Positions 1 through 64,000 of a stretch of DNA of 64,000 nt are shown here, one piece after another; the first letter of the stretch is position 1, and every line of letters starts with the position of its first letter. Below the pieces are notes generated by a model. The model was given only the letters and a program-made list of their open reading frames with translations, searched no databases and was not told the DNA's origin. The DNA comes from Actinomycetota bacterium (GTDB lineage Bacteria > Actinomycetota > Coriobacteriia > Anaerosomatales > Anaerosomataceae). The DNA lies in the NCBI GenBank assembly GCA_009773565.1, contig WSXY01000004.1, forward strand, positions 1-64,000, in the 5' to 3' direction. The position numbers and the translations under genes are program-made.

Positions 1-6
1 GACCAT
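1..6 (-). CDS. Start of a minus-strand gene running off the left edge
   Basis: Read on the minus strand, GGAGG stands seven bases before an ATG at 6-4, followed by GTC at the window edge. This is a well-spaced ribosome binding site and start codon, so a gene probably begins here. No product can be inferred from two codons. Positions 7-227 between it and the LysR gene show no other coding signal. Confidence 0.4.
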
Positions 7-227
7 CGGAACACCTCCGTGCCGCAGGTTCTCCTACGTACACGGAATCATGCTCCGTTAGGTCACTAAAGTGTCTCGTATGTATCTGAACCTGGACACA
101 GGTGTCGCGGGCGGCTCGTAGCGCGTACCTCGGGATTCCTACTGCAGCAGCGCGACAATCGAGGCGAAACCGCCGGTCAACTAGCCGACATTCATGGCCG
201 TGAATTCAGACCCTAAGTGGCCGCGCT

Positions 228-1115
228 TTACAACTCACGTCTCAGGTAGTCGGTAAGCGCGTCAGCCGCGCGTGTAAGCGTTGTTCGCGGGAGCACCAGG
301 AAGAGCGGTCGCTCGAGGGGGAACTCGGGAACCGACACACGCGAGACCGTGCCCAACTTGATGGCCTTCTCTGCGACCCATGTGCTCACGATGCCGATAC
401 CCATGCCACCCTCGACGGCTGAGAGCACGGCCTCGTTCGTGCCAAGCTCGATGACGACGCGCAACTCGGCGGGATCGACACCACCGCGCCGCAACACGTC
501 CTCGGCGACCATGCGCGTCCCCGAACCTGACTCCCGCACGATGAACTGCTCGTCGACGAGGTCGGCGAGCATCACCTTCTCGCGCGTCGCTATCTCATGT
601 CCGGGCGGGCACACCATCACAAGGTCGTCGTTGCCGAGGTGTTCGAAGACGACCCGGGCTCCGGGGACCTCGGCGCCGGTCATTCCAAGGTGTGCCTCGC
701 CGGCCTCTACGCGCTCGATGACCTCGGACGTGTCGAAGACGCGCAGTGTGACACCGACTTCCGGGAACGCGCGCAGAAAGCCGCCGAGCAACCTGGGCAA
801 CACGTACTGTCCCGGCGTCGTGCTCGCTGCGATATCGAGCCGCCCCGAGACGGTATCCGAGAGGTTCTCAAGTTCGCCCCGCGCACTCTCGACGTCCGCC
901 ATGACCTTGCGAGCGTGTGGCAAGAGCGTGCGGCCGGCCTCGGTGACTTCGACTTTGCGGTAACGGCGGTCGAGCAGCGTAACCCCCAGGTCGGCCTCAA
1001 GCGCCTGCACCTGCATCGTGACAGCCGGCTGAGACAGGCCAAGCGCCCGGGCAGCTTCGGAAAACGAAGCATGCTCGACAACAGCCACAAACGTGCGTAG
1101 TTGCGCGATGTTCAC
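228..1115 (-). CDS. LysR-family transcriptional regulator (CysL-like)
   Basis: The protein has an N-terminal winged helix (about residues 1-60, FSEAARALGLSQPAVTMQVQ) and a type 2 periplasmic-binding-like effector domain (about 85-295), the LysR layout at normal length. I chose the GTG at 1115 because GGAG lies four bases before it; an in-frame ATG at 1148 has no such site. The effector domain resembles CysL/CbbR-type regulators. A role in selenium or sulfur metabolism is conceivable because sel genes lie in the same window, but nothing here proves it. Target genes and ligand are unknown. Confidence 0.85.
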   Translation of the reverse strand: MNIAQLRTFVAVVEHASFSEAARALGLSQPAVTMQVQALEADLGVTLLDRRYRKVEVTEAGRTLLPHARKVMADVESARGELENLSDTVSGRLDIAASTTPGQYVLPRLLGGFLRAFPEVGVTLRVFDTSEVIERVEAGEAHLGMTGAEVPGARVVFEHLGNDDLVMVCPPGHEIATREKVMLADLVDEQFIVRESGSGTRMVAEDVLRRGGVDPAELRVVIELGTNEAVLSAVEGGMGIGIVSTWVAEKAIKLGTVSRVSVPEFPLERPLFLVLPRTTLTRAADALTDYLRREL

Positions 1116-1225
1116 GAGGCTCCAATCACCATTCTGAGCAGGTCGCATTCACGTTGCTTATGGTACGCCAACAGACTCACGTCACAAACAGATTGAACTG
1201 AACGTCTCGCAGGTATACGGTGTTA

Positions 1226-1242
1226 GTGATAATCGTTCTCAC
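1226..1242. promoter_or_regulatory. Fur-family 7-1-7 operator upstream of the metal regulator
   Basis: TGATAAT-C-GTTCTCA (1227-1241) is an imperfect 7-1-7 inverted repeat flanked by G and C, giving GTGA...TCAC. The layout matches Fur/Zur-type boxes. It ends 13 bases before the start of the Fur-family gene, so autoregulation, and control of the following transporter, is the likely use. Confidence 0.6.
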
Positions 1243-1254
1243 TAAGGACGACAC

Positions 1255-1695
1255 TTGGCCACCTCTCACACGCAATCGACAGCCGGGGTTCGCGACTTGT
1301 ACGGAGGCCGCAGAGTAAGCGCAGCCCGTCGCACCATCGCCGATGCAGCGGCACTGATCCGCGGCGCCTTCACGGTCGAGCAGTTGCACGATGCAGTTCA
1401 GCTGTCAGAGCCGGGAATCGGCATCGCAACGGTCTACCGTGCCGTAGCTGCTATGTCTGCCACCGGCTCAGTCGCACCTGTCGGGTACCGTGCCGGCAGC
1501 GCGCTTTACGCACTGTGCCCCGGCGGCACGCATCATCATCACCTCGTCTGCACCGGGTGCGGATCGGTCGTCGGCATCGCATGCCCTGTCGACCGATCCC
1601 TCGAAGATGCTGCCCGCAAGACCGGCTATACGGTGACCGGTCACGAGGTCACGCTGTACGGTCTCTGCCGCTCGTGCGCCGGGGAGTGTGACTGA
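1255..1695 (+). CDS. Fur-family metal-dependent repressor (Fur/Zur/Nur type)
   Basis: A 146-residue protein with an N-terminal winged helix, ATVYRAV as recognition-helix signature, a His-rich HHHHLVCTGCGS segment and a second Cys pair (LCRSCAGEC). The two CXXC pairs form the structural zinc site of the family. The TTG start at 1255 has AAGGACG just upstream. It is followed without a gap by an ECF metal transporter, which points to Ni, Co or Zn homeostasis rather than iron. Which metal it senses cannot be decided from the sequence. Confidence 0.85.
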   Translation: MATSHTQSTAGVRDLYGGRRVSAARRTIADAAALIRGAFTVEQLHDAVQLSEPGIGIATVYRAVAAMSATGSVAPVGYRAGSALYALCPGGTHHHHLVCTGCGSVVGIACPVDRSLEDAARKTGYTVTGHEVTLYGLCRSCAGECD

Positions 1696-1696
1696 T

Positions 1697-2494
1697 ATGT
1701 CACACATCCATATCCCCGACGGCGTACTCCCCGTCTGGCTCTGGCTCGGCGGGTGGGTTGTCGCCGCCGCAATCGTGTGGCTCGCAAGCGCCCGAAGCGG
1801 CGGCGTCGATGTGCGTCGTAAGGTGCCGCTCGTCGGTGTCATGGCGGCGCTCATGCTCGTCGCGATGTCGAGCGAGATTGTGCCGATCGCGTATCACATC
1901 AACCTCACCGTCGTGGCTGGCGTGCTTCTCGGCCCACAATTGTCGATTGTCGCTGCGTTTGTCGTGCAGGTTGTGCTGGCACTGCTCGGACACGGCGGTG
2001 TGACCGTCATCGGCCTCAACACGCTCATGACCGCGAGCGAAATGCTCTTCGGCTGGATGCTCTTCCGGGGTCTCATCACCGTCCTCGGCCCCAGGCGTGT
2101 CGGGCTCGCGAGTGGCGTGGCCACGGTGGTGACGCTCGCGCTCGCAACCACCATGCTCGTAGGGCTGGTGGCCGTCTCCGGCGTCGGCGCTGCGACGGTG
2201 CGAGAAACCGGTGCGCTCGACCCGCAGAACCTCACATTCGCCGCACCGTTCTCGGACAGCATCTTCTCTGTCGGATTGTTCTCCGGAGGCGAACGCTCCA
2301 GCTCGCCGGCTGTCCCCGTGCGTCGATTTGCCACCATCGTGTACACGCTCGGGCCGCTCGGCTGGCTCATCGAGGCCCTGGTGACCGCCGCTGTGCTGAG
2401 TTACATCGCCCGTGTTCGTCCGTCGCTCATCTTCGAAGGTGCGCTCACACCGGCCAGGCAGGCACTTCCCGGCGACGAACACGGGAGGCACTGA
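1697..2494 (+). CDS. cbiM: ECF transporter substrate-binding membrane protein CbiM-like
   Basis: A multi-spanning membrane protein that opens with MSHIHIPDGVLP. The HIPDG motif near the N-terminus is the metal-binding signature of CbiM/NikM S-components. The ATG at 1697 starts one base after the regulator's TGA. No cbiN-like gene follows. The His sits at residue 3 (Met-Ser-His) with a second at 5, where canonical CbiM has Met-His, so the metal site may be slightly different. Substrate is probably cobalt, nickel or zinc. Confidence 0.85.
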   Translation: MSHIHIPDGVLPVWLWLGGWVVAAAIVWLASARSGGVDVRRKVPLVGVMAALMLVAMSSEIVPIAYHINLTVVAGVLLGPQLSIVAAFVVQVVLALLGHGGVTVIGLNTLMTASEMLFGWMLFRGLITVLGPRRVGLASGVATVVTLALATTMLVGLVAVSGVGAATVRETGALDPQNLTFAAPFSDSIFSVGLFSGGERSSSPAVPVRRFATIVYTLGPLGWLIEALVTAAVLSYIARVRPSLIFEGALTPARQALPGDEHGRH

Positions 2495-3291
2495 TGGACA
2501 TCGCCGTCGTCGATCGGTCCGCTGTGTCCGGGAACTCGACTCTCCACGGCGCCGCAACCGGCGCTAAGCTCATCGCGTTCTCGCTGGTGCTTGCCGCGGT
2601 CGTCGTGAGCACCAATCTCTTCGTCGTACTCACGATCACCATCGTCCTTCTCGCGGCGGTCGCCGCACTCCGGCTCCCGGCGCGCTCGATGCTGCCACTC
2701 GCTGCATACCCTGCGGTGTTCGCGGCAGTGTTCGCGTTCGCCTCGGCGCCGGACGCGCTCGCCGCCTCGCTCATCATCGCGAAAGCAGTCACGGCGGCGC
2801 TCGCCTCGGTCACGCTGATGTTCACGACACCCTATCCGCAGGTGTTCGCCGCGCTCCAACGCGTGACCCCGGGCCTCGTAGGCGACACGCTCCTCATGAC
2901 GTATCGCGCGATCTTCATCCTCGCCGACAAGCTCGGTGATCTCACGCGGGCCGTGCGTCTTCGCTCGGGGCTGTCGACAGGCCATCCTGTGCGGGCGGCC
3001 CGCGCGACCACGCGCGCGCTCGGGGGACTTCTCTTGTACTCGCTCGACCTCGCGCAGCGCGAGTACGACGTACTCGTCTTGCGGGGATACAGCGGCCGGC
3101 TCCGGGTCGCCCTCCGACCGTCGCGCTCTCGCGCAGCCGATAGCGCGATCATCGTGGTCGCGTTCATGCTGCTCTGTCTCGCTGCCTTGTGGCGCATCTA
3201 CTGGATTCGCCTCATCAGCTATAGCTGGATTCTGCTCGCCGTCGCCCTTGTCGGCCTTGGCGTCGCACTCGCTTCCCGAAGGAGAACCTGA
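2494..3291 (+). CDS. cbiQ: ECF transporter transmembrane component EcfT/CbiQ
   Basis: A 265-residue membrane protein with the T-component organisation: an N-terminal hydrophobic block, a cytoplasmic coupling region with the Ala-Arg-Gly-like signature (RAVRLRSGL and LRGYSGR), and C-terminal membrane helices. It couples the S-component to the ATPase. Its ATG overlaps the cbiM stop by one base, so translation is coupled. Only one ATPase gene follows, as expected for dedicated group I ECF systems. Confidence 0.85.
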   Translation: MDIAVVDRSAVSGNSTLHGAATGAKLIAFSLVLAAVVVSTNLFVVLTITIVLLAAVAALRLPARSMLPLAAYPAVFAAVFAFASAPDALAASLIIAKAVTAALASVTLMFTTPYPQVFAALQRVTPGLVGDTLLMTYRAIFILADKLGDLTRAVRLRSGLSTGHPVRAARATTRALGGLLLYSLDLAQREYDVLVLRGYSGRLRVALRPSRSRAADSAIIVVAFMLLCLAALWRIYWIRLISYSWILLAVALVGLGVALASRRRT

Positions 3292-4202
3292 TGGCCCTAC
3301 GTTCGCAGACGCCAGACCACATCCACCCCGACGACCCCACCGCCGAGGAGGTCGTCCGGATTTCGTGCGTCCGTCACACCTACGAGGACGGGACATCGGT
3401 GCACCTGTGCGGGCTTGATTTCGTCGCGCACCGCGGGAAACGAGTAGCGGTCCTCGGCCCGAACGGCGCCGGTAAGACCACCATGCTCTACCACATTCTC
3501 GGTCTGCTAAAGCCGCAGGAAGGCGCCGTCAGCGTCTTCGGCGTCTCCCCCGCCGAGCAGTGGGCGACGATCCGCCGTCGGGTCGGCGTCATGCTGCAAA
3601 ACGTTGACGAGCAGATCATCTCGCCGACCGTCGGTGACGACGTCGCCTTCTCGCCGAGACAGTACGGCCTGCCCGAGACCGAAGTGCGCGAGCGGGTTAA
3701 TCGGGTTCTGAAGTTGCTGGGCATCGAGGAACTTGCCGATCGCGTGCCGCACAACCTCTCGGGCGGCGAGAAGCGCAAGGTCGCGCTTGCGGGCGCGCTC
3801 GTTATGGATCCGGAGCTTCTCGTCCTCGATGAGCCGTTCGAAGGGCTTGATCCAACCTCACGGCAGGGCCTCCTCGACTTGCTTGAACACCTCTCACACG
3901 AGCGAGGCATGACCGTCGTGCTCACGACGCACGATATCGACGCCGTCCCCGAGTTTGCCGATTACGCGTACGTGCTGGCGCCCGGAGGCACGATAGCGCT
4001 CCGTGGCACGCCCGCTGAAGTCTTCGCCAATGCGAAGGTTCTCGCCGACGGGAACATCAAGCCGCCGATTCTCGCGGAGCTCTTCTCGCGACTCCGCGAA
4101 CGCGATGCGAGCGCACCGGAGATGGCGCTTACGATTGAGGATGCCGCCGAAGCGCTTGAAGGGTGGAAGCGCCGCTCGCTGCTGCCAGAAACGCCGCAGT
4201 AG
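3291..4202 (+). CDS. cbiO: ECF transporter ATP-binding protein CbiO
   Basis: An ABC ATPase with Walker A GPNGAGKTT (about residues 56-64), Q-loop, signature LSGGEKRKVALAGA, Walker B LLVLDEPFEGLD and the H-loop TTHD. It energises the CbiM/CbiQ importer in whose operon it lies; its ATG overlaps the cbiQ stop by one base. The last 74 bases overlap the convergent membrane-protein gene. Confidence 0.9.
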   Translation: MALRSQTPDHIHPDDPTAEEVVRISCVRHTYEDGTSVHLCGLDFVAHRGKRVAVLGPNGAGKTTMLYHILGLLKPQEGAVSVFGVSPAEQWATIRRRVGVMLQNVDEQIISPTVGDDVAFSPRQYGLPETEVRERVNRVLKLLGIEELADRVPHNLSGGEKRKVALAGALVMDPELLVLDEPFEGLDPTSRQGLLDLLEHLSHERGMTVVLTTHDIDAVPEFADYAYVLAPGGTIALRGTPAEVFANAKVLADGNIKPPILAELFSRLRERDASAPEMALTIEDAAEALEGWKRRSLLPETPQ

Positions 4203-4824
4203 CCACCAGTGAAGCGGCCATGATGACTTCGCCCGAGTTGCTCACGACGAAACCGGCGATCGCCCGCGGAATCGCAGCCGCCACGAACATGAAGAGCGCT
4301 CCTGCCAGCATCCACGGCCAGCGCACACGCTTGAGGACGATCACCCCACACGCGATCACCACAAGCGTCATCACAATGGACGGCACCGGCGGGCCGGGAA
4401 TGCCGCCGCCGTTCGTGTAGTAGACGAGGTCCCCTAGTCTGACGAGCTCAAACGAAAGCAAGACGACCGAGTTGATCAGGCCGATGAGGACCATCGCTGC
4501 ATAGAGCACCCAGGAGCCGATCGACATCACCCGCTCGCGACCCGCGAATGCGCCGCTTCTGAGCGCGAACGCAACCGCTGTCACGATCCACACCGGCGTC
4601 AGGAGCGCATGGCCGAGGAAGCGCGGGAAGCTGAGTGCCTCGAGCAGTGGCCCCGCGCCGACGAACGAGCCTACCGCGACCGCGACGTTGTCATAGACGA
4701 CAGCAGCAATCGGCAGCATCAGCGTGAAAGTGCCGGCCGATGGGTCCTTGCGATAGACGCGAAACGCCCACACCGCAAGCGCCGTCTGAGCGAGGGCATA
4801 CAGGACATACGCGGCGGTCAGCAT
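4129..4824 (-). CDS. Conserved membrane protein of unknown function
   Basis: A 231-residue protein with about six or seven hydrophobic segments beginning MLTAAYVLYALAQTALAVWA, and no catalytic motif I recognise. Its 3' end overlaps cbiO convergently by 74 bases, so one of the two tails may be annotated too long, but both reading frames look real. Resemblance to small DUF-type membrane proteins only. Confidence 0.65.
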   Translation of the reverse strand: MLTAAYVLYALAQTALAVWAFRVYRKDPSAGTFTLMLPIAAVVYDNVAVAVGSFVGAGPLLEALSFPRFLGHALLTPVWIVTAVAFALRSGAFAGRERVMSIGSWVLYAAMVLIGLINSVVLLSFELVRLGDLVYYTNGGGIPGPPVPSIVMTLVVIACGVIVLKRVRWPWMLAGALFMFVAAAIPRAIAGFVVSNSGEVIMAASLVATAAFLAAASGASTLQALRRHPQS

Positions 4825-4940
4825 CAGTCTGCTCTCTTCCGGCCATTGCGGGCTCTCGACCGCACCCGGCCCGGCGCTGGTCTTGCGCTAGTCTAGCCGG
4901 AGTTCCATCCTCAGCGCACGTGTCTCGACGAAGCTATACT

Positions 4941-4980
4941 CGTGAACACCTGAAGCCGGACATTGCGGGTATGCATGTAC
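4941..4980 (+). other. Upstream element shared with the photolyase gene (copy A)
   Basis: CACCTGAAG at 4947-4955, followed by GCGGG at 4965-4969 and further matches, is repeated upstream of the photolyase (11199-11232), about 25 of 34 positions identical, in the same orientation. TATACT (4935-4940), a possible -10 box, precedes it. Function unknown. Confidence 0.4.
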
Positions 4981-5799
4981 GAGCACCACTCCGCCTACCA
5001 TCGGCTCCGCGTCGTCGACAACGATGGCGTGCGGACCCTCATCTTCGAGCACAATCATCAGTCCTCGATGCATCTCGACGACCCGTTTGAGAGCGATATC
5101 GAGTACGTAGGCTACCTGCACCTGACGCTCGCTGTGAAGCCGGATGCCGCTCGCACGCTCGTACTGGGACTGGGCGGCGGGTCGGTCGTCAAACGCATGT
5201 GGCGCGACTACCCGCAGATGCGCCTCGATGTGATTGAACTCGACCCCGAGGTCGTCGCCATCGCGCGTGCGTTCTTCGAACTCCCGGATGACCCGCGTAT
5301 CACGGTGATTGTCGAGGAGGGCCGCTCGTTCGTGCGACGTGCCGCCGGTCCGTACGACATCATCATCGTCGATGCCTTCGACGATGATCGCATCCCGCGT
5401 CCACTGACAACCGAGGAGTTCTTGCGGGAGTGCCGCGATCTCCTCGCGCCCGGCGGTGTCATCGCATACAACGTGATCGGCTCCGTCAGAGGCGATGACA
5501 GCAAGCCATTCCGGAGTCTTCACCGGACGGCGTCGAATGTATGGCGCAAGGTGTGGACGTTCACCGTCGGAAGCGCCGATGGTAGCCTCGAGCACACCGG
5601 CAACCTCGTCATGCTCGCCACCGATGCTGAGGTGACCGAGGATGCGCTGCTCGAGCGAATCGCTGTTCGAGTGGGTGGCCTTGTGACGGTTCCGGCGTTT
5701 GAGCGCTTCGGTGACGACCTCTACCGGGGCTCGCTGCGAACCGGCGACGTGCCGCTCATCACAGATCCGCCAAGGTCCGGCCGTCGCGAGCGGCGATAA
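4975..5799 (+). CDS. Spermidine-synthase-like SAM/aminopropyl-transferase-fold protein
   Basis: The protein has the Rossmann core of spermidine synthases: GLGGGSVVKR (motif I), LDVIELDPEVVAIA with the acidic residue that binds the cofactor ribose, and DIIIVDAFDDD. It lacks the long N-terminal membrane domain found in fused transporter versions. I start it at ATG 4975 (MYEHHSAYHRL); an upstream in-frame TTG at 4963 is possible. Whether it makes a polyamine is not shown, because many members with DAFDD lack demonstrated activity. Confidence 0.75.
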   Translation: MYEHHSAYHRLRVVDNDGVRTLIFEHNHQSSMHLDDPFESDIEYVGYLHLTLAVKPDAARTLVLGLGGGSVVKRMWRDYPQMRLDVIELDPEVVAIARAFFELPDDPRITVIVEEGRSFVRRAAGPYDIIIVDAFDDDRIPRPLTTEEFLRECRDLLAPGGVIAYNVIGSVRGDDSKPFRSLHRTASNVWRKVWTFTVGSADGSLEHTGNLVMLATDAEVTEDALLERIAVRVGGLVTVPAFERFGDDLYRGSLRTGDVPLITDPPRSGRRERR

Positions 5800-5820
5800 C
5801 TCGCTACAGTGACGCCAGGC

Positions 5821-6204
5821 TTAGAAGTGTCCGTGACCGGCCGTCCAGGCGTGCGTATCTGTGTCGCCCGTGACGGTGCCGTGCTCGTCCACGTAGAAGT
5901 ACAGCCCTGACTTCGGGCATTTCGGCGCGACCTTGATGTAGTTCGGAACGAGCATATCGACGGTGTCCGCACTCCCGTTCCCGTTGAAGCGATGCGCGTG
6001 ACCCCAGAGACTCCCGGTAGCGGCAATGTACTGCTGAGCCGCGCCCTCAATCAGCCGCTGGTTGGACTGGCATGTCCGGCCCCTCGCGGTGTTGCTCACT
6101 GAGTTGAACACCGGAATCGCGATTGCGACCAGAATGCCAATAATCAAAACAACGACCATCAGCTCGACGAGCGTAAATCCGTCTTCGCGTCTCGGAGTTC
6201 CCAT
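5821..6204 (-). CDS. Type IV prepilin-like protein (pseudopilin)
   Basis: Starts MGTPRREDGFTLVELMVVV: a short basic leader, prepilin peptidase site G|FTLVE with the conserved Glu at +5, then a hydrophobic helix (about residues 10-35) and a small globular domain of 127 residues in all. Two cysteines (around 44 and 94) could form a disulfide. It stands alone without pilus assembly genes nearby, so the assembly machinery must be elsewhere. Confidence 0.88.
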   Translation of the reverse strand: MGTPRREDGFTLVELMVVVLIIGILVAIAIPVFNSVSNTARGRTCQSNQRLIEGAAQQYIAATGSLWGHAHRFNGNGSADTVDMLVPNYIKVAPKCPKSGLYFYVDEHGTVTGDTDTHAWTAGHGHF

Positions 6205-6351
6205 TCGCGCTCACACCATTCATCCTGGCCACACGAGGTGGCAGAAACAGCCATCGATCAGATTATCGTCCGGTCGGTGACCAGGCTTGAGGGTCTGCCA
6301 CTCCCAAGACCTTCAGTGGTGAGCGCCATCACACTTCGCTGAGCGGTTACG

Positions 6352-7545
6352 TCAGTCGCGCGCCTTGACGGCCTTGCCGATCTCGCGACCCCAGGCCTCG
6401 GCAGCAGCGATGTCCTCGGCGGTCGGCTTGAACTTCTCGGACAAGTCCTCGAGGGGTGCTTCCAGGCCGATTGCTGTCACGCGCTCACGCATCTGCTTGA
6501 CGGCCCCGCCGCCCCACCCGAACGAGCCGAAGAACGCCGCCAGCCGTCCCGCAGGCTTGAGACCCTCGATGTACTGGATGAACCCGGCTACGCGATACAG
6601 CATGCCGTGGTGGAGCGTCGGCGATCCGAGCACGAGCGCCTTGCCTTCCAGAAGCTCGTAAACGATGTGCGCATTCGACGTCACCGCAAGGTCGAAGAGG
6701 TCGACTTCCACGCCCTCGGCGGCGATACCGTCGGTAATCGACTCGGCCAGCATCTTGGTCGAACCCCACATCGTCGAGTAGACAACGACGGCCTTGTCAC
6801 GCTTGAACCCGTCCGTCCAGCGCCCGTACGCCGCAACGGCAGCGCCAATCGCATCGCCGCGCCAGATCACGCCATGTGACGGCGCAATCACCTCGGGCTC
6901 CCACCCGGCCTCGGCGATCTTGCCCACCATCTTGGCGACCTGCGGGCCAAACGGCAGGAGGATGTTGGCGTAGTAGATGGCGAGTTCCTCGAGCGCCAGA
7001 TCGAGCCCGACCTCGTCCGCGAATCTGCCCGACGAGGCTAGATGCTGACCGAACGCATCGTTTGGCATGAGCGTTCGCACTTCGGCGCAGTAGGTGAACA
7101 TTGAGTCGGGCCAGTGCACCATGGGAGCCGGCATGAACTGCAGCGTGCGGCCGCCGAGGTCGATCGTATCAGCCGCGCTGACAGCTTCGACAACGAGGCC
7201 GTCATGATACTCGGCGACACCCTTCACGCCGGAGCCGGATGCGACAACACGAGCCTTCGGCATCGCTGTCATCACGTCACGGAGGCCGCTGTTGTGATCG
7301 GGCTCAACATGGTTGACGACGATCAACCCGATTTCAGCCGGATCGACGATGTCGGCAACTCGCGAAAGCAATTCGGGAACGAACGGGGTCTTGACGGTGT
7401 CGACAAGCGCCCAGGTGCTCTCTCCCCGCACGAGATAGGCATTGTAGGTCGTGCCACGAGGCGTCTCGTAGCCGTGGAAGTCGCGCAGACCCCAATCGAT
7501 ACCGCCGACCCACCAGATGCCATCGCTCACGGGAATCGCGCGCAT
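6352..7545 (-). CDS. Flavodiiron protein (A-type flavoprotein, O2/NO reductase)
   Basis: An N-terminal metallo-beta-lactamase-like domain carries the diiron ligands: HVEPDH (about residue 79), HWPDSM, NDAFGQH and PSHGVIW. It is followed by a flavodoxin domain with the FMN loop YSTMWGSTKM. The family reduces O2 to water or NO to N2O in the cytoplasm of anaerobes. ATG 7545 is preceded by AGGAG at eight bases; the longer ATG at 7566 is not. A separate rubredoxin would donate electrons; none is adjacent. Confidence 0.93.
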   Translation of the reverse strand: MRAIPVSDGIWWVGGIDWGLRDFHGYETPRGTTYNAYLVRGESTWALVDTVKTPFVPELLSRVADIVDPAEIGLIVVNHVEPDHNSGLRDVMTAMPKARVVASGSGVKGVAEYHDGLVVEAVSAADTIDLGGRTLQFMPAPMVHWPDSMFTYCAEVRTLMPNDAFGQHLASSGRFADEVGLDLALEELAIYYANILLPFGPQVAKMVGKIAEAGWEPEVIAPSHGVIWRGDAIGAAVAAYGRWTDGFKRDKAVVVYSTMWGSTKMLAESITDGIAAEGVEVDLFDLAVTSNAHIVYELLEGKALVLGSPTLHHGMLYRVAGFIQYIEGLKPAGRLAAFFGSFGWGGGAVKQMRERVTAIGLEAPLEDLSEKFKPTAEDIAAAEAWGREIGKAVKARD

Positions 7546-7605
7546 AGCAGCGCTCCTTTCGCTCACTCCGTCATACCGAGAGTGTGTACCCGATGCAGGC
7601 AGTCG

Positions 7606-8613
7606 CTACGACGAACGCTTGATGAAGAAGTCCGCCATCGAAAGAAGCAGCATACGCGCCTTGCCGCTGGGCAGAGCGCCCTCAAGTCGCTTCTTTGCGC
7701 TCACGACCAGATCGCGCGCGTACCCGCGTGCGTAGTCGATCGAGTCGCACTCCCGCATGATGTCGACCGCCTCTTCGAGCAGGGCGGGATCCTCTGTGCG
7801 CGCAGAGAGAATCTCGAGCAACCGCTCACGGCGCGGCGCGTTATGTATCGCGTGGATGGCAACGAGGGTCCGCTTGCCTTCAGTGATGTCGCTGCGAAAG
7901 TCCTTGCCAGTCGACTCTTTGGTGCCGACCAGATTGAGCACATCATCTTGAATCTGGAATGCGAGACCGCCAGCCATGCCGAAGTCCCGGAGCACCTCTA
8001 TCTGCTCCTCCGTACCGCCGCCGACGATCGCGCCGACCGCGAGCGGTACACCACCCGAGTAGTACGCGGTCTTGTGGTTCGCCATCACCAGGTAGTCCTC
8101 GACTGCAAGATCGAAGCGGCCGTCTCGTGCCCAGCCGATGTCGAGCGCCTGACCCTCAATGGTACGGGTCGTCATCGCGACGAGCTCGGCGAGTACGCGA
8201 ATCTTCGTGGTCTCATCGAGTCCTTCGTCGTGCACGACCGTACCGCACACTAGTGCGAGTGCGAGGTCGCCAGCGTTGATGGCGAGGCCGATTCCCTCGG
8301 TGATGTGCATGCACGCCTGATCGCGACGTGTAAGCGACGCATCCTCGATGTCGTCGTGGATAAGCGCGGCCGTGTGGAAGTGCTCGATTGCGGCGGCTGA
8401 CGGCCACGCACGCTTCGGGTCCCCTCCGACTGCCTCACAGGCGAGCAGGCAGATGAGCGGACGGTGGCGTTTGCCGGCGTTATCAGAGAAGAGCCGAAGA
8501 GGTGCGTAAAGGTACTGCGCCATGTCGGCATGCGAGCCGTTCGCAAAGAACGTCAACAGGTACTCGTCGAACTTCTTCGCGTTACGGTTGAGGTAGAGTT
8601 CGAACCCGGTCAT
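7606..8613 (-). CDS. Polyprenyl diphosphate synthase
   Basis: A 335-residue all-helical trans-prenyltransferase with the first Asp-rich motif in LIHDDIEDASLTRR and the second in FQIQDDVLNLVG, plus the GKRHRPLI substrate-binding segment near residue 48. It elongates isoprenoid diphosphates for quinones or carrier lipids. GGGAG lies four bases before ATG 8613. Chain length cannot be read reliably from the residues before the first motif. Confidence 0.92.
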   Translation of the reverse strand: MTGFELYLNRNAKKFDEYLLTFFANGSHADMAQYLYAPLRLFSDNAGKRHRPLICLLACEAVGGDPKRAWPSAAAIEHFHTAALIHDDIEDASLTRRDQACMHITEGIGLAINAGDLALALVCGTVVHDEGLDETTKIRVLAELVAMTTRTIEGQALDIGWARDGRFDLAVEDYLVMANHKTAYYSGGVPLAVGAIVGGGTEEQIEVLRDFGMAGGLAFQIQDDVLNLVGTKESTGKDFRSDITEGKRTLVAIHAIHNAPRRERLLEILSARTEDPALLEEAVDIMRECDSIDYARGYARDLVVSAKKRLEGALPSGKARMLLLSMADFFIKRSS

Positions 8614-8734
8614 TTCGCTCCCGTATAGGATCCGGCGAATCTGCCCGCCCCGTCACTCGGGGGGTCTGGCGCCAGGCCGGGCGGTCGCAGGCTATCTTAC
8701 GTTCCGGTGACGGCCGGGGCAAGCAGGCGGCCCG

Positions 8735-9082
8735 CTATGGTAGCAGCGTCCAGCCGAAGAGCGTACCGCCGCCATAGATGACGAGGAACGCGATGTGCTT
8801 CACCACAAGCGCTCGACGCTTCGCGCCGAGTTCCTCAACGGAGGTCTGCGCCCGCCAGTAGATGAGGCGGACCGCGCCTGTTACGGTCACGACCACGAGT
8901 GCACCGACGAGCATCCAGAAGACGAGTGTCATCGCATCACCGAGAGCCGCGGCGGCCTCAGTAGACATGCCCGCAAGGCGCGGGTGCAAGACGAGCAGCA
9001 CAGCGAGGCACGCCGCCCACGTACCGGTTGCCATATCGTGCAGGAAGTTATTGGTGATGCGCACGTACGGGCTATCGAACAC
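8735..9082 (-). CDS. Small membrane protein, function unknown
   Basis: About 115 residues with four hydrophobic segments, beginning with VFDSPYVRITNNFLHD. A GTG at 9082 with AAGGGA upstream is the likely start, overlapping the 3' end of the preceding permease by 11 bases, so the gene belongs to that operon. The composition is reminiscent of heme-copper or CopD-like small membrane subunits, but I see no ligand pattern that settles it. Confidence 0.6.
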   Translation of the reverse strand: MFDSPYVRITNNFLHDMATGTWAACLAVLLVLHPRLAGMSTEAAAALGDAMTLVFWMLVGALVVVTVTGAVRLIYWRAQTSVEELGAKRRALVVKHIAFLVIYGGGTLFGWTLLP

Positions 9083-9875
9083 CACGTATTCCCTTCTCGA
9101 GATACACACCGTCAGTAGAGAAGCGGCGGCGATACGAGAGCATCACTGCCATGATCGAACCGACTGCCGTTGCAGCACTCACCATAAGCATCACGACGAT
9201 CTGATATTTCGTAGCTTCGAGAGGATCCGCGCCCGCGAGAACCTGACCCGTCATCATACCGGGAATGAAGACGATCCCGGCCGCGGCCATCGCGTTGATT
9301 GTCGGGATGAGCCCTGCTCGCAGTGACGTCCGAACCGACGCGCTGGCAAGCTCCCACCTGCTGGCACCAAGCGCCGTAAGCGCGAGTATCTCCTCGGTAC
9401 GCGAATCGAGATCCGAGAACAGACGCTCAAGTGCCAGGGCGATGCCCGTCATGGAGTTGCCGAGCACCATGCCGGCGATCGGGATGACGTAGCGCGGTTC
9501 GTACCAAACCGGCACGCGAACGATAAGCGCGGTCACCGCAAACGTCACAGTGACAGACGTGAGTGCCATAGAAAGGAACGCGCTACCGAAAAGCCCCGGT
9601 GGTGCATCGGGCGATCGCTTCAGGACGATCCGCGTTGCGACGACCGTCATGATGCCGAGAAGCACGACGACGATCCACCAGAGCCTCGCAGCGAACACCC
9701 ACCTCAGTACGAACCCGAGTGCAAGCAGCTGCAGGTACGTGCGAGCCGAAGCGACCGCGAGATCCTTCGCAAGCCCGAGCCCGAGCGCCAGCGAAAGCAC
9801 GGCTGTTACGAGGATGAAGCCTGCGGCGAGCGCGAGCTGCGGCCAGGCGATCGCCACGACGCCGCTAGCTGGCAT
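9072..9875 (-). CDS. fetB: FetB/YbbM-family ABC permease (probable iron exporter)
   Basis: A 267-residue permease with about seven membrane helices; PIAGMVLGNSMTGIALALERL and GMMTGQVLAGADPLEA are typical of the FetB (UPF0014) family, which exports iron or contributes to metal stress resistance. Its start overlaps the ATPase gene by 11 bases. Together the two form a complete exporter. Confidence 0.85.
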   Translation of the reverse strand: MPASGVVAIAWPQLALAAGFILVTAVLSLALGLGLAKDLAVASARTYLQLLALGFVLRWVFAARLWWIVVVLLGIMTVVATRIVLKRSPDAPPGLFGSAFLSMALTSVTVTFAVTALIVRVPVWYEPRYVIPIAGMVLGNSMTGIALALERLFSDLDSRTEEILALTALGASRWELASASVRTSLRAGLIPTINAMAAAGIVFIPGMMTGQVLAGADPLEATKYQIVVMLMVSAATAVGSIMAVMLSYRRRFSTDGVYLEKGIRGVR

Positions 9876-10554
9876 CCGCGATCACCTCCGTGAGACGACC
9901 GGCGGCAAGGCGATAGTTTGCAGTCGCTGCAGCATCAGTCCGCAGGTGGCTCACGCGGAGCACCGCGCCGCCTTCGGCCGCGAACCGCGCGGTCATTCCC
10001 GCGACCGCTGCAGCGCTTGCGTCATCGAGGCTCGCGTCGGGCTCGTCAAGCAGCAGCACACGTGGTCGTGCCAGAAGCACGCGCAGGAGTGCGACCCGTG
10101 CCACCTGGCCGACCGAGAGTTGCCGGGCGTCGCGCCTGAGCGATATGTCGTCAAGACCAACGTCGTCGAGCGCCTCTCGAAGATCGCATTCCTCCGGTGC
10201 CGCGACGCCCTCGCGCACCTTGAGCGAGAACGGTAGCCGCAGGTTGTACGCGACAGCTCCCTCCGAGAGGACCGTCCGCTGCGGCAGAAGCGCCACGCGC
10301 GTCCGCCATACCTCGGGCGCAATCGCCGTCGCGGGTTCGCCCTCAAGCGCGAGAATCCCCCCCGCGCCCGGCAAGAGCCGCGCGAGCGCGAGCAGGAGCG
10401 TCGTCTTGCCGGCACCCGAAGGACCGCGCAGTTCGACGATGTCGCCCGCGCGCAGGGCGATGTCGACACCATTAAGAACGCGGATATCGTGTCCGTCAGC
10501 TCGGCGCGTCGCGACAATGCCTGTTGCGCTCAGAAGCGGTGCGCTTACGACCAC
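9865..10554 (-). CDS. fetA: ABC ATPase partner of FetB
   Basis: An ABC ATPase of about 230 residues with Walker A GPSGAGKTT, Walker B VLLLDEPDASLD and H-loop region VSHLRTD. The signature reads LSVGQ where LSGGQ is usual. The reading frame is open far upstream inside the nitroreductase gene, but the GTG at 10554 fits the ABC domain start (VVSAPLLSATG) and overlaps the nitroreductase stop by ten bases. It drives the adjacent FetB-like permease. Confidence 0.83.
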   Translation of the reverse strand: MVVSAPLLSATGIVATRRADGHDIRVLNGVDIALRAGDIVELRGPSGAGKTTLLLALARLLPGAGGILALEGEPATAIAPEVWRTRVALLPQRTVLSEGAVAYNLRLPFSLKVREGVAAPEECDLREALDDVGLDDISLRRDARQLSVGQVARVALLRVLLARPRVLLLDEPDASLDDASAAAVAGMTARFAAEGGAVLRVSHLRTDAAATANYRLAAGRLTEVIADAS

Positions 10555-11057
10555 CGCTCGTACCGCACTTTCGCGGCGTCGTAGCGCTCCGCCGGCGGTT
10601 TCGTCTCGGCAGGATGGCCGATTGCGAGAACCGCAAGCGGTTCGATGCCCTCGGGAAGGCCAAGAACTTCCTTGAGCGGAGTAACCCGCTCCATCTTCGG
10701 CCAGAAACCGAGCCAGACAGCTCCGAGCCCGAGCGCGTTCACGGCGACAAGTGCGTTTTCCACGGCCGCCGAGCAATCCTGTTGCCACATCGCATCGTGC
10801 TTGAGCTCGCGCGTGTCCGCGCACACGACGAGCGCGAGCGGCGCCTCCCGGAGCATCACACCATACGGGGTCGTCGTAGCGGCAGCATTGAGGCGTTCCC
10901 GCTCGGTGAGCACGACAAAACGCCAGGACTCCTGGTTGCCGGCGGATGGTGCGGCCATCGCCGCGCGAAGGATCGTCTCGATATGGGCAGGGGCAACCGG
11001 CTCGGCAGTATACTTCCGGATGCTTCTTCGCGACATGATCGCCTGAATCGCGTCCAC
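10545..11057 (-). CDS. Nitroreductase-family flavoprotein
   Basis: A 170-residue protein with the family's FMN-binding RRSIRKYT near the N-terminus, APSAGNQESWRFVV and the C-terminal AIGHPAE. Members are small FMN NAD(P)H oxidoreductases; the physiological substrate is not predictable. It is the first gene of a unit with the FetAB-like transporter, overlapping it by ten bases. Confidence 0.9.
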   Translation of the reverse strand: MDAIQAIMSRRSIRKYTAEPVAPAHIETILRAAMAAPSAGNQESWRFVVLTERERLNAAATTTPYGVMLREAPLALVVCADTRELKHDAMWQQDCSAAVENALVAVNALGLGAVWLGFWPKMERVTPLKEVLGLPEGIEPLAVLAIGHPAETKPPAERYDAAKVRYERWS

Positions 11058-11188
11058 GGTGCCTCCTCGGTCGTTTCTGTCTGCCTTACGTGCGGGCGCG
11101 CTATCCTAGCGTACCTTTCTTCAGCGCTTGAGCGAAGGCGCTGTCGTTCCCGCTACTCGGTGTTTGCGCTGTTGTCAGAAGATTTGTA

Positions 11189-11232
11189 CCCGCGAAAGCA
11201 CCTGAAGGCGACCATAGCGGGAATAGAAGCAC
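11189..11232 (+). other. Upstream element shared with the spermidine-synthase-like gene (copy B)
   Basis: CACCTGAAG at 11199-11207, then GCGGG (11217-11221) and scattered matches repeat copy A at 4941-4980. It ends 34 bases before the photolyase start. It could be a shared promoter or leader element. Confidence 0.4.
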
Positions 11233-11265
11233 ACAAGTACCCGTCCCCGAGGAGTCGCCACCCGC

Positions 11266-12708
11266 ATGACAACCGCCCTCGTCTGGCTTCGCAACGATCT
11301 CAGACTTGCCGACAACCCCGCGCTCTTTGCGGCCGTCAGTGAGTCGGACGCCGTCGCACCGGTGTTCATATGGGCGCCCGGAGAAAGCGGGCTCTGGTCA
11401 CCAGGGCCGGCTACGCGAGCGTGGCTTGCGCTCTCTCTGAAGGCGCTTGCGCGTAGCATCGACTCCCGTGGCGGTCGGCTGCTCATTGCAGCAGGGCAGA
11501 CCGGCATCACGCTCCTCGCTCTTGCCGCAGAGACCGGCGCGACTACGGTGCACTGGAATCAGCGGTACGAGCCGGCTCTTACAGAACTTGATTCGCGAGT
11601 CCGCGACCACCTTGAGGCCGCCGGGCTGCGGGTTGTGATCCACTCCGATTCGCTCCTACGAGAACCTTCGACGCTCCTGAGCACCAGCGGGAGGCCGTAT
11701 CGGGTCTTCACGCCATTCATGAACGCGAGTGAGCGCGGTTCGACACCGGCCTTCCCACTGCCCGCACCGGGGCGCATTCCCGCACCAATCGGCCTGCGAG
11801 AAGCAATCGATCCTGCCTCGGTCCTACCGACGAGCGGCGATGCGCCTGACATCGCCGCCCACTGGACGCCAGGTGAAGCGGGCGCGACCGCCCGTGCTGA
11901 CCGATTCTTCTCCGACCTCGCCGACGTGTACGCCCACGATCGCGATTGGCCGGGTATCGAAGGCACCTCGAAGCTCTCCCCCCACCTTGCGTTTGGCGAG
12001 ATCTCACCCCGGACGCTCTGGCATCGCGCGCAGGAACAAGTGCACCACAACGGTTCGCATCGACTCCCGGAAGGTACTGCGGCGTTTGTCCGACAGCTGC
12101 AGTGGCGCGAGTTCGCCTATCACCTCGTACACCATTTCCCGGAGACCACCGAGCGTCCCCTTCGCCGTCGATTCGAGATCTTCCCGTGGAGTCGTGATCC
12201 TGTGGCATTCGAGGCCTGGGAGCACGGCATGACCGGCTTTCCGATGGTAGACGCCGGCATGCGAGAGATGCTCGCTACCGGCTGGATGCACAACCGTGTG
12301 CGAATGCTGGTCGCGTCGTTTCTCACGAAGGACCTGCTGCTTCCCTGGCTTGATGGGGCGCGCTCGTTCTGGGAGCACCTCGCCGACGCCGACCTACCGA
12401 ACAACACGCTCGGCTGGCAATGGGTCGCCGGGTGCGGAGCAGACGCGGCGCCGTACTTTCGCGTCTTCAATCCTGTCGCTCAGGGAGAGAAGTTCGATCC
12501 GGACGGGCGCTACGTCAAGCGATGGGTGCCGGAGCTTGAAGGGTTGTCACCGGAGGGGATCCACCGCCCCTGGGCGGCGCCTTCAAACGTACTCGCCTCG
12601 GCAGGCGTCGTGCTCGGCGCGAGATATCCGCAGCCGATCGTCGACCATGCCGCAGCACGACTTCGCGCTCTGGCCATCTACGGCAGCATGCGCGACGTCG
12701 TGGAATAG
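11266..12708 (+). CDS. phrB: Deoxyribodipyrimidine photolyase
   Basis: 480 residues with an N-terminal alpha/beta antenna domain (VWLRNDLRLADNPAL) and the C-terminal FAD domain. The signature region GMTGFPMVDAGMREMLATGW, followed by MHNRVRM and PNNTLGWQWVAGCGADAAPYFRVFNP, is that of class I CPD photolyases. It repairs UV dimers with blue light. The ATG follows a sequence element shared with another gene in the window. Confidence 0.95.
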   Translation: MTTALVWLRNDLRLADNPALFAAVSESDAVAPVFIWAPGESGLWSPGPATRAWLALSLKALARSIDSRGGRLLIAAGQTGITLLALAAETGATTVHWNQRYEPALTELDSRVRDHLEAAGLRVVIHSDSLLREPSTLLSTSGRPYRVFTPFMNASERGSTPAFPLPAPGRIPAPIGLREAIDPASVLPTSGDAPDIAAHWTPGEAGATARADRFFSDLADVYAHDRDWPGIEGTSKLSPHLAFGEISPRTLWHRAQEQVHHNGSHRLPEGTAAFVRQLQWREFAYHLVHHFPETTERPLRRRFEIFPWSRDPVAFEAWEHGMTGFPMVDAGMREMLATGWMHNRVRMLVASFLTKDLLLPWLDGARSFWEHLADADLPNNTLGWQWVAGCGADAAPYFRVFNPVAQGEKFDPDGRYVKRWVPELEGLSPEGIHRPWAAPSNVLASAGVVLGARYPQPIVDHAAARLRALAIYGSMRDVVE

Positions 12709-12709
12709 A

Positions 12710-12735
12710 AACAGGCGCCTCGAAAGGCGCCTGTT
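12710..12735. terminator. Hairpin between photolyase and cytochrome genes
   Basis: AACAGGCGCC, a TCGAAA loop and GGCGCCTGTT form a perfect 10-bp stem two bases after the photolyase stop. It lies between two convergent genes, so it may serve both, although no long T tract follows. Confidence 0.6.
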
Positions 12736-12779
12736 GACTCGTTCATGCGGTACACGGCTCCGAGACGATCACGTGCGAT

Positions 12780-13868
12780 CTAATCGCCTCTGGGCGCCCG
12801 CCCACCGTGGCAGGTGCAGCTGACGGCCGCGTAACTCCGCGGGTGACATTTCGTGCACGCAAAGCTCCGGTAACTGTGCTCGCCAGTGCCGCCGGGGTGC
12901 CTAAAGCGGGCCTGAGCAAAGGGCACCTTCACCGAGTGACAACTCGAACAGCCGGTACCGTAATGCTTGGCCGGAGCCTTATGGCACTTCGCACAATCCG
13001 CGCCTGCCGGATGCGCAAACGCCCAGCTCTTGCCGCCTGCGGCGTGGCAGTTTGAGCACGCTGCCGTCGTAGCCGGATGCTTCGCGGGCTTCTTGTGGCA
13101 GGAACCGCAGTCGGCCTTCGAGACCGGATGGACGAATATGAACGCCCCACTCGTCGTATGGCAGTCCGAGCACTCACCCTTCTTATCGTGCGGTGCCTGG
13201 TGACACAACGAGCACTTCATCTTCGCCTGGTCGTGACACTTCTGACAGACGACAGTCTTGTGGCCGGGTGCAACAGATGGTGTTACGCCGGTCGGCACCG
13301 GCGGCATACCCGCACCGGTCTTAAGGATTCCCGCGGCGCTCAGTGAAGCGAGCGAAACCTCGTGACCGGCCGTCGCATGACACTCCTGGCATCGCGCGTT
13401 CTTCTGATGCAAGACATGCGAGAAGCGAGTCCCGATCTTCTTGTCGACCTTAGGGTGACAGCCGACGCATCGGCTGTCGGGAACCTCGACCCCGTAGTTT
13501 GGGAATCGGTTGTCCTTCGTGAAGTGGTTATAGAGCTCCTTGAGGGCGATCGGCTTGTGCGCGAGGTGCGCGATGACGCCCGGGTTCACATGGCAATCGA
13601 CGCACTCTGCCTTCGACACGTGACCGCTCGCCTGCCATGCGGAGTAGTACGGCGTCATCTCATGACACGACTTACAGAAGTCGGAACGCTCTGTGTAGAC
13701 GAGCGATCCTGTCATCACGGCAAGACCGACCAGAGCGACGCCACCCCAGATCAGCCAACGACGGATTCGGCTCTTCTGATCAGGAGAAGCGGCGCCAGAC
13801 GAGAAGCGGCGCCTCTTTGGGGGCGCCGAATCTGATGATCCACCTGAAGTGTCAAGAATATCTGTCAC
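12780..13868 (-). CDS. Membrane-anchored multihaem c-type cytochrome (12 CXXCH), NapC/NrfH-like N-terminus
   Basis: An N-terminal cytoplasmic Ser/Arg stretch, one membrane helix (WLIWGGVALVGLAVMTG) and then 12 CXXCH haem motifs. The first part (FCKSCHEMTPYYSAW...) matches the NapC/NrfH quinol-dehydrogenase anchor; the later haems sit in tandem repeats with extra His residues that can be distal ligands. A final CTCH is one residue short of a haem site, whereas its counterpart in the second cytochrome is intact. The GTG at 13868 with GGGGGAGG upstream is chosen over upstream starts. It probably takes electrons from the quinone pool outwards. Confidence 0.92.
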   Translation of the reverse strand: MTDILDTSGGSSDSAPPKRRRFSSGAASPDQKSRIRRWLIWGGVALVGLAVMTGSLVYTERSDFCKSCHEMTPYYSAWQASGHVSKAECVDCHVNPGVIAHLAHKPIALKELYNHFTKDNRFPNYGVEVPDSRCVGCHPKVDKKIGTRFSHVLHQKNARCQECHATAGHEVSLASLSAAGILKTGAGMPPVPTGVTPSVAPGHKTVVCQKCHDQAKMKCSLCHQAPHDKKGECSDCHTTSGAFIFVHPVSKADCGSCHKKPAKHPATTAACSNCHAAGGKSWAFAHPAGADCAKCHKAPAKHYGTGCSSCHSVKVPFAQARFRHPGGTGEHSYRSFACTKCHPRSYAAVSCTCHGGRAPRGD

Positions 13869-14007
13869 CTGGGCCTCCCCCGCTCTAGCACCGGAATACT
13901 CGATACTTAAGTACCCTTTCGGCCCCCGCACACACATCATAGACCAGCAGGGCGCACGAGTGCACAAGCTTCACTCCAAGAGCCAACCGTAGCGCGCCGG
14001 AAGACGT

Positions 14008-14045
14008 GAAAAGGACGAGACGACAGAAGTCATCCCGTCCTTTTC
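14008..14045 (-). terminator. Hairpin downstream of tRNA-Sec
   Basis: GAAAAGGACG and CGTCCTTTTC form a perfect 10-bp stem around an 18-base loop. On the minus strand it directly follows the 3' end of tRNA-Sec; the A/T-rich base suits a terminator in either direction. Confidence 0.55.
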
Positions 14046-14062
14046 GCACTCAAGGATTCGCT

Positions 14063-14159
14063 TGGCGGAGGCGCGTGCGAATCGAACACACCCAGGACGC
14101 TCTTCACGCCCCACGTCGGTTTTGAAGACCGCGAAGCCCACCAGGACCCATTCGCCTCC
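14063..14159 (-). tRNA. selC: tRNA-Sec (anticodon UCA)
   Basis: On the minus strand the acceptor arm GGAGGCG pairs with CGCCTCC, then G and an encoded CCA at 14065-14063. The anticodon loop CTTCAAA gives UCA (14125-14123). The long variable arm and total length of 97 bases are typical of selenocysteine tRNA. Together with selA, selB and selD in the same window it makes a full Sec-decoding set. It sits alone between the two multihaem cytochromes. Confidence 0.96.
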
Positions 14160-14309
14160 AGGGCGGTATTGTGCGGAGCCGGACGAGGGCTGTCAAACGG
14201 CGGCTGCGCGAAGATTAGAAAACTCTCATCGGCGGCTCATCATCAATTCATCTCCGGTATCGATACTCATCGTATGAAGTGAGACCCCCCACAGACGGAG
14301 CCACGCACG

Positions 14310-15830
14310 ATGAAGCGCTTGATCGCCGCAGCAAAACGAAAGCCAGCATTGAGCCTCGCAGTCGTTGCGGGTGCTCTCGTCGTGCTCGTTCTGGGCGCAG
14401 TCGCAGGCACCGCTTACACGAACAAGCCCTCATTCTGCACGTCGTGCCACGAGATGGATCCCTACTACACCGCTTGGAACGCGGGCGGACACACCGAAGC
14501 TTCGTGTGTGTCGTGCCACGTCGATCCCAGCGTCGAGGCCCAGATCACTCACAAGTTCGTCGCGCTCAAGGAAGTCTACAACCACTTCACTACCCAGCCG
14601 AAGTTTCCCGGCAAGGTCACAGCCGTGCCAGACAGCCGCTGCATCGCATGCCATGAGGGCACCATTGACAGTGGGATTCCCGGCTTCTCGCATGATGCGC
14701 ACCGTGGCGACCGCGCATGCATCGACTGCCACATGGATGCTGGCCACAAAGTCACTTCGACCGCGCTTGCCGAGGCCGGAATCCTCAATACTGCCGGGAT
14801 GCAGGCTCGCGAGCTTCGCGTCGTGGCCTCTCGCGGAGCCGGCGCCGCTAATCTCTCGGGTCACAAACCGGTGTCGTGCAGCGGTTGCCATGATCTTACA
14901 AAGACCGGCTGCGCAACGTGCCATGACACCAAGAAGAAGCCGCATGCCGTATTCGCCAGCGTAAGTGCAACCACCACCGGCAGCGCTGCGTCATGCACCA
15001 CCTGCCACACCGACGCGAGCCGATGGGCCTTTACGCACCCCGGCCCCGACTCGACGTGTACGACATGCCATACAACTCCAGCGAAGCACCGGGCGGGTGC
15101 TTGCGCGACCTGTCACACGAAGTCCGGCACGTCCTGGGCCTTCGAGCATCCCTCCTCCTCCGCAGCGTGCACGTCGTGCCACACCCGCCCGGCAGCTCAC
15201 TCAACCGCGCTCTGTACCACCTGCCATAAGACCGGCGTCTCCTGGAAGTTCTCGCATCCGACCTCGACGAGCTGCGCGAGCTGCCATACGAAGCCAGCCG
15301 GTCACTACGCTGGCACCTGCTCGGCATGCCACTCCCCGAGCGTTCCCTTTGCAAACACGCGCTTCTCGCATCCCGGTGCGAAGGCTAACTGCGCCAACTG
15401 TCACGCCAGGCCCGCGAACCACTACGCCGGCGCATGCAACAGCTGTCACTCGCCGAAGATCGCATTCGCGAAGACAACCTTCAAGCACCCTGGCAGCACA
15501 GCAACGTGCACGAACTGCCACAAGCGACCGGCTGGCCACTCCGCTTCAACGTGCGCCACGTGCCACAAGACGGGCGTGTCGTGGAGGTTCTCGCACCCCA
15601 CGTCGAAGTCGTGTGCCTCGTGCCACAGGGCACCCGGCGGCCACTACGGGAGCACGTGCTCAAGCTGCCACTCGCCTTCAAGAGCCTGGAGCAGCGCCAC
15701 ATTCACCCACCCGCGCGTTCCGGGCGGAGAGCATACCTACCGGAGCTTCGCCTGCAACAAGTGTCACCCCAGTGGTTATACCTCGGGATCGTGCACGTCG
15801 TGCCACGGACCGGGTGGACCGAACGATTAG
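14310..15830 (+). CDS. Membrane-anchored multihaem c-type cytochrome (21 CXXCH), NapC/NrfH-like N-terminus
   Basis: A single N-terminal helix (ALSLAVVAGALVVLVLGAV) is followed by 21 CXXCH motifs in 506 residues. The first four haems resemble the NapC/NrfH anchor; from about residue 190 onwards there is a tandem series of short units of the type CXXCH-KPAGHY-CXXCH-FSHP. It is the expanded relative of the 12-haem protein encoded on the other side of tRNA-Sec: both end with EHTYRSFACNKCH-like sequence. GGAG lies nine bases before ATG. Role inferred: quinol oxidation and electron transfer across the envelope. Confidence 0.94.
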   Translation: MKRLIAAAKRKPALSLAVVAGALVVLVLGAVAGTAYTNKPSFCTSCHEMDPYYTAWNAGGHTEASCVSCHVDPSVEAQITHKFVALKEVYNHFTTQPKFPGKVTAVPDSRCIACHEGTIDSGIPGFSHDAHRGDRACIDCHMDAGHKVTSTALAEAGILNTAGMQARELRVVASRGAGAANLSGHKPVSCSGCHDLTKTGCATCHDTKKKPHAVFASVSATTTGSAASCTTCHTDASRWAFTHPGPDSTCTTCHTTPAKHRAGACATCHTKSGTSWAFEHPSSSAACTSCHTRPAAHSTALCTTCHKTGVSWKFSHPTSTSCASCHTKPAGHYAGTCSACHSPSVPFANTRFSHPGAKANCANCHARPANHYAGACNSCHSPKIAFAKTTFKHPGSTATCTNCHKRPAGHSASTCATCHKTGVSWRFSHPTSKSCASCHRAPGGHYGSTCSSCHSPSRAWSSATFTHPRVPGGEHTYRSFACNKCHPSGYTSGSCTSCHGPGGPND

Positions 15831-15851
15831 AAGAGAGGGGATGTGACGAAG

Positions 15852-16394
15852 ATGAGTATGTGGAAGAAGAACCGCACGTTGCTTGTCACGATTGCGACTA
15901 TCGCAGCCGTACTATCGGCAGTCGCTATCGCAAACGCTGAGGTTGGGACGGGACTCCTGAAGAAGGCGCCTGTAGCAGCCGCGGCCGGCACGACCGACCT
16001 GGTTCCGCCAACCGACCTGGTGCCTCCGACCGACCTGGTGCCTCCGACCGACCTGGTTCCTCCGACCGATCCAGTACCCGGAACCGTCCCGGTCCTGGAC
16101 GACGATCCGTGCATCGATGACTGCACCGACGATGTCAACGGCGTGGATGACTGTGTCGACGGCGTATGCGTCGACGATGTTGCCGGCGTGGATGACTGTG
16201 TCGACGGCGTGGATGACGTCATCGAGACCCCCGATGCCGACAACGCCGATTGCGAAGACGTTGCAGAGGTAGCCGGATCCGACAACGCCGATTGCGAAGA
16301 CGTTGTGGCACCCGCTCCGACCACGGCCGCAAGCGAGAGCAGCAACAGCAGCTCGGGCAAGGGCGCGGACAAGAGCGAAAGCGACGAGGACTAA
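15852..16394 (+). CDS. Secreted acidic Asp/Cys repeat protein, unknown function
   Basis: A signal peptide (MSMWKKNRTLLVTIATIAAV...ANA) leads to four copies of TDLVPP, then a very acidic section with repeated DDCVDGV and DNADCEDV units, and a Ser/Lys/Glu tail. It has eight Cys and more than 40 Asp residues and no CXXCH. The start lies about 20 bases after the cytochrome stop, so it should be co-transcribed; a GTG at 15843 is an alternative. The spaced Asp residues could bind calcium or other cations. I do not recognise the family. Confidence 0.75.
   Translation: MSMWKKNRTLLVTIATIAAVLSAVAIANAEVGTGLLKKAPVAAAAGTTDLVPPTDLVPPTDLVPPTDLVPPTDPVPGTVPVLDDDPCIDDCTDDVNGVDDCVDGVCVDDVAGVDDCVDGVDDVIETPDADNADCEDVAEVAGSDNADCEDVVAPAPTTAASESSNSSSGKGADKSESDED
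15996..16067 (+). repeat. Four tandem 18-bp repeats within the acidic-protein gene
   Basis: The unit starts GACCTGGTKCC and is repeated four times with a period of 18 bases, coding for (TDLVPP)4. Two middle copies are identical, which suggests recent slippage or expansion. Confidence 0.9.
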
Positions 16395-16411
16395 GAACCG
16401 CGTATACTCGA

Positions 16412-16448
16412 GTGCAGGATCCGCATCGTACGGGTGCGGGTCCTGCAC
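16412..16448 (+). promoter_or_regulatory. Strong hairpin in the leader of the next gene
   Basis: GTGCAGGATCCGCA and TGCGGGTCCTGCAC form a 14-bp stem with one wobble and a nine-base loop. TATACT at 16403-16408 precedes it and GGAG of the next gene starts four bases after it. It can be a terminator for the cytochrome unit or a leader structure affecting the downstream start. Confidence 0.5.
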
Positions 16449-16463
16449 AACGGAGATGAGCTG

Positions 16464-16883
16464 ATGGTTTTCAACGGTCATAACACACGGGTACTCGTCG
16501 GCGTTACCGCCGCGTTGTTACTCATTGGAACGGCGACGTTTGCCGCGACATCTCCCGGAGGATCGCGACCGCGACCTTCTGACCTGCCCGTCATCTCACT
16601 CACCCGCGACCTCGACGCGACTGCCACGACCCCTGCGGTTGCCCCCGCTGCGAATGGCACGGCGCGGTCAAACCCGCAGACAACTCCAGCCGATTCTCCG
16701 ATAGCTCCCACAAACCCTCCGACGGCCCACGCGCCGAAGACATTTCGCACCCCCGCTGCGTCGTCTGCAAATGACGACTGCGAGCGCGAAGTCGTGTCGC
16801 CCCCTATCCGGGACGAAGATCCGGATGAAGACGCAGATATCGGGAAGCCTTCCCCTGCAAGCGAATCTTCGGACGACCAGTAG
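16464..16883 (+). CDS. Small secreted or membrane-anchored protein, unknown
   Basis: About 140 residues: an N-terminal hydrophobic segment (VLVGVTAALLLIGTATFAA), a Pro/Thr/Ala-rich linker and an acidic C-terminus (DEDPDEDADIG). GGAG lies eight bases before ATG 16464. It is placed between the cytochrome/acidic protein pair and a two-component system and shares the acidic, low-complexity character of the preceding protein. No domain is recognised. Confidence 0.65.
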   Translation: MVFNGHNTRVLVGVTAALLLIGTATFAATSPGGSRPRPSDLPVISLTRDLDATATTPAVAPAANGTARSNPQTTPADSPIAPTNPPTAHAPKTFRTPAASSANDDCEREVVSPPIRDEDPDEDADIGKPSPASESSDDQ

Positions 16884-16914
16884 CGTGTCAGGCCGCCACC
16901 ACGAGGAGTGATTT

Positions 16915-17580
16915 GTGAGGATTCTGCTCGTTGAGGACGAGGATCGCATCGCGTCATTCATGGCGAGCGGCCTCACCGCGGAGGGTCATGCTGTTGAACG
17001 TGCGGGGACTGCCGCTCAGGCGCTCGGCATGTCTTTTGCCCATGAATACGACCTCATCCTTCTCGACTTGATGCTGCCGGATGGCGATGGCCGGGAAGTA
17101 CTGCAGGCCGTACGGGCGCGCAACAGCGACGTACCGGTTGTCGTACTCACCGCACTCGGCGAGATCGACGACAAGGTGGCACTGCTCGATCTCGGCGCCG
17201 ATGATTATCTTGTGAAGCCCATCGCCTTTGCCGAGCTTGCGGCCAGAGTTCGTGCCGCTGCCCGCCATGGTCAGCAGAGCGCACGGGCCCTGTCTTCCGG
17301 TGAACTCGAACTCGACACGAAGACTCGCATCGCGACCTGCGGTGAGCGGTCGGTCGATCTCCCTTCACGCGAGTTCGCGCTACTTGAATATCTGATGCGC
17401 CACGCCGGTCAGGTTCTCACCCGTCAGCAGATACTGGACGCCGTCTGGGGCTTCGGATTTGAGAGTGCGTCTAATATCGTCGATGTCTATGTCGGCTACC
17501 TGCGCCGCAAACTCGACGAACCCGGAAGACCTTCGGTCATCGAGACCGTACGCGGAGCCGGCTACCGTGTCAGGGCGTAG
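16915..17580 (+). CDS. OmpR/PhoB-family response regulator
   Basis: A receiver domain with phospho-acceptor Asp in LILLDLMLPDGDG, VLTA switch Thr and KPIAFAEL lysine, then a C-terminal winged helix ending GAGYRVRA. Length 221 residues is standard. The GTG at 16915 has AGGAG upstream. It overlaps the histidine kinase gene and is therefore its cognate partner. Its targets probably include the neighbouring redox genes, but this is only context. Confidence 0.93.
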   Translation: MRILLVEDEDRIASFMASGLTAEGHAVERAGTAAQALGMSFAHEYDLILLDLMLPDGDGREVLQAVRARNSDVPVVVLTALGEIDDKVALLDLGADDYLVKPIAFAELAARVRAAARHGQQSARALSSGELELDTKTRIATCGERSVDLPSREFALLEYLMRHAGQVLTRQQILDAVWGFGFESASNIVDVYVGYLRRKLDEPGRPSVIETVRGAGYRVRA

Positions 17581-18979
17581 GCGGCTCACGGCAGTTGGCC
17601 GGGTCGCGCTTGCGATGTCAATCACACTGACCGTGGGAGTCGTCGCCCTGGCGGTGACGTCATACGTCGCTGTCTCGCGGAGCCTTTCCGCAGATATCGA
17701 CAGAGCCCTACTCCGCGAAACAGAGGCCTACACGGCCGCAATTCAGAGCAGCGAGGCCGAGACGGGGACCGGCGGCCTCATTGAGGTTTCACGAACCTAC
17801 CTGGCCGCCCGCACTAAGGCCGAGGCAGGGACGCACCCTATCCTTCTCGTGCGAATCATCGGCGGACGGGTCATCTCGAACTCGAACGTGCCCATCGAGA
17901 GCGCACCCGGAAATGTGACGCTGCCTTCGCTAGGATTTGCAACGGTCAGCCTTGACGGGGCGGACTACCGCGTGGCCACCACGCCAATCCTCGGAAGCGG
18001 CGGGGACGTCGTTGGCGTCTTCCAGTCGGCGCTGTCTACAACATACATGGAAGGTGTCGCTGCCGAGCTTGCATGGACCCTCGGTTTCGCCGGTGTGGTG
18101 ATCACGATCATCGGCGTCTCCCTTTCGGTCCTGGCCGCCGGTGCCAGCCTCAGCCCGCTTCGCGAGGTCGCGGCAACCGCCGGACGGATCACGAAGGCCT
18201 CACTTGGCGGGCGAATTCCCTACGACGGGCCACGTGACGAGGTAGGTGCCGTCGTCGAATCACTGAACGCCATGCTCGACCGGCTCGAAGCCGCATTCGC
18301 CGAGCAGAAACGCTTCGTCGCCGACGCCTCTCACGAACTTCGCACACCACTTGCCGTCGTGCGGGGTAACCTCGACCTCATCGACCACGCGAACACCTCG
18401 CCCGAGGCCAAAGCAGAGTCGCTGCTGGCGATCAGGGAAGAGAGTGGCCGCATCGAGCTTCTCGTCGACGACCTGCTCTCACTCGCACGCCTTGATCGCG
18501 GCGTTGATCGACCGTTCCAGCTGCTCGACGTTGCCATCCTCGTTGAAGAAGCGACTGCACGGGGACGCGCGATCGGAACGTGCGCGATCAGTTCTTCGGC
18601 CGAGGAAGGCGTCTGGGTCGAAGGCGACCCTGACCTGCTCGACCAGGCGCTCATGAACCTCGTACGCAACGCACTCGCACACACCCCGCGTGGATGCGAT
18701 ATCGCCATCGCCGCAGTCGCCGAGAACGACTCGGTGGCGATATCGGTTGCCGACGATGGTCCGGGAGTCCGGCCAGCGGACCTGCCACGGCTCTTTGAGC
18801 GCTTCTACCGTGCGCCCGGCCCCCGCGACGGCGCGAGTGGCGGGAGCGGACTTGGGCTGGCGATCACAAAACGCCTTGTCGAACTGCACGGCGGCACCAT
18901 CGAGGCCGCCAACCGCGAGGAGGGCGGCGCCGTCTTCACCATCCGCCTGCCGCGCCGCACGGCCCCCGCAGGGGACTAG
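17567..18979 (+). CDS. Sensor histidine kinase
   Basis: Two membrane helices (about residues 15-37 and 165-190) flank an extracytoplasmic sensor domain; then HAMP, HisKA with the phospho-His in FVADASHELRTPLAVV, and HATPase with N (LVRNALAHTP), G1 (DDGPGV) and G2 (GSGLGLAI) boxes. The GTG at 17567 overlaps the regulator gene by 14 bases and is chosen because the open frame upstream is inside that gene. The stop shares CTAG with the convergent selB stop. Confidence 0.92.
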   Translation: MSGRRRLTAVGRVALAMSITLTVGVVALAVTSYVAVSRSLSADIDRALLRETEAYTAAIQSSEAETGTGGLIEVSRTYLAARTKAEAGTHPILLVRIIGGRVISNSNVPIESAPGNVTLPSLGFATVSLDGADYRVATTPILGSGGDVVGVFQSALSTTYMEGVAAELAWTLGFAGVVITIIGVSLSVLAAGASLSPLREVAATAGRITKASLGGRIPYDGPRDEVGAVVESLNAMLDRLEAAFAEQKRFVADASHELRTPLAVVRGNLDLIDHANTSPEAKAESLLAIREESGRIELLVDDLLSLARLDRGVDRPFQLLDVAILVEEATARGRAIGTCAISSSAEEGVWVEGDPDLLDQALMNLVRNALAHTPRGCDIAIAAVAENDSVAISVADDGPGVRPADLPRLFERFYRAPGPRDGASGGSGLGLAITKRLVELHGGTIEAANREEGGAVFTIRLPRRTAPAGD

Positions 18980-20883
18980 CCAAGCCTGCCAAGCGTCCGG
19001 GTGTCGCCGTCGCGCTTGGTGGTGCCCTGCGCGTCGAAGTACTCGAGCAGCGGCACGATGTACTTCCGGCTCGAACCCGTGACATCCCGTGCGTCCTTCG
19101 CGAGCATCGTCGCGTTCTCCCGCAGGTAGCCGGTGATCTTCTCGCGCGCGATGGTGATAGCGGCAGCGTCAAAGTGCAGATCGGGTCCGAGACGGATGAC
19201 GGCGCCCTCGGCCACCAACTTCGTGAGCGCCTTGCGGACGACACCCGCGTCCATGCCGACCTCGACCGCAAGCTCGGCCACCGTTCCCGGCGAGAGCGCT
19301 GCCCGCTGCAGCGCGGGAACGATCGCCTCACGGGCGGCGGACTCCTCGGCAATCGCGGTCGATGCGGCCCTCGGGTGCCGCACTTCGCCACCTGCGATCG
19401 CCACGGCTCCGCGCGAAACGCCGATACCGAGAATCTCGTCGAACGCTTTAGGCTCGAGCCGACGGTCGACTCGATCGCGGAGCGCCAGCGTTGCGATGCC
19501 GGTCACCTTCGGGTTGGCCTCGTGGAACGCGAGCAACTCTCTCTCGATCCCGCTCAGGATCTCTTCGAGCGCCTCGGAGGTCACAAAGTAGGTGTCGCTG
19601 CCGATCTTGAAGCGCTCCAGCTTTGCGCGATTGAGGTCATCGGCCACGCCCGCGCGCGGGATGCCGAGCGCAGTTGCGACCTGCGCGGACGTCATCGGAA
19701 TCCCCCGGGCCTCCAACAGACCGATCGCGGCCCCTGACAGGTCGTGCAGTACGAGCGCTTCGAGCAACTCGCGTTCGTGCGGCTTGAGGGTGGTTCGTCG
19801 CGACGGGAGTACATCGAGCACCAGTCCGCCGCCGATCGTCCACATCGGCGAGTACGACCGGATGATGAAGTGGTCGCCATAGCGCGGCGCAAGCGGTTCT
19901 TCAAGCCGCACCTGGGCAACAGCGCGCCCGCCGGGGAGCAGTGCGGGCACGTCCATGAAGAGCACGCGACCGAGAACCTCGCGAGTGCCGTGGTGCACGT
20001 GCACCCGGGTCCCGCTCTCAAGCGGCTTATCCTCGGTGGCGAGGTAGGTCACATGCGCGTCGAAGCGATCGGTGATGCTCAGCGTGCCCGGCTCGGCCAC
20101 GATGTCGCCTCGCTCGACCTCGTCGCGCTCGAGTCCGACGATATTGAGCGCGACGCGGTTGCCAGCGCGGGCGCGCTCGACCTGCTCGCCATGCATCTGC
20201 ACCGATCGGATGCGCCCTCGATTACCGGACGGGAAGAGTTCGACCTGGTCGTCCCGGGTCACGCTTCCCGACCAGAGCGTGCCGGTCACGACCGTGCCCG
20301 CTCCGGAGATCGTGAAGACGCGGTCGACCGGCAGGCGCAGCGGTAGGTTCGCGTGGCGTGCCTCCGCCAGCTCCGCGACGCCATCAATGGCCGCGAGCAG
20401 CTCCGGGAGACCCGCGCCTGTCTTGCTCGAGACGGCCACGATCGGTGCGCCGTCGATGGAGGTTCCCGCGATGAGCAGGCGGACCTCCTCGGTCACCAGG
20501 TCTATCCAGTCGTCGTCCGCAAGATCTGCCTTCGTGATGGCGATGACGCCCTTCGGGATGCCGAGAAGATCGATGATCGCGAGATGCTCACGGGTCTGCG
20601 GCATGACGCCGTCATCGGCGGCCACGACAAGCAACACGACATCGATGCCCGTGGCACCGGCGACCATCTGGCGGACGAACTTCTCATGCCCGGGAACGTC
20701 GACGACGCCCATCGTGCGCCCGCTCGGGAGTGCCAACTGTGCGAACCCAAGCTCGATCGTGATGCCGCGGGCCTTCTCCTCGGCAAGGCGATCCGGATCG
20801 GTGCCGGTGAGCGCCTTAACGAGGGACGACTTGCCATGATCAATATGCCCTGCGGTGCCGAGGACAAGCGACGGTGCAGTCAT
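18976..20883 (-). CDS. selB: Selenocysteine-specific elongation factor SelB
   Basis: GTPase domain with GTAGHIDHGKSSLVKAL (P-loop), DVPGHEKFV (G3) and ITKADL (G4), followed by EF-Tu-like beta-barrels and a C-terminal array of winged helices that binds the SECIS hairpin. The family delivers Sec-tRNA to UGA codons. ATG 20883 overlaps the stop of the HEPN gene as ATGA, and its AGGAG ribosome site lies inside the HEPN coding sequence, so the two are translationally coupled. About 636 residues, a normal length. Confidence 0.96.
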   Translation of the reverse strand: MTAPSLVLGTAGHIDHGKSSLVKALTGTDPDRLAEEKARGITIELGFAQLALPSGRTMGVVDVPGHEKFVRQMVAGATGIDVVLLVVAADDGVMPQTREHLAIIDLLGIPKGVIAITKADLADDDWIDLVTEEVRLLIAGTSIDGAPIVAVSSKTGAGLPELLAAIDGVAELAEARHANLPLRLPVDRVFTISGAGTVVTGTLWSGSVTRDDQVELFPSGNRGRIRSVQMHGEQVERARAGNRVALNIVGLERDEVERGDIVAEPGTLSITDRFDAHVTYLATEDKPLESGTRVHVHHGTREVLGRVLFMDVPALLPGGRAVAQVRLEEPLAPRYGDHFIIRSYSPMWTIGGGLVLDVLPSRRTTLKPHERELLEALVLHDLSGAAIGLLEARGIPMTSAQVATALGIPRAGVADDLNRAKLERFKIGSDTYFVTSEALEEILSGIERELLAFHEANPKVTGIATLALRDRVDRRLEPKAFDEILGIGVSRGAVAIAGGEVRHPRAASTAIAEESAAREAIVPALQRAALSPGTVAELAVEVGMDAGVVRKALTKLVAEGAVIRLGPDLHFDAAAITIAREKITGYLRENATMLAKDARDVTGSSRKYIVPLLEYFDAQGTTKRDGDTRTLGRLG

Positions 20884-21281
20884 GCGGACTCCTGTTCGGT
20901 GAACCATACCTGCACAGCGTACGCTACGCGCTCGGCAACATGCAGAGCGAGTTCGACGTCCTCGCGCACGGGTTCTGGCCAGTCAACCGGATACCGCCCG
21001 GCGACGCTCCAGCGTGTAACGTCCTCGAGGACACCGTCCGTCAGGTCGCCCGCGAGCTCAACTCCACTCAGTGCTCGAAGCTCGACGAGCCCATGCACTC
21101 GCGGAACCCGCTGCCCGAGTCGAATCAGAACCGCCTTGAGGTGCTTCTCGGCAGACTGCTGACACAGCACGCATACTTGGCGTATAGGTATGCCTTTGAC
21201 CTCAATCATCCTTTGCGCCGTGCAGAGATCCTCTGCGGCATACCGCAGCCACTCTGCGGCCTCATCAGGCGGGGCGTTCAT
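20880..21281 (-). CDS. hepT: HEPN-domain toxin of a HEPN/MNT module
   Basis: 133 residues, all helical, starting MNAPPDEAAEWLRYAAEDL and containing CQQSAEKHLKAVL, the helix characteristic of HEPN domains. An R-x4-6-H type nuclease motif is visible as RVPRVH around residue 60. Such proteins are RNases neutralised by the partner nucleotidyltransferase, in known cases by AMPylation. The start overlaps the MNT gene by 17 bases and the stop overlaps selB. Confidence 0.85.
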   Translation of the reverse strand: MNAPPDEAAEWLRYAAEDLCTAQRMIEVKGIPIRQVCVLCQQSAEKHLKAVLIRLGQRVPRVHGLVELRALSGVELAGDLTDGVLEDVTRWSVAGRYPVDWPEPVREDVELALHVAERVAYAVQVWFTEQESA

Positions 21282-21906
21282 AGATCGTCACCCCTTCTTC
21301 GAGCGCATCTCGCACTACCGACGCCTTACGGATGCGCTGCCGGGCGATGTCCGCAGGGTCGGTGGGGATCACATCGAGACCAATCGTACGTCGCCCGATC
21401 GCCGACTTGATGGCGACCATCGCATGCCCGCGATTCCCAACTTCTGGTAGCACGACGAGCAAGTCCACGTCGCTTCCCGCATCGGCGGTCCCGTTTGCCT
21501 GTGAGCCGAAGAGCACGATCTGGATGGGGTCGAAACCTGTGACGATCGCGTCCACCCAGCCGCCAAGAGCTTCTGCAACGTGCGCGTCCAGGTTTGGAAC
21601 CGCCGCTACCCTCGCGCCGTATTGCGCGCGCGGATCGGCCGCAACAAGACCGGCAAGCGCCGGCGCGAACGGATGATCGCCCACGAGTGAAACCTGTCTG
21701 CGTCCGTGTTCGTCGGTCTCAGAACGCACGAGGCCCATATCCCCGAGCCGCTCGACCTCGCGTTGCACGGAAGCGACACTGCCGCCCGCGCTACGCACGA
21801 GCGCCCTCAGGTGCAGGCGCTGGTCGGGCGCGACGAGCAACGCCGCGATCATGCGCGCACGCACTTTCGATCCGAGAAGCTCCTCCAGCATGCTGTACCC
21901 AATCAT
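21265..21906 (-). CDS. mntA: MNT-type nucleotidyltransferase antitoxin with N-terminal winged helix
   Basis: Residues 1-85 form a winged helix (LHLRALVRSAGGSVASVQREVERL); a minimal nucleotidyltransferase domain follows with GSQANGTADAGSDVDLLVV, the GSX10DXD active site. The domain pair is typical of MNT antitoxins that also regulate transcription. AGGA lies nine bases before ATG 21906, which is within a palindromic operator. Partner of the HEPN gene. Confidence 0.88.
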   Translation of the reverse strand: MIGYSMLEELLGSKVRARMIAALLVAPDQRLHLRALVRSAGGSVASVQREVERLGDMGLVRSETDEHGRRQVSLVGDHPFAPALAGLVAADPRAQYGARVAAVPNLDAHVAEALGGWVDAIVTGFDPIQIVLFGSQANGTADAGSDVDLLVVLPEVGNRGHAMVAIKSAIGRRTIGLDVIPTDPADIARQRIRKASVVRDALEEGVTIYERPA

Positions 21907-21936
21907 GGTACGTATTCCTGTACCTGATTATGGTAC
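21895..21936. promoter_or_regulatory. Two tandem palindromic operators at the MNT start codon
   Basis: GTACC-N7-GGTAC occurs at 21895-21911 and again at 21920-21936, centres 25 bp apart. The first copy covers the ATG at 21906-21904. The winged-helix antitoxin is the obvious candidate repressor, so MNT, HEPN and selB would share this control. Confidence 0.8.
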
Positions 21937-21981
21937 ACCCTTGCTCTGACACGCAACAAGGTACCGGGGACCGGGAGTTCC

Positions 21982-23385
21982 CTACTCGCCGGCGATCGCT
22001 TTGAGCGCCGAGACGATCTCGGCCTCTTCGGCGGGCGAAAGCGTGCGCGGGTCGAGGAGCAGTCTGTCGGCGTTGATGCGCGCCACGATCGGCGTCTCAC
22101 CGCGCCGCAGCCGCACTTCGAGTTCGGTCACGCTCATGCGCTGCGGGCTGAGCGTCACTACGACGGTCGGGATATCGGCCATCGGTAGCGCGCCACCGCC
22201 GGCCCGCGATACGTCATCGGACGTGCCCGTCACATACGCGTCGCCGCACGCAGCAGCGATCGCGTCGGCGAAGAGAACCGCTCGCTCGCCGATGGCCGAC
22301 TTCGGCGTCGTGAGCATGCGAAGCGTGGGGATCTCGAGGAGCGCCTGCTCTTCGTCGAGGTACAGCCGAAGCGTCACTTCAAGTGCCGCCAGCGTCATCT
22401 TGTCGAGCCGCACGGCGCGCGCGAGCGGATGCTTCTTGAGCCGCTCGATCACGTGCCATTTACCCGCGAGAATCCCCGCTTGCGGACCGCCGAGAAGCTT
22501 ATCGCCGCTACAACTCACGAGATCCACGCCGGCCGCGATACTCTCGCTGACGGTAGGCTCGTAGTCGATGCCCCACTTGCGCAGGTCGACAAGCACGCCG
22601 GAGCCCTGGTCCTCGAAGACCGGCACCCCGTGCTGGCTTCCCAGCTGCACGAGTTCGGCCGCCGAGACCTCCTCGGTAAAGCCGACCACGCGGAAGTTGC
22701 TGGAGTGGACCTTGAGCAGCAGGCCCGTCGCGGGCGTCATGGCGGCCTCGTAGTCGCGCAGGTGGGTCTTGTTGGTCGCGCCGACCTCGACCATCCGAGC
22801 GCCGCCCTCGCGCATGATATCGGGGATGCGGAAGCTGCCGCCGATCTCCACCAGCTGGCCACGCGACACGATGGCTTCCTTATCGCGAGCAAGACCGGCG
22901 ATACCGAGAAGCACGGCGGCCGCGTTGTTGTTGACCGCCATCGCGGCCTCGGCACCGGTGAGTTTGCAGATGAGCTTCTCGACGTGCACGTGTCGGCTGC
23001 CACGCTCGCCGCTCTCGACATCGTACTCGAGCGTCGAATACCCGCCGGCGACTTCGGCGACCGCATCGACCGCTGCCTGTGCGAGCCGTGAGCGACCGAG
23101 ATTGGTGTGCACGACGATACCCGTCGCGTTGATCACTCGGCGAAGCGAGCGCTGCGCCTTATCGGCCGCACGAAGCGCCACCGCAGCAACGACCGCGTCC
23201 TCGGTCACGTCGGGCTCGGCGCCGGCGAGGATGTCGGCGCGAAGCGCGTCGAGCGTCTCCCGGATGGCGTCGGTCACGAGCGCGCGCGAGTGGGTCGCGG
23301 CAAGCGCAGCAACGTCCTCGCGCTCGAGGAGCAGGTCGACTTTCGGCAGTGCGCGGAGAAGCGATTGAGTATCCATGCTCACCAT
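21982..23385 (-). CDS. selA: L-seryl-tRNA(Sec) selenium transferase
   Basis: A PLP fold-type I enzyme that converts Ser-tRNA(Sec) to Sec-tRNA(Sec) with selenophosphate. The PLP lysine is in CSGDKLLGGPQAG; NATGIVVHTNLGRS and FEDQGSGVL are family signatures. Start: ATG 23385, one base after the upstream PIN stop, with GGA from the PIN 3' end as ribosome site; ATG 23376 (MDTQSLLRAL) is an alternative. About 465 residues, a normal length. Confidence 0.95.
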   Translation of the reverse strand: MVSMDTQSLLRALPKVDLLLEREDVAALAATHSRALVTDAIRETLDALRADILAGAEPDVTEDAVVAAVALRAADKAQRSLRRVINATGIVVHTNLGRSRLAQAAVDAVAEVAGGYSTLEYDVESGERGSRHVHVEKLICKLTGAEAAMAVNNNAAAVLLGIAGLARDKEAIVSRGQLVEIGGSFRIPDIMREGGARMVEVGATNKTHLRDYEAAMTPATGLLLKVHSSNFRVVGFTEEVSAAELVQLGSQHGVPVFEDQGSGVLVDLRKWGIDYEPTVSESIAAGVDLVSCSGDKLLGGPQAGILAGKWHVIERLKKHPLARAVRLDKMTLAALEVTLRLYLDEEQALLEIPTLRMLTTPKSAIGERAVLFADAIAAACGDAYVTGTSDDVSRAGGGALPMADIPTVVVTLSPQRMSVTELEVRLRRGETPIVARINADRLLLDPRTLSPAEEAEIVSALKAIAGE

Positions 23386-23386
23386 T

Positions 23387-23839
23387 CTATCCGAGCAGCA
23401 CTTGAGGGTCGAAGCCATCGGCAAACGGGTTCACGAATCGCACGCCTTCGATCGTTGAACCGTCCGAGAAGTCCTCACTCAGGATCATCGGAATCCGGTT
23501 GAGCCGGGCGCACGCCCAGATCTGCGCATCGTAGTAGGAGAACCCGTAGCGAACGACACCGCGGAGCGCCTCCTCGACGACCGCGTAAGAGGTGTCGTAG
23601 ACCGCGAACATTCCCGCGTACCTGCGCACCTGGTCAGCTGCCGTGCCCAGATCCAGCACTGTCGAGAAGCGTCGCCTGGCCGTCACGAAGAACTCGGCAA
23701 GCACCTGCGCCGAGACCGCTCCCCGATTGCTATCAACCAGGGCAGCGATGGTGGCCGTTGCGCGCTCGCGCTTGCGCATTTCACTCACGTCGAACGAGTA
23801 CACAAGCACGTTCGTATCAACGAGTACTTCCACGCTCAT
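23387..23839 (-). CDS. PIN-domain toxin (VapC-like)
   Basis: Starts MSVEVLVDTNVLVYSFD; further acidic residues in LAEF, SYYDAQIWA and SEDFSDG complete the PIN RNase site. Length about 150 residues. It overlaps the RHH antitoxin by 23 bases and stops directly before selA. A paralogue is encoded at 32060-32524: both share YWDAQ/YYDAQ, LTEDL/LSEDF and a C-terminal NPFADGFD-like end. Confidence 0.9.
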   Translation of the reverse strand: MSVEVLVDTNVLVYSFDVSEMRKRERATATIAALVDSNRGAVSAQVLAEFFVTARRRFSTVLDLGTAADQVRRYAGMFAVYDTSYAVVEEALRGVVRYGFSYYDAQIWACARLNRIPMILSEDFSDGSTIEGVRFVNPFADGFDPQVLLG

Positions 23840-24086
23840 GCAGCTCCTCGCGTGTCCACTTCTGTCCCCTGCTTCCGACCCCGTCGCGTGCGGCCTGCTC
23901 CATCGCCTCAAGGGTCGCCTCCCACGCTGCCTGGCGCCGAAGCTGAGTCTCGGCCTCCACGAGCATCGCGTCGATGGCCTGACGGATCAGCGCCGACTGC
24001 GAGACACCAAGGGCCTTCGCGCGCTCCTCGAGCGCACGCTCCTGTTCGGGCTCGATGACGATCTGCTTTCTCACCATGCGACTCAC
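23817..24086 (-). CDS. Ribbon-helix-helix antitoxin of the PIN module
   Basis: 89 residues: MVRKQIVIEPEQERALEERAKALGVSQSALIRQAIDAML is a ribbon-helix-helix DNA-binding domain, the rest a toxin-binding tail. The GTG at 24086 lies ten bases after GGTAAGGCGG, the same distance as in the second module, so I prefer it to ATG 24077. It should neutralise the PIN protein and repress the promoter that also serves selA. Confidence 0.88.
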   Translation of the reverse strand: MSRMVRKQIVIEPEQERALEERAKALGVSQSALIRQAIDAMLVEAETQLRRQAAWEATLEAMEQAARDGVGSRGQKWTREELHERGSTR

Positions 24087-24162
24087 GTTGACACACCCGC
24101 CTTACCAGGACTCAACCAGCGTCCAACCCACGATGTTACACATCAGTATACACACTCATGCG
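24087..24162 (-). promoter_or_regulatory. Promoter and leader of the RHH-PIN-selA unit
   Basis: On the minus strand TATACT (24150-24145) suits a -10 box inside an imperfect dyad. The leader downstream, including TGGTAAGGCGG, is clearly similar to the leader of the second RHH-PIN module (32787-32828), so the two modules are paralogous beyond their coding sequence. Confidence 0.55.
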
Positions 24163-24184
24163 ATCGGCCTGACCTCACACGCAC

Positions 24185-24209
24185 GAGACCCGGCACGCGG
24201 CCGGGTCTC
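24185..24209. terminator. Hairpin after yedF
   Basis: GAGACCCGGC and GCCGGGTCTC form a perfect 10-bp stem with a five-base loop, 29 bases after the yedF stop on the minus strand. It separates selD-yedF from the RHH-PIN-selA unit. No T tract follows on the minus strand. Confidence 0.6.
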
Positions 24210-24237
24210 TTCGCATCACTTATTCAGTACGTCTCGC

Positions 24238-24576
24238 CTATCCGACGCTCACAACGCTGTCGGCAGCCATGAATGTGGCGACCGTGTCGGGCATGGTGCC
24301 GACCTCGCCCACCGCAAGCGCGTCGGTGAACCCGTAGTAATCCAGGCACGTCCCGCAGGACTTGATGGCGACGCCCTCTGCGGCAAGCATCTTGATGTCG
24401 TCAAGTGCAGCCGAGCCTTCGCAGGTCAGGTGCACGCCGGTGTTCATGAACAGGACGGCTGACGGCGTTGCGTCGGCTCGGGCCAGCGAGTAGAAAAATG
24501 CCTGCATCAGCTTCTTGCCAAGCTCGGCTTCGCCATCGCCGATCCTGTCGGAATTCACGAACACGACCTTGCCCAT
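24238..24576 (-). CDS. yedF: YedF-like selenium metabolism sulfurtransferase-fold protein (DsrE/TusA-like)
   Basis: About 112 residues: MGKVVFVNSDRIGDGEAELG, MNTGVHLTCEG and IKSCGTCLDYYG identify the C-terminal DsrE-like part of YedF, which co-occurs with SelD. The N-terminal TusA-like domain of long versions is missing. Start ATG 24576 has GGAAGGGG at five bases. The open frame upstream lies within selD and is not used. Probably handles selenium on a cysteine. Confidence 0.85.
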   Translation of the reverse strand: MGKVVFVNSDRIGDGEAELGKKLMQAFFYSLARADATPSAVLFMNTGVHLTCEGSAALDDIKMLAAEGVAIKSCGTCLDYYGFTDALAVGEVGTMPDTVATFMAADSVVSVG

Positions 24577-24595
24577 GGGTGCCCCTTCCGCGTCT

Positions 24596-25624
24596 CTAGA
24601 TGACTGTGATGGTCCCTGGTTCACCGGCGACTGCACGTCCGACAACGCTCGCCTCTTCCCCGCGTGCGGCAAGCGCTGCGAGAAGCGCATCCGCCCGCTC
24701 TGGCGATACTGCCATCAGCAGGCCGCCGCTCGTCTGCGGGTCCGCAAGCACACCGCGCCAGTCATCGCCCGCCGGACCCCACGTCACGTGGGGCTCGAGG
24801 AACGCCAGCACGTCTGCCGTGCGACCCGGCTTCACACCGTCGGCCGAATACTCCAGCACACCGGGCCACATCGGCACGCCAGCGAGGTCGATCTCAATCG
24901 CAAGCCCGCTGCCGAGTGCCATCTCGCGCGCATGCCCGATGAGGCCGAAGCCGGTGATGTCGGTGCCGGCGTTCACGCCGACCTCGACCATCGCCTCGCT
25001 CGCGGCCCGGTTCAGGTGCGCCATCGATTCGATCACGACGGCGAGGCTCTCCTCGGTCTCGAGGCCCTTCTTGAGCGCCGTATTGAGGATGCCGACCCCG
25101 AGGCGCTTCGTCAGCACGAGGACGTCGCCGACGCGAGCGCCGACGTTACGAACGACCTTGTCGGGATCGCAGATCCCCATGACCGAGAGGCCGTACTTGG
25201 GTTCCTTGTCGTCGATCGTATGCCCGCCAACGATGACGGCGCCCGCCTCGCGCACCTTATCGGCGCCGCCTTGCAGCACGCGCGCGGTGATCTCGGCTGG
25301 AAGCGAGCAGGGCATCGCGAGCAGGTTCATGGCGGTGAGCGGACGACCGCCCATCGCGTAGACGTCGGAGAGTGCGTTGGCAGCCGTGATACGACCGAAA
25401 TCGTACGGGTCGTCCACCATCGGGGTGAAGAAGTCGACCGTCAGGAGCACGGCAAACTCGCCGAGGCGGTAGACGGCGGCGTCATCGGACGTCTCAAAGC
25501 CCACCATGAGGTCTTCGGACTCCCCCGGTATCATCTTCGCGAGCACAGCCTCGAGGTCACCCGGACCCCACTTGGCCGCTCAACCCGCTTTCGTGGAGAG
25601 CTGCGTAAGACGAACCTGCTCCAT
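24596..25624 (-). CDS. selD: Selenide, water dikinase SelD, itself a selenoprotein (UGA = Sec at codon 15)
   Basis: Makes selenophosphate from selenide and ATP. A plain six-frame ORF would begin only at 25546, but the true N-terminus is upstream: ATG at 25624, then KAG-UGA-AAKWGPGDL, the conserved SelD active-site loop in which UGA stands where Cys or Sec is catalytic (codon at 25582-25580). The frame continues without gap into the rest of the protein (VGGHTIDDKEPKYG and DITGFGLIGHA). The neighbours selA and selB supply the decoding. Confidence 0.95.
25552..25582 (-). promoter_or_regulatory. UGA Sec codon with bacterial SECIS-like hairpin in selD
   Basis: Nine bases after UGA a stem TGGGGTC / GACCTCG (two G-U pairs) encloses the loop CGGGT, starting 16 bases after UGA. 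Position and a small G-containing apical loop fit bacterial SECIS elements read by SelB. Confidence 0.7.
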
Positions 25625-25680
25625 GACGCTCCTCATCAACGTACATCGTATACACCGCATAAGCGGAGTTGATGAACCCG

Positions 25681-25708
25681 ATTATAGCGCGATTCTGCAA
25701 GTCGTCAT
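25681..25708 (-). promoter_or_regulatory. Putative selD promoter
   Basis: On the minus strand a perfect TATAAT (25686-25681) lies 16 bases after ATGACG (25708-25703), a fair -35. The expected transcript starts about 50 bases before the selD ATG. Confidence 0.6.
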
Positions 25709-25750
25709 CGAGGGAGAGCGGGAACAGCGTCAGGAGCTCGATCGACGGTC

Positions 25751-25796
25751 CTCGTCAGAGCTTCGGTCGCATGTTCTCGTCAGAGCTTCGGTCGCA
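25751..25796. repeat. Tandem duplication at the end of the EAL gene
   Basis: A 21-base block beginning CTCGTCAGAGCTTCGG occurs at 25751-25771 and 25776-25796, period 25. The second copy includes the EAL gene stop codon, so the first copy repeats the gene's last codons downstream of the stop. Confidence 0.85.
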
Positions 25797-27135
25797 CGTC
25801 CTCATCGGCCGGGAACGGCTCGCAAGGCTGCGAGAACAGATAGCCCTGACCGAACTCGACGCCAAGCTCAAGCAGCTTCGCCAGTTGCGCGGGTGTCTCG
25901 ATCCCCTCGGCGATGAGCTTGACGCCCATTCTGGCCGCGAAGGTCACGAGGCTCTGGATGAGCTGGCTGCGGACCTCGTCGGTATCCACGCCCTGAACGA
26001 GCGAGAGGTCGATCTTGAGCCACTCGGGCTTGACCTCGGCGAGGCACTGGAGCGAGCCATAGCCAGCACCGGCGTCGTCGACCGCCACCGCGAAACCAAG
26101 TGTGCGCAAGTACTCGAGCGTCGAGCGAAACGCGCCGAAATCCGTGATCGCCGATCGCTCGGTGATCTCGAGCACGATGCTCGAAGGTGCTAGCTCCGAC
26201 TCGGCGGCAAGCGAGGAGAAGACGACGTCGCGCAACTCGGGATCGGCGACAGCCTCGGGTTCCACGTTGATGAACATCAGGCGTCCCGTAGGCATTCGGC
26301 GGGCGGTCTCAAGCGCGCGCTTGCGGCAGAGCCGCTCAAGCTTGAGCACCAGATCGGTGTCGTAGGCGATCTTGAAGAGCTTGTCGGGACGCTCGAACTC
26401 GCTGTCCTTCGGGCCACGGGTGAGCGCTTCGTACCCGATGACCTCCATATCCGAGAGTCGCATGACCGGGTGCACGAAGGTACGGACGTCGCCGGAATCG
26501 ATGATGTCTTGCAGCCGGCGTCGACGGATCTCGGCGTCGTACGCCTCCTGCGAGTCAGCCTCCACGAGGGCATCCTCGAGCGCTTCATGCACAAGTCGCT
26601 CAAGACGGACTTTGGGGTCGTGGCGCACCGTGGAGGCACCAACGTAGCACCCGAACTTGAGATAGAGTGCCGGATCGAGGCTGCTCTGGAGCTCCTTGCG
26701 GATTCGCTCCTGCACCCGTCGGGCGATCACCACGAGATTCTCGTAGACCATGTGATCGCTCGTGCGAGGCGGCGAGAGCAGCACCACGAACGCGTTACCG
26801 GAGATCATGAGCTCGGCGATCATGTCGGAATCGCGCAGCTCGGCGCCCGTGATGCTCTCAAGCGCGGCCGCGACGTTCCGCATGACGTCATCGAAGATCT
26901 TCCAGCCGTAGATCTCCTCGATCTTGGAGTACTTCACGACGTTCACGCACAGCAACGATATCTCGCCGCGCTCCTCGAGAAGCGACTCTATGCGAGGGAA
27001 GAGCAAGGGGGTCGTCGGCAGCCCGGTGACGGGATCGAACAGCAGACGCTTGATCTCGGGATGCGCACGGATCGCGTCATGGAACTCAAGCCATGACTCG
27101 AGGAGGTAGTCGTGAACCTCGTGGCGATCGTGCAT
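25780..27135 (-). CDS. Cyclic-di-GMP phosphodiesterase with degenerate GGDEF and EAL domains
   Basis: 451 residues. The N-terminal half is a GGDEF fold in which the signature is replaced by SGNAF, so cyclase activity is unlikely. The C-terminal EAL domain keeps YEALTRG, FINVEP, EITERS, DDAGAGYGSL, LKIDLSLV and AEGIET, which include the metal-binding and catalytic residues, and ends with GQGYLFSQP. It is predicted to hydrolyse c-di-GMP in the cytoplasm. No membrane or sensor domain is seen. Confidence 0.9.
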   Translation of the reverse strand: MHDRHEVHDYLLESWLEFHDAIRAHPEIKRLLFDPVTGLPTTPLLFPRIESLLEERGEISLLCVNVVKYSKIEEIYGWKIFDDVMRNVAAALESITGAELRDSDMIAELMISGNAFVVLLSPPRTSDHMVYENLVVIARRVQERIRKELQSSLDPALYLKFGCYVGASTVRHDPKVRLERLVHEALEDALVEADSQEAYDAEIRRRRLQDIIDSGDVRTFVHPVMRLSDMEVIGYEALTRGPKDSEFERPDKLFKIAYDTDLVLKLERLCRKRALETARRMPTGRLMFINVEPEAVADPELRDVVFSSLAAESELAPSSIVLEITERSAITDFGAFRSTLEYLRTLGFAVAVDDAGAGYGSLQCLAEVKPEWLKIDLSLVQGVDTDEVRSQLIQSLVTFAARMGVKLIAEGIETPAQLAKLLELGVEFGQGYLFSQPCEPFPADEDVRPKL

Positions 27136-27163
27136 GTGGTTTCCGTCCCCCAGGTCAGTTTCG

Positions 27164-29134
27164 TCAGCCGAACATGATTCTCAGAGCAGCCGCCCCGTTG
27201 GGGGCGAGCGGAACACCAAATACCTTGCCGCCGACTTCGGCGGGCGCACCGCCGCGCACGTCTTGCACTGTTGCGACAGTTCGCGGTGTCGTTATCGTCG
27301 CAGTCATCTTCTCGGCATTGTGACTCAAGACGAACAGGATGTCGTCACTCTCGCCAAGGAAATGTGCGATCTCGGCCTCGGGAGTATCGCATTCCAGCAT
27401 GGCACCGGCGCCCGCCGACATCGCGACCGAGCCGTAGACCGTGCGCAGCAAGCGTCGCACCGGCGTCGGCGTCGCCCACGGGTCGTTCTGGGCGATCGCG
27501 CGCTCGAGCGGCGTTGCGAGAAAGACCGCCTTGCCCTGACCGTACTGGTTCACGGTGAGCAGCGGGCTGCCGGTCGCATCGGTCGCCACGACGGTGGCGC
27601 CGCTCCCGGTGAGGCGCGCGTAGTGCGGCAGCTGCATGCGCGCATCGAACGACGTCAGGTCGCCGAGGACACCCGGTTGCGCGACCCTGCACGCGAACGT
27701 GTGCCGCGGTCCCCCGTCGCCGAGGAACTCGACTCCGAAGATCTCGCGCACTGCGGGGTCGGCATCGCCACCACCATAGGAGAGCACGACGGAACCGCCG
27801 CCCTGCACGAACGTCGCAAGATCTCCCCACATCGCCGGCGAAAGTTTGGCGGCCGACGGGATGAAAAGCGCGTGGTAGCCGTCGAGGTCGTCGCCCTCGC
27901 GCGCGATGGCGACCGGCACGTGCGCTTCCTTCGCGGCGATGTACGCCTGGAGGCACGCGCGCGGGTCGTAGAGGCCCGCGAGCGACGGCAGAGGCTCGTA
28001 GCGTTCGGCCGGGATGAGGACGGCCGCGCGCTCGGGCGCGAGCGCGTAGCGTCGCGGGTCCATGCGTGCCGCGACCGCGGCGAAGCGCCGCACCTCGTTC
28101 AGGACCGGCTTGGGCTCACCGGCGGTGTCGATGACGCCGACAAGCACCTCGAACGGATCGCGGAAGTACGGCTCGCGCTTCTCAGCTTCCAGATCACGCC
28201 ACCGCCGGAGCGAGACCCCGCTCGCACGGTTCATGAGCGCCGAGTAGAGCGCGGTCCGCGTGTACGCGGCTTCCTCGGATGGCGAGAATTCCAGCGAGTG
28301 CACGCCGATGCCGTCGACGGTGACCGGCAGGCCGCGAAGCGACGAGCGCAGCAGGAAGGAGTCGGTGTAGGTGGCTGGCCCCGAGGTCACCGGACCCTCG
28401 GCGATGTACGCGCGATACGACGCGGTGAGGTGGCTGACGGCGCGCTCGCCCAGGTCGATGGCGGCGCGGGCGTCGACGCCGGTCTCGCGCAGGAGCGTCT
28501 CGGAGTCCACGCCGAGGAGGATCGGGCGCTCCGGATCGACCTCGCGGATGGCCTCGCGGAGAGTCGCCACCCACTTCTCAAGCGCAAGTTCGGTGGTGAA
28601 ACCGGCGATGAACGCCTCGTTGGCGAGGTCCCACGCGAGAACAGCCGGCTCGGCACGGTAGCGGTTCACGATGCGCTGGACAAGCGAGAGCTGTCGCTGG
28701 ACGAGGTAGTCATCGGTGCGCGGGTCGCGGCGCTTGCCCCACGGGACGTCGTTCATCTCGGCGAGACGATCGTCGGCGAAGAAGCAGACGATGAGTCGCA
28801 GGTCATGCGCCTTGGCGGCCTCAACGACCGTCTCGAGGCGCTCGGCGGCATCCTCGTCGTACTGGCCGACCTGCGGCTCGAGCGCGCGCCAGGACACGTA
28901 CACGCGCACGTGCGAGATCCGCGCGGCCGCGATCGCCGCGAACTCCGCGTCGATGTCGCGGTCGTACCAGTCGCCGGGCGAGCGGCGTTCCTCGTCAAGC
29001 GGGTAGTAGTCGACGCCGATCGGGAAATCCGGGTTGCGTACGGGCAGGTGCGCGCGTTCGACGACCGGCTCGACCGCGGAAGCGGCCGCGTTGGCGGCCT
29101 TCTTCGCGGATGACGTGCGCTTCTTTCCGGCCAT
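27164..29134 (-). CDS. Glycoside-hydrolase-like TIM-barrel protein (GH5/GH42-like)
   Basis: About 657 residues. After a Lys/Ala-rich start, a TIM barrel (about 35-390) has VGVDYYPLDEERRSP and WDLANEAF, in which NE is the typical acid/base pair of clan GH-A. A second domain with ALFIPSAAKLSPAMWGDLATFVQGGGSVVLSYGGG resembles the trimerisation domain of beta-galactosidases. No signal peptide is visible. The ATG overlaps the TPR gene stop by one base. The substrate is unknown. Confidence 0.78.
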   Translation of the reverse strand: MAGKKRTSSAKKAANAAASAVEPVVERAHLPVRNPDFPIGVDYYPLDEERRSPGDWYDRDIDAEFAAIAAARISHVRVYVSWRALEPQVGQYDEDAAERLETVVEAAKAHDLRLIVCFFADDRLAEMNDVPWGKRRDPRTDDYLVQRQLSLVQRIVNRYRAEPAVLAWDLANEAFIAGFTTELALEKWVATLREAIREVDPERPILLGVDSETLLRETGVDARAAIDLGERAVSHLTASYRAYIAEGPVTSGPATYTDSFLLRSSLRGLPVTVDGIGVHSLEFSPSEEAAYTRTALYSALMNRASGVSLRRWRDLEAEKREPYFRDPFEVLVGVIDTAGEPKPVLNEVRRFAAVAARMDPRRYALAPERAAVLIPAERYEPLPSLAGLYDPRACLQAYIAAKEAHVPVAIAREGDDLDGYHALFIPSAAKLSPAMWGDLATFVQGGGSVVLSYGGGDADPAVREIFGVEFLGDGGPRHTFACRVAQPGVLGDLTSFDARMQLPHYARLTGSGATVVATDATGSPLLTVNQYGQGKAVFLATPLERAIAQNDPWATPTPVRRLLRTVYGSVAMSAGAGAMLECDTPEAEIAHFLGESDDILFVLSHNAEKMTATITTPRTVATVQDVRGGAPAEVGGKVFGVPLAPNGAAALRIMFG

Positions 29135-30300
29135 CAGACGGCACCTCCCGCAACGTACTCGTCGTAGAGGCGCCAGAAGAGGCCGTGCCGCTTCGTGTCG
29201 TAGTAGGCCGCGCGCCGCATCTCCCACTGCGCCTCTGCGTACGAGCCTTCGGTGAGGTGCACGGCGGCAAGACCGAAGCGTGCGCGAACGCAGGCGGGAT
29301 CGAGTCGCACGGCCGCGCCATACGCCCGCTTCGCCTGGCCGAAACGCTGCAATCCAAGCAGCGACTCGGCGAGCAGCACGTGCGTCATCGAGTGATACGG
29401 CGCCGCTTTCGCAAGCGCGACAAAGACGCGGGCGGCATGCGTTGCGAGACCGGGGAAGCGGCTGTAGACGACCCCGAGCGTGTAGAGCGCGGTCGGAAGG
29501 TCGGGCGAGAACGAGAGGGCCCGGAGCGCACACGCCATCGCCTCGTGCGCCGCCTCCTGCTTGAGGTACACGTAGGCCGCAATGGCGAGCGCGTCTGCAT
29601 CGGCGGGGTTCTCGTCCAGCATGAGCCGCAGCACGTCCGTGGCACCGAAGAAGTCCTCGCTACGGGCAAGCGTTCCGGCCGAGATGAGGCGGGCCTGGCG
29701 CTCGGGCTTCCCGAACGAGAGGTCGATCGCACTGTCGTCATTCGGCAGGCCGAGGAGCGCGAAGAAGAGCTCGTCCTGGCTGGGGTCAAGCGCTCCGGCA
29801 ACGCGGAACGTCGGCAGCGCCGTCGACATGCCCTCGCGCTTGAGCGCGGCGATCGCCAGGTTGTAGTGCGCGCGCGCCTCTTTCGGGTCAAGCTCGAGCG
29901 CGCGCTTCCAGCTATCGACTGACTCTTCTTCAAAGGCGGCCGCCGCGAATGCCTCGCCAAGCTGCACGTGTGCGGTCACCAGATCCGGCGCAACCTCGGC
30001 AAGTTCGTGCCACACGAGCACCGACTGGTCCCACATGCCGCCGCGCCGATCGTAAGCAAGCCCCAGCGTGAGGTACGCGGGTGCGCAGTCGGGATCGAGT
30101 TCGATCGCCTGCGTGGACGCCGCGATCGCCTCGTCGTAGAAGTCGCCAGCCAGCATGAGGTGTCCGAGGAGCACATGCGCGAGCGGGTCGCGGTCGGCGA
30201 TCGCGATGGCTTCGTAGCACGCGGCGACCGCTGCGGGAAGCTGATCCTGCCGTGCGAACTGCTCGGACGCGAGCACCTGCGATGACCGCTGCACGCTCAC
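29134..30300 (-). CDS. Tetratricopeptide-repeat protein
   Basis: 388 residues made of about nine to ten TPR units (for example AYLTLGLAYDRRG, ARAHYNLAIAAL, ALYTLGVVYSRF), without a signal peptide or catalytic domain. It probably acts as a protein-protein scaffold. It overlaps both neighbours (4 bases with the B12-binding gene, 1 with the glycosidase), so these three form one translationally coupled unit. Confidence 0.88.
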   Translation of the reverse strand: MSVQRSSQVLASEQFARQDQLPAAVAACYEAIAIADRDPLAHVLLGHLMLAGDFYDEAIAASTQAIELDPDCAPAYLTLGLAYDRRGGMWDQSVLVWHELAEVAPDLVTAHVQLGEAFAAAAFEEESVDSWKRALELDPKEARAHYNLAIAALKREGMSTALPTFRVAGALDPSQDELFFALLGLPNDDSAIDLSFGKPERQARLISAGTLARSEDFFGATDVLRLMLDENPADADALAIAAYVYLKQEAAHEAMACALRALSFSPDLPTALYTLGVVYSRFPGLATHAARVFVALAKAAPYHSMTHVLLAESLLGLQRFGQAKRAYGAAVRLDPACVRARFGLAAVHLTEGSYAEAQWEMRRAAYYDTKRHGLFWRLYDEYVAGGAV

Positions 30301-30956
30301 GACGCATCACCGCCGAGGATGTCTTCCCGGATGCGTGCGAGAACCCTGAGTGCGCTCTCGGCGCCGGTGATGACGCCGTTGACGCCCACTGAGCGCGCAA
30401 GCGCGGTATCGGCGGTGAACGGTCCACCGGCGACGAGGATGACGGCGTCGTCGCGGCCGGCGCTTGCGAACATCTCGCGAACGCGGGTGACTGCGCGGGC
30501 GGTCGCCATCGTCTCGGCGAACACGAGCACGATGCGCGAGCCGGTCTCTTCGAGACGCTCGAGGAAGTCGGCGGGACGGACATCGACGCCGAGGTCGTTC
30601 ACGCGATAGCCGGACTCTTTGAGCGCCGAGGCGACGATGTCTTTCATGACGCTGTGCCGGTCGCGGTGCATCGTGCCGAGAACGAGCGTGACGCCGGTGT
30701 CGGCGCGCGCCACGGGCGGCATCACGAAGCTACCGATCTGCTCGGCCACAACCGACGCCTGCGTGAAGGTGATCTCGTCGATCTCGCCGGACGCCCATGC
30801 ACCCGCGAGGAGCGATAGTGCAGGAACGTAGAGCGTGTCGAAGAGTTGATCCTGCGCCACTCCCGAGGAGCGAACGCGCTCGATGACCTGGATCGCCGAG
30901 GCGGGATCCTGGCCGACGAACGCTGAATAGAGACGGGCCGCCTCTTCGCTCGACAC
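30297..30956 (-). CDS. Cobalamin-binding-domain protein
   Basis: 219 residues with a helical N-terminal cap (B12-binding_2-like) and a Rossmann B12-binding domain. The loop reads MHRDRHSVMKD; the axial His of the D-x-H-x-x-G motif is kept, but Gly is replaced by Met. GGPFTADTALARSVGVNG is the usual later loop. It may be a corrinoid carrier or a B12/light-sensing regulator lacking a DNA-binding domain; the gene context (TPR, glycosidase) does not decide. Confidence 0.8.
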   Translation of the reverse strand: MSSEEAARLYSAFVGQDPASAIQVIERVRSSGVAQDQLFDTLYVPALSLLAGAWASGEIDEITFTQASVVAEQIGSFVMPPVARADTGVTLVLGTMHRDRHSVMKDIVASALKESGYRVNDLGVDVRPADFLERLEETGSRIVLVFAETMATARAVTRVREMFASAGRDDAVILVAGGPFTADTALARSVGVNGVITGAESALRVLARIREDILGGDAS

Positions 30957-31029
30957 GCGTGTGACCCTCCTCGGCAGCTGTGCGGTTCTGACCGTTCTAG
31001 TATGGCAGACGGTCGCCCGTCGGAGTTTC

Positions 31030-31116
31030 TGGTAGCGGCGGTGGGAGTCGAACCCACATAGCCTTTCGGCTAGAGGCTTTTAAGGCCCCCTCCTGTGCCA
31101 ATTCGGATACGCCGCC
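31030..31116 (-). tRNA. tRNA-Leu (anticodon UAA)
   Basis: On the minus strand the acceptor arm GGCGGCG begins at 31116 and an encoded CCA ends at 31030. The anticodon loop CTTAAAA gives UAA (31082-31080), and a long variable arm (stem AGCC/GGCT) marks a class II tRNA. TTCGACTCCC forms the T arm. Confidence 0.95.
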
Positions 31117-31133
31117 GTATCGCAACGCGTCGG

Positions 31134-32063
31134 TCACCCGGCGCGGTCAAGCACCATCCCATAGAGAATATCGTGCTCGCTCACGAGCGTCGAATCCAGC
31201 CCGGCGAGCGCGAGCGCGGTCTCCAGGATAATCGCACCCGCAACAATCACTCCAGCGCGTGCGGGCTCGAGGCCGACGACCTCGCGACGACGCTCAAGCG
31301 GGAGCGAGGCGAGCATCTCGCGAATGTCGGACAGCGCATGCCCGCCGAGACACGAGCCGTGCACGCGCGCAGGATCGTACGGGTCGAGCGCCATGTCGAT
31401 CGCGGCACAGCTGGTGGCCACGCCCGCGACGGCGATCATCTCGCGCGGTCGCGTGCGGAGTCCGGCGAAGAACGGTCGCAGTTCTGTGGCGACATGCGCC
31501 GCCGCCTCGTCCAGCTCGTGGCGCGATGGCGGATCGCCGTGCAGGTACAGTTCCGTCAGGCGCCGCGAACCGACGTCGATGGAGCGAGAGGATTCGATGT
31601 CGATTCCACCGTCGGCCAACCGCGAGCCCAGGATCAGCTCGGTCGAGCCGCCGCCGGTGTCAACCACAAGCGTATCCTCGCCGCCAAGGTCGTACGTCGC
31701 GCCGAGGAATGATAGCTGCGCTTCTCTGGATCCGGCGATGATCTCCGGACGCAGACCTGCGGCTTCGATGCGGTCGAGAAACGCCGCACCATTGGTCGCG
31801 TCGCGCGACGCGCTCGTGGCAACGCCGAAGATGTCCGTGGCGCCAAGCGCATGCGCCTCAGCGACAAACCCCGCAACGGCGCCTGCGACGCGGTCGATCG
31901 CGGCATCCGAGAGCAGCCCGGTGCCGGTCCACCCCTCGCCAAGGTGCGTGATGGTCGATCGACGCGCGAGCTCGGACACACCGTCGGGTCCGACGTCGGC
32001 CACAAGCAGCCGGGTCGTGACGGTGCCGATGTCGATCGCGGCGTAGCGGGTAGAAGCGTTCAT
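31134..32063 (-). CDS. ppx: Exopolyphosphatase / pppGpp phosphohydrolase family (Ppx/GppA)
   Basis: 309 residues of the ASKHA fold with YAAIDIGTVTTRLLVADV (phosphate 1), GSREAQLSF, VVDTGGGSTELIL (phosphate 2) and AVAGVATS. It belongs to the short actinobacterial Ppx1 type. The ATG overlaps the stop of the upstream PIN toxin as ATGA and takes its AGGAG from the toxin's last codons. In relatives it commonly follows DUF501 directly; here a TA module is between them. Confidence 0.92.
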   Translation of the reverse strand: MNASTRYAAIDIGTVTTRLLVADVGPDGVSELARRSTITHLGEGWTGTGLLSDAAIDRVAGAVAGFVAEAHALGATDIFGVATSASRDATNGAAFLDRIEAAGLRPEIIAGSREAQLSFLGATYDLGGEDTLVVDTGGGSTELILGSRLADGGIDIESSRSIDVGSRRLTELYLHGDPPSRHELDEAAAHVATELRPFFAGLRTRPREMIAVAGVATSCAAIDMALDPYDPARVHGSCLGGHALSDIREMLASLPLERRREVVGLEPARAGVIVAGAIILETALALAGLDSTLVSEHDILYGMVLDRAG

Positions 32064-32524
32064 CGGGTCTCCTGCTCGAGTAGCCGGTCAAGATCGAACC
32101 CGGCCGCAAATGGATCGATCACACGAACCCCCTCGTACTCCGCACCGTCAGCGAGATCCTCGGTCAGAACGACACCGACAAGGTTCAGGCGTGCCGCGGC
32201 AACAACCTGCGCGTCCCAGTACGAGAGCTGATAGCGCTCCTTGAGATACACGGCCTCAGACACGACCATGGGCGAGACCTCGAGAACGCGAAACGAATCC
32301 GCGATCCCACGTACCCACCGAACCGCTGCGTCGGCGGACAGCGGCATGGCGATCCGCTCCGTGACGACGCGGGCGAACTCCGAGAGCACCTGCTGGTAGA
32401 CGACTCCTCTGCCGGAAGCGCGGAGTCGCTCCAGAACGAACTGCGCCTGCGGAGCCCGAAGGGCATCCGTTCCCTCGGCCGCATAGACGAGGACGTTCGT
32501 ATCGATGAACACCTCACCAGCCAC
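32060..32524 (-). CDS. PIN-domain toxin (second copy)
   Basis: Starts with GTG 32524 (VAGEVFIDTNVLVYAAEG), overlapping the antitoxin by 11 bases. PIN acidic residues are in FIDTN, LSEF, YWDAQ and LTEDLADG. About 154 residues. It is a paralogue of the PIN protein before selA and occupies the same relation to a core gene: its stop is part of the ppx start. Confidence 0.9.
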   Translation of the reverse strand: MAGEVFIDTNVLVYAAEGTDALRAPQAQFVLERLRASGRGVVYQQVLSEFARVVTERIAMPLSADAAVRWVRGIADSFRVLEVSPMVVSEAVYLKERYQLSYWDAQVVAAARLNLVGVVLTEDLADGAEYEGVRVIDPFAAGFDLDRLLEQETR

Positions 32525-32786
32525 GGCCGGGAATCCTCTCGTGGATCTCATCGCGATTCCATGTCCTGGACGTCGCGGGCAGACGCTTGCGGCGCTCCTC
32601 GGCCATCGACATCAGTTCGTGCCAGCGAGCATCGCCCGCGCGGGGTCCGCCACTGTCGGATAGCAAGAGATCGAGCGCGTCTCGCATAAGCTCTGCCTCT
32701 GTCACGCCAGTCGCCGCCGCGCGCGCCTTGAGGAGCCGCTCCTGGGTCGCGTCTATATAGAGTTGTTTTCTCACCATGCGACCCAT
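32514..32786 (-). CDS. Ribbon-helix-helix antitoxin (second copy)
   Basis: MGRMVRKQLYIDATQERLLKARAAATGVTEAELMRDALDLLL is a ribbon-helix-helix domain, homologous to the antitoxin at 23817-24086 including the start region MxRMVRKQ. ATG 32786 is ten bases after GGTAAGGCGG. It should bind the palindrome 43 bases upstream. Confidence 0.9.
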   Translation of the reverse strand: MGRMVRKQLYIDATQERLLKARAAATGVTEAELMRDALDLLLSDSGGPRAGDARWHELMSMAEERRKRLPATSRTWNRDEIHERIPGRGW

Positions 32787-32828
32787 AGTGGGGTCACCGC
32801 CTTACCTGAAGCCAAACAACGCCCAACC

Positions 32829-32856
32829 TGCATGATGTATAACTATACATCATGCA
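32829..32856. promoter_or_regulatory. Perfect 13-bp inverted repeat, operator of the second RHH-PIN module
   Basis: TGCATGATGTATA and TATACATCATGCA are exact reverse complements separated by AC. The element covers the last two codons (GCA TGA) of the DUF501 gene, so the operator was fitted into the end of a core gene. Its left half resembles the less perfect dyad in front of the first module. Confidence 0.85.
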
Positions 32857-33359
32857 ACCGTAGTGGTATCGGACGGTCCGGACGCGCACCGCTCGCTGAA
32901 ACACTCGCGCTCGATCTCGGCGAGGACGGCCTCGCCCACCGGATCGCCCGCGCCCGCGAGCGCGGCCGCGACGTGCGCGTGCAGGCACTTGGTCGCGAGT
33001 GGATCGCGCTGGCCGGCGATTCCCACCGACGCGCACGCATCTTCGCCGCCGCTTTCGTCCGCGCGAGCAGAACGGTAGACAGCATCTGCGGCGCGCATCC
33101 GCCCTGCAAGCTCCGGATCGGTCGCCAGTCGCGTCGCCCACGCCTCAACCTCACCGGCGGATTCGAGGCGACCGACAGCCTCAACGAGATGCGGGCAGGT
33201 CAGCCAAAAGAGTGTGGGAAACGGTTCGCCCGAAGCGAGGAGCGACGGTGTCGCGATGACCGTGGGATAGCCGAACGAGCATCTGGTTGCGACGCGCCAC
33301 GTGCCCCGCGGTTCGCGACCCAGCTGGCGGAGTACCGACGCTTCGTCGGCGGGCATCAC
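32850..33359 (-). CDS. DUF501 family protein
   Basis: 169 residues; RGTWRVATRCSFGYPTVIAT and PFPTLFWLTCPHLVEAVGRLES are characteristic of DUF501, a cytoplasmic protein of unknown function that follows the septum protein gene in actinobacteria. Two starts are possible, GTG 33359 and ATG 33356; the former overlaps the divIC stop. Its stop lies in the operator palindrome of the next module. Confidence 0.88.
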   Translation of the reverse strand: MMPADEASVLRQLGREPRGTWRVATRCSFGYPTVIATPSLLASGEPFPTLFWLTCPHLVEAVGRLESAGEVEAWATRLATDPELAGRMRAADAVYRSARADESGGEDACASVGIAGQRDPLATKCLHAHVAAALAGAGDPVGEAVLAEIERECFSERCASGPSDTTTVA

Positions 33360-33904
33360 TGTACGCCGAAAACGACGTCGAGCACCTCGAGCCAGACCGA
33401 GGTCTCCGACGCGGTCACGCTGCGGGTCTGTGCACCGACCTCGGGCGCGGGCGCGCGGGTGGTTTCGCCATCGGTCACGACAACGACGCGCTCGCCCTTC
33501 TTGACGAGTCCGAGGTTCTGACGCGCGGCTTCTTCGATACCTTCCGGCGTTTTGAGCCGGTCGACCTGGGCTCGCAGGCCTTCGTTGCGCTCCTTGAGAC
33601 CGGCAAGTTCCTGCTCAAGCGACGCCTTCTGGCGCTGCTGCTGATACTGCAGGCGCAGCACGGGATAGAGCGTCCATGCCGCGAGTACGATCGTGACGAT
33701 AAGGATGACCGTGAGTGCGCGATGATCGCGGCGCTGACGGACTGGCTTGCGCGCGGGCGCCGAGGCGCGGCGAGGAGCGGCGGTTCGCTTCTTTGAGGGA
33801 GAGGACGCACGTCCGGACGCCCCGGCCGGAGCCTTCCTCGTAGACGAGGAGGTCCGACGAGCGCCCGCTGTAGCCCCATTCTGCGTCTTTCGCGCTGCTG
33901 TCAT
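33356..33904 (-). CDS. ftsB: Septum formation initiator FtsB/DivIC
   Basis: 182 residues: a basic, Ser/Ala-rich cytoplasmic N-terminus, one membrane helix (ALTVILIVTIVLAAWTLYP) and an extracytoplasmic coiled coil (QQQRQKASLEQELAGLKERN) with RQNLGLVKKGE, the family signature. It acts in the divisome. It overlaps DUF501 by four bases. The gene order ftsB-DUF501-ppx is the actinobacterial core arrangement. Confidence 0.9.
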   Translation of the reverse strand: MTAARKTQNGATAGARRTSSSTRKAPAGASGRASSPSKKRTAAPRRASAPARKPVRQRRDHRALTVILIVTIVLAAWTLYPVLRLQYQQQRQKASLEQELAGLKERNEGLRAQVDRLKTPEGIEEAARQNLGLVKKGERVVVVTDGETTRAPAPEVGAQTRSVTASETSVWLEVLDVVFGVQ

Positions 33905-34008
33905 GATTCCAACTCTAGGCTGCGTGAAGGCTAGCGGTGTCTGTCATCGGCATCATAGCACGATTTTGACGGTGTGCAGACTCAGGGTCAGGTCGAGGTG
34001 GAGCGTCC

Positions 34009-35409
34009 CTAGACGCGCGTGACCTGAAGTAGGTTCGTCGTCCCCGGAACGCCGACCGCCACCCCACCCGTGAGCGCTATGAGCTGCCCGGGCAGCGCGA
34101 ACCCGGCGTCGCGAACCGCCCCGACGGCATACGCGAGCATGTCATCGATGGTGCCGTGCTGCGGTACGACGATCGCCACGACCCCCCACACAAGTGCGAG
34201 GCGTCGCGCGACGGCAGCATCTGGCGTCACGGCGAGAATCGGCGTTCTCGGACGGTGTGCGGCAACCGCGCGCGCGGTCGCCCCCGACTGCGTTGCCGTC
34301 ACGATGGCAGCGAGATCCAGGTCGCATGCGAGTTCATAGACGGCGGTGCTGACGGCGCTCGTGACGTCGTAGCAGCCGCCGGCAGCAGGCTGAACGCTCG
34401 GGCGCTCCGAGAGCGACTCCTCGGCCACGGCGGCGATACGCACCATCGTCTGCACGGTCTCAAGCGGGTAGGCACCGACGGCCGTCTCGGCGGAAAGCAT
34501 CACGGCGTCGACCTCGGTGAAGATCGCGTTGGCGACATCCGAGGCCTCGGCGCGCGTCGGGCGGGCGGCAGCGGTCATCGACTCGAGCATCTGCGTCGCG
34601 ACGATGACGGGCTTCCCCGCCTGGCGACACGCGGCCACGATGCGGCGCTGCACGACAGGGACCTGCTCGGTGGCGGTCTCGACGGCAAGGTCACCACGGG
34701 CGACCATCACGGCATCGGCGACGGCGACGATATCGTCGATCACCGCGACGGCCTCGTGCTTCTCGATCTTGGCGACGATCGGGATGACCCGGTCGCCCAT
34801 GAGGTCACGCAGACGGGTGATGTCGCCCGGTTCGCGCACAAAGGACTGCGCGATGAGGTCGACGCCAGCGGCGAGCCCCCATGCGAGGTCCTCGCGGTCC
34901 TTATCTGTGATGGCGTCGATCGACAGGCTCACGCCCGGCAGGTTCACACCTTTGTGGCTCCCGAGCGGCCCGCCGACGAGTACCTCGGTCACAAGCGCGT
35001 CAGGGCGTCGCGCGATGACGACGAGTTCGATACGACCATCGTCGAGCAGCACGCGCGAACCGTCGGGGACGTCCGTCGCAAGGGCTTCGTACGTCACACA
35101 CGCTCGCCTCGCATCACCGATGCACGAGCCGATGAGGAGCTCGAAGCGCTCGCCGGCGACAAGCTGCGTGTTCGGCTCGACTTCGCCAAGGCGGAGCTTC
35201 GGCCCACCGAGGTCGAGCATGACCGCCACGGGTCTCCCCGCGTCATCAGCAGCCGCACGAACCGCTGCAAGTCGGCGCTCCAGATCCGCACGTGGAGTAT
35301 GCGAGGCGTTCAGGCGGGCGACGGACATCCCTGCGAGCACGAGCGCACGCAGCATGACCGGCGAGTCACTCGCCGGACCGATGGTGGCGATGATCTTCGT
35401 GCGCGGCAT
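34009..35409 (-). CDS. pyk: Pyruvate kinase
   Basis: TKIIATIGPASDS, LNASHTPRADLERRL, PIVAKIEKHEAV with the catalytic Lys, and MVARGDLAVE with the metal site are pyruvate kinase hallmarks; the C-terminal allosteric domain is present. The usual DTKGPEIRTG is here DLGGPKLRLG, an unusual variant of that loop. ATG 35409 has GAGAGGGG upstream. It catalyses the last step of glycolysis, ADP plus PEP to ATP plus pyruvate. Confidence 0.93.
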   Translation of the reverse strand: MPRTKIIATIGPASDSPVMLRALVLAGMSVARLNASHTPRADLERRLAAVRAAADDAGRPVAVMLDLGGPKLRLGEVEPNTQLVAGERFELLIGSCIGDARRACVTYEALATDVPDGSRVLLDDGRIELVVIARRPDALVTEVLVGGPLGSHKGVNLPGVSLSIDAITDKDREDLAWGLAAGVDLIAQSFVREPGDITRLRDLMGDRVIPIVAKIEKHEAVAVIDDIVAVADAVMVARGDLAVETATEQVPVVQRRIVAACRQAGKPVIVATQMLESMTAAARPTRAEASDVANAIFTEVDAVMLSAETAVGAYPLETVQTMVRIAAVAEESLSERPSVQPAAGGCYDVTSAVSTAVYELACDLDLAAIVTATQSGATARAVAAHRPRTPILAVTPDAAVARRLALVWGVVAIVVPQHGTIDDMLAYAVGAVRDAGFALPGQLIALTGGVAVGVPGTTNLLQVTRV

Positions 35410-35531
35410 CCGTGCACCCCTCTCGGAAGGCTTCACTTCTCATGCTACCCGAAGCAGGTCATGAGAAGCGGTGAAACTATGCCTTCCCGGAGAAGTGCGC
35501 CGGACCGGGTGGTGTCGCACGCCCGGATGCA

Positions 35532-35569
35532 GGGTGTTCGCGCGGGACAAAACCTCCGCGCGAACACCC
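35532..35569. terminator. Strong hairpin after the multicopper oxidase gene
   Basis: GGGTGTTCGCGCGG and CCGCGCGAACACCC form a perfect 14-bp stem with a ten-base loop, starting 11 bases after the oxidase stop on the minus strand. No T run follows, but stem strength and position favour a terminator; it also shields the divergent side of pyk. Confidence 0.7.
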
Positions 35570-35579
35570 CACCTGATTC

Positions 35580-38500
35580 CTAGTTGAGCAATGCCGCAAC
35601 AGCGATCCGGACCGTCGGACTGACAGCACCGGCACCACCGATGAATCGGAGCATCGCGATACTGTCCTTGTGCGCGTGAAGCGCGGCGGCCGTTGACGGG
35701 TCCATGCTCCTCGATGGCGTCAACAGCAGCACGGAACCGAGGTACCCCTGCGCGGCGCCGGCAGAAAGGCCGTCGGGGAAGTCCTCGCCGGTTGCGATAG
35801 CGACGCCGTTCCAGCCAAGGCCAGCATTGGCGACGCCGTACTCTGCAACCGCAACGGCGGTCGAGTAGCGGGTCGCACCCTGAAGGCGCGTGACGGGTGC
35901 TACAGCGCTTGTGATGGTACTGGCAAGCGCGTTCGAGATCGCACCGGTGCCACCAAGAACCAGCACCTTAGTGACGCCTGCACTTGTCATCGCAGAGGCG
36001 GTCTCTGAGGTCAGCCCCGAGGGCGCCACGAGGTAGATCGGCCAACCCTTAGCCGCGGCGAGCGGTCCGGCGGACAGCGCATCAGGGAAGTTGAGACCGG
36101 TCGTCACAAACGCGGTGCCGTTGTAGTTGCACCCGAAGAACTTGACCGTCTCCGCTGCGACCAGACGCGCTGTATCGTAGCGGTTCGTGCCGCCGATGCG
36201 CCTGGCATTGTCGGCTCCGAGGAGCGACTTGAGCGAGTTCTCGACACCTGTTCCAACGGCGCCCGTTCCGCCCAGGACGACGGCCTTGCTCGCACCAAGA
36301 CGTGTTATCTCGGCAGGGAGCTCCGAGTACAAGACACCGGGGGACGTGAGCAGGATCGGCGATCGATACGCGCCGGCGAGTGATGCCCCGACAAGCGCGT
36401 CGGGCCACGACTCGCTGCTGGCGATGACGACCGTGTCGACCGAGTTGAGCGGGAATGAAGCGCGCGATATCTCGAGGGCGGTCTTGAGACGAGCAGGTCC
36501 TTCGAGCGTCTGGAACACTGCGCCGGGGGGCAGGACCCAGAAGCCCACCGTATGTGAGGTCTCCACGTTGCCAGCGGCGTCGGTGGACCAGTACTTGAGG
36601 GAATGCGTGCCCTGCACCGCAGTCTTCACCGAGGTGCCGGACGTCACCGCTCCGCCGTCAAGCTGGTACTGCGTCGCAGCCACGCCCGACAGGGGGTCTG
36701 TCGCCGTCAGGGTGATGGTGGCGCTGGCGGTGTATGAGCCGAGATGGCTGTCGGTCGTGGACGGAGCGGCGTTGTCGATCTTCACCGCAGCCGCCTTGGT
36801 AGCCTCGATGTTCCCGGAAGCGTCCTCGGACCAGAACTCGACCGTGTGCGTGCCGTCGCCACTCACGGCGAAGGCGCCTGTGTACGCCTGCGTCCCACCC
36901 GCATCGAGCGTGTAGGACGTCGAGACGACACCGGAGAGCGTGTCGGTCGCAGTGAGCGAGACCGAGAACGGCCCCTGGTGCCATGCGGTATCGATATTCG
37001 ACGTCGTCACCGGCGAGGTAGTGTCGGTGACGGGGCCGATTGCAACGGGGGTCGATGTCGTCGTCCCCTGCTCGTTGTACGCGACCACCTGGTAGCTGTA
37101 CTTCTCGTTAAGCACGATCGTCGGGTCGGCATAGGCCGTGACGTTCGCAAGCGCGGTACCTATCTGCGAGTACTCGCCGACGACATCGGTGATGTCGACA
37201 GGCGCCCGATAGATGCGGAAGCCGATCTCGTTCGCGGGATTCCCCCACGTTGCGGAGTCCGCGACGGGCGTACCATCGACCCAGGTCAGACCGGTCGCAC
37301 CCGGCGGCACCACTGCCGCAGGATCGAGCACGGGCATCGCGGGAAGCGTGCTGGTGACATCGACGGTGACCGGTCGCATCATGTCCATCTCTTCATGGCT
37401 CAGGATGTGGCAGTGCCACATGTACTCCCAGCCGAAGTTAATGACCTTGTTGGTGACCGGTATCGCATACGGTTGGCCGGTGGCCGGGTCGACCAGCGAG
37501 AATCCCATCGTTCCGTCTATAGGCTGCGTGGGATCAAGCGGCCGCCAGCTGTCCGGCACGTTGAATGGCGCCACCGGCACGATCGGTCTGAGTGCGACGA
37601 TCGTGTCCTCAAGCGGGCTCACCCTGACGGTGTCTTTCCACCCGAGCTCGTTGTCGTCGGGATACCGGAGGAATCCGTCCCAGCCGACACGGTTGATCAG
37701 CTGCACGTCGTAGAGATGGAAGTGCATCGGGTGCGTGTCGACGCCGTTATGGGTGATCTTCCAGATCTGCGTGCCGTCACCCCGGACGGGCGTCAGCGCG
37801 ACCATGCTCGGATCCACCGCGGTCTCTTTCTCAGTCGGCGGGTCGAGATACCCGTACAGGTTGAAGTTGGGGGCGCCGGCTACATTTGTCGGTCGTTCCA
37901 GCCCGAGTTTGCCGCTCATGCGGCCGTACTCGTCGAACGTCTCGCCCTGCTCGTCCTGAATCGCCTTCGGCTCCAGAGCGAACGTCGTCTCGACACCGTC
38001 GAGGTTCTTGAACTTGAACTCCGTGTTCGAGATACGAACGTAGGCGTCGGACGGGAAGGAAGCATCGTAGGTGTCGTTGTAGCGGCTGTTCGGGACGATG
38101 ATCTTGGCCTGCGAGGACTCAAAGACGCTCTGATGAGAACCCGTCGATGTGAACGCGGCCTCGAGCGGTGCGATATCAAACGCTGCAGCCGCCGGCTTCG
38201 CAGCCACCTTGATCTGCATGATGGTGCGGATATTCGGACCGTAGCCCGCACGCGTACCGGCGGTGCCGCCGGTGTCGGTCATATCCGGTGAACCGGTGTA
38301 GTAGTCGTAGCGCGGGTCGCCTGCAGGAAACGCAGCCGGCGCATCGTTGTAGAGGATGATCGTCTTGCCCGCGTACTTGGAGAAGTCGACGACGACATCT
38401 GCACGCTCGGCGGGGGCGACGAGGAGCGAGTGAAGGTCCACGTTGCCGGCGTTGAAGAGCGTCACGTCAGTCACCCACGTGATCGGCTGCTGCGGAATGA

Positions 38501-40223
38501 CGGTCACTTTGGGCAGGAAACCGCCCTCAGTGCCGATCTGGATCCACTCGGGACCGGCCGTCTTGGGATCGGGTACGCCACCTGCGCGACCGTCAGTCGG
38601 CCAATCGGCCGGCCACCCGCTAATGGCTGCCGCCGGCAGCATCTTAACCTCGGTGTTGCGCCTGCCGTCACAGCTGATCGTTCCCGGGTCGGCCACGTAC
38701 ATCTGCAGGTTCCAGAAGCGGTCACTTGCCGCGTTCAAGATACGAAGCCGATACGACTTCGGATCGACGCTCAGCGTCGGATACGCCGTGCCGTTGACGA
38801 GTGGCGTGTCGTTGAACGCTTCCATGCCATGTGAGAGATCGGGCGTTCCGGGTGCCAGCGGGTTCTCCCACGGCGTCGCCGCGGCCGAGACGTAATAGGG
38901 GTTTGTGACCGGAGGATGCGGGATGTTGACTGTCGGCGGCCAGAACCACGGACCGTAGTGCCAGCGCCCCATCGGGTTCACGCCGTCGATCATCGCGGGG
39001 TTCTGGGCCGGCATGTAGACGTGCGGGAACCAGATGTCGCCGGTGTGCGGCGTACCGGGGGTGGATCCCCAATTCCAGGTGGGATCGGTCGTCGTGATGG
39101 TACTCGCGTCGACAAACGTCTTCTCCTGGATGATGAGCGGAATCTGATCCTCGGGGATGAGACCGTCGTGAATCAACCCTTTTTCGGCGTCGTCGGTGAT
39201 GAAGTATCCGGCGGCCTCGCCTGCAAGCACGTTCAGGCGCGTGATGCCGTACGTGTGGTCGTGGATCCAGAGCATTCTCGCGCTCTGTTGGTTGCTGTAG
39301 AAGAAGGTAAGCGAGCCGTCGCCCGGATCGGGCATGTCAGGGACGTTCTGCACGCTGACGCCCTTGGGATACGGGGTGTCCTCGCCGGCAGGTGTGATCC
39401 ACTGATGCGGCGTGCCGTCGCTGATCCACATGGTTCTGCCACCGTGAAGGTGGACTGACGCGCGATTCTGCGTGTAGTTCATCGGCATGGCATCCATCAT
39501 GAGCGGACCCATGCCCGCTCCCATGTACGTTGTGTCGACCGGGATGAACAGATCGCCGCCTGCGCCGATGGGAAGCTTGTTCGTGAACTTGACGCGAACC
39601 GGACGATCCTTTGTCGCCATGATCGTCGGCCCGAGGTAGTGGATGGGGTCCGGCAAGATCGTGTTGTTGCCGTTGCCGTCGGTACCCTTGTTGACCTGCA
39701 CATAGCCACGAAGCCTCGTTGGTGGCAGATCGGAGTGGAGCTGCTCCTCGTACTCGCGCAGCTCGATCTCGTAGTAGTCGGCGCCCGGGTACGTGGTGGT
39801 GTCCGGGTGACCGACCGAGAGGTACTGACCCAGGTTGTTGGCGTTCTCGGAACCGACACCCGGAAGCCTGTCGACGAACTTGCGGAGCTCTGGCGTGTAC
39901 GCCCAGTTGGGCGTCATGCCAAAGTAGTCAGGGGTGCCACCCGGACCCGGCATGTCCATCGCCGTTGGCTTGATTCCGGACTTTGAAGCACTCTTGACCA
40001 GAGCGGCCATCTTGTCGGCGGCCGCTTCGCGCTCGGCCTGCGTGACGCGCCGATCCATCCGCTTGTGAACGGCGTCGGCCCGTGCCGCAAGCGACACGCC
40101 TACTTTTGCGCCAGACACAGACGCCGCGAGCGCTGGCTGTATTGGCGCCAGAACGAGTGCCCCGCTCAACAGCAGTGCAAACAATCGAGATGCCCCTGTT
40201 CCCTTTCGATACACGAACCTCAC
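35580..40223 (-). CDS. Secreted multicopper oxidase with Fn3-like/OmpL47-like domains and three cell-wall-binding repeats
   Basis: 1547 residues. A signal peptide (LFALLLSGALVLAPIQPALA) leads to three cupredoxin domains with all copper ligands: HLHGG, WIHDHTYG, HPMHFHLYD and MWHCHILSHEEMDMM (Met as axial T1 ligand). From about residue 1020 there is an Fn3-like domain, then two OmpL47-like domains (TATDTLSGV, TATDPLSGV), and finally CWB2 repeats (SSESWPDALVG, TGLNFPDALSAG, TGEDFPDGLSAG) that attach to wall polymers. It oxidises an unknown substrate, possibly a metal ion or phenolic, at the cell surface. Confidence 0.93.
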   Translation of the reverse strand: MRFVYRKGTGASRLFALLLSGALVLAPIQPALAASVSGAKVGVSLAARADAVHKRMDRRVTQAEREAAADKMAALVKSASKSGIKPTAMDMPGPGGTPDYFGMTPNWAYTPELRKFVDRLPGVGSENANNLGQYLSVGHPDTTTYPGADYYEIELREYEEQLHSDLPPTRLRGYVQVNKGTDGNGNNTILPDPIHYLGPTIMATKDRPVRVKFTNKLPIGAGGDLFIPVDTTYMGAGMGPLMMDAMPMNYTQNRASVHLHGGRTMWISDGTPHQWITPAGEDTPYPKGVSVQNVPDMPDPGDGSLTFFYSNQQSARMLWIHDHTYGITRLNVLAGEAAGYFITDDAEKGLIHDGLIPEDQIPLIIQEKTFVDASTITTTDPTWNWGSTPGTPHTGDIWFPHVYMPAQNPAMIDGVNPMGRWHYGPWFWPPTVNIPHPPVTNPYYVSAAATPWENPLAPGTPDLSHGMEAFNDTPLVNGTAYPTLSVDPKSYRLRILNAASDRFWNLQMYVADPGTISCDGRRNTEVKMLPAAAISGWPADWPTDGRAGGVPDPKTAGPEWIQIGTEGGFLPKVTVIPQQPITWVTDVTLFNAGNVDLHSLLVAPAERADVVVDFSKYAGKTIILYNDAPAAFPAGDPRYDYYTGSPDMTDTGGTAGTRAGYGPNIRTIMQIKVAAKPAAAAFDIAPLEAAFTSTGSHQSVFESSQAKIIVPNSRYNDTYDASFPSDAYVRISNTEFKFKNLDGVETTFALEPKAIQDEQGETFDEYGRMSGKLGLERPTNVAGAPNFNLYGYLDPPTEKETAVDPSMVALTPVRGDGTQIWKITHNGVDTHPMHFHLYDVQLINRVGWDGFLRYPDDNELGWKDTVRVSPLEDTIVALRPIVPVAPFNVPDSWRPLDPTQPIDGTMGFSLVDPATGQPYAIPVTNKVINFGWEYMWHCHILSHEEMDMMRPVTVDVTSTLPAMPVLDPAAVVPPGATGLTWVDGTPVADSATWGNPANEIGFRIYRAPVDITDVVGEYSQIGTALANVTAYADPTIVLNEKYSYQVVAYNEQGTTTSTPVAIGPVTDTTSPVTTSNIDTAWHQGPFSVSLTATDTLSGVVSTSYTLDAGGTQAYTGAFAVSGDGTHTVEFWSEDASGNIEATKAAAVKIDNAAPSTTDSHLGSYTASATITLTATDPLSGVAATQYQLDGGAVTSGTSVKTAVQGTHSLKYWSTDAAGNVETSHTVGFWVLPPGAVFQTLEGPARLKTALEISRASFPLNSVDTVVIASSESWPDALVGASLAGAYRSPILLTSPGVLYSELPAEITRLGASKAVVLGGTGAVGTGVENSLKSLLGADNARRIGGTNRYDTARLVAAETVKFFGCNYNGTAFVTTGLNFPDALSAGPLAAAKGWPIYLVAPSGLTSETASAMTSAGVTKVLVLGGTGAISNALASTITSAVAPVTRLQGATRYSTAVAVAEYGVANAGLGWNGVAIATGEDFPDGLSAGAAQGYLGSVLLLTPSRSMDPSTAAALHAHKDSIAMLRFIGGAGAVSPTVRIAVAALLN

Positions 40224-40254
40224 GCTCCTCTACCAGAATCGGCCGCCATGCAAA

Positions 40255-40298
40255 TACAAAGACCCTCCGGCTGCACTTAGGGTGCACGCCGAAGGGTC
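40255..40298 (-). terminator. Terminator between a small membrane protein gene and the oxidase
   Basis: On the minus strand GACCCTTCGGCGTGCAC and GTGCAGCCGGAGGGTC pair with a few mismatches and are followed by TTTGTATTT. It covers the stop region of the upstream gene and ends 32 bases before the oxidase start. Confidence 0.65.
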
Positions 40299-40756
40299 GG
40301 TGTGGAGACTATGCGTGTGCGATCAAGGTGATCGTCGGGACTCGCATCGGGATGGATCGTGCGCGGAAGCTGAACGTGCGTCCGCGCTGGGCGCCTCTGA
40401 ACGACAGCGACGGCCGTCGCGAAGGGCGGTGTGCCGCGTAGCTTCTGTAGTGAGACGCCTCCGGCCGCGAAGACCGCGATGACCAGAAGACCAATGAGCG
40501 GCGATACCGTCGGACCGGGTGAAATGGTCTTCGGCATCACAATGCCCTGGTCGAAGGCATCCATCGCGCTCATGCCGAGAGTCGAATGAATCGCAGGGAT
40601 GCAGAGCAAGATGGCCAGGATCGCGAACAGAATCAATCCTGCGCGCAAGAACGCCGCCAGATGGTGTGGCGACGTGTCGCTCTTGTCCCGTTGCGCGAAG
40701 TTCACCGTGTTGCCATTCGTTCGGCGCCTTACTGATGAGTGAGGTACTACCCACAT
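40277..40756 (-). CDS. Small protein with one or two membrane helices, unknown
   Basis: Up to 159 residues; two hydrophobic segments (AGLILFAILAILLCIPAI and VSPLIGLLVIAVFAAGGVS) and a basic C-terminus. No strong ribosome site precedes ATG 40756, and a GTG at 40702 is equally possible, so the start is uncertain. Just upstream of the multicopper oxidase but separated by a terminator. No family recognised. Confidence 0.5.
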   Translation of the reverse strand: MWVVPHSSVRRRTNGNTVNFAQRDKSDTSPHHLAAFLRAGLILFAILAILLCIPAIHSTLGMSAMDAFDQGIVMPKTISPGPTVSPLIGLLVIAVFAAGGVSLQKLRGTPPFATAVAVVQRRPARTHVQLPRTIHPDASPDDHLDRTRIVSTPTLRRAP

Positions 40757-40795
40757 CGGCGGTGAACCTAAACACCGCAGCTGACGTGTTAGCAG

Positions 40796-41233
40796 TCACT
40801 GTGCGGCGGCCGCAACCGCCTTTGCCTTCACCGGACCGCTTGTGAGGAGCGGCACGGTGAGTGCCCAGAGCACGAGCACGACCGAACCCATGAGCGGGTA
40901 GTAGCAGCCCCACACCACGAACGGGCCACCAAGCGAGTACACCCACACGACAAACGTCGCGGAGCTGAGAAGGATCTGGCTTCTCGATGTGACATGGCCG
41001 ACCCGGATGAGGTACACAGGCGTGAGCACGAGCAGCGCCGCAAAGGTGAACTGGATGAGGAATGCCCTCAGTGCGTCATCGGAGATTCCCGCCGGCACGA
41101 TCACGAACTCCGTGGCCCCGGGCGGATAGCCGATGATGCCCGCCAGCACCATGTACGCGCCCACGATCTCGGTCGGAACGATCTTCATGAGCTTGTCCGC
41201 GTACGACTGTGCCTGACTGAACTGCCGCCCCAT
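40796..41233 (-). CDS. Four-helix membrane protein, unknown
   Basis: 145 residues with MGRQFSQAQSYADKLMKIVPTEIVGAYMVLAGII and three further hydrophobic segments. GGAGGAG lies four bases before ATG 41233, a clear start. The phrase LMKIVPTEIVGAYM is typical of a conserved family of small membrane proteins of unknown role. Stands alone, 154 bases from its neighbour. Confidence 0.7.
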   Translation of the reverse strand: MGRQFSQAQSYADKLMKIVPTEIVGAYMVLAGIIGYPPGATEFVIVPAGISDDALRAFLIQFTFAALLVLTPVYLIRVGHVTSRSQILLSSATFVVWVYSLGGPFVVWGCYYPLMGSVVLVLWALTVPLLTSGPVKAKAVAAAAQ

Positions 41234-41386
41234 GGTCTCCTCCTTCAACGGGCGCGCAACGCGCGCGCCGACCCCTGACCAACTACCGAGTATCTCGGTC
41301 ACATGGTCGGAGTCGGCGCAAGAGAGTCGGCAAAGCGTTAGCCGAGGAGTGAACTGGTCGTTGCCGTGACGTCACAGGGGGGTCAA

Positions 41387-42445
41387 TCAGGGCGTAACCG
41401 CGTCGAGCATCCGGGAAACCCACTCTGCGGTCTGCGGCTCGAGCCGCGCCAGCGCGGACAGACCCCGGGCGAGTCGCATCCTCCAGCCTTCACCGCGACC
41501 CGCGGCGTCCTCAAGCGCCAGCGCGATGTCACCTTCCCGGTCCTCGAGCAGCGCACCCAAGACAGCGGCGGCCTGTCGTAAGTCCTTCTCACTTTTGGCC
41601 TGCGCGATGACCGGACGCTCACCCGCAATCAGCACCTTGTGAAGCGCGAATCGCGCAGGGTCGGGCACGCTGACGAGGACACCGCGGCCATCGACGACTG
41701 CGCCCCGAACGGTCGACTCGATCACAAAATCAAGATAGCGAAGCGGCTGCGCTGCGGCTTTGAGCCGCGGCACAAGCACGGGAGCAGTCCCCGCGCTGCG
41801 TGAAGGCGTGATCAGGTCGACCCGGAGGCCTTGCCCCCGGACCTTGAACGAGGTGGACGGGCTCGCGGGGTCGAATGCCGGAACGGGCAGGAAGCCCATG
41901 TCGAGACCCTCGAGCACGCCGGGAATATCCGCTGTCAGGTCGGGTACCGCCACGCTCATGCGTGCGGATGCGGCGACATCGAGGTCCTGCGTGCGCATCG
42001 CAGCGCCGGTCCAGCGCACGCCGAGCAGGTTGCCGATGACGGTGAAGGCATGGGTGCCGACGAGCACCCCGCCAAGCCGAAAGACACCGGCATCGGCAAG
42101 CGCAGACAGCACGCGGGCCGAGGGCGCGTCCGTCAGCATCGCACCACCCACCCGAAGGAGCGACGCGAGCCTCTGGATCGAAGCGGCATCGGCCTCGAAC
42201 GCTTTGTGTCCGCGCTCGAAACGCTCGACGACAGCATCCAGGATCGCGTCTCGACGTCCTACGTAGGCCTGCCGCTTCATGCCGCCCGGCTCCAGGTGTT
42301 GGAAGTAGTAGTAGTCGTTACCTTTCACATTCTTGGTGACGAAGCCGCCGGGGACGTGCCCGATCGCGCGCCCGGCCTCAAGCGCGACGAGTTGCTCCAG
42401 CATCTCCGCGTAGAGTGTCTGCACCTCAAGGGCCTGTCGCTGCAT
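41387..42445 (-). CDS. GSU2403-like nucleotidyltransferase-fold protein
   Basis: 352 residues; RLGGVLVGTHAFTVIGNLLGVRW and RTQDLDVAAS form a nucleotidyltransferase-like core with the DLD acidic pair, followed by DLITPSR. The family is found in mobile or defence-associated regions, often as the presumed toxin of a TA pair. No recognisable partner gene is adjacent. A perfect 14-bp inverted repeat lies 18 bases upstream of the start. Confidence 0.75.
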   Translation of the reverse strand: MQRQALEVQTLYAEMLEQLVALEAGRAIGHVPGGFVTKNVKGNDYYYFQHLEPGGMKRQAYVGRRDAILDAVVERFERGHKAFEADAASIQRLASLLRVGGAMLTDAPSARVLSALADAGVFRLGGVLVGTHAFTVIGNLLGVRWTGAAMRTQDLDVAASARMSVAVPDLTADIPGVLEGLDMGFLPVPAFDPASPSTSFKVRGQGLRVDLITPSRSAGTAPVLVPRLKAAAQPLRYLDFVIESTVRGAVVDGRGVLVSVPDPARFALHKVLIAGERPVIAQAKSEKDLRQAAAVLGALLEDREGDIALALEDAAGRGEGWRMRLARGLSALARLEPQTAEWVSRMLDAVTP

Positions 42446-42462
42446 GACTCGTCCTTTTAGAA

Positions 42463-42496
42463 GTTATACGCAGTATAGCGTCATACTGCGTATAAC
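42463..42496. promoter_or_regulatory. Perfect 14-bp inverted repeat upstream of the orphan nucleotidyltransferase gene
   Basis: GTTATACGCAGTAT and ATACTGCGTATAAC are exact reverse complements with a six-base spacer. Position just before the gene suggests an operator, so a DNA-binding partner should exist or the protein itself binds. Confidence 0.8.
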
Positions 42497-42520
42497 GTCC
42501 AGCCCTCCTCTCTCGCACGC

Positions 42521-42551
42521 AAAAGGGGCGGACCCGTAGGCCCGCCCCCTG
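42521..42551 (-). terminator. Terminator of the AbiE operon
   Basis: On the minus strand GGGGCGGGCC and GGTCCGCCCC form a 10-bp stem with one wobble, followed by TTTT. It lies 90 bases after the abiEii stop and separates it from the nucleotidyltransferase operator. Confidence 0.7.
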
Positions 42552-42640
42552 GTCAGTTCGAGTCGCGCCCAGGCTTCCAGAATACGTGAACGCAGACGGA
42601 AAGGAAGTGGGCGCATCGTCGTGCGCAGCCATGGCCTCTC

Positions 42641-43579
42641 CTACTGAGTCTCTCCCAGGAGCGTTCTCAGGTTCTGGACCTTCCACGCCATGACGGGGTC
42701 TGCAGCCGCTCTTCCGGCTACGTCGGGCCAGTTGGCGAACAACAGGTCCGGGCGGTAGTCCGCTGACTCGCGGAGCCTACGCATGAACTCCGCCTCGGGC
42801 GCGATAGGCCCTCCGAGGGGCGCGAGCCATGCCGCGACGCTCGCGAGCATCTGTTCGTAATCAGGTGCATCGTCCGCGTTCAACATCGCATACAGCGGCT
42901 CGGTGAACTCCCGCGTTGGATTCTCGAAACGATCCAGGGAATCGACGGGTCGAGTGACGAAAGGGAACCGATTCGAAGCGCATATCGCCCGGACGGCAAG
43001 GGCGCGGACGAGCGAATCGTCGAACAACGCTGGATGGGTGAGTGCCAGTCGATACAGGTCGTAGAGGTCCCGCGCCGCGACGCGCTCCATCATGGCCTGA
43101 ATCTTCCCGGCCACGAGTTCGGGTAACTGCAGAACCGGAAACGCAACGGGTGGATCCGCGAACTCGCATATACGCACCTCGGGTTCGAGCAACGCCACCC
43201 GCGCCAGGTAGCTGATATCGACCTTCACGTAGTCGCCGGGATACTGCAACCGGTAGGTCTGGCCGCTGTGCTCATCGTTCGTCGCCCGAACGACGTATCC
43301 GAGCGCCCCGATTACCTCGCGAAAGCGCCCATCCACCTGAGGACGCAAACGACGCATCTCATCGACGTCCACGGCGCCGACGAACATGAGATCTATGTCG
43401 ACCGACAGCCGCGGTACGCGCTCGTGGAACACGTTGAGCGCCGTCCCACCGTGCAAGACGAACATCTCCCCTAGAAACGCATCATCGCGAAGGGCCGACA
43501 ACACCTCGAGGAGCCTCTCGACCTTGTCGACGACCTGAGGAGCGAATCCCAGCGGTACTGTGAGGAGTGGTCGGGTCAT
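42641..43579 (-). CDS. abiEii: AbiEii-family nucleotidyltransferase toxin
   Basis: About 312 residues with FVLHGGTALNVFHERVPRLSVDIDLMF, the AbiEii nucleotidyltransferase motif (GG.AL...D.D), and KVDISYLARVALLEP. Known type IV TA toxins of this family transfer nucleotides to tRNA or other targets and cause abortive infection. ATG 43579 overlaps the abiEi stop as ATGA. Confidence 0.92.
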   Translation of the reverse strand: MTRPLLTVPLGFAPQVVDKVERLLEVLSALRDDAFLGEMFVLHGGTALNVFHERVPRLSVDIDLMFVGAVDVDEMRRLRPQVDGRFREVIGALGYVVRATNDEHSGQTYRLQYPGDYVKVDISYLARVALLEPEVRICEFADPPVAFPVLQLPELVAGKIQAMMERVAARDLYDLYRLALTHPALFDDSLVRALAVRAICASNRFPFVTRPVDSLDRFENPTREFTEPLYAMLNADDAPDYEQMLASVAAWLAPLGGPIAPEAEFMRRLRESADYRPDLLFANWPDVAGRAAADPVMAWKVQNLRTLLGETQ

Positions 43580-44379
43580 CCGCGCGTCCACTCCTCGAAG
43601 GGCATGCCGGCCGGAACGTACAGGCGCCACCGCGACACGAATCGCTGCGGGTCGGATCCCGGAAGCAACCGGTAGGTTCCGCGGCCGAGCGACTCGCGCA
43701 TGCCTTCAAGCGCGGGCCGCTCGACGCGCCACCGATCGGCGAAGAGATCGAGCGCCCACCCGGCGCGGGCCGCAAGTGTTGGCGAATCCAGAAAGCCCGC
43801 GTATCGCGCAACATGCGCGGCCGACATCGAAGTGAAGCCACCAAGGCTTCGCAGTAGCTCTTCCAATCCGCCGGCGAGCGGCAGATCACGGAGGCAGTCC
43901 ACGAGCGTCCGCTCCCTGGTGCTCACCGGAACAACCGCCTCCCCTGCCCTCAGCCGCGTCACGAACTCATCAAGTGTCGCGCTCGGGTCTGACACGGACG
44001 GCGGCGCCACCCTGTGAAAGCGATAGCCGCGGACCTCGAAGTCTTCGACCTTATGAGCCGAGGCGAAGTAGACGGTCCTGAGCGGGGTGTGTGCGACTCC
44101 GTGGGCTTCCAGCGCGGTGTGATGTGTGAGCACCGCATCGTCCGCGGCCTTGGCTCCCGCGAGATACACGTTTGGAACCCGGTCGCGGTACACGCCGAGG
44201 TTCGAGGCGTAGAGCCCCCGGCGAAGCCGGTAGGCCTGGCCACGCGCGACGGCGTTCTGGAGATTCGTGTAACGCGTGCGCTCGGAGACTGTCAGGTCGA
44301 CTTCAGCCGCGAATTCCGCAAGCGTGAAGACCTCATGGGATTCGAGATAGCGTAGCGTTGCCGAGGGCTTGGTGTTCAT
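43576..44379 (-). CDS. abiEi: AbiEi-family antitoxin / transcriptional repressor
   Basis: 267 residues: an N-terminal winged helix (SHEVFTLAEFAAEVDLTV), the middle RQAYRLRRGLYA-like segment, and the C-terminal domain with ERTLVDCLRDL. In characterised AbiEi proteins the N-terminal domain represses the operon and the C-terminal domain neutralises AbiEii. GGAG lies seven bases before ATG 44379, followed upstream by a palindrome. Confidence 0.92.
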   Translation of the reverse strand: MNTKPSATLRYLESHEVFTLAEFAAEVDLTVSERTRYTNLQNAVARGQAYRLRRGLYASNLGVYRDRVPNVYLAGAKAADDAVLTHHTALEAHGVAHTPLRTVYFASAHKVEDFEVRGYRFHRVAPPSVSDPSATLDEFVTRLRAGEAVVPVSTRERTLVDCLRDLPLAGGLEELLRSLGGFTSMSAAHVARYAGFLDSPTLAARAGWALDLFADRWRVERPALEGMRESLGRGTYRLLPGSDPQRFVSRWRLYVPAGMPFEEWTRG

Positions 44380-44389
44380 AGGTATACTC

Positions 44390-44413
44390 CAATACGTAGT
44401 TTTCTACGTATTG
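44390..44413. promoter_or_regulatory. Perfect 10-bp inverted repeat, AbiEi operator
   Basis: CAATACGTAG and CTACGTATTG are exact reverse complements around TTTT, ten bases upstream of the abiEi ATG. Known AbiEi proteins bind inverted repeats in this position. Confidence 0.82.
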
Positions 44414-44450
44414 TGAGACTACCACAACACCGTCAGTATGGGCTACCCCC

Positions 44451-44634
44451 CTACCGCACCTCATCCAGCGGCGTCCACGCGCGCTTGATGCGGGCTCTTG
44501 ACTGCGGGAATCGCCGGAAGCGCTCGTCCAGGTCGCCGGGACGGACGCAGTCGAGGGCGTCGGCGTCTTTGAGGATGCGGAAGACGGTGCCGAAGCCCTC
44601 AGGGTCGAGCGCCTCGCGGAGCCCGAGGCCGACT
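44451..44634 (-). pseudogene. Remnant of a duplicated HD-hydrolase gene (3' end, internal deletion)
   Basis: About 90% identical to the 3' part of the intact HD gene at 45986-46510, including the stop position. A 90-base segment is missing exactly between two GGGTCGAG copies that are present in the intact gene at 46137-46144 and 46227-46234 (junction here 44602-44609). The N-terminal half is absent. It lies right behind the Fic gene. Confidence 0.9.
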
Positions 44635-45919
44635 ACTCGCCATCCCCGAGTCGCTTCGCGGGAACCGGGCGTACGGGCGACGCCGCCGCCGTGTCAGCCT
44701 CCGGGCTCGCCAGTTGCCGTTCGAGGGCGGCGAACGCCTCGATGACCTCCCCTGCTTCGAACGTGCGGTTGCGTCGGCCCACCGTGACTTGCTTCAAGAT
44801 TCCGGCTTCTTGTAGCCGCGCTACCGCGTCGTTCACCTGGGGCTTGCTCCGCGCGAGCGCATTCATCGCGCTCTTCACGCTCACAATCGGTGTCCCCGGC
44901 AGCATGCGCAGCAACAGGTCGACGGAGGACCCGGAGCGAACCCGACTCAAACGCGCCCGCCAGGATGCCTCGATTTCGCTGCATCTGTTCTCAAACGCGG
45001 TTGCATCCTCAACGGCGCGAACACATGCCGCAGCGAAGATTCCAGCCCACGTATTGAAGCCGGCGTGCGCCTGATCGGAATCGACGGCGCCGTCGAACCG
45101 GAATGATGTCAGTCCATGAATGTAATCCTGCGCTCGTGTCGCAAGAATCAGTGAGACAGGTGGCTGAACATGTACCGACAAACGCCGCCGCCGCAGAATC
45201 AAGTGAACCAATGCCCGCCCGGTCCTACCGTTGCCGTCTGCGAAGGGATGAATCGTCTCAAACTGCGCATGCGCGATTGCAGCCTGAGCGACTGCCGGCA
45301 GCATGTCCGAGTTGCAGAACTCACTGAGATCATCGAGCAGCGCCGGCACCAACTCAGGCGGAGGCGGAACATATGCCGCCGCACACGGGTTGTACTCGTT
45401 GCCACCGATCCAATTCTGTACCTCTCGCACCTGTCCCGCGTACTCATGCAGGCGGGTGTCCTTGAGTAGGCAGTGATGAATCCCGAGCAGGGTATCCGTC
45501 GTGATCCGATCGTCGCCCTCTGCTATCTCAAGCGCCATGCGCATCGCATCGATGTTGCCGAGCACTTCTTCTGCGGTGACGTCTCCCGGTAGCTCGCCGA
45601 TCTGCCGGGCGGCCTCGGCTCGCATGAGCCGTCGTGGACCGATCTCGAGTCCCTCGATACGCGATGAAGCCACGCTCTCCGCGCGCAGGAGGATTCGCGC
45701 GAGCGCTTCGGTATCGGTGAGTGCTACAACCCGTGTATCGAGACGGGCGATTGCCGACTCCGCATCTGCCACATCCGCCGCGACCTCACCGTCCAGGCGG
45801 AACGCGCGATCGGAGATACGGTCAGGGAGGTAGACATCGTACTCACACGACCGTCGCTCTGCTCGTGGCATGCCCGAGGTAGCTTCGCTGATCCAGCGCT
45901 TGCGGATGTAGCTTCCCAT
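44633..45919 (-). CDS. Fic-domain AMPylating protein with inhibitory motif and winged helix
   Basis: 428 residues. N-terminal region with the inhibitory motif SSRIEG (S/T-x3-E-G/N, about residues 86-91), then the Fic core with HPFADGNGRTGR, the active loop, and a C-terminal winged helix (VNDAVARLQEAGILKQ). The protein would transfer AMP from ATP to target proteins and is self-inhibited. A GGGGGTGAG ribosome site lies five bases before ATG 45919 and a palindrome follows. Confidence 0.93.
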   Translation of the reverse strand: MGSYIRKRWISEATSGMPRAERRSCEYDVYLPDRISDRAFRLDGEVAADVADAESAIARLDTRVVALTDTEALARILLRAESVASSRIEGLEIGPRRLMRAEAARQIGELPGDVTAEEVLGNIDAMRMALEIAEGDDRITTDTLLGIHHCLLKDTRLHEYAGQVREVQNWIGGNEYNPCAAAYVPPPPELVPALLDDLSEFCNSDMLPAVAQAAIAHAQFETIHPFADGNGRTGRALVHLILRRRRLSVHVQPPVSLILATRAQDYIHGLTSFRFDGAVDSDQAHAGFNTWAGIFAAACVRAVEDATAFENRCSEIEASWRARLSRVRSGSSVDLLLRMLPGTPIVSVKSAMNALARSKPQVNDAVARLQEAGILKQVTVGRRNRTFEAGEVIEAFAALERQLASPEADTAAASPVRPVPAKRLGDGE

Positions 45920-45940
45920 TACTACTCACCCCCTGTAGTA

Positions 45941-45959
45941 AGGTTTATACGCTAAACCT
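45941..45959. promoter_or_regulatory. Operator palindrome upstream of fic
   Basis: AGGTTTA-TACGC-TAAACCT, with imperfect continuation to GT/AC on both sides, centred 31 bases upstream of the Fic start. Its winged-helix C-terminus makes autoregulation plausible. Confidence 0.65.
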
Positions 45960-45985
45960 AACTATGGCGTCAAGATAGTACGGCT

Positions 45986-46510
45986 TTACCGCACCTCGTC
46001 GAGCAGTACCCACGCGCGCTTGATGCGGGCTCTTGACTGCGGGAATCGCAGGAAGCGCTCTTGCAGGTCGCCGAGGCGGACGCGGTCGAGAGCGTCGGCG
46101 TCTTTGAGGATGCGGAAGGCGGTGCCGAAGCCCTCGGGGTCGAGCTGGTGGGGCAGCGCGAGTTCGGCGTGGTGCTCCGAGCCGCAATGGTGCGTGACCG
46201 CGAAGATCGCGGCCTCGGCGATGATGGGGTCGAGCGCCTCGTGGAGCCCGAGGCCGAGCACGCGACCGCCGCTCCGCGCGCCGTGGTAGTAGTCGGCGCC
46301 GTCGTCGATGCGGCCGATGTCGTGCCAGAGCGCCGCGTGGTGGACCGCCTCGCGCTGCCACGCCGGTAGCCCGACCTCGTCCGCGAGCTCGGTCGCGTGC
46401 ACCCAGACGCGCAACGCGTGCCCGCGCCCGTGGATGCCGCCCGCGTGGTCGATGCCATCGAGGCGGAGGAACCAGGATGCGGGGATGGTGGGGAGGTTCA
46501 TGGGCGTCAT
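45986..46510 (-). CDS. HD-domain metal-dependent hydrolase
   Basis: 174 residues with GIHGRGHALRVWVHA, HHAALWHDIGRIDDG (HD doublet) and VTHHCGSEHH, i.e. H...HD...D of the HD phosphohydrolase fold. Small members act on nucleotides. Its 3' half exists in two further decayed copies at 44451-44634 and 47397-47473. Four residues upstream, alternative ATG 46501 is possible. Confidence 0.85.
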   Translation of the reverse strand: MTPMNLPTIPASWFLRLDGIDHAGGIHGRGHALRVWVHATELADEVGLPAWQREAVHHAALWHDIGRIDDGADYYHGARSGGRVLGLGLHEALDPIIAEAAIFAVTHHCGSEHHAELALPHQLDPEGFGTAFRILKDADALDRVRLGDLQERFLRFPQSRARIKRAWVLLDEVR

Positions 46511-46528
46511 CTCGAGTCTAAGCAGACG

Positions 46529-47284
46529 TCAATTCGACACGGAGCCCGAGCCGTTGCACACCAGGCACTCCTGCACGCCACTTTGAACACATAGGGAACA
46601 GACCGAAGCACCGGTCCCGCCACAGGAGTAGCAATCGTACCCTCCACCTGTGCAACCGATGCAGTCGATAGCACCAGATCCGCCGCACATCGTACACGTT
46701 ATTCCGGATGTCGATTGTCCACCACCGGGGCACTGCCAACACTCGTCCCGTCCACTTCCGCCGCACATCGTGCACCGGATGAAGCCTGTGCTCCTGCAGG
46801 AGATGCACGCAGTGCGGCCGCGGCCGCGACAAGCGACACATGAGGTCGAGCCTTGACCGTCACACGAGGCACACGAGCGTGACTCAGGGTTCTCTTGCGC
46901 ATTTATCGACGGGGACTTGCTCTCGTAGTCGTACTCCACGTTAGTCATGATGAACGCATTCAGACCGTTTCCCGCAGATGCCAGCTCCTTCATTCTCTCA
47001 ATGTCAGTTGCGCCCGCGCTCGCATATGTGTACGTGTAGACCGACCCGTCGTCGAAGCGGATATTGATGTAGTCCTCCCCGATCTCGTACTCCGCCACAC
47101 CAGAATCCTTGTCATAATCCGTGTATGTCTGCCAGCCGCCGAGGACTTCGATCGGCGCTTCTGCCGCGGTTGGGCTTGCTGCCACAGTCGCCCGCGGAGT
47201 GGCACACCCCGCCAGTCCAGGTGCGATCAGAATCGCAACCAGGGCGGCAAGTGCCCGATGTCCGTGTCGTCCATTGACCATCAT
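46529..47284 (-). CDS. Lipoprotein with KTSC-like domain and ten CXXC zinc-ribbon units (DnaJ-like)
   Basis: A lipobox (LAGC at about 24-27) follows a signal peptide. Residues about 45-115 (YEIGEDYINIRFDDGSVYTYTY) resemble a KTSC domain. The C-terminal half has ten CXXC pairs, most as CXXCxGxG (CDGQG, CGGSG), the DnaJ zinc-binding repeat, which normally occurs in cytoplasmic chaperones. Exported, it would face oxidising surroundings. Function unknown; perhaps protein folding or metal binding at the membrane. Confidence 0.8.
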   Translation of the reverse strand: MMVNGRHGHRALAALVAILIAPGLAGCATPRATVAASPTAAEAPIEVLGGWQTYTDYDKDSGVAEYEIGEDYINIRFDDGSVYTYTYASAGATDIERMKELASAGNGLNAFIMTNVEYDYESKSPSINAQENPESRSCASCDGQGSTSCVACRGRGRTACISCRSTGFIRCTMCGGSGRDECWQCPGGGQSTSGITCTMCGGSGAIDCIGCTGGGYDCYSCGGTGASVCSLCVQSGVQECLVCNGSGSVSN

Positions 47285-47396
47285 GCGGTGTTCCCCTCTT
47301 GTGTATCGACTCAGCGACTCATAGGCGCAGTGGGGACGATAGGAGGCTCAAAGCCATCCATCCTCCACGAACGACGTTCCTCGAAAACCCTCTGGA

Positions 47397-47473
47397 CCGA
47401 GCTGCTGAAGCAGGGCGAGCTCGGTGTGGTGCTCCGCTCCGCGAGGATCGCAGCCTAGGCGACGAGCGCTACA
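47397..47473 (-). pseudogene. Second remnant of the HD-hydrolase gene
   Basis: Resembles bases 46141-46234 of the intact HD gene: GAGCT..GAAGCAGGGCGAG-like, GTGGTGCTCCG and ATCGCAGCCTAGGCGA match CTGGTGGGGCAGCGCGAG, GTGGTGCTCCG and ATCGCGGCCTCGGCGA, with small deletions. The remnant ends inside the stop region of the next gene. Confidence 0.7.
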
Positions 47474-48623
47474 CTCGGGCAGCTGCGAACTCGCTCACAG
47501 ACATTGAGAGTCCGGCCTGCCTAATGATTGCCAGTAGCACGCCTTGACCGAAATCGCCGGGATGACGCGAGACAGGGAAGGTGGCACCGCTTGGCGCCTG
47601 CCACTTCATATGGCTACCCTTTCCCCGACCAACCTCCACACAGCCAGCAAGCGCCTTCAGGCGCGCGGCTACCTCTCTATACCGGAGGTAGTGTCCGCGC
47701 TCCTGTATGCGAGCCCCTATCGGTGAGTCGCGGTGTACTACGTAGTTGACTCTGCTATTCACCTGCCCTATCCCCTTGAAGGCGTACGAAGAGAGCGTCC
47801 ACAGCTGTGGATCGTTCCCCGGAACTCCGGGCAGCGAAACATGGTGGTTGACCTCCGCGAATTCATTACGTCCCCGTATGAACCGCTGCTTTGGCCAGTA
47901 GTTGAGGCCGGCGCGGTAGTCCTCGGGCAGCTGCAAAATGTAGGCTTCGACCGCTCCTACTGCTGCGACGCGCTTCTGTTTATCGCCCCACTCCGCCACG
48001 CGTCCGAGTCCGTACGCGGTTGCGAGCGCCTCTTCTAAGCAGTCGCCAGTGCCCACGGTGCGTCTGAAGTACTCGTCGAATCCAGTCTTGTAGATCGGCG
48101 TCCGATGAGTGACCTCCAGTCGCGTCGAGAAAGACTCGACGTGGTGGTGGAAAGACTCGTGACCGTAGATGAAGATCCTGGCCACCGTTACTGATTCCGC
48201 TAGCGAGAGAACTCCGCCAGCTTGATGCTCTACAAACTGGCCGAGCTGCTGCACGCCCTCAAGTACTAGGTAGACGCCCCACCAGTCCGGATAGTAGTAA
48301 TGGAAGGGCAAGTAGAACCCTAGAGCATCAGGTGGCGGGACGGACTGGGACGGGTCGAATGATTCGGGAGCGCCTGGGAATGCTGGAGCTCCGAAGTCCG
48401 GAACTGCAACGGGAGTGAACACTGGTGAGGTCCAGGCTTCGGTTTGGGCACAATCTGACCGTTCTGTGTTGAATACAAGTGCGGGATCCGAAGCAGCTAC
48501 TGTGGATTCAGGCAGGTCTACCCCGACGAAGATCCAGTCCTCCTCCCAGCTGCTTGGGACCGGCCGATCTTGGAACACATCGGGCAGACAATCTCGAAGA
48601 ACGGGCAAATCGCCAACAGCCAT
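47469..48623 (-). CDS. HExxH metallopeptidase-like protein fused to a HicA-like C-terminal domain
   Basis: About 384 residues. The middle contains IFIYGHESFHHHVESF, with a zincin-type HExxH, and EALATAYG further on, which may supply the third ligand. The C-terminal 70 residues (VAARLKALAGCVEVGRGKGSHMKW...FPVSRHPGDFGQGVLLAIIRQAGLS) match the HicA mRNA-interferase fold, with GSH, RHPG and the GVL..I..QAG helix. ATG 48623 has GGGGGGAG six bases upstream. No HicB-like gene is adjacent. Unusual fusion; both domain calls are from motif reading. Confidence 0.75.
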   Translation of the reverse strand: MAVGDLPVLRDCLPDVFQDRPVPSSWEEDWIFVGVDLPESTVAASDPALVFNTERSDCAQTEAWTSPVFTPVAVPDFGAPAFPGAPESFDPSQSVPPPDALGFYLPFHYYYPDWWGVYLVLEGVQQLGQFVEHQAGGVLSLAESVTVARIFIYGHESFHHHVESFSTRLEVTHRTPIYKTGFDEYFRRTVGTGDCLEEALATAYGLGRVAEWGDKQKRVAAVGAVEAYILQLPEDYRAGLNYWPKQRFIRGRNEFAEVNHHVSLPGVPGNDPQLWTLSSYAFKGIGQVNSRVNYVVHRDSPIGARIQERGHYLRYREVAARLKALAGCVEVGRGKGSHMKWQAPSGATFPVSRHPGDFGQGVLLAIIRQAGLSMSVSEFAAARV

Positions 48624-49080
48624 CTTGGACTCCCCCCGTTGTTGGTCACTTGCACTGGTGTCTACTACGACAGCCGCCACATGGGAGCGCGCAAACCTCA
48701 CGCGATCTGCTGACCACTCTAACAGGAGTGGACTGCCCTCGTTGGCGATGATCCTCGAGCGCTGCGGACGGAGGGCGCCTGCCCATTAGCGAGGTACGAC
48801 GGCGCACGCTGACACTTCCTGAGCCGGCCGCCGTATGCCGTCGCGAATATGCGGGTTCTCTTCCCTTGAAGGACTACTCGTACGACCTTTGAACACCGTC
48901 CGGATATCCAAGAACATCGATACTAATCGATGTTCTGCGCCGAGCCTTGGGGGCTGCCCCAGGTCCGGGATTCGCCCCTGACGGCAAGGACGCTACTAGG
49001 GTGCTTAACATTTCGGTGATCGAAGTGCCGGGGCAATCGACCATGAGACTATCGAAACCCCAGGACTGCAGGCTGACACG
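48624..49080. other. Gene-free stretch with hairpins
   Basis: No convincing coding sequence. It holds the upstream region of the HicA-fusion gene, a perfect 11-bp palindrome at 48911-48936 and a CTTGGGG/CCCCAGG hairpin near 48944-48962. Two neighbours, both on the minus strand, flank it. Confidence 0.6.
48911..48936. promoter_or_regulatory. Perfect 11-bp inverted repeat, possible operator
   Basis: AGAACATCGAT and ATCGATGTTCT are exact reverse complements around ACTA. It is 288 bases upstream of the HicA-fusion gene and 145 bases past the end of the DUF5677-like gene. It contains GAACAT...ATGTTC but not the spacing of an actinobacterial LexA box. Confidence 0.6.
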
Positions 49081-49824
49081 TCACACTATCAGACCTGCAA
49101 AGCGCTCGAATGTCCGGTTCACTCGCGCAGACACACCCTCAAATACGCCGAGCTCTTCGGCAAGCTGCACGATTCGGCAAGCGAAGAGCACCGAATCCCT
49201 ACACGCGTCCATCACGGACTGGCTGCTAGAATCGCCAATCCAAGTCACGCCGGTGCTTGATGAGCCTGTCACGTAGGCGAACGCGTTGGATGGACTGCCG
49301 TGTGCCGCGTCGCATAGGGGTTTGTACATCACCTCGAAATCTCTCTTGATACCCTGACGTTCGTGCGCCAGGGCACCAGCCATCTTGGTTGGCGGCTTGC
49401 CGCTCCACCAGTGATCCGTAGCTGCTGACGCCTTTGCAAACCAGTCCGGAGGGTCAACTGTCAGCTCCCTGTCTAGGACTCCTATGCTAATCGCATCCTC
49501 CAGAAGGTACTTCTTCCGAGATTCCTCATACTCTACCCACTGCAGCGAACGACCGCCTGGACTGTCGGCGATGTACGCGAGCGAGACAGCGTCCTCCAAC
49601 AGAGCTCGAGCCATGCAAAGCGCCTCATGTCCGTAGCCTGCGCGGCACGCCACGCCGACCGCTCCCAGCAGCCGTGCACACCTGAGCGTGAAGACAAGGC
49701 CAACAGCTCTCTCGCCTGTGTGGTCGCGACCGACAGCGCGCGTGCAGCCAGACAGAACCTGCCTGCCGACAAGCAGCGTCAGCCGAACCGCTTCTCGCTC
49801 ATTGGCGCTCAGAGGCCAGTGCAT
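49081..49824 (-). CDS. DUF5677-like protein
   Basis: About 247 residues, mostly helical: GYGHEALCMARALLEDAVSLAYIAD and YKPLCDAAHGSPSNAF fit the DUF5677-type helical family often found in defence regions. ATG 49824 is preferred; the longer frame would overlap the helicase gene. It follows the three-gene methyltransferase/helicase set with a 28-base gap, so it may belong to the same unit. Confidence 0.65.
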   Translation of the reverse strand: MHWPLSANEREAVRLTLLVGRQVLSGCTRAVGRDHTGERAVGLVFTLRCARLLGAVGVACRAGYGHEALCMARALLEDAVSLAYIADSPGGRSLQWVEYEESRKKYLLEDAISIGVLDRELTVDPPDWFAKASAATDHWWSGKPPTKMAGALAHERQGIKRDFEVMYKPLCDAAHGSPSNAFAYVTGSSSTGVTWIGDSSSQSVMDACRDSVLFACRIVQLAEELGVFEGVSARVNRTFERFAGLIV

Positions 49825-49852
49825 CGCAGGCGGGAACCGATGGGACTGCACT

Positions 49853-52372
49853 CTAGTCCTCGGCAGCCAGGTACTCGAAAGTGGACTTGTAATCGGCAGA
49901 GCTGAGCACGGTGTCATAGAGTCCGATATCCTCGCCCTCATGCTTATTGATTCCTGTGTAACTCAGGCTCGCATCCTCATAGCGCTTGAACTTGTACACC
50001 GCGTCGTTCATAAGTGCGCTGTTAAACACTCCAATGCTCACGAGCAGCTCGAAGTCGCTGACCGTCAGGCCCGTCACCTTCTTGAACAGCGCTGGCTCAA
50101 GCTGAGTAATAACATCCTTAAGACACCGCTCCCGATAGTCAGTCAGGTACATGAAGATCGGGACTCGGGTCGCGAACTTAATCAGCTTCTCCTGAATCTG
50201 TTTGCGTAAACCCTTGTATTCCTTCTCATCCTCCGTGAGTTCCTTCTTCTCCTTCGGAGTCAGATCCTCGTCGTTGGCTTCCCTCCGCGTCTTCTTCACC
50301 GCTTCGGACTTGTTGATGATCGTCTCGATGTCTTGATTCAGGCTACGGAAGCCCTCGATGCTCATCAGCGCAGCCAGCGCGTCCTTGTTGCTAAGAAGCC
50401 GCTGTAAGGTTGCGTTATCTACATTGACCAAAAGAGCACTTTCCCATCGCCGCGCAAGAAGTGTGGCAGTGGTGCCGCTCATGGCCATGTCCAGAACGCC
50501 CGCAGCATCGATCTGCTTCATGGAGCTCCCGTCGTATGCAAGCACGGGCAGGAAGCCGATAAACTCAGCCACCTTCTTCTCGGGATTCGACTCGTCGACA
50601 TTCAGACGGCAACTGTAGTCGGCAATCTGCCGCAAAGCCCTGTCAGGCGCGAAGTCGAAGACGTAGCACTCCTCTTTGAGGATTCGCTCTTCGTTCGGGT
50701 TGGTTCCGTCTGGATTGTGAATCGTCCAAGGAGACTGGACACGGAACGCTGCCTGAAAGTAGGTCTCAGGACTGGACAGGTTGCGGAGCATGAAGATGCC
50801 CGTCCAAGGACGGACGGTGACACCCGTGATGAGTTTGAGGCAGGAAAGAGTAATAGACTTGGATTCAAGCGGGTCCTCCATGGCATCAAGAACGGGAGGC
50901 AGGGCGGCGACCCCGATGCCTGCCGCACTACCCGCCGCGACGACCACTTTGTAGTCATGGAAGAAGGTATTCTGCTTCTTCGCCATGAGGTTCCGCATGG
51001 CATGACAAGAGGCAACGCCGGGCAGAAACCAGAAGGTGTGCGACAGCACATTGAGGAGACGAGCGTCCGAGAACGGCATCGGCGGCTTCTGCGCACCCAA
51101 CTTGAGATTGTCAACGCTGGTCGGCATGAACGAGCCTCTGATGAGGTCTAGCCACTTCTGCACTTCATCTTCGTAGGCAAACTTCGCGCTCTCGCCGAGT
51201 CCCGTAGCGGAGAAGAAGACGTTGAGGTCGAATTCGCTGAACTCCCCACGCATCGCGATGTCACGAATCGCATCGGGCAGTTGGTACGTCATCAGCACCA
51301 TACGGGGCAGCGCAGCATAGGGGCTGTCATCACCCTGCCAGTCCCGTTTTGCTCGTTGTTCGTCCGAGTAGGTCCAGTTGAATATCTGCTCTTCTATGAA
51401 CTCGCCCGATGCGATTGCTCTGAACGGTGTTCCAGAGAGATAGAGGTAGTAGTCCGTGGTGATGGGCATGATGTCCTCATCGAAATCCGCAATGCCCTCG
51501 CCCTCGCCGAACTCGACTTCTCGCTTGTCTTCGGCCTCAAAGAGCTCCTTGGCGCTCTCACGCCATGCACCGTAGTGATACTCGTCAAGGATCACGCAAT
51601 CCCAGTTGGTCGAGTGCACCCACTCGTTCTTTGTCTTAATGCCGCCGGTACTCTTGTTTTTGCCGAGATAGTCCTGAAACGAGCCAAAACATACCAAGGG
51701 CCTCTGCTTGTCCGCGTCCTCATACGTGAGTCCGCCAGGTGAGATGAACTGCCAGCCCGCGAAGTCGACATGCGACTTTAGGTCCTCTTCCCATGCGCTT
51801 TGGACGGCAGGCTTGAAGGTCAGAACAAGAACCTTCATCCAGCCCATCTTCTCGGCGAGTTGGTAGGCGGCGAAGGTCTTGCCGAAACGCATCTTCGCGT
51901 TCCAGAGAAAGTGAAGGGGCTTGCCCGCTTTCTCCTTCCTGAATGACTGAAAGTAGGCGGATGTTCTCTCAACCGCGGCTTCCTGCTCAGGGCGCATCAC
52001 GAAATCTAGTGAACGGTTCTCTTCATTCAGTTGCCCCGTCTTGACGGCAACTATCGCCGCCTTTACCTGTTCGAGAGTGCACCGAAAGAACTCGCTGCCA
52101 CCCTGCTTCCTGATTCCGGCCGTGCGCAGGTAGCGATGCACATCGTGGTCGGTGAAGACGGTGCCGTCCTTGCGCATCGCGCTCTCTTCGAGGACGACGC
52201 GATATGGCAACGCACCTGGCTTCTTGGTCGGGTACTGCTGCGCTACACGACTCGCAGCATCGACCGTGGTGTAGCCGACCTTGAGCATGCCTGCGTATTG
52301 AGGATTTGTGTCCTCGAAGGCGTAGATGGTTGGGTTGGATGCCGGTCTCGGAGGAAAGAAGCCATTACTCAT
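49853..52372 (-). CDS. DEAD/DEAH-type helicase-nuclease with GIY-YIG-like N-terminus (restriction-like)
   Basis: 839 residues. N-terminus (YAFEDTNPQYAGMLKVGYTTVDAASRVAQQYP) resembles the T5orf172/MUG113 GIY-YIG domain. The helicase core has NAKMRFGKTFAAYQ as motif I, ILDEYHYG as motif II and YLSGTPFRA as motif III; a QxxFRVQSPW motif VI follows. Two methyltransferase genes lie upstream with 8- and 14-base overlaps. The set looks like a restriction-modification system; whether the N-terminus cuts DNA is unproven. Confidence 0.82.
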   Translation of the reverse strand: MSNGFFPPRPASNPTIYAFEDTNPQYAGMLKVGYTTVDAASRVAQQYPTKKPGALPYRVVLEESAMRKDGTVFTDHDVHRYLRTAGIRKQGGSEFFRCTLEQVKAAIVAVKTGQLNEENRSLDFVMRPEQEAAVERTSAYFQSFRKEKAGKPLHFLWNAKMRFGKTFAAYQLAEKMGWMKVLVLTFKPAVQSAWEEDLKSHVDFAGWQFISPGGLTYEDADKQRPLVCFGSFQDYLGKNKSTGGIKTKNEWVHSTNWDCVILDEYHYGAWRESAKELFEAEDKREVEFGEGEGIADFDEDIMPITTDYYLYLSGTPFRAIASGEFIEEQIFNWTYSDEQRAKRDWQGDDSPYAALPRMVLMTYQLPDAIRDIAMRGEFSEFDLNVFFSATGLGESAKFAYEDEVQKWLDLIRGSFMPTSVDNLKLGAQKPPMPFSDARLLNVLSHTFWFLPGVASCHAMRNLMAKKQNTFFHDYKVVVAAGSAAGIGVAALPPVLDAMEDPLESKSITLSCLKLITGVTVRPWTGIFMLRNLSSPETYFQAAFRVQSPWTIHNPDGTNPNEERILKEECYVFDFAPDRALRQIADYSCRLNVDESNPEKKVAEFIGFLPVLAYDGSSMKQIDAAGVLDMAMSGTTATLLARRWESALLVNVDNATLQRLLSNKDALAALMSIEGFRSLNQDIETIINKSEAVKKTRREANDEDLTPKEKKELTEDEKEYKGLRKQIQEKLIKFATRVPIFMYLTDYRERCLKDVITQLEPALFKKVTGLTVSDFELLVSIGVFNSALMNDAVYKFKRYEDASLSYTGINKHEGEDIGLYDTVLSSADYKSTFEYLAAED

Positions 52373-53879
52373 CGTTTGCGACCAACCCTCGAACCCGCGA
52401 CTCGACGAACTGAACTTCGTCCTCAGTCAGACCGTACTCCTCGTAGAGTTGATCGTCAGTCCAGATGCGAGTCCAGGCCTGCTGTGGCACCCACGTATAG
52501 GTCGAACGGGTGGCATGCTGAGTGATCTTGCGAAGTGAAACCAGGAACCGCAGGAACCTAGTCCGCACATAACTCTCCACGCTTTCGGCTGCCTCTCGGC
52601 TGTCCACATGGATGAACAGGTAGGTCTGCGTGCATACCGACGGGCTTGGTGCCACAAAGGGCTGACCAAGAATCTGGTGCGGGATTGCCTCGCCCGCGCC
52701 GTACGCCTGCGGAATCATCACTTTCCACGTGTCGATTAGATGACGGCTCTTTGTAACCTCCGAACGAGCAATCCATCCACGGCTTCGCTTGCCCTTTGTG
52801 ATGTAGTAGAGCGGCACGTCGCTTGGCAGGAACTTCTCGTCGTGGTATCCGCTGAAATTCGACGTCCAGCCAAACTCCTTGTCGACTGACAGGATCTCCG
52901 TGATAGACCGCTCCTTCTTTGCCATGACCTTCTCAAGGATGCCGATGGCGCGGCTGTCTCGGACGAATACATCATGCTCGCCGAGGATGCGATCGACTGG
53001 TCCGACAACTTCGTCACCCCGGATTGTCGTTACTGCACAATCGCCCTCTGTGTCGCGCTCCCACAGGAAGTAGCACACACCACCTTTGACCTCGACCCCG
53101 GGGAACACCTCGCTCGCTACTGGGTAGTCAACGAGCGTCCTGATGTGTCGGTCGCTCAACATCGTCTGCCGAAACTCGGACAGTCCCAGACCACTTGCCA
53201 TCCAGCGCGATGGGATAATCATGCAAAGAAAGCGCGGATTCAACTTCTTCGCCTGCTCAACGAACTTGTTGTAGATGGGCATGTCGCGAGTGCCGCCGTC
53301 CGACCCCAACTGGTAGGGCGGATTGCCTACGATGACATCGAACTTCATTTCGAGTACTCCTCCCGGCAGAGTGGCGTGAATGAACTCGTAGGCATGAGTT
53401 TCGAGCTCCCTGCTGCGCTCGTATTCCTGTTGACCAGCATTGCAGTAAACGCACCGCCCCTTCTCCCACTTGTGTTCGACGCGCCGAAAATGGATGTTGC
53501 CATCAGGCTCGTCAAAGGACTCGCAGACGGAGTACTTCCCATCCGCCGTCTTCGAGCAGTAGACCGAGCGTCTGGCAAGTAGCGACGTCAACTCCGTGAT
53601 TGCCAGACCGAAGAGTTGGTTCTTGAAGATGTGATTCAGCCGCTGTTGTCTGTCGGGGATTGCCTGCTCCAATCCGACATCCAGCCTCTTGGCTATCTCA
53701 CGCAGAAACACACCAGACTTGCAGCCTGGGTCTAGGAACCGTGATTCCTTGTCACTCCAGAGTCCCGTGGGCAACAAGTCGAGAATTTCATTCACCAACT
53801 GCGGCGGCGTAAAGACTTCGTCGCTGCTCAGGTTCGCCAGACACGCAAGCACGTCGGGGTTATGACTAGTCATCAACAC
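52365..53879 (-). CDS. Eco57I-like adenine DNA methyltransferase
   Basis: 504 residues with FLDPGCKSGVFLREIAKRL (SAM motif I, with CKSG in place of the usual CGSG) and FDVIVGNPPYQLG (motif IV NPPY, adenine N6). The C-terminal half is a target recognition region. The GTG at 53879 has GGAGG six bases upstream and is chosen over ATG 53873. It overlaps the helicase by eight bases. Confidence 0.87.
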   Translation of the reverse strand: MLMTSHNPDVLACLANLSSDEVFTPPQLVNEILDLLPTGLWSDKESRFLDPGCKSGVFLREIAKRLDVGLEQAIPDRQQRLNHIFKNQLFGLAITELTSLLARRSVYCSKTADGKYSVCESFDEPDGNIHFRRVEHKWEKGRCVYCNAGQQEYERSRELETHAYEFIHATLPGGVLEMKFDVIVGNPPYQLGSDGGTRDMPIYNKFVEQAKKLNPRFLCMIIPSRWMASGLGLSEFRQTMLSDRHIRTLVDYPVASEVFPGVEVKGGVCYFLWERDTEGDCAVTTIRGDEVVGPVDRILGEHDVFVRDSRAIGILEKVMAKKERSITEILSVDKEFGWTSNFSGYHDEKFLPSDVPLYYITKGKRSRGWIARSEVTKSRHLIDTWKVMIPQAYGAGEAIPHQILGQPFVAPSPSVCTQTYLFIHVDSREAAESVESYVRTRFLRFLVSLRKITQHATRSTYTWVPQQAWTRIWTDDQLYEEYGLTEDEVQFVESRVRGLVANDE

Positions 53880-54552
53880 AGGCGACCTCCAAGAAGTGAG
53901 TCAGGGGATACTCGCGCACGGGGTTGGGAATGAAGACGTCCTCGCCGAGGTCGGAGACCTCACCAGGACCAGAGAAGAGCGAGCCACCCTTCGTGTCGGC
54001 ACCTTCCACCAGCCCAGAATAGGAGAAGTCCCGCCGCTTCATCATGCTGCCTCTGACCAGCGACCACTCTGAGAACACAATCGGCGCGGGATTCTCAGCA
54101 ACCGTCTTCAGTGTGAGTGCGTCCCCCTGGACGATGTTGCGACACAGAAGGTAGCGGATGGCTTCTCTGCACTCGGCAGAGCCCTTCTTCTTGAAGAGGC
54201 GCGTGTACTCGCCGTCGAACACCTCGTATAGACGCTCCCGGCATGCCTGAACGTTGTCCTCAAGAATGTCGATGCCGTATACAGAAGACACTGCAGTGAC
54301 GGCGTGTCGCTGGTATTCAAGGTGCGCCTTGCTGTATCGGGTGGCGACGATAGCGAGCTTCCGCCTCAGGATCTCCGCCAAGAAGTTGCCTGTACCGCAT
54401 GCAGGTTCTAGGAACCGCGAATCGATACGCTCGGTCTCCTGTCTGACCAGGTCGAGCATGGCATTGACCTCTCGCTCACCGGTCAACACCTCACCGTGAT
54501 CCGCGACTCGTTGCCTGGATACAACCTGCTTGTTCACGGCCCGCCTATCCAT
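53866..54552 (-). CDS. Partial-type DNA methyltransferase subunit
   Basis: 228 residues: GEVLTGEREVNAMLDLV and FLEPACGTGNFLAEILRRK form a good SAM motif I, but in place of NPPY there is only NPAPIVFSEW. Since the second protein has NPPY but a weakened motif I, the two could act together as one split enzyme. It is the first gene of the three-gene unit. Confidence 0.78.
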   Translation of the reverse strand: MDRRAVNKQVVSRQRVADHGEVLTGEREVNAMLDLVRQETERIDSRFLEPACGTGNFLAEILRRKLAIVATRYSKAHLEYQRHAVTAVSSVYGIDILEDNVQACRERLYEVFDGEYTRLFKKKGSAECREAIRYLLCRNIVQGDALTLKTVAENPAPIVFSEWSLVRGSMMKRRDFSYSGLVEGADTKGGSLFSGPGEVSDLGEDVFIPNPVREYPLTHFLEVACVDD

Positions 54553-54831
54553 CGGTGGCTAGCGCATCTCAGCCCGGCGCTGACGGCGATCGAATCATTC
54601 GAACCAGTAGACGGAGGGGTTCGTACGGGACCCCTTATGCCTCTCCCTCAGGTGGGCTTCACCCACCCTCACTGAGCGCACCAATTCCAAGGCCCTTGGC
54701 ATGTGCACCTAGTGTAGTCCAAAGTCCGGATATGCTCGCGGGCGGCTCCTCGTCAGAACGGACCTTGCAGAGGAGCAGTGCCGTGCCTCCCGGCGGTGAA
54801 CGCGCTATCGAGATCTCGGCGCGGCGCGCGC
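54553..54831. other. Intergenic region with hairpins upstream of the methyltransferase operon
   Basis: No gene. GGGGT...ACCCC around 54616-54635 and GGTGGG-CTTCA-CCCACC around 54651-54668 are hairpins, likely terminators for the unit coming from the right or leader elements of the methyltransferase operon. Confidence 0.5.
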
Positions 54832-55491
54832 CTAGGCACCGGTCAGGTGACCAGTCCGGCTATCGAAGCCAGCAGGCTCAACGTCAAAGACCGACATGTC
54901 CGTCTCGATTCTCGCAAGCGGATAGAGCCGAAGCGCGAGCCGACGGCAGATGAAGTAGGCCGCAAGCGCATCTTCGTAGGAGAACATGTGGGTGTCTTTG
55001 GGATGGTCGAAGTCGTGCTTGGCGGAGTTGTTGATTGGTGCAAAGCGCAACGCCTGATCCAAGGTCACGCTATCGACAACAGCCGAGATCGCCCGCTTGC
55101 GCAACAGGGCACCGAACGTCAGCCTCGGGAAGCGGCCGATTCGTTTCAGCAGAGCTTCGATGTGGGCGCTGCTATCGGTCACTACGGCCCTCGCTAACCA
55201 GGACGCGTCCTCGCGAACCATCATCAGGTGAGCCGAACAGTATTGCAGTGGGCGGAAGACCTCACGATCTCCGACGGCATACCTGCCAACGCCCTGACCC
55301 GGCATGTTGAGCGGCCCACCTCCAAAGACCGGATCCGCAATCGTCAATACGCTCGGGCCGCCAACCGAGTAGTCGAATGAAGTGAAGGCGTGCAGATCGA
55401 GTTGGCCATCCACCGTCATCGAACGGATCGTGGCGACTTCTGAGTCCGAGTAGAGATCGCACAGGAGCTTATTGAGCGTGGATGTGTGAAT
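54832..55491 (-). CDS. Protein of unknown function, possibly starting at ATT
   Basis: The first ATG (55419) has no ribosome site, whereas the frame is open further upstream and reaches ATT at 55491-55489 (IHTSTLNKLLCDLYSDSEV), six bases after GGAAGGGG. The region between looks coding. Either ATT is the start, or an ATG was mutated. About 220 residues with no motif I recognise; FRPLQYCSAHLM and HPKDTHMFSYEDALAAYF are visible. It lies just downstream of an attC-like site on its own strand, as a gene-cassette gene would. Confidence 0.6.
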   Translation of the reverse strand: MHTSTLNKLLCDLYSDSEVATIRSMTVDGQLDLHAFTSFDYSVGGPSVLTIADPVFGGGPLNMPGQGVGRYAVGDREVFRPLQYCSAHLMMVREDASWLARAVVTDSSAHIEALLKRIGRFPRLTFGALLRKRAISAVVDSVTLDQALRFAPINNSAKHDFDHPKDTHMFSYEDALAAYFICRRLALRLYPLARIETDMSVFDVEPAGFDSRTGHLTGA

Positions 55492-55616
55492 GGTCGGCCC
55501 CTTCCGTCAACAGGGCAGTCGGACGGGTTTCCCGCCCTCGCCAGAGACATGCGTTGTCAGCTCCTCAAGCGGATCTTCAGCGCTCATAGGCCCCCCACCT
55601 CGAGTCGTCAATCGCC

Positions 55617-55701
55617 GGCAAACGTGGTGCGGATCAGCTGCGCACAAATGCCCTCCAGATCAGTCTACCTCGTGCGCGCCTGCCGGATGCGCTTGTTAGA
55701 C
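55617..55701 (-). repeat. attC-like recombination site 1
   Basis: Read on the minus strand: GTCTAAC (55701-55695, consensus RYYYAAC), AAGCGCATCC..., a spacer, GTGCGCAGCTGATCCGC, and GTTTGCC (55623-55617, near GTTRRRY). 85 bp, arms imperfectly complementary. About 70% similar to site 2 over its length. Confidence 0.65.
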
Positions 55702-55991
55702 AGATCAATCCCTTGCCCATTACTGACAGCAGAATCGGACTTGGCACTCGTCAACTGAGAGTGCCAAGTAGTACTATATGTGGGCGGCATCACAGTCTGT
55801 CGCACAAGATGTTGCGAACAAGCGCGGAGGGCCCTGCGCCAACAGGACCCTCCCGAGATATGGCCCCGTCGCACGGAGCCGGTGATAGCTGAGAATGCTA
55901 CAGGTATTTAGCGAGTTTCGCACCAAGCCTGTTCACATCTTCAGGAAATCTCCATGACGACGGGGCCGGAAGGGAGCGTGCCGGCCTAGCA

Positions 55992-56044
55992 CATTGCGTC
56001 GTCCACAACTAACTTGCGCAAATGCGCAGAAATGGAGAATTCCG
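55992..56044 (+). promoter_or_regulatory. Upstream region and ribosome site of the cassette gene
   Basis: GGAG stands seven bases before ATG 56045. The frame is open further upstream (55994) but shows no ribosome site there. A GAGGG...CCCTC hairpin lies earlier at 55829-55854. Confidence 0.4.
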
Positions 56045-56740
56045 ATGAACAAGGTAGTGCTTCTTGCCCCAATAGCGGTCGAGTCCGGATCATCGCTGTG
56101 CGATATCGCGCCTACATCTCAGTTCGCAGGTGTCGACTACGACCAAGCGGAGATTCGGCATCAGTTGCTTTTGGTCAACAAGACCGGCCAGGAGATCAGC
56201 GTCCCGCTCGCGTTCATCGAGACGGATCCCGATGAGTCTCGTCCTCCCACCCTCCGGGTCGGGACTGAGCGACGTGATCTTGGCGATCCGAGGACGTTTG
56301 ACCCCGCTTCAACTGAGAAGTTCATCAACGACGCCGTCGCCGCGGCGGTAGCCAACGGCGTGCCCGAGGCAGAGGTGCGTGATTCGCTCAGCGAAGTACT
56401 TTCGAGGGCGAGTCGTTCTCGCAAGACCTTCGTGACAATCCGTCCAGGCGAGCGTTTGTTCGTCGAGTTCATCGAGCACGAGAAGGTTCCTCGCGATGCG
56501 AACGGTGCATTCACATACCAGACCATTGCACCCTTTCCTCAGTTGTCACTCGATCCCGCAGGTGGAAGCTTCTGGCTTTCGGTGATCCTACCTCGCCCGA
56601 TGGGTGGCAGGAGCGCAGTGCTCAGCGATTACACACGTGAATATGGCGCAGCCCCAACCATGCTCCACGACCGGCAAGCAGTCGCTTGGACCTGGAAGCT
56701 CGATCCCATTCTGAGGATCAGTTACACATATAGCGGCTAG
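56045..56740 (+). CDS. Cassette protein of unknown function
   Basis: 231 residues, soluble, starting MNKVVLLAPIAVESGSSLCDI. Features seen: QLLLVNKTGQEISVPLAFIET and a C-terminal beta-rich SFWLSVILPRPMGG. No signal peptide or catalytic motif. It is the only gene between the two attC-like sites. Confidence 0.7.
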   Translation: MNKVVLLAPIAVESGSSLCDIAPTSQFAGVDYDQAEIRHQLLLVNKTGQEISVPLAFIETDPDESRPPTLRVGTERRDLGDPRTFDPASTEKFINDAVAAAVANGVPEAEVRDSLSEVLSRASRSRKTFVTIRPGERLFVEFIEHEKVPRDANGAFTYQTIAPFPQLSLDPAGGSFWLSVILPRPMGGRSAVLSDYTREYGAAPTMLHDRQAVAWTWKLDPILRISYTYSG

Positions 56741-56798
56741 CCCTTCGGCCCGGGCAGCCTCACCGTTGTCCGGGCCACCTCGGCCTGCGAGCGATTCT

Positions 56799-56884
56799 GT
56801 CTAACACATTTGCGCATCAGCTGCGCGCGGGTGTCTTCCTGGTAGGTCTGCCTCGTGCGCGTCAGCTGGATGCGCTTGCTAGTT
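56799..56884 (-). repeat. attC-like recombination site 2
   Basis: Minus strand: AACTAGC (56884-56878, degenerate RYYYAAC), then GCGCATC-c-AGCTG-a-CGCGC, a spacer, GCGCG-CAGCT-GATGCGC, and GTTAGAC (56805-56799). The arms pair perfectly except for two extrahelical bases on the same arm, the hallmark by which integron integrases recognise the folded strand. It starts four bases after the stop of the gene at 56889-57317. Confidence 0.7.
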
Positions 56885-56888
56885 CGGC

Positions 56889-57317
56889 CTATTCGTCGAA
56901 GCTGATACGCTTTGCGACTTCATCAACATGCGCGCGGTGCTGGTCCGCAATCTCCTGCTCGCGCGCTTCCTGGGCGGCGTCTCGCTCGAGCATCTCGCGG
57001 TACTGGCGGTTGGCCTCGTCAGCGGCCAACTTCAGTGTGTCGCGGTGATACTTATCGACCTCCTCAAGTGTGGTTCCGGCGAGAGTCACGATGTGCCCGC
57101 TAACGCGTGCGATGCCAGGGCGGTGCATAGTTGAGAAGCGGGACGGATGGTCCCAAGCCTCGACGAAGTACCTAGCCCAGGCGCTGGGGGCCGCCGCCGA
57201 CAACCTGATGGGCACGGAGTACAGGCCGCTGCCCTCGGTGCCGTCGTTGGGGGGACGCGTCACCTGGGCGGCAATCACGTCGACTAACTTGATGTCTTCG
57301 AAGTCTCTTACGCTCAC
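56889..57317 (-). CDS. Small protein with C-terminal coiled coil, unknown
   Basis: 142 residues; GTG 57317 is eight bases after GGAGG. N-terminal part beta-rich (LVDVIAAQVTRPPND), C-terminal half a charged helix (EEVDKYHRDTLKLAADEANRQYREMLERD). Followed immediately by attC-like site 2 on the same strand, which is the usual cassette gene plus attC order. Confidence 0.7.
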   Translation of the reverse strand: MSVRDFEDIKLVDVIAAQVTRPPNDGTEGSGLYSVPIRLSAAAPSAWARYFVEAWDHPSRFSTMHRPGIARVSGHIVTLAGTTLEEVDKYHRDTLKLAADEANRQYREMLERDAAQEAREQEIADQHRAHVDEVAKRISFDE

Positions 57318-57451
57318 TGCTAATACCTCCGCTTACGTCGGGGCGGCCGCGGGTGCGGCCGCAAATAGCGTAGCAAGTGGGTCTGACAGACTGGAGGCAA
57401 GACTCGGCCAAATATCGAATCTACAGTCTGCAAAAAGAGTACTCCTGGTTG

Positions 57452-57660
57452 AACAGATACCGGGTCACCCTCGTGTGGTCGATGTGGAGCGGCTACCGGG
57501 AGCGCGACGGCGGCGCGATGCGCAAGTGGGCCGCGCGCACGGGCGTTGAGCCGCACTTCGTCCTGAGCGGCGGCCACGCCTGGCCCGACGACCTGCGACG
57601 GCTCACGAGCGCGATCTCGGCGAAGGAGACGGTGTGGGTGCACAAGGAGGACGGGCATCG
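57452..57660 (+). pseudogene. Remnant of a metallo-beta-lactamase-fold RNase-J-like protein
   Basis: NRYRVTLVWSMWSGYRERDGG... and SGGHAWPDDLRRL followed by VWVHKEDG match the C-terminus of this family (SxWxGY, SGHA, HTE). The His-rich catalytic N-terminus is missing. The stretch TCGGCGAAGGAGACGGTGT at 57617 recurs at 60475. Confidence 0.7.
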
Positions 57661-57829
57661 AAACCCCTGCTTGGTGAGTCTGTTCGTTAGCGGCGTGCGC
57701 TTCAGCTTGAATCTGGGTCGGTCAAGGAACGGTCAAAGAAACATGGATTACCAGACACGCGGTCTACCTGGTGTTTCTCGCGGAGAAACTAATCTCAAGA
57801 GCCCAATCGTCAAACACCCATCAAAGAAA

Positions 57830-59311
57830 TCATCGAAGCTGGGGCGCCGCCCAGAAGGGAACATATCGCATCGCCTTATTGCCGACTTCTGGATCGAACA
57901 GAACAATCATTCTGGCAGCAACTGCCTCTTTGATCAGTCGCGATGCGGTGGCGCTGTTCTTCTGATCGATTCCGAAGCGCTCGCGCACCGAAGCGTTTGT
58001 GAGATTCTCCCTGTTCACGTGTCGTAGGCATGCGTGCAGGTAGACAGCGCGAGTCTTATCGGCCTTGTCCATACTCGCTAGAGGCCGTGGCGAAAATAGG
58101 ACGACGCGAGTGCTGCCGTTGCCTGCCTCGGCAAGCGGTGCCGGCAGCTGATAGAACTCCGACTGAAACACGACCTTGTCCCAGCCGCTTCCTCGTTCTT
58201 CACAGGTGCCAACGCGTCGCATCACGGATGCAAGCAATTCATTGCGGGATCGCGGAGGTGAGTCAACAAAGCGGTTGGTGTCCACCAACGGCTCACCTGG
58301 ATTCGTGATCTCAATGCGGTCGGAGAAGATCTCAATCATCGGGCCTGCACCCGAAACGAAAAGATCCTGGTGGATCAGCGCGTTGGCGACGAGCTCGCGA
58401 ACGGCAAGCACTGGATACACCGGGACCACTGTACGCAACGCGCGTCCAACGACCTCGTTCGTCGGCAGTACGCTATTCACGAAGTCGATAAGACCTTCGA
58501 ATCCGCTTGCATACCCTTTGACGCCTACCTGTTCGTGAATGGTCTCGACTCGGCTGGTTCCGGAATACTGGATCACTCTCATTCCCTTGCGCCCGAGTGA
58601 GCCGAACTCGTCCAGGTGCCGGGCGAACAGAATCGCGCCGAGATTCGTGACGTCCCATCCTCCGGCCAGGTTGGAAACGACCATCTCGTCGGTCTCCAGT
58701 GCTTCCAAGATGCGATTGCCGTCGGCAGGCGTGATAAGACCGAGCATATCGAAGTACGCCTCGAAATCGAGAAAGGCAAGCACGTCCGCGTCTGCGACGC
58801 GCTCTCTCGCGATGAGACGTTCAAAGGGAGTGCTGTCGAAGATCCGCCAGAGATCCCGCTCCTTCTCGGGGAAGTCTTTCAGGTTCTTCATGTACGAACC
58901 CACCCGCACGTACTCATGCCCCTTGAACTTGACCGGGTGCCGGAACGCCGGGTCGATCTCCAAAAGAACGATCGGCCTACCGTCAACTGCCACCTCATAG
59001 AAGCGGAAACCGATCTTCGGGCTCAAGAGATGCAGCAACCAGCTCTCGAGTTCCTCTTTGCCGACCTTTGTAGCTCCAGGCGAGAACGTTGTACCGACAA
59101 CCGCATGTTCATCATCGGCGATGCCCCAGACGAGGTATGCGTGAGCCTTACCGCACAGCGCCGCCGAGTTCGCGAGCGCGGATAGGTATTCGCCGATCTC
59201 CTCGGGATTGGCGTTGTTGTGCTTGAATTCGACCCATTCGGTTTCTCCTGGCAGCTTACACAGCTCACGAACGAGACTCTCGAGGTACTCAGCAGGACGG
59301 TCGGTGCTCAT
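57830..59311 (-). CDS. AlbA_2 / HATPase_c_4 ATP-binding protein
   Basis: 493 residues. N-terminal AlbA_2 (Schlafen AAA-like) domain: GETEWVEFKHNNANPEEIGEYLSALANSAAL with GIADDEHAVVG; C-terminal HATPase-like RELVANALIHQD and a winged helix. Found in transcription regulators and in defence loci. It follows an AbiEi-like regulator gene by 38 bases, so both may be one unit. Confidence 0.88.
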   Translation of the reverse strand: MSTDRPAEYLESLVRELCKLPGETEWVEFKHNNANPEEIGEYLSALANSAALCGKAHAYLVWGIADDEHAVVGTTFSPGATKVGKEELESWLLHLLSPKIGFRFYEVAVDGRPIVLLEIDPAFRHPVKFKGHEYVRVGSYMKNLKDFPEKERDLWRIFDSTPFERLIARERVADADVLAFLDFEAYFDMLGLITPADGNRILEALETDEMVVSNLAGGWDVTNLGAILFARHLDEFGSLGRKGMRVIQYSGTSRVETIHEQVGVKGYASGFEGLIDFVNSVLPTNEVVGRALRTVVPVYPVLAVRELVANALIHQDLFVSGAGPMIEIFSDRIEITNPGEPLVDTNRFVDSPPRSRNELLASVMRRVGTCEERGSGWDKVVFQSEFYQLPAPLAEAGNGSTRVVLFSPRPLASMDKADKTRAVYLHACLRHVNRENLTNASVRERFGIDQKNSATASRLIKEAVAARMIVLFDPEVGNKAMRYVPFWAAPQLR

Positions 59312-59349
59312 GGTTGTTACTTCCTCACGATGTCTTTATCCGGCACCAT

Positions 59350-60369
59350 CTAGAACCCGATCATCCGCTCGCGATAGACTTCAGCCTGCTCGCGACCTCG
59401 TTGCGGGTTCGCGAGCAGATCCGCATACACGCGGAACCTCGACGCGAGGCGAAGATGCTGGTTCTCACCATAGCGGCACTGCGCCATCGGGCCGGTCGTG
59501 GTGGCACGCCACAGCAGCAGGTTGCCACCGTCTTCGGATGCAATGCCGTCAACCGCTCGAAGGAGGTACTCAGGCGTTCTTGGCCCGTGTACCCACAGCT
59601 CGGGCCTTGCGACCGTGGTGAGCGCAGGTGCCTCTAGCAGCGCAGCGACCGTGCCGGTGGCGCAGTAGGAGACGCCCGCGGAGGTAAGCCCCTCAACCGC
59701 AGCCTCGACTATCGTGAGCGGGTCGTCTCCCAGCACGCGGCATCGGACGGCGAGCCGCCGGTCGGCGGCGGCGTCGGCGGCGTAGCGGTCGAGAAGCGCG
59801 GAGGGGTCCGTGAGGGTGCGCACCTTGTGCGGACCGCGACCGGCAACCATGAGCATTCCCTCTGCCTCAAGCCCAAAGAGGACCTTCTGGGCGGTCGCCG
59901 CCGAGACACGGGCCTGATCGGCGATCACGGTCACCTGATGTTTAGCGTCGGGCGCCTCAAGGAGCGATAGCACCACTGCGCCCGTTGCTCCCGCGAGGCT
60001 CGGAAGCATCCGCTCGGGATCGTCTCGGCCGAACGCTCCGACCTCCTCAACGTGCACGAAGAACTCGGGATCGCTCAGGTGTATGTGAACGCGCCGCCGA
60101 TCCACGTAATTGGCTCTGCGCTGCTCGAGCAGTCGCATGGCACCCGGCGTGAAGTCGGTTCCGACGATGACCGCAAGCGGGAGACTCTCACTCTGCGCGA
60201 GGACGCGCTCCACTTCATAGGGTCTGCCGCGGCTGGCGCTCATGGGATGGAGTGTCAGGGGCTGCCCCCCGGCTCGGGTCACCAGCCCATCGCGCCCAGC
60301 GAACTCTCCCAGCCCAAGATCGTTGAGACGGGCTGCTAGCTCCTCGGCTATAGGCTGCTTGTACTGCAT
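59350..60369 (-). CDS. AbiEi-like winged-helix regulator / antitoxin
   Basis: 340 residues; a nuclease-like N-terminal region (YVDRRRVHIHLSDPEFFV), a winged helix (VTVIADQARVSAATAQKVLFGLEAEG) and a C-terminal part (FRVYADLLANPQRGREQAEVYRERM) typical of type IV AbiEi-like proteins. ATG 60369 has GGAG five bases upstream. Partner would be the AlbA_2 gene downstream, an unusual combination. Confidence 0.65.
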   Translation of the reverse strand: MQYKQPIAEELAARLNDLGLGEFAGRDGLVTRAGGQPLTLHPMSASRGRPYEVERVLAQSESLPLAVIVGTDFTPGAMRLLEQRRANYVDRRRVHIHLSDPEFFVHVEEVGAFGRDDPERMLPSLAGATGAVVLSLLEAPDAKHQVTVIADQARVSAATAQKVLFGLEAEGMLMVAGRGPHKVRTLTDPSALLDRYAADAAADRRLAVRCRVLGDDPLTIVEAAVEGLTSAGVSYCATGTVAALLEAPALTTVARPELWVHGPRTPEYLLRAVDGIASEDGGNLLLWRATTTGPMAQCRYGENQHLRLASRFRVYADLLANPQRGREQAEVYRERMIGF

Positions 60370-60439
60370 TATTCTCCAATGCATCTATATTCATGCTCGC
60401 TGAAATATTACTGCAAGATAGAATCACACGCAAGCAGCT

Positions 60440-60512
60440 GCGAGAGCGGCAAGGTCACGGCCGGCGAGCTCGCCTCGGCGAAGGAGACGGTGTAGGTGCA
60501 CACGGAGGGTGG
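60440..60512 (+). pseudogene. Second metallo-beta-lactamase-fold remnant with nonsense codon
   Basis: Bases 60475-60501 match 57617-57643 at 26 of 27 positions; the single change turns TGG (Trp) into TAG. Translation SAKETV-stop-VHTEGG keeps the family's VHTE end. Only a short piece remains. Confidence 0.6.
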
Positions 60513-60653
60513 GGGCGGGAGCATCTGGGCCTCGCGACCGGTCAGTCTAGGGTTGGATTCCGGCGAGGTTCTGGAAAGGTCGGTGTGGGAGACTCTTGGT
60601 CAGGAAGCGCTTTGCAAGTAGCGGCACAACGGAGTAGAGTCCAGTTCAGCAAA

Positions 60654-60703
60654 CCCGCCAAGCCTCTGCCTCGTGCATGCTCACTGTGGCGGGGCTTTAT
60701 TTG
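60654..60703 (+). terminator. Hairpin followed by a T-rich stretch
   Basis: CCCGCCA (60654-60660) pairs with TGGCGGG (60687-60693), followed by CTTTATTT. The loop is 26 bases, so this is a moderate candidate. Confidence 0.4.
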
Positions 60704-60715
60704 TCCGGGGGTTCC

Positions 60716-60877
60716 ATGTACTACGCAAAGCCGCCGCTTACCTTCGATGAGCAGGCAGATCTTCTCCTCCAGCGCGGCCTCCTCGCCGACCGGAACATGC
60801 TGCTTGCGCGCTCCCGAGCCTCCGTCTGCGCCCGGTGCAGCCCGACAAGTACTAGGCAACCACAGTTGCACGAGTGA
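60716..60877 (+). pseudogene. Truncated Abi_2 (AbiD/AbiF) family gene
   Basis: MYYAKPPLTFDEQADLLLQRGL is the typical N-terminus of Abi_2 proteins, and a GGGGG ribosome site precedes it. After about 37 residues the similarity ends (SVCARCSP...) and a stop follows at 60877; the YYRLSGY region is missing. Confidence 0.65.
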
Positions 60878-60911
60878 ACTTACATCAGCTGCTACTTACA
60901 TCGTTGTAAGT
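60878..60911. promoter_or_regulatory. Operator-like repeats ACTTACA
   Basis: ACTTACA at 60878-60884 and the dyad ACTTACA-TCGT-TGTAAGT at 60894-60911. They precede a nine-codon mini ORF (ATG at 60914-60916, ending TAA). Possibly the control region of a lost TA module. Confidence 0.45.
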
Positions 60912-60946
60912 TATGGATGACGCTATGAACACCCTGCTCTAATCTT

Positions 60947-60986
60947 TACCGTATCGGTATAGACTGGTATCATTACCTATGTGGTA
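60947..60986. promoter_or_regulatory. Two TACC-N5-GGTA operators upstream of higB
   Basis: TACC-GTATC-GGTA at 60947-60959 and TACC-TATGT-GGTA at 60974-60986, centres 27 bp apart. They lie directly before higB and are the likely binding sites of the HigA antitoxin. Confidence 0.72.
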
Positions 60987-61009
60987 AAGCGTTAGTGACG
61001 GAGAGCGGC

Positions 61010-61348
61010 GTGGAAATCTACTTCTCGACCAAGAAGCTTGCGGGCGTGCTTGACTCCGATAAGGAGCGAGTTCGTGCGCTCGGTGTCGATGCCGCCAAGG
61101 CGCTCGCGCGCCGGTTGAGCCAGCTCAGCGCCGCCAGCGAGCTGGAGACTATGCGAACTCTCTCGAGTCGTTGCCATGAACTGAAGGGTGACCGCGCCGG
61201 CCAACTCGCTGTCGACGTGACGAAAGGGCTTCGGCTCATTTTTGAGCCGGCGGATGACCCACCACCGTCAAAGCCCGACGGCGGGCTCGACTGGACCGCA
61301 GTCAAGGCAATCAGGATTCTGGAGGTGACGGACTACCATGGCAGCTGA
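61010..61348 (+). CDS. higB: HigB/RelE-type toxin
   Basis: 112 residues beginning VEIYFSTKKLAGVL (GTG at 61010, GGAG six bases upstream). Helices then a beta-sheet with CHELKGDRAGQLAVDV, LRLIFEP and IRILEVTDYH match HigB/RelE RNases. Toxin before antitoxin is the higBA order. It overlaps higA by 11 bases. Confidence 0.88.
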   Translation: MEIYFSTKKLAGVLDSDKERVRALGVDAAKALARRLSQLSAASELETMRTLSSRCHELKGDRAGQLAVDVTKGLRLIFEPADDPPPSKPDGGLDWTAVKAIRILEVTDYHGS

Positions 61349-62561
61349 CATCAGATACAACTGGGAACTCGACGTCCCTGTCGCTCCCGGCGAGACGATC
61401 CGCGAGATCTTGGAAGACCGCGGAATCACACAAACCGACTTTGCCGTGCGCCTCGGCAAGAGCGAGAAGTTCGTGAGCCAGCTCGTCAACGGCAAGGCGT
61501 CGCTCACCCACGAGACCGCGATCGAACTCGAGCGCGTACTTGGCGTGCCTTCGTCGTTCTGGAATGCCGCAGAAGCCCAGTATCGGGACATCCTTGCGCG
61601 GCGTGAGCAGGACGAGGAGCTGGCAGGCCAGGCCGAATGGGCGGGGTCGTTCCCGCTCAGAGAGATGGCCGCTCGCGGCTGGATAGCGCAGGAAGCTGGT
61701 CCGGGAGACGTGCTGAGCTTCTTCGGCGTGTCATCGGTGGAGGCGTACGACGAGTACTGGAGTTCGCCGCGCCGCCTGGCCGCACGAATGAGTACCGCCT
61801 ACACCGCGAGCACCCCTGCGATCGCCGCGTGGCTCCGGGCCGGCGAGGTTGCTGCGGAAGCGGTACCGACCGATCCGTACAACGAAGCGGCATTCCGACG
61901 GGTGCTCAATGATCTTCGTGCTACCAGTCGTCTACCTGTAGAGCAGTGGCAAGCCGCCCTGCGCGAGGCGTGCGCTGGAGTCGGTGTCGCCGTGGTGTTC
62001 ATCCCTGACCTACCCAAGACGCGCTGCCACGCGGTGAGTTGGTGGGCAACGCGCAGTAGAGCGGTCGTCGTCCTCGGCCTGCGCTACAAGGCGGGTGATC
62101 AGGTGTGGTTCAGCTTCTACCACGAGGCCGGGCATCTGCTCCTGGACGACCGACGTCATGCGGAGTTGTGCGCACCAGATGCTGATCGGGCGGCTGAGAC
62201 TCGTGCCGATCAATTCGCGGCCGACATGCTCATCCCGCCGGATGACTACGCTGCGCTCCGGGCAGCCGGCCGACCAACGAAGGCGACCGTGCAAGCCTTC
62301 GCGGAGTCCATCGGCATCGCGCCAGGAATCGTCGTCGGCCGACTGCAGAGAGACGGCGTCATACCCTACAAGCAGATGAACGACCTCAAGGTGACCCTAC
62401 GTTGGGCACCCGAGCCCGAAGTCTACACGCCCGAGGAGACCGCAGAGTTCATGCTCAACAACGCCGTCACGGCCGCCGAATACGACGACGCGCTCGCGGA
62501 GATTCGCGCTCTGGGGATCGACCCGGATACGCTCGTTTGCCAACCACGCCCAGAGTCGTAG
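61338..62561 (+). CDS. higA: HigA-type antitoxin fused to an ImmA/IrrE metallopeptidase domain
   Basis: 407 residues. Residues about 15-75 form an XRE helix-turn-helix (GETIREILEDRGITQTDFAVRLGKSEKFVSQLVNGKASL). The C-terminal part has the gluzincin motif in FYHEAGHLLL and the third acidic ligand region ETRADQFAADMLIP, typical of ImmA/IrrE. Combination of HigA-like domain and protease suggests that the antitoxin may cleave itself or another repressor. Confidence 0.9.
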   Translation: MAADIRYNWELDVPVAPGETIREILEDRGITQTDFAVRLGKSEKFVSQLVNGKASLTHETAIELERVLGVPSSFWNAAEAQYRDILARREQDEELAGQAEWAGSFPLREMAARGWIAQEAGPGDVLSFFGVSSVEAYDEYWSSPRRLAARMSTAYTASTPAIAAWLRAGEVAAEAVPTDPYNEAAFRRVLNDLRATSRLPVEQWQAALREACAGVGVAVVFIPDLPKTRCHAVSWWATRSRAVVVLGLRYKAGDQVWFSFYHEAGHLLLDDRRHAELCAPDADRAAETRADQFAADMLIPPDDYAALRAAGRPTKATVQAFAESIGIAPGIVVGRLQRDGVIPYKQMNDLKVTLRWAPEPEVYTPEETAEFMLNNAVTAAEYDDALAEIRALGIDPDTLVCQPRPES

Positions 62562-62585
62562 ACGGCACCTCACGCACGCCGACTG

Positions 62586-63602
62586 CTATCCCATAATCTG
62601 CTCGACCCGTCCGGTCACGATTCCAACCGCATTCTCAAGCAACTGTGTTCCGTGACGGGGCCAACCCTCTACGTCGCCGACCTCGACTCCAAAGCCTTCA
62701 GCCTCAAGTGCGTTCATCTGCGCGGCGAGGGCTCCGGCCAGCCGCACCCACACGGCCTCCTCGGAAAACCCCGAAGGCCGCAGCGCATCTAGCAATGCTA
62801 CAAGCGCTGGCCACACGCGAACCCAGTCGACATACGCGGGCGTCGGGGTACCGGCCGCCTTGAGTGATGCGGTTGCGCGGTAGAGCGTTCGACGACCATC
62901 TATGCGAGTGTCTACGAGTCCGCCTTCTGAGAGCGTCGATAGGTATTCGGCCACCGGGGCCTGGCCGTAGGCCGATCGATCGGCGATGAGCCTTCCGTGA
63001 GCCCATTCGTGGGTCCAGAGGTACGTGAGCACCTCAGCCTTTGGTCCCGGGCCTACGAGAGCCCGCGCGCGAAAGCGGGCGCATGCCGAACGCGACGCGT
63101 CTGGCCGCTGCGACATCGCGCGCAAATTGAGTGGTGGTCTCGTGAAGCCCGCACGCGCGAACACTTCATCGGTTCCTGCCCACTGCCCAGCGTCTCGCCG
63201 AGCACCCCGGAAGAGCGCCTGCGAGTCATACCCCGCGGTCGCCTCTCGGGCTATGAAGTCCTCGGCTGGGAGCCGCGCGAGGCTCGACCCTGCGCTCCGA
63301 CTTGCAGTAAGTCCCACGGCCACGCCGAGCAGGCGTCGCTGGTCACCCGAGGCCGTCCGCCCAAGTCGACGCAGTCTTGAGACATCCAAGAGCTCCGAGT
63401 TCTGGACGACCCAATCCAGCGCCTCGTCGAACAGGCGAGCGTCGGAGCGGGCGACTTCGAGGGTGGCTAACAGCAGCGCCTCCGGGTCAACGATCATGTG
63501 CTCTGACGCTCGGATGCCGGCGACACCGATGGCCGACCATTGCCGCCAGGCGAGATCGAGTGTGGCGCCCAGCAGGTGTTCGTAGAGTTCGCTAGTCGTC
63601 AT
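62586..63602 (-). CDS. Winged-helix protein partnered with a DUF6036-like gene
   Basis: About 338 residues. Middle part AEVLTYLWTHEWAHGRLIADRSAYGQAPVAEYLSTLSEGGLVDTRIDGRRTLYRA is a winged helix; the remainder is helical without known motif. ATG 63602 overlaps the preceding gene by 11 bases, as in two-gene TA units of DUF6036-type nucleotidyltransferases. No function is proven. Confidence 0.7.
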   Translation of the reverse strand: MTTSELYEHLLGATLDLAWRQWSAIGVAGIRASEHMIVDPEALLLATLEVARSDARLFDEALDWVVQNSELLDVSRLRRLGRTASGDQRRLLGVAVGLTASRSAGSSLARLPAEDFIAREATAGYDSQALFRGARRDAGQWAGTDEVFARAGFTRPPLNLRAMSQRPDASRSACARFRARALVGPGPKAEVLTYLWTHEWAHGRLIADRSAYGQAPVAEYLSTLSEGGLVDTRIDGRRTLYRATASLKAAGTPTPAYVDWVRVWPALVALLDALRPSGFSEEAVWVRLAGALAAQMNALEAEGFGVEVGDVEGWPRHGTQLLENAVGIVTGRVEQIMG

Positions 63603-64000
63603 TGGAGAATGCCTCCTCGGCATCATCGCAGCCCATGTACTGGAGCAGGTTGAGAAGCATGGTACGGAATCCTTCAGAGGGATCCTGGCTGTGCGCCCAC
63701 TGTGCGCCCCTGCGCAGTTCCTCGGAGGAAGGTCTCAGCGCTGCAAGGTCCTCGGTATGCCGACCCACCCCCACATCGGCCGCTGCGTAGACCTTGAAGC
63801 AGACGAGATCCTCGCGTGACGGAAAGTGGACCACCAGGTGTGTCCCGTAGACCCTTGGGGTGAGTCGCGACCCGAAACCCTCGGGCAGACCCCAATCCAA
63901 AAGGTCCGCAGGACCGGCGTTGAGCCAGCCCGGGTCGAGACCAAGCGCCGCCGCCACCGCAGCGGCGGCTTCCAGAATGAGTGCGGGAAGTGGCTTGTGC
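63592..64000 (-). CDS. DUF6036-like nucleotidyltransferase, N-terminus beyond the window
   Basis: Reads through the right edge; the visible C-terminal about 136 residues include LGLDPGWLNAGPADLLDWGLPEGF, THLVVHFPSREDLVCFKVYAA and HTEDLAALRPSSEELRRGA, the DUF6036 pattern (KxYA and DLxxL). The active-site GGS region would be outside. It precedes the winged-helix gene. Confidence 0.75.
   Translation of the reverse strand, partial: HKPLPALILEAAAAVAAALGLDPGWLNAGPADLLDWGLPEGFGSRLTPRVYGTHLVVHFPSREDLVCFKVYAAADVGVGRHTEDLAALRPSSEELRRGAQWAHSQDPSEGFRTMLLNLLQYMGCDDAEEAFSNDD

Follow-up and report, generated by a model that had tools for sequence, protein, structure and literature searches.

Toxin–antitoxin-type modules at two junctions of a selD–yedF–selA–selB operon in the Anaerosomataceae

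In the window, that is, the stretch of 64,000 nucleotides from an anaerobic Actinomycetota bacterium (class Coriobacteriia, order Anaerosomatales, family Anaerosomataceae; GCA_009773565.1, contig WSXY01000004.1) that we analyzed, the genes for Sec synthesis are interleaved with two modules of the toxin–antitoxin (TA) type. The order on the minus strand is selD–yedF–[hairpin]–RHH–PIN–selA–HTH-MNT–HEPN–selB, with open frames; the ORF coordinates and domain matches bear out the order, strands, and junctions given in a preliminary description of this DNA. The arrangement is real, recurs in the family, and was not found described in the open-licence literature that we searched. We consider it probable that the modules are recurrent passengers in a permissive, conserved sel operon, with switches of their own and possible side effects on selB. 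The preliminary description knew of no earlier account of the arrangement, and combining module and Sec terms in the open-licence literature (titles and the beginnings of abstracts) gave no description of it; the words toxin and antitoxin are absent from the main text of PMC5322559, PMC13188914, and PMC9312934.

The four sel genes are NCBIfam equivalogs, all above cut-off: selD (selenophosphate synthetase; 24596..25624, with an in-frame UGA (Sec) at codon 15), yedF (24238..24576; 112 aa that match the C-terminal half of the model, TIGR03527, 133.6 bits), selA (21982..23376; TIGR00474, 605.6 bits), and selB (18976..20883; TIGR00475, 380 bits). The tRNA-Sec of the same trait is at 14063..14159 (minus strand), so that SelA, SelB, SelD, and tRNA-Sec are all present. 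This tRNA-Sec lies ~4.8 kb beyond selB; in several relatives its distance from selB is no more than ~200 bases; the window also contains a 506-aa ORF with many CxxCH motifs (14310-15830), likely a multihaem cytochrome. Pfam cut-offs are exceeded by RHH_1, PIN, SelA, NTP_transf_2/Polbeta, HEPN (PF05168), and the SelB domains; RHH, PIN, and HEPN had no NCBIfam match, and RHH and PIN had no match to a PADLOC model. In simulations with 18-30 modules at random positions among 2,200 junctions (an assumed number), one gene somewhere was flanked by a pair of modules in 13-33% of the runs. The double insertion would thus not be unlikely by itself, and it is the recurrence in relatives that carries the weight.

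A SelA search of 296 genomes of the class gave a match in 149. The window genes were mapped onto 60 neighborhoods, among which every further family genome with a SelA match (20) is represented; genes in the relatives were called with a custom codon-usage caller, not a standard one, and where an ORF that is not one of the searched proteins has a name marked ‘by eye’ or ‘-like’, that name comes from a reading of its translation. SelA and SelB occur together in 135 class genomes, in 130 of them on one contig and strand (the other five were left out); a few genomes (among them G087, G109, G178, G198, G235, G258, and G004) entered the gap count with split SelA fragments, and weak SelA-like matches were left out. 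The selA–selB gap is ≤200 nt in 13/20 family genomes, 25/28 others of the order, and 80/82 others of the class, as well as in 102/105 genomes of a second class that served as control (the one to which L191, a Peptococcaceae MAG, belongs). In many genomes of the family and order the row selD–yedF–selA–selB is unbroken; this is the default in relatives and probably the ancestral layout. Gaps >200 nt are found in 7/20, 3/28, 2/82, and 3/105 of these genomes, respectively; the family differs from the rest of the class with a Fisher p of 0.0004 (7/20 vs 5/110), which is optimistic for related genomes, and from the rest of the order with p 0.07 (7/20 vs 3/28, likewise related). Outside the family, the interruptions looked at in G095 (M48/LemA-like ORFs) and G087 (PilT-like ORF), read by eye, hold no recognised module; this reading leaves out G137, G198, G251, G395, G409, and G369.

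Within the family, MNT–HEPN lies between selA and selB in 3/20 genomes (G000, which is the genome of the window, G013, and G077, with gaps of 1101, 1099, and 1096 nt) and not in the congeners G031, G071, and G010. Four genomes of two genera (G149, G016, G075, and G057; L051, L052, L044, and L050) have at this junction a 125-aa ORF that corresponds to no recognised module, the two copies searched giving no Pfam match; this ORF is itself a candidate selenium-linked protein. RHH–PIN stands beside selD (after yedF where present) in 11/27 family genomes, a count that keeps G149, where a further selD copy lies on a different contig and contamination is 5%, so that its RHH–PIN may be foreign. The pair adjoins selA only in G000 and G047; in the other 9/11, PIN is followed by an antisense ORF (in four genomes it is ~1,400 aa long, in four more the contig end truncates it, and in G007 it encodes a 423-aa ferredoxin-type protein). 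The ~1,400-aa antisense ORFs (L123, L124, L125, and L126), which lie between PIN and selA, have signal-like N-termini; their ends are 1 to ~25 bases away from the stop of PIN, some have a zinc-ribbon ORF as neighbor, and the one searched had no Pfam match. A Phd-MNT-type module ends at the same selA seam in G077 and G057, where the upstream gene is divergent; a TrmB-type HTH is matched below cut-off in the Phd-MNT proteins, and the ORF behind the Phd-MNT gene in G077 had no Pfam match.

In the comparison of selA/selB neighborhoods that had been proposed, the same modules recur in some relatives and are absent from many that have the four sel genes. Since module-free family members (e.g., G031, G071, G010, and G025) keep all four, the modules are not needed to keep them. 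In G049 and G045 (L127 and L129), selD-RHH-PIN is near a contig end, and neither selA nor a true selB nor a high-scoring tRNA-Sec was found; this may be a loss of the trait or, as the contigs end inside the neighboring ORF, a broken assembly. Sister genomes have sel operons with no module, one module, and two modules, a comparative series in which one can ask if host genes are altered by a module that settles in their metabolic operon.

The RHH–PIN module begins behind a GC-rich hairpin after yedF (24185..24209) that had been seen before; folding confirms a strong 10-bp stem (z -4.0), terminator-like and without a U-tract, and similar stems are seen by eye in 4/10 other RHH-PIN loci (G075, G077, G045, and G047; two were folded). 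A terminator scan of the minus strand from the module starts to selA/selB gave one site, inside PIN (23714-23693), no more than chance. The RHH antitoxin-like gene (23817..24086; PF01402, 27.9 bits; its GTG start is aligned with the relatives) lies directly upstream of, and overlaps by 23 nt, the PIN-domain, VapC-like toxin gene (23387..23839; PF01850, 38.5 bits, above cut-off). Residues D8, E49, D104, and D123 of PIN, which we take to be catalytic, are invariant in 12/12 aligned sequences; the pair has the marks of VapBC, that is, a PIN with conserved acidic residues behind an overlapping gene for a DNA-binding antitoxin. Upstream of RHH, the direct repeats TGTGTA-N6-TGTGTA, with TATACT inside (24137..24154; 1 in the window vs 0.09 expected), are operator-like and form a putative operator/promoter; they are exact in 10/11 sel-linked loci and have one mismatch in G007.

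Embedding of PIN genes before other genes is common in the genome of the window, since 8/15 placed PIN genes have a co-directional gene within ~160 nt downstream and two others end at a contig end (the genome has 17 PIN matches, of which L164, not called, and L174, a 363-aa PIN protein, were set aside). Two of those 8 abut or overlap the downstream gene, one before selA and one before a ppx/gppA-like ORF. The window holds a second RHH-PIN pair at 32060-32777, near a tRNA-Leu, whose PIN overlaps a downstream ppx/gppA-like ORF (31134-32063).

At the seam before selA, the PIN stop had been placed one base from the selA start; TAG (23389-23387) and an in-frame ATG (23385) are indeed one base apart, but the likelier start is ATG 23376, which leaves 10 nt after the PIN stop and has an ATG at its position in 48/48 aligned selA loci. 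A TANNNT sequence is located 12–14 nt before the selA ATG in 48/48 readable loci of the family and order, with or without a module (of 49 loci, one reads N at the site; five order genomes with SelA matches, G067, G087, G099, G109, and G141, were left out); in 39 of the 48 it has the form TAGAAT, which in the window is a -10-like element at 23384..23389, a putative promoter of the leaderless type. The same test passed 0/45 selB, 0/40 yedF, 0/43 selD, 2/264 other called genes, and 0.5% of random positions, using automatically called starts, at which 37/49 selA pass, the caller often choosing another start. The longer pattern GGMTAGAATGG occurs once in the window vs 0.02 expected. According to PMC3160421, TANNNT ~12 bp before the start is a published sign of leaderless genes, which are frequent in Actinobacteria, and selA bears this sign. 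A generic promoter scan (18900–25800) gave 2 sites vs 0.9 by chance, of which the first precedes selD and the second ends in the TAGAAT of selA; it found neither module promoter.

The TAG of TAGAAT is the PIN stop codon in G000 and G047 and the stop codon of the ORF behind the Phd-MNT gene in G077 and G057; modules of two kinds therefore end flush at the promoter-like site and leave it intact. This coincidence of stop codons, expected by chance for one frame in three per insertion, is suggestive only. Because selA has its own conserved promoter-like site, it need not be driven by a module. The preliminary description had each TA promoter also drive a Sec gene and named strong independent promoters directly before selA and selB as an observation that would speak against this; before selA a putative promoter is present, as judged from sequence, in all 48 readable loci, so the claim is not supported for selA and is still plausible for selB. 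The selA seam also holds a caution: adjacency of genes is not the sharing of a promoter, and exactly there a promoter-like site survives.

The histories of RHH–PIN and selD are discordant. Between G045 and G047, nucleotide identity is 76% for selD, 88% for RHH, and 86% for PIN; between the congeners G057 and G075 it is 90%, 75%, and 68%, respectively. As module and selD identities disagree, RHH–PIN is not tied to selD by descent, which points to horizontal exchange. In the RHH–PIN tree, the sel-linked set needs two label changes (bootstrap 2–3; the starred branches force only 1), with G007 as the outlier; without G007, the ten sel-linked pairs form one side of the tree, with weak support (77/54). 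We did not adopt a single vertical origin for the sel-linked pairs in view of the two label changes, yet one clade is not rejected (p-AU 0.094). A PIN family specific to sel operons was also considered and rejected: among 78 named loci with related PINs, 9 show sel genes and 69 show none in the flanks covered (up to 8 kb of DNA on each side, some cut by contig ends). Two close RHH-PIN relatives (L179/L180) are located between hisE-like and trpE-like ORFs, named by eye.

The second module consists of an HTH-MNT antitoxin-like gene (21265..21906; PF01909/PF18765; PADLOC PDC-M05A, 7.6e-17), with a probable start at ATG 21891, where its two homologues begin, and a HEPN toxin-like gene (20880..21281; PF05168, 64.3 bits; the genome has 2 PF05168 HEPN matches). 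In the MNT protein, a MarR-type HTH (19.8 vs 27 bits) and the NCBIfam MntA_antitoxin model (28.6 vs 60) are below cut-off; the motif GSX10DXD is kept in 3/3 proteins, with G134, S135, D146, and D148 invariant. The HEPN protein lacks RX4HXY: the window copy has R58-x4-H63 but L65 at the +2 position, and R58 is absent in 2/4 aligned HEPNs; the tyrosine Y97 is invariant in all four. Following PMC7641770, we assign the module to class II, since a PF01909 MNT with GSX10DXD stands beside a PF05168 HEPN without RX4HXY; that paper, from 2020, reports that no biochemical study of class II was known and that toxin activity was unproven. Two palindromes of the form GTACC-N7-GGTAC (21920..21936 and 21895..21911, 25 bp apart; 2 in the window vs 0 expected) precede HTH-MNT; both are kept in G013, and in G077 one is exact and one has an 8-nt spacer. 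Both modules thus carry conserved operator-like sequences upstream, and these repeats (11 RHH loci; 3 MNT genomes) support the suggestion that each has its own upstream promoter region.

The MNTs of the three genomes are 61-69% identical, and their partner HEPNs at the same place only 33-44% (alignments A2 and A3); as a side reading, this would reflect toxin replacement or fast change. One scan of viral contigs, made in view of a mobile vector for MNT, found no relative. Other MNT-type genes, without HTH, are found right after a lysA-like ORF in the genome of the window (L133, 7975-8304, then repeats and a cas2-like ORF) and in G055 (L132, 46-766).

The overlap of the HEPN TGA with the selB ATG as ATGA (20883-20880) stands as it was described; the same overlap is present in G013, the two genes abut in G077, and the last HEPN codons hold GGAG in G000, G013, and G077. 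TANNNT at -12 to -14 was found before selB in 0/45 loci of the family and order, where the alignment-derived starts are approximate and the called starts agree. Since selB has no TANNNT site and overlaps HEPN, input from an MNT promoter stays plausible; selB probably relies on transcription that comes from selA or MNT, and it may be the one place where the earlier idea of a shared promoter holds.

In the explanation we favor, an ancestral selD-yedF-selA-selB operon would have received two ordinary chromosomal TA-type modules by insertion at two of its junctions: a VapBC-like RHH-PIN after yedF and a class II HTH-MNT/HEPN after selA, each bringing its own, probably autorepressed, promoter. RHH-PIN would lie between the terminator-like hairpin and the leaderless-type promoter of selA, whose -10 TAG doubles as the PIN stop, so that selA could be transcribed without the module. 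The gene selB would have lost its tight junction with selA; its transcripts would start at the selA promoter and run through MNT-HEPN, or start at the MNT promoter, or both, and its translation would presumably be coupled to HEPN, whose last codons could supply a Shine-Dalgarno-like sequence. The modules would have been gained, swapped between genera, and be absent from many relatives, and any effect on Sec synthesis would be incidental and would most likely act through the dosage of SelB. Against this reading, the family is enriched for interrupted junctions, though 4/7 of these are the 125-aa ORF; the presence of three different kinds of module in a single operon may be more than chance; the difference between MNT (61-69%) and HEPN (33-44%) identity is not explained by the simple decay of a passenger; and the generic promoter scan missed both module promoters.

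The modules could instead be recruited regulators, RHH and HTH-MNT repressing promoters that read into selA/selB and so coupling the decoding of Sec to stress, protease, or nucleotide state. The conserved operator-like elements at both modules, the HEPN/selB overlap or abutment in 3/3 genomes, and the Phd-MNT module of G077/G057, which ends at the selA seam behind a divergent gene and makes its promoter a candidate for selA besides the -10 site, are all consistent with recruitment. We nevertheless judge it unlikely, given that selA has its own -10-like site in every readable locus, that many relatives with the four sel genes lack the modules, and that an antisense ORF keeps PIN from adjoining selA in 9/11 RHH-PIN genomes. 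A further reading, to us still less likely, makes the family's sel operon a dedicated docking site for modules whose antitoxins bind DNA; the HTH-MNT repressor would set SelB dosage, and Sec decoding would be throttled when the antitoxin is saturated; if true, this would be an expansion of the genetic code governed by toxin–antitoxin modules.

That the modules hold the operon by addiction, loss or replacement of which would free a toxin, seems improbable to us: the window has two modules within one operon, and chromosomal modules are discussed as stabilisers or selfish elements (PMC7280312), but the four sel genes persist module-free in many relatives, and G045 and G049 carry selD-RHH-PIN where the remaining Sec genes were not found (loss in assembly being possible). 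It is very improbable that the toxins act on selenium decoding itself, e.g., on tRNA-Sec or SelB mRNA. PIN toxins can cut tRNA. For a class I module, PMC7641770 describes HepT as an RNase, and location alone points to a selenium target; however, related PINs are found next to his-trp ORFs and in 69/78 named loci with no sel gene in the flanks covered.

Of the closest known systems, the host is the bacterial selenocysteine operon selD-yedF-selA-selB, with the same four genes, all above NCBIfam cut-offs; the copy in the window differs by its interruption at two junctions. RHH-PIN resembles VapBC-type modules in having a small RHH gene that overlaps a PIN gene whose match exceeds the Pfam cut-off, invariant acidic PIN residues, and operator-like repeats upstream; it differs in sitting inside a sel operon and in a PIN stop codon that belongs to the -10-like site of selA. 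Type VII HepT-MntA (class I) shares the MNT motif and the gene pairing with the second module, whose HEPN is without the full RX4HXY and belongs to another Pfam family and whose MNT reaches the NCBIfam MntA model only below cut-off. Class II HEPN/MNT modules, as given in PMC7641770, have the same GSX10DXD MNT upstream of a PF05168 HEPN; the module in the window is set apart from these by the weak N-terminal HTH match of its MNT (PADLOC PDC-M05A-like) and by its place between selA and selB.

Follow-up and report, generated by a model that had tools for sequence, protein, structure and literature searches.

CALIN elements, as defined for IntegronFinder (PMC9024848), consist of at least two attC sites less than 4 kb apart, with a cassette between them and with no integron integrase (IntI) nearby. 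In the survey of complete genomes carried out with IntegronFinder 2.0, integrons were extremely rare in Actinobacteria, none of them complete, and CALINs were few (PMC9024848); a review counts Actinobacteriota among the integron-bearing phyla. An attC site is recognized by a hairpin of its bottom strand that contains an R-box, an unpaired spacer, an L-box, and two to three extrahelical bases on one arm (PMC11641012). We analyzed a window of 64,000 nucleotides (positions 1-64000 of contig C16 in a draft genome of 2.27 Mb and 25 contigs), in which two attC sites separated by 1097 bp, with no adjacent integrase, enclose a single cassette. The cluster resembles a CALIN, as the initial annotation of this DNA had proposed for a high-GC actinobacterium. 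It differs from the described CALINs in that its host is a Coriobacteriia-type actinobacterium and in that the same genome also has a complete integron. The locus is, with high probability, a CALIN that lies away from the integron platform and holds a cassette that IntI once circularized and that was joined at the second of the two sites, the enzyme most likely being the integrase encoded on contig C3 of the same genome.

The attC sites and the past circularity of cassette B

The cluster contains the following features, with positions given in the window.

55617..55701, plus strand: attC site 1, 85 bp, R' GTTTGCC and R'' GTCTAAC; belongs to cassette B, partly decayed
55623..56804, minus strand: cassette B, 1182 bp from core site to core site; its start GTTAGAC complements its own R'' GTCTAAC
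56799..56884, plus strand: attC site 2, 86 bp, R' GTTAGAC and R'' AACTAGC; recognized by the scores of two covariance models and by its fold

The two covariance models were built for this analysis. Model R1 was trained on twelve attC sites from the same genome, with the two sites of the window excluded, and when run on the 64-kb window with filters off it gave 89.3 bits for site 2 (E 1.7e-28) and 54.7 bits for site 1 (E 2.7e-16). The runner-up scores in the 64 kb were 16.1 bits, for the reverse strand of site 2, and then a background of 12.5 bits. Model R2 was composed only of attC sites adjoining IntI in other phyla (Cyanobium, Nitrospira, Acidobacteria, Proteobacteria, and others); it gave site 2 a score of 49.9 bits (E 1.3e-9) and site 1 a score of 33 bits (E 1.3e-5), the only remaining match in the window being the reverse strand of site 2. 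The members of R2 were themselves retrieved with R1, and the two models are thus independent in sequence and dependent in the structure that they assume. Both sites scored far above background in this check, and the coordinates of the sites, their lengths, their common orientation, and the length of the cassette agree exactly with the initial annotation. The sites share 78% identity over 72 bp. A sequence at 56002-56028, AACTAACTTGCGCAAATGCGCAG, resembles half of an attC in the opposite orientation and lies just upstream of a plus-strand ORF; R1 gives it no score.

The foldable bottom strand of site 2 corresponds to the plus strand of the window, and the sense of the cassette to the minus strand. 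In its single-stranded DNA fold, the site 2 bottom strand has a z-score of -4.06, which none of 200 shuffles equaled, and forms a hairpin with a T and a G unpaired on one arm (the L-box), as is typical of attC sites and as had been claimed from the sequence. Site 1 in its genomic form folds no better than its shuffles (z +0.72), several positions of its stem being mispaired. When site 1 is given the R' that belongs to it in the circle, the canonical hairpin is regained, with 22 long-range pairs compared to 0 in the genomic form; the predicted energy of this circular form (-13.8 kcal/mol) is weaker than the median of -20.4 kcal/mol for 146 sites. The attC fold is present in site 2 as it stands, and in site 1 only with the circle-form R'. 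The circular form of cassette B, with GTTAGAC and GTCTAAC, also conforms to the R-box consensus (R'' RYYYAAC, R' GTTRRRY), from which two of the four genomic boxes deviate, these being R'' AACTAGC of site 2 and R' GTTTGCC of site 1. Judged by its predicted folding, site 1 is weakened, not dead.

In a circular cassette, the cassette start and the cassette's own R'' form one attC, and in an array the R' of a site belongs to the next cassette. We examined this pairing at four variable positions in 114 cassettes, taken from this genome and from relatives with the same attC family, and compared it with 2000 shuffles. Pairing across the circle was perfect in 78 of the 114 cassettes (shuffled mean 14.8, maximum 27); the two ends within the same genomic site paired exactly in 22 of 114. 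Cassette B matches at all four variable positions and is one among the 78. The initial annotation had taken the match between the start TTAGAC and R'' GTCTAAC as the mark of a former circle. Considered by itself this match is weak evidence, because a single cassette has a chance of about 13% of showing it (14.8/114), and it is the test over 114 cassettes that is decisive. Cassette B was once a circle. A search for an empty site or for a second copy of cassette B found none, and thus no direct sign of its movement.

Five genes or operons lie within the cluster or flank it.

49853-54552: restriction-modification operon, with a helicase-like protein with a T5orf172 domain, an Eco57I-type methylase, and a second methyltransferase
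54832..55587, minus strand: gene C, beginning 35 nt past the site 1 core site and interrupted by an in-frame TGA (55507-55509)
56045..56740, plus strand: 231-aa ORF antisense to the attC, the likely gene of cassette B
56889..57317, minus strand: gene A (cassette A), 142 aa, with good codon usage, stopping 5 nt before attC site 2
57830-59311, minus strand: AlbA/Schlafen-type gene, flanking the cluster on its other side

The plus-strand ORF is considered the likely gene of cassette B on the basis of codon usage, which was the best of the six frames by a modest margin; a minus-strand gene of 121 aa in the same cassette was rejected, its codon score being worse. Genes on the minus strand on both sides had been thought to represent neighboring cassettes. 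The upstream side fits this view, given the position of gene A directly before site 2, but the downstream side does not, since gene C is interrupted by the TGA (VRLPC*RKGPT, in a frame that is open before and after the stop) and is followed by no further attC. Gene C is probably decayed, and the neighbor on the downstream side is, at best, a cassette that has decayed or is incomplete. For cassettes A and C, no outer boundary was found; the predicted upstream start of cassette A, TTAGTT, was sought by eye in the sequence, and no convincing core site was seen. Genes A, B, and C have no family or relative in Pfam, PADLOC, NCBIfam, or 69 genomes of the order, and the 248-aa frame of the cassette ORFs was also without a match in viral contigs or plasmids. 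A selenocysteine tRNA is found in the same window at 14067-14159 (minus strand). The region beyond the cluster at 57830-60384 (minus strand), which contains the AlbA/Schlafen-type gene and a weak AbiEi-like gene, is possibly a defence island.

Integrase, attI, and attC arrays in the genome and the order

The cluster had been described as lacking an integrase. This is correct for the locus, near which a profile search of the genome found no integrase remnant, but not for the genome. The search for intI that the initial annotation had proposed revealed one integron integrase, the only one present, at C3:99419-100360; its score of 481 bits compared to a cut-off of 265 bits rules out an integrase-less genome. 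The remaining matches to the integrase profile score far lower and seem to be tyrosine recombinases of other kinds. The IntI protein (324 aa) matches the structure of V. cholerae IntI4 (2A3V) over nearly its full length, with an E value of 1.6e-91. Downstream of intI on C3, and in the same direction, are found a YefM/YoeB-type toxin-antitoxin pair, attI, and then the cassettes, one of which encodes a PIN-domain protein and a partner; the contig ends within the third attC. The YefM/YoeB-type pair lies at 6441-6943 of locus L051, between intI and attI, and the same pair follows intI in L061 (90% and 80% identity). An AbiEii-type nucleotidyltransferase is encoded immediately upstream of intI (L051:4619-5266). 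The attI site was located as the place where the start predicted from the R'' of the first cassette occurs.

L051:7010-7088: attI, identified through the cassette start predicted from the first R''

The predicted start was found at one place in 16 of the 17 integrons tested, this genome included, and these 16 have in common an upstream motif that ends AATCATT|GTTAG or similar. IntI, attI, and an attC array are found together on C3, as in a complete integron. The whole genome has about 35 attC sites, with arrays at the ends of contigs C3, C24, C20, C7, and C1 and several small clusters inside contigs, that of the window among them; the contig-end arrays are probably one fragmented array. A check for copies of the element outside of cassette contexts had also been proposed, and the copies elsewhere proved to lie mostly within cassette arrays.

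In this order, integrons are widespread rather than rare. IntI was detected at E values up to 1e-60 in 47 of 69 genomes, 46 of them above the family cut-off, and in 41 of the 51 high-quality genomes; attC matches were found in 59 of 69 genomes (47 of the 51 of high quality). Across the phylum, an even sample gave IntI in 16 of 396 genomes. The statement that such elements are rarely reported in these actinobacteria stands as far as published surveys go, which call actinobacterial integrons extremely rare, but it does not describe the order itself. In a tree of IntI sequences, made by a quick method and with row L142 (a wrong-strand translation) disregarded, the IntI of this genome grouped with those of HGW-Actinobacteria with 99% support, and the label Actinomycetota required 3 changes compared to 14.9 in shuffles. 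The loci compared from across the order showed essentially no synteny in the regions flanking intI. A literature search found no paper linking integrons to Anaerosomatales; subscription journals fell largely outside of the search, and earlier reports are possible. An actinobacterial order rich in IntI, attC, and attI, with cassette ends that record past circles, offers a Gram-positive lineage in which the reasons for the patchy distribution of integrons can be tested, and suggests a pool of cassettes still to be explored.

A CIRCE element within cassette B

Cassette B contains a sequence with the form of the heat-shock operator CIRCE.

55741-55767, no strand assigned: CIRCE element, TTGGCACTC-N9-GAGTGCCAA, inside cassette B

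The CIRCE consensus is TTAGCACTC-N9-GAGTGCTAA (PMC1676014). The element of the cassette is perfect in the R/Y form, fitting at 18 of 18 arm positions, and TTGGCACTC-N9-GAGTGCCAA is the variant that precedes groES and hrcA in relatives. The core GCACTC-N9-GAGTGC has three copies in the genome, located in cassette B, before groESL, and before hrcA, with the gene families confirmed; most genomes of the order have two. Among the loci examined, no other cassette array contains a CIRCE. A candidate at L080:5035 was rejected as a further array copy, since it directly precedes an hrcA gene.

There is about an even chance, judging from the sequence, that the cassette brought the CIRCE element along and placed a mobile gene under the heat-shock control of the host's HrcA, the gene for which is present in the genome. 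The competing explanation, that the sequence is a chance palindrome or a terminator with no link to heat shock, we consider rather unlikely. It draws on the fact that a consensus promoter scan found no full promoter beside the element, on the 278 nt between the element and the start of the plus-strand gene, on the unclear direction of transcription, and on the reversed core pattern, which turns up by chance roughly once per genome in many members of the order. Against it, the only two other core copies in this genome both lie at heat-shock operons, the reversed-pattern control gave none in this genome, no CIRCE arose in 100 shuffles of the window, and three other single core matches, in relatives L239, L262, and L266, lack the extended arms, all 18 positions of which fit in the cassette.

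In relatives, a -10 box sits shortly upstream of CIRCE. On the minus strand of the cassette, a TATAGT is found 5 nt upstream of the element with a weak -35, and transcription from this candidate would pass site 1 and enter gene C; on the plus strand, toward gene B, the candidate is a poorer CAGAAT. Under HrcA control, expression of the cassette need not depend on an integron promoter, and repression would be lifted on heat stress. If the cassette functions in this way, a mobile gene would carry a conserved stress operator with it, and, because CIRCE and its repressor HrcA are shared by many bacteria, the cassette would reach a new host pre-wired to the stress response, independent of a common promoter. 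A literature search found no paper combining CIRCE, HrcA, and integrons, and the CIRCE of the cassette is possibly a novel regulatory feature.

Origin of the cluster and comparison with known systems

According to the interpretation favored here, IntI would have circularized cassette B and recombined the circle at attC site 2, placing it beside cassette A. The source of the enzyme would most likely be the genome's own C3 integron, which has IntI, attI, and an array whose attC sites are of the same family. The cluster, which comprises just two sites, one of them degraded, may have become remote from the platform through off-target insertion or through rearrangement. The C3 integrase may still be able to excise cassette B in trans, weakly at best, because site 1 is predicted to regain an attC fold when the circle gives it back its own R'.

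A potential concern with this interpretation is that the CALIN could be the relic of a second, lost integron, either through deletion of a local intI or through transfer of the segment from an integrase-bearing organism. The literature names both among the possible sources of CALINs, and the decay of site 1 and of gene C, together with three ORFs that have no homologue in the order, would fit them. The attC sites closely match the family of the resident integron, however, as seen in the 89.3 bits that R1, built from the resident family, gives to site 2, and no integrase remnant was found beside the cluster; we regard such a relic as improbable. Much less probable still is that the cluster belongs to the main integron array and was separated from it by the assembly. 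Several arrays do reach contig ends, as repeats cause in assemblies, but the sites of the window lie 55 kb inside a contig of 150 kb, with other genes on both sides and no further attC in the 64 kb. That the repeat of 70-85 bp is another kind of palindrome (REP, MITE, or terminator-like), a reading prompted by its many copies in the genome, is ruled out by the circle test, in which pairing links the two ends of a cassette rather than those of a site, and by the detection of the copies with a model made from the attC sites of other phyla. In many genomes, moreover, the copies are arranged on a single strand behind IntI and a conserved attI.

The favored interpretation, a CALIN whose cassette would have been joined by the resident integrase, can be compared with several described systems. 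Off-target insertion of cassettes at attG sites (Loot et al. 2024, in the account given by PMC12901181) is similar in that it provides a mechanism, as described in that account, for cassettes far from attI; it differs in that no outer insertion point could be recognized at the present locus. The sedentary chromosomal integrons of the Vibrio type likewise have IntI, attI, lineage-typical attC arrays, and cassettes with unknown genes and toxin-antitoxin systems. In contrast to these, intI is here co-directional with the array, the array follows the 3' end of intI, and a YefM/YoeB-type pair lies between intI and attI. In archaeal integrons, attI is likewise located downstream of intI (PMC9668308). 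The promoter-bearing cassettes of the Vibrio superintegron (PMC11014356) also carry promoters of their own, some of them antisense, whereas the cassette of the window has a specific heat-shock operator. The class I control exerted by HrcA at CIRCE, known from groESL and hrcA-dnaK, has an operator architecture (TTRGCACTC-N9-GAGTGCYAA) identical to that of the cassette, in a genome that contains hrcA; what distinguishes the present locus is that the operator is found within a mobile cassette instead of upstream of a chaperone gene.
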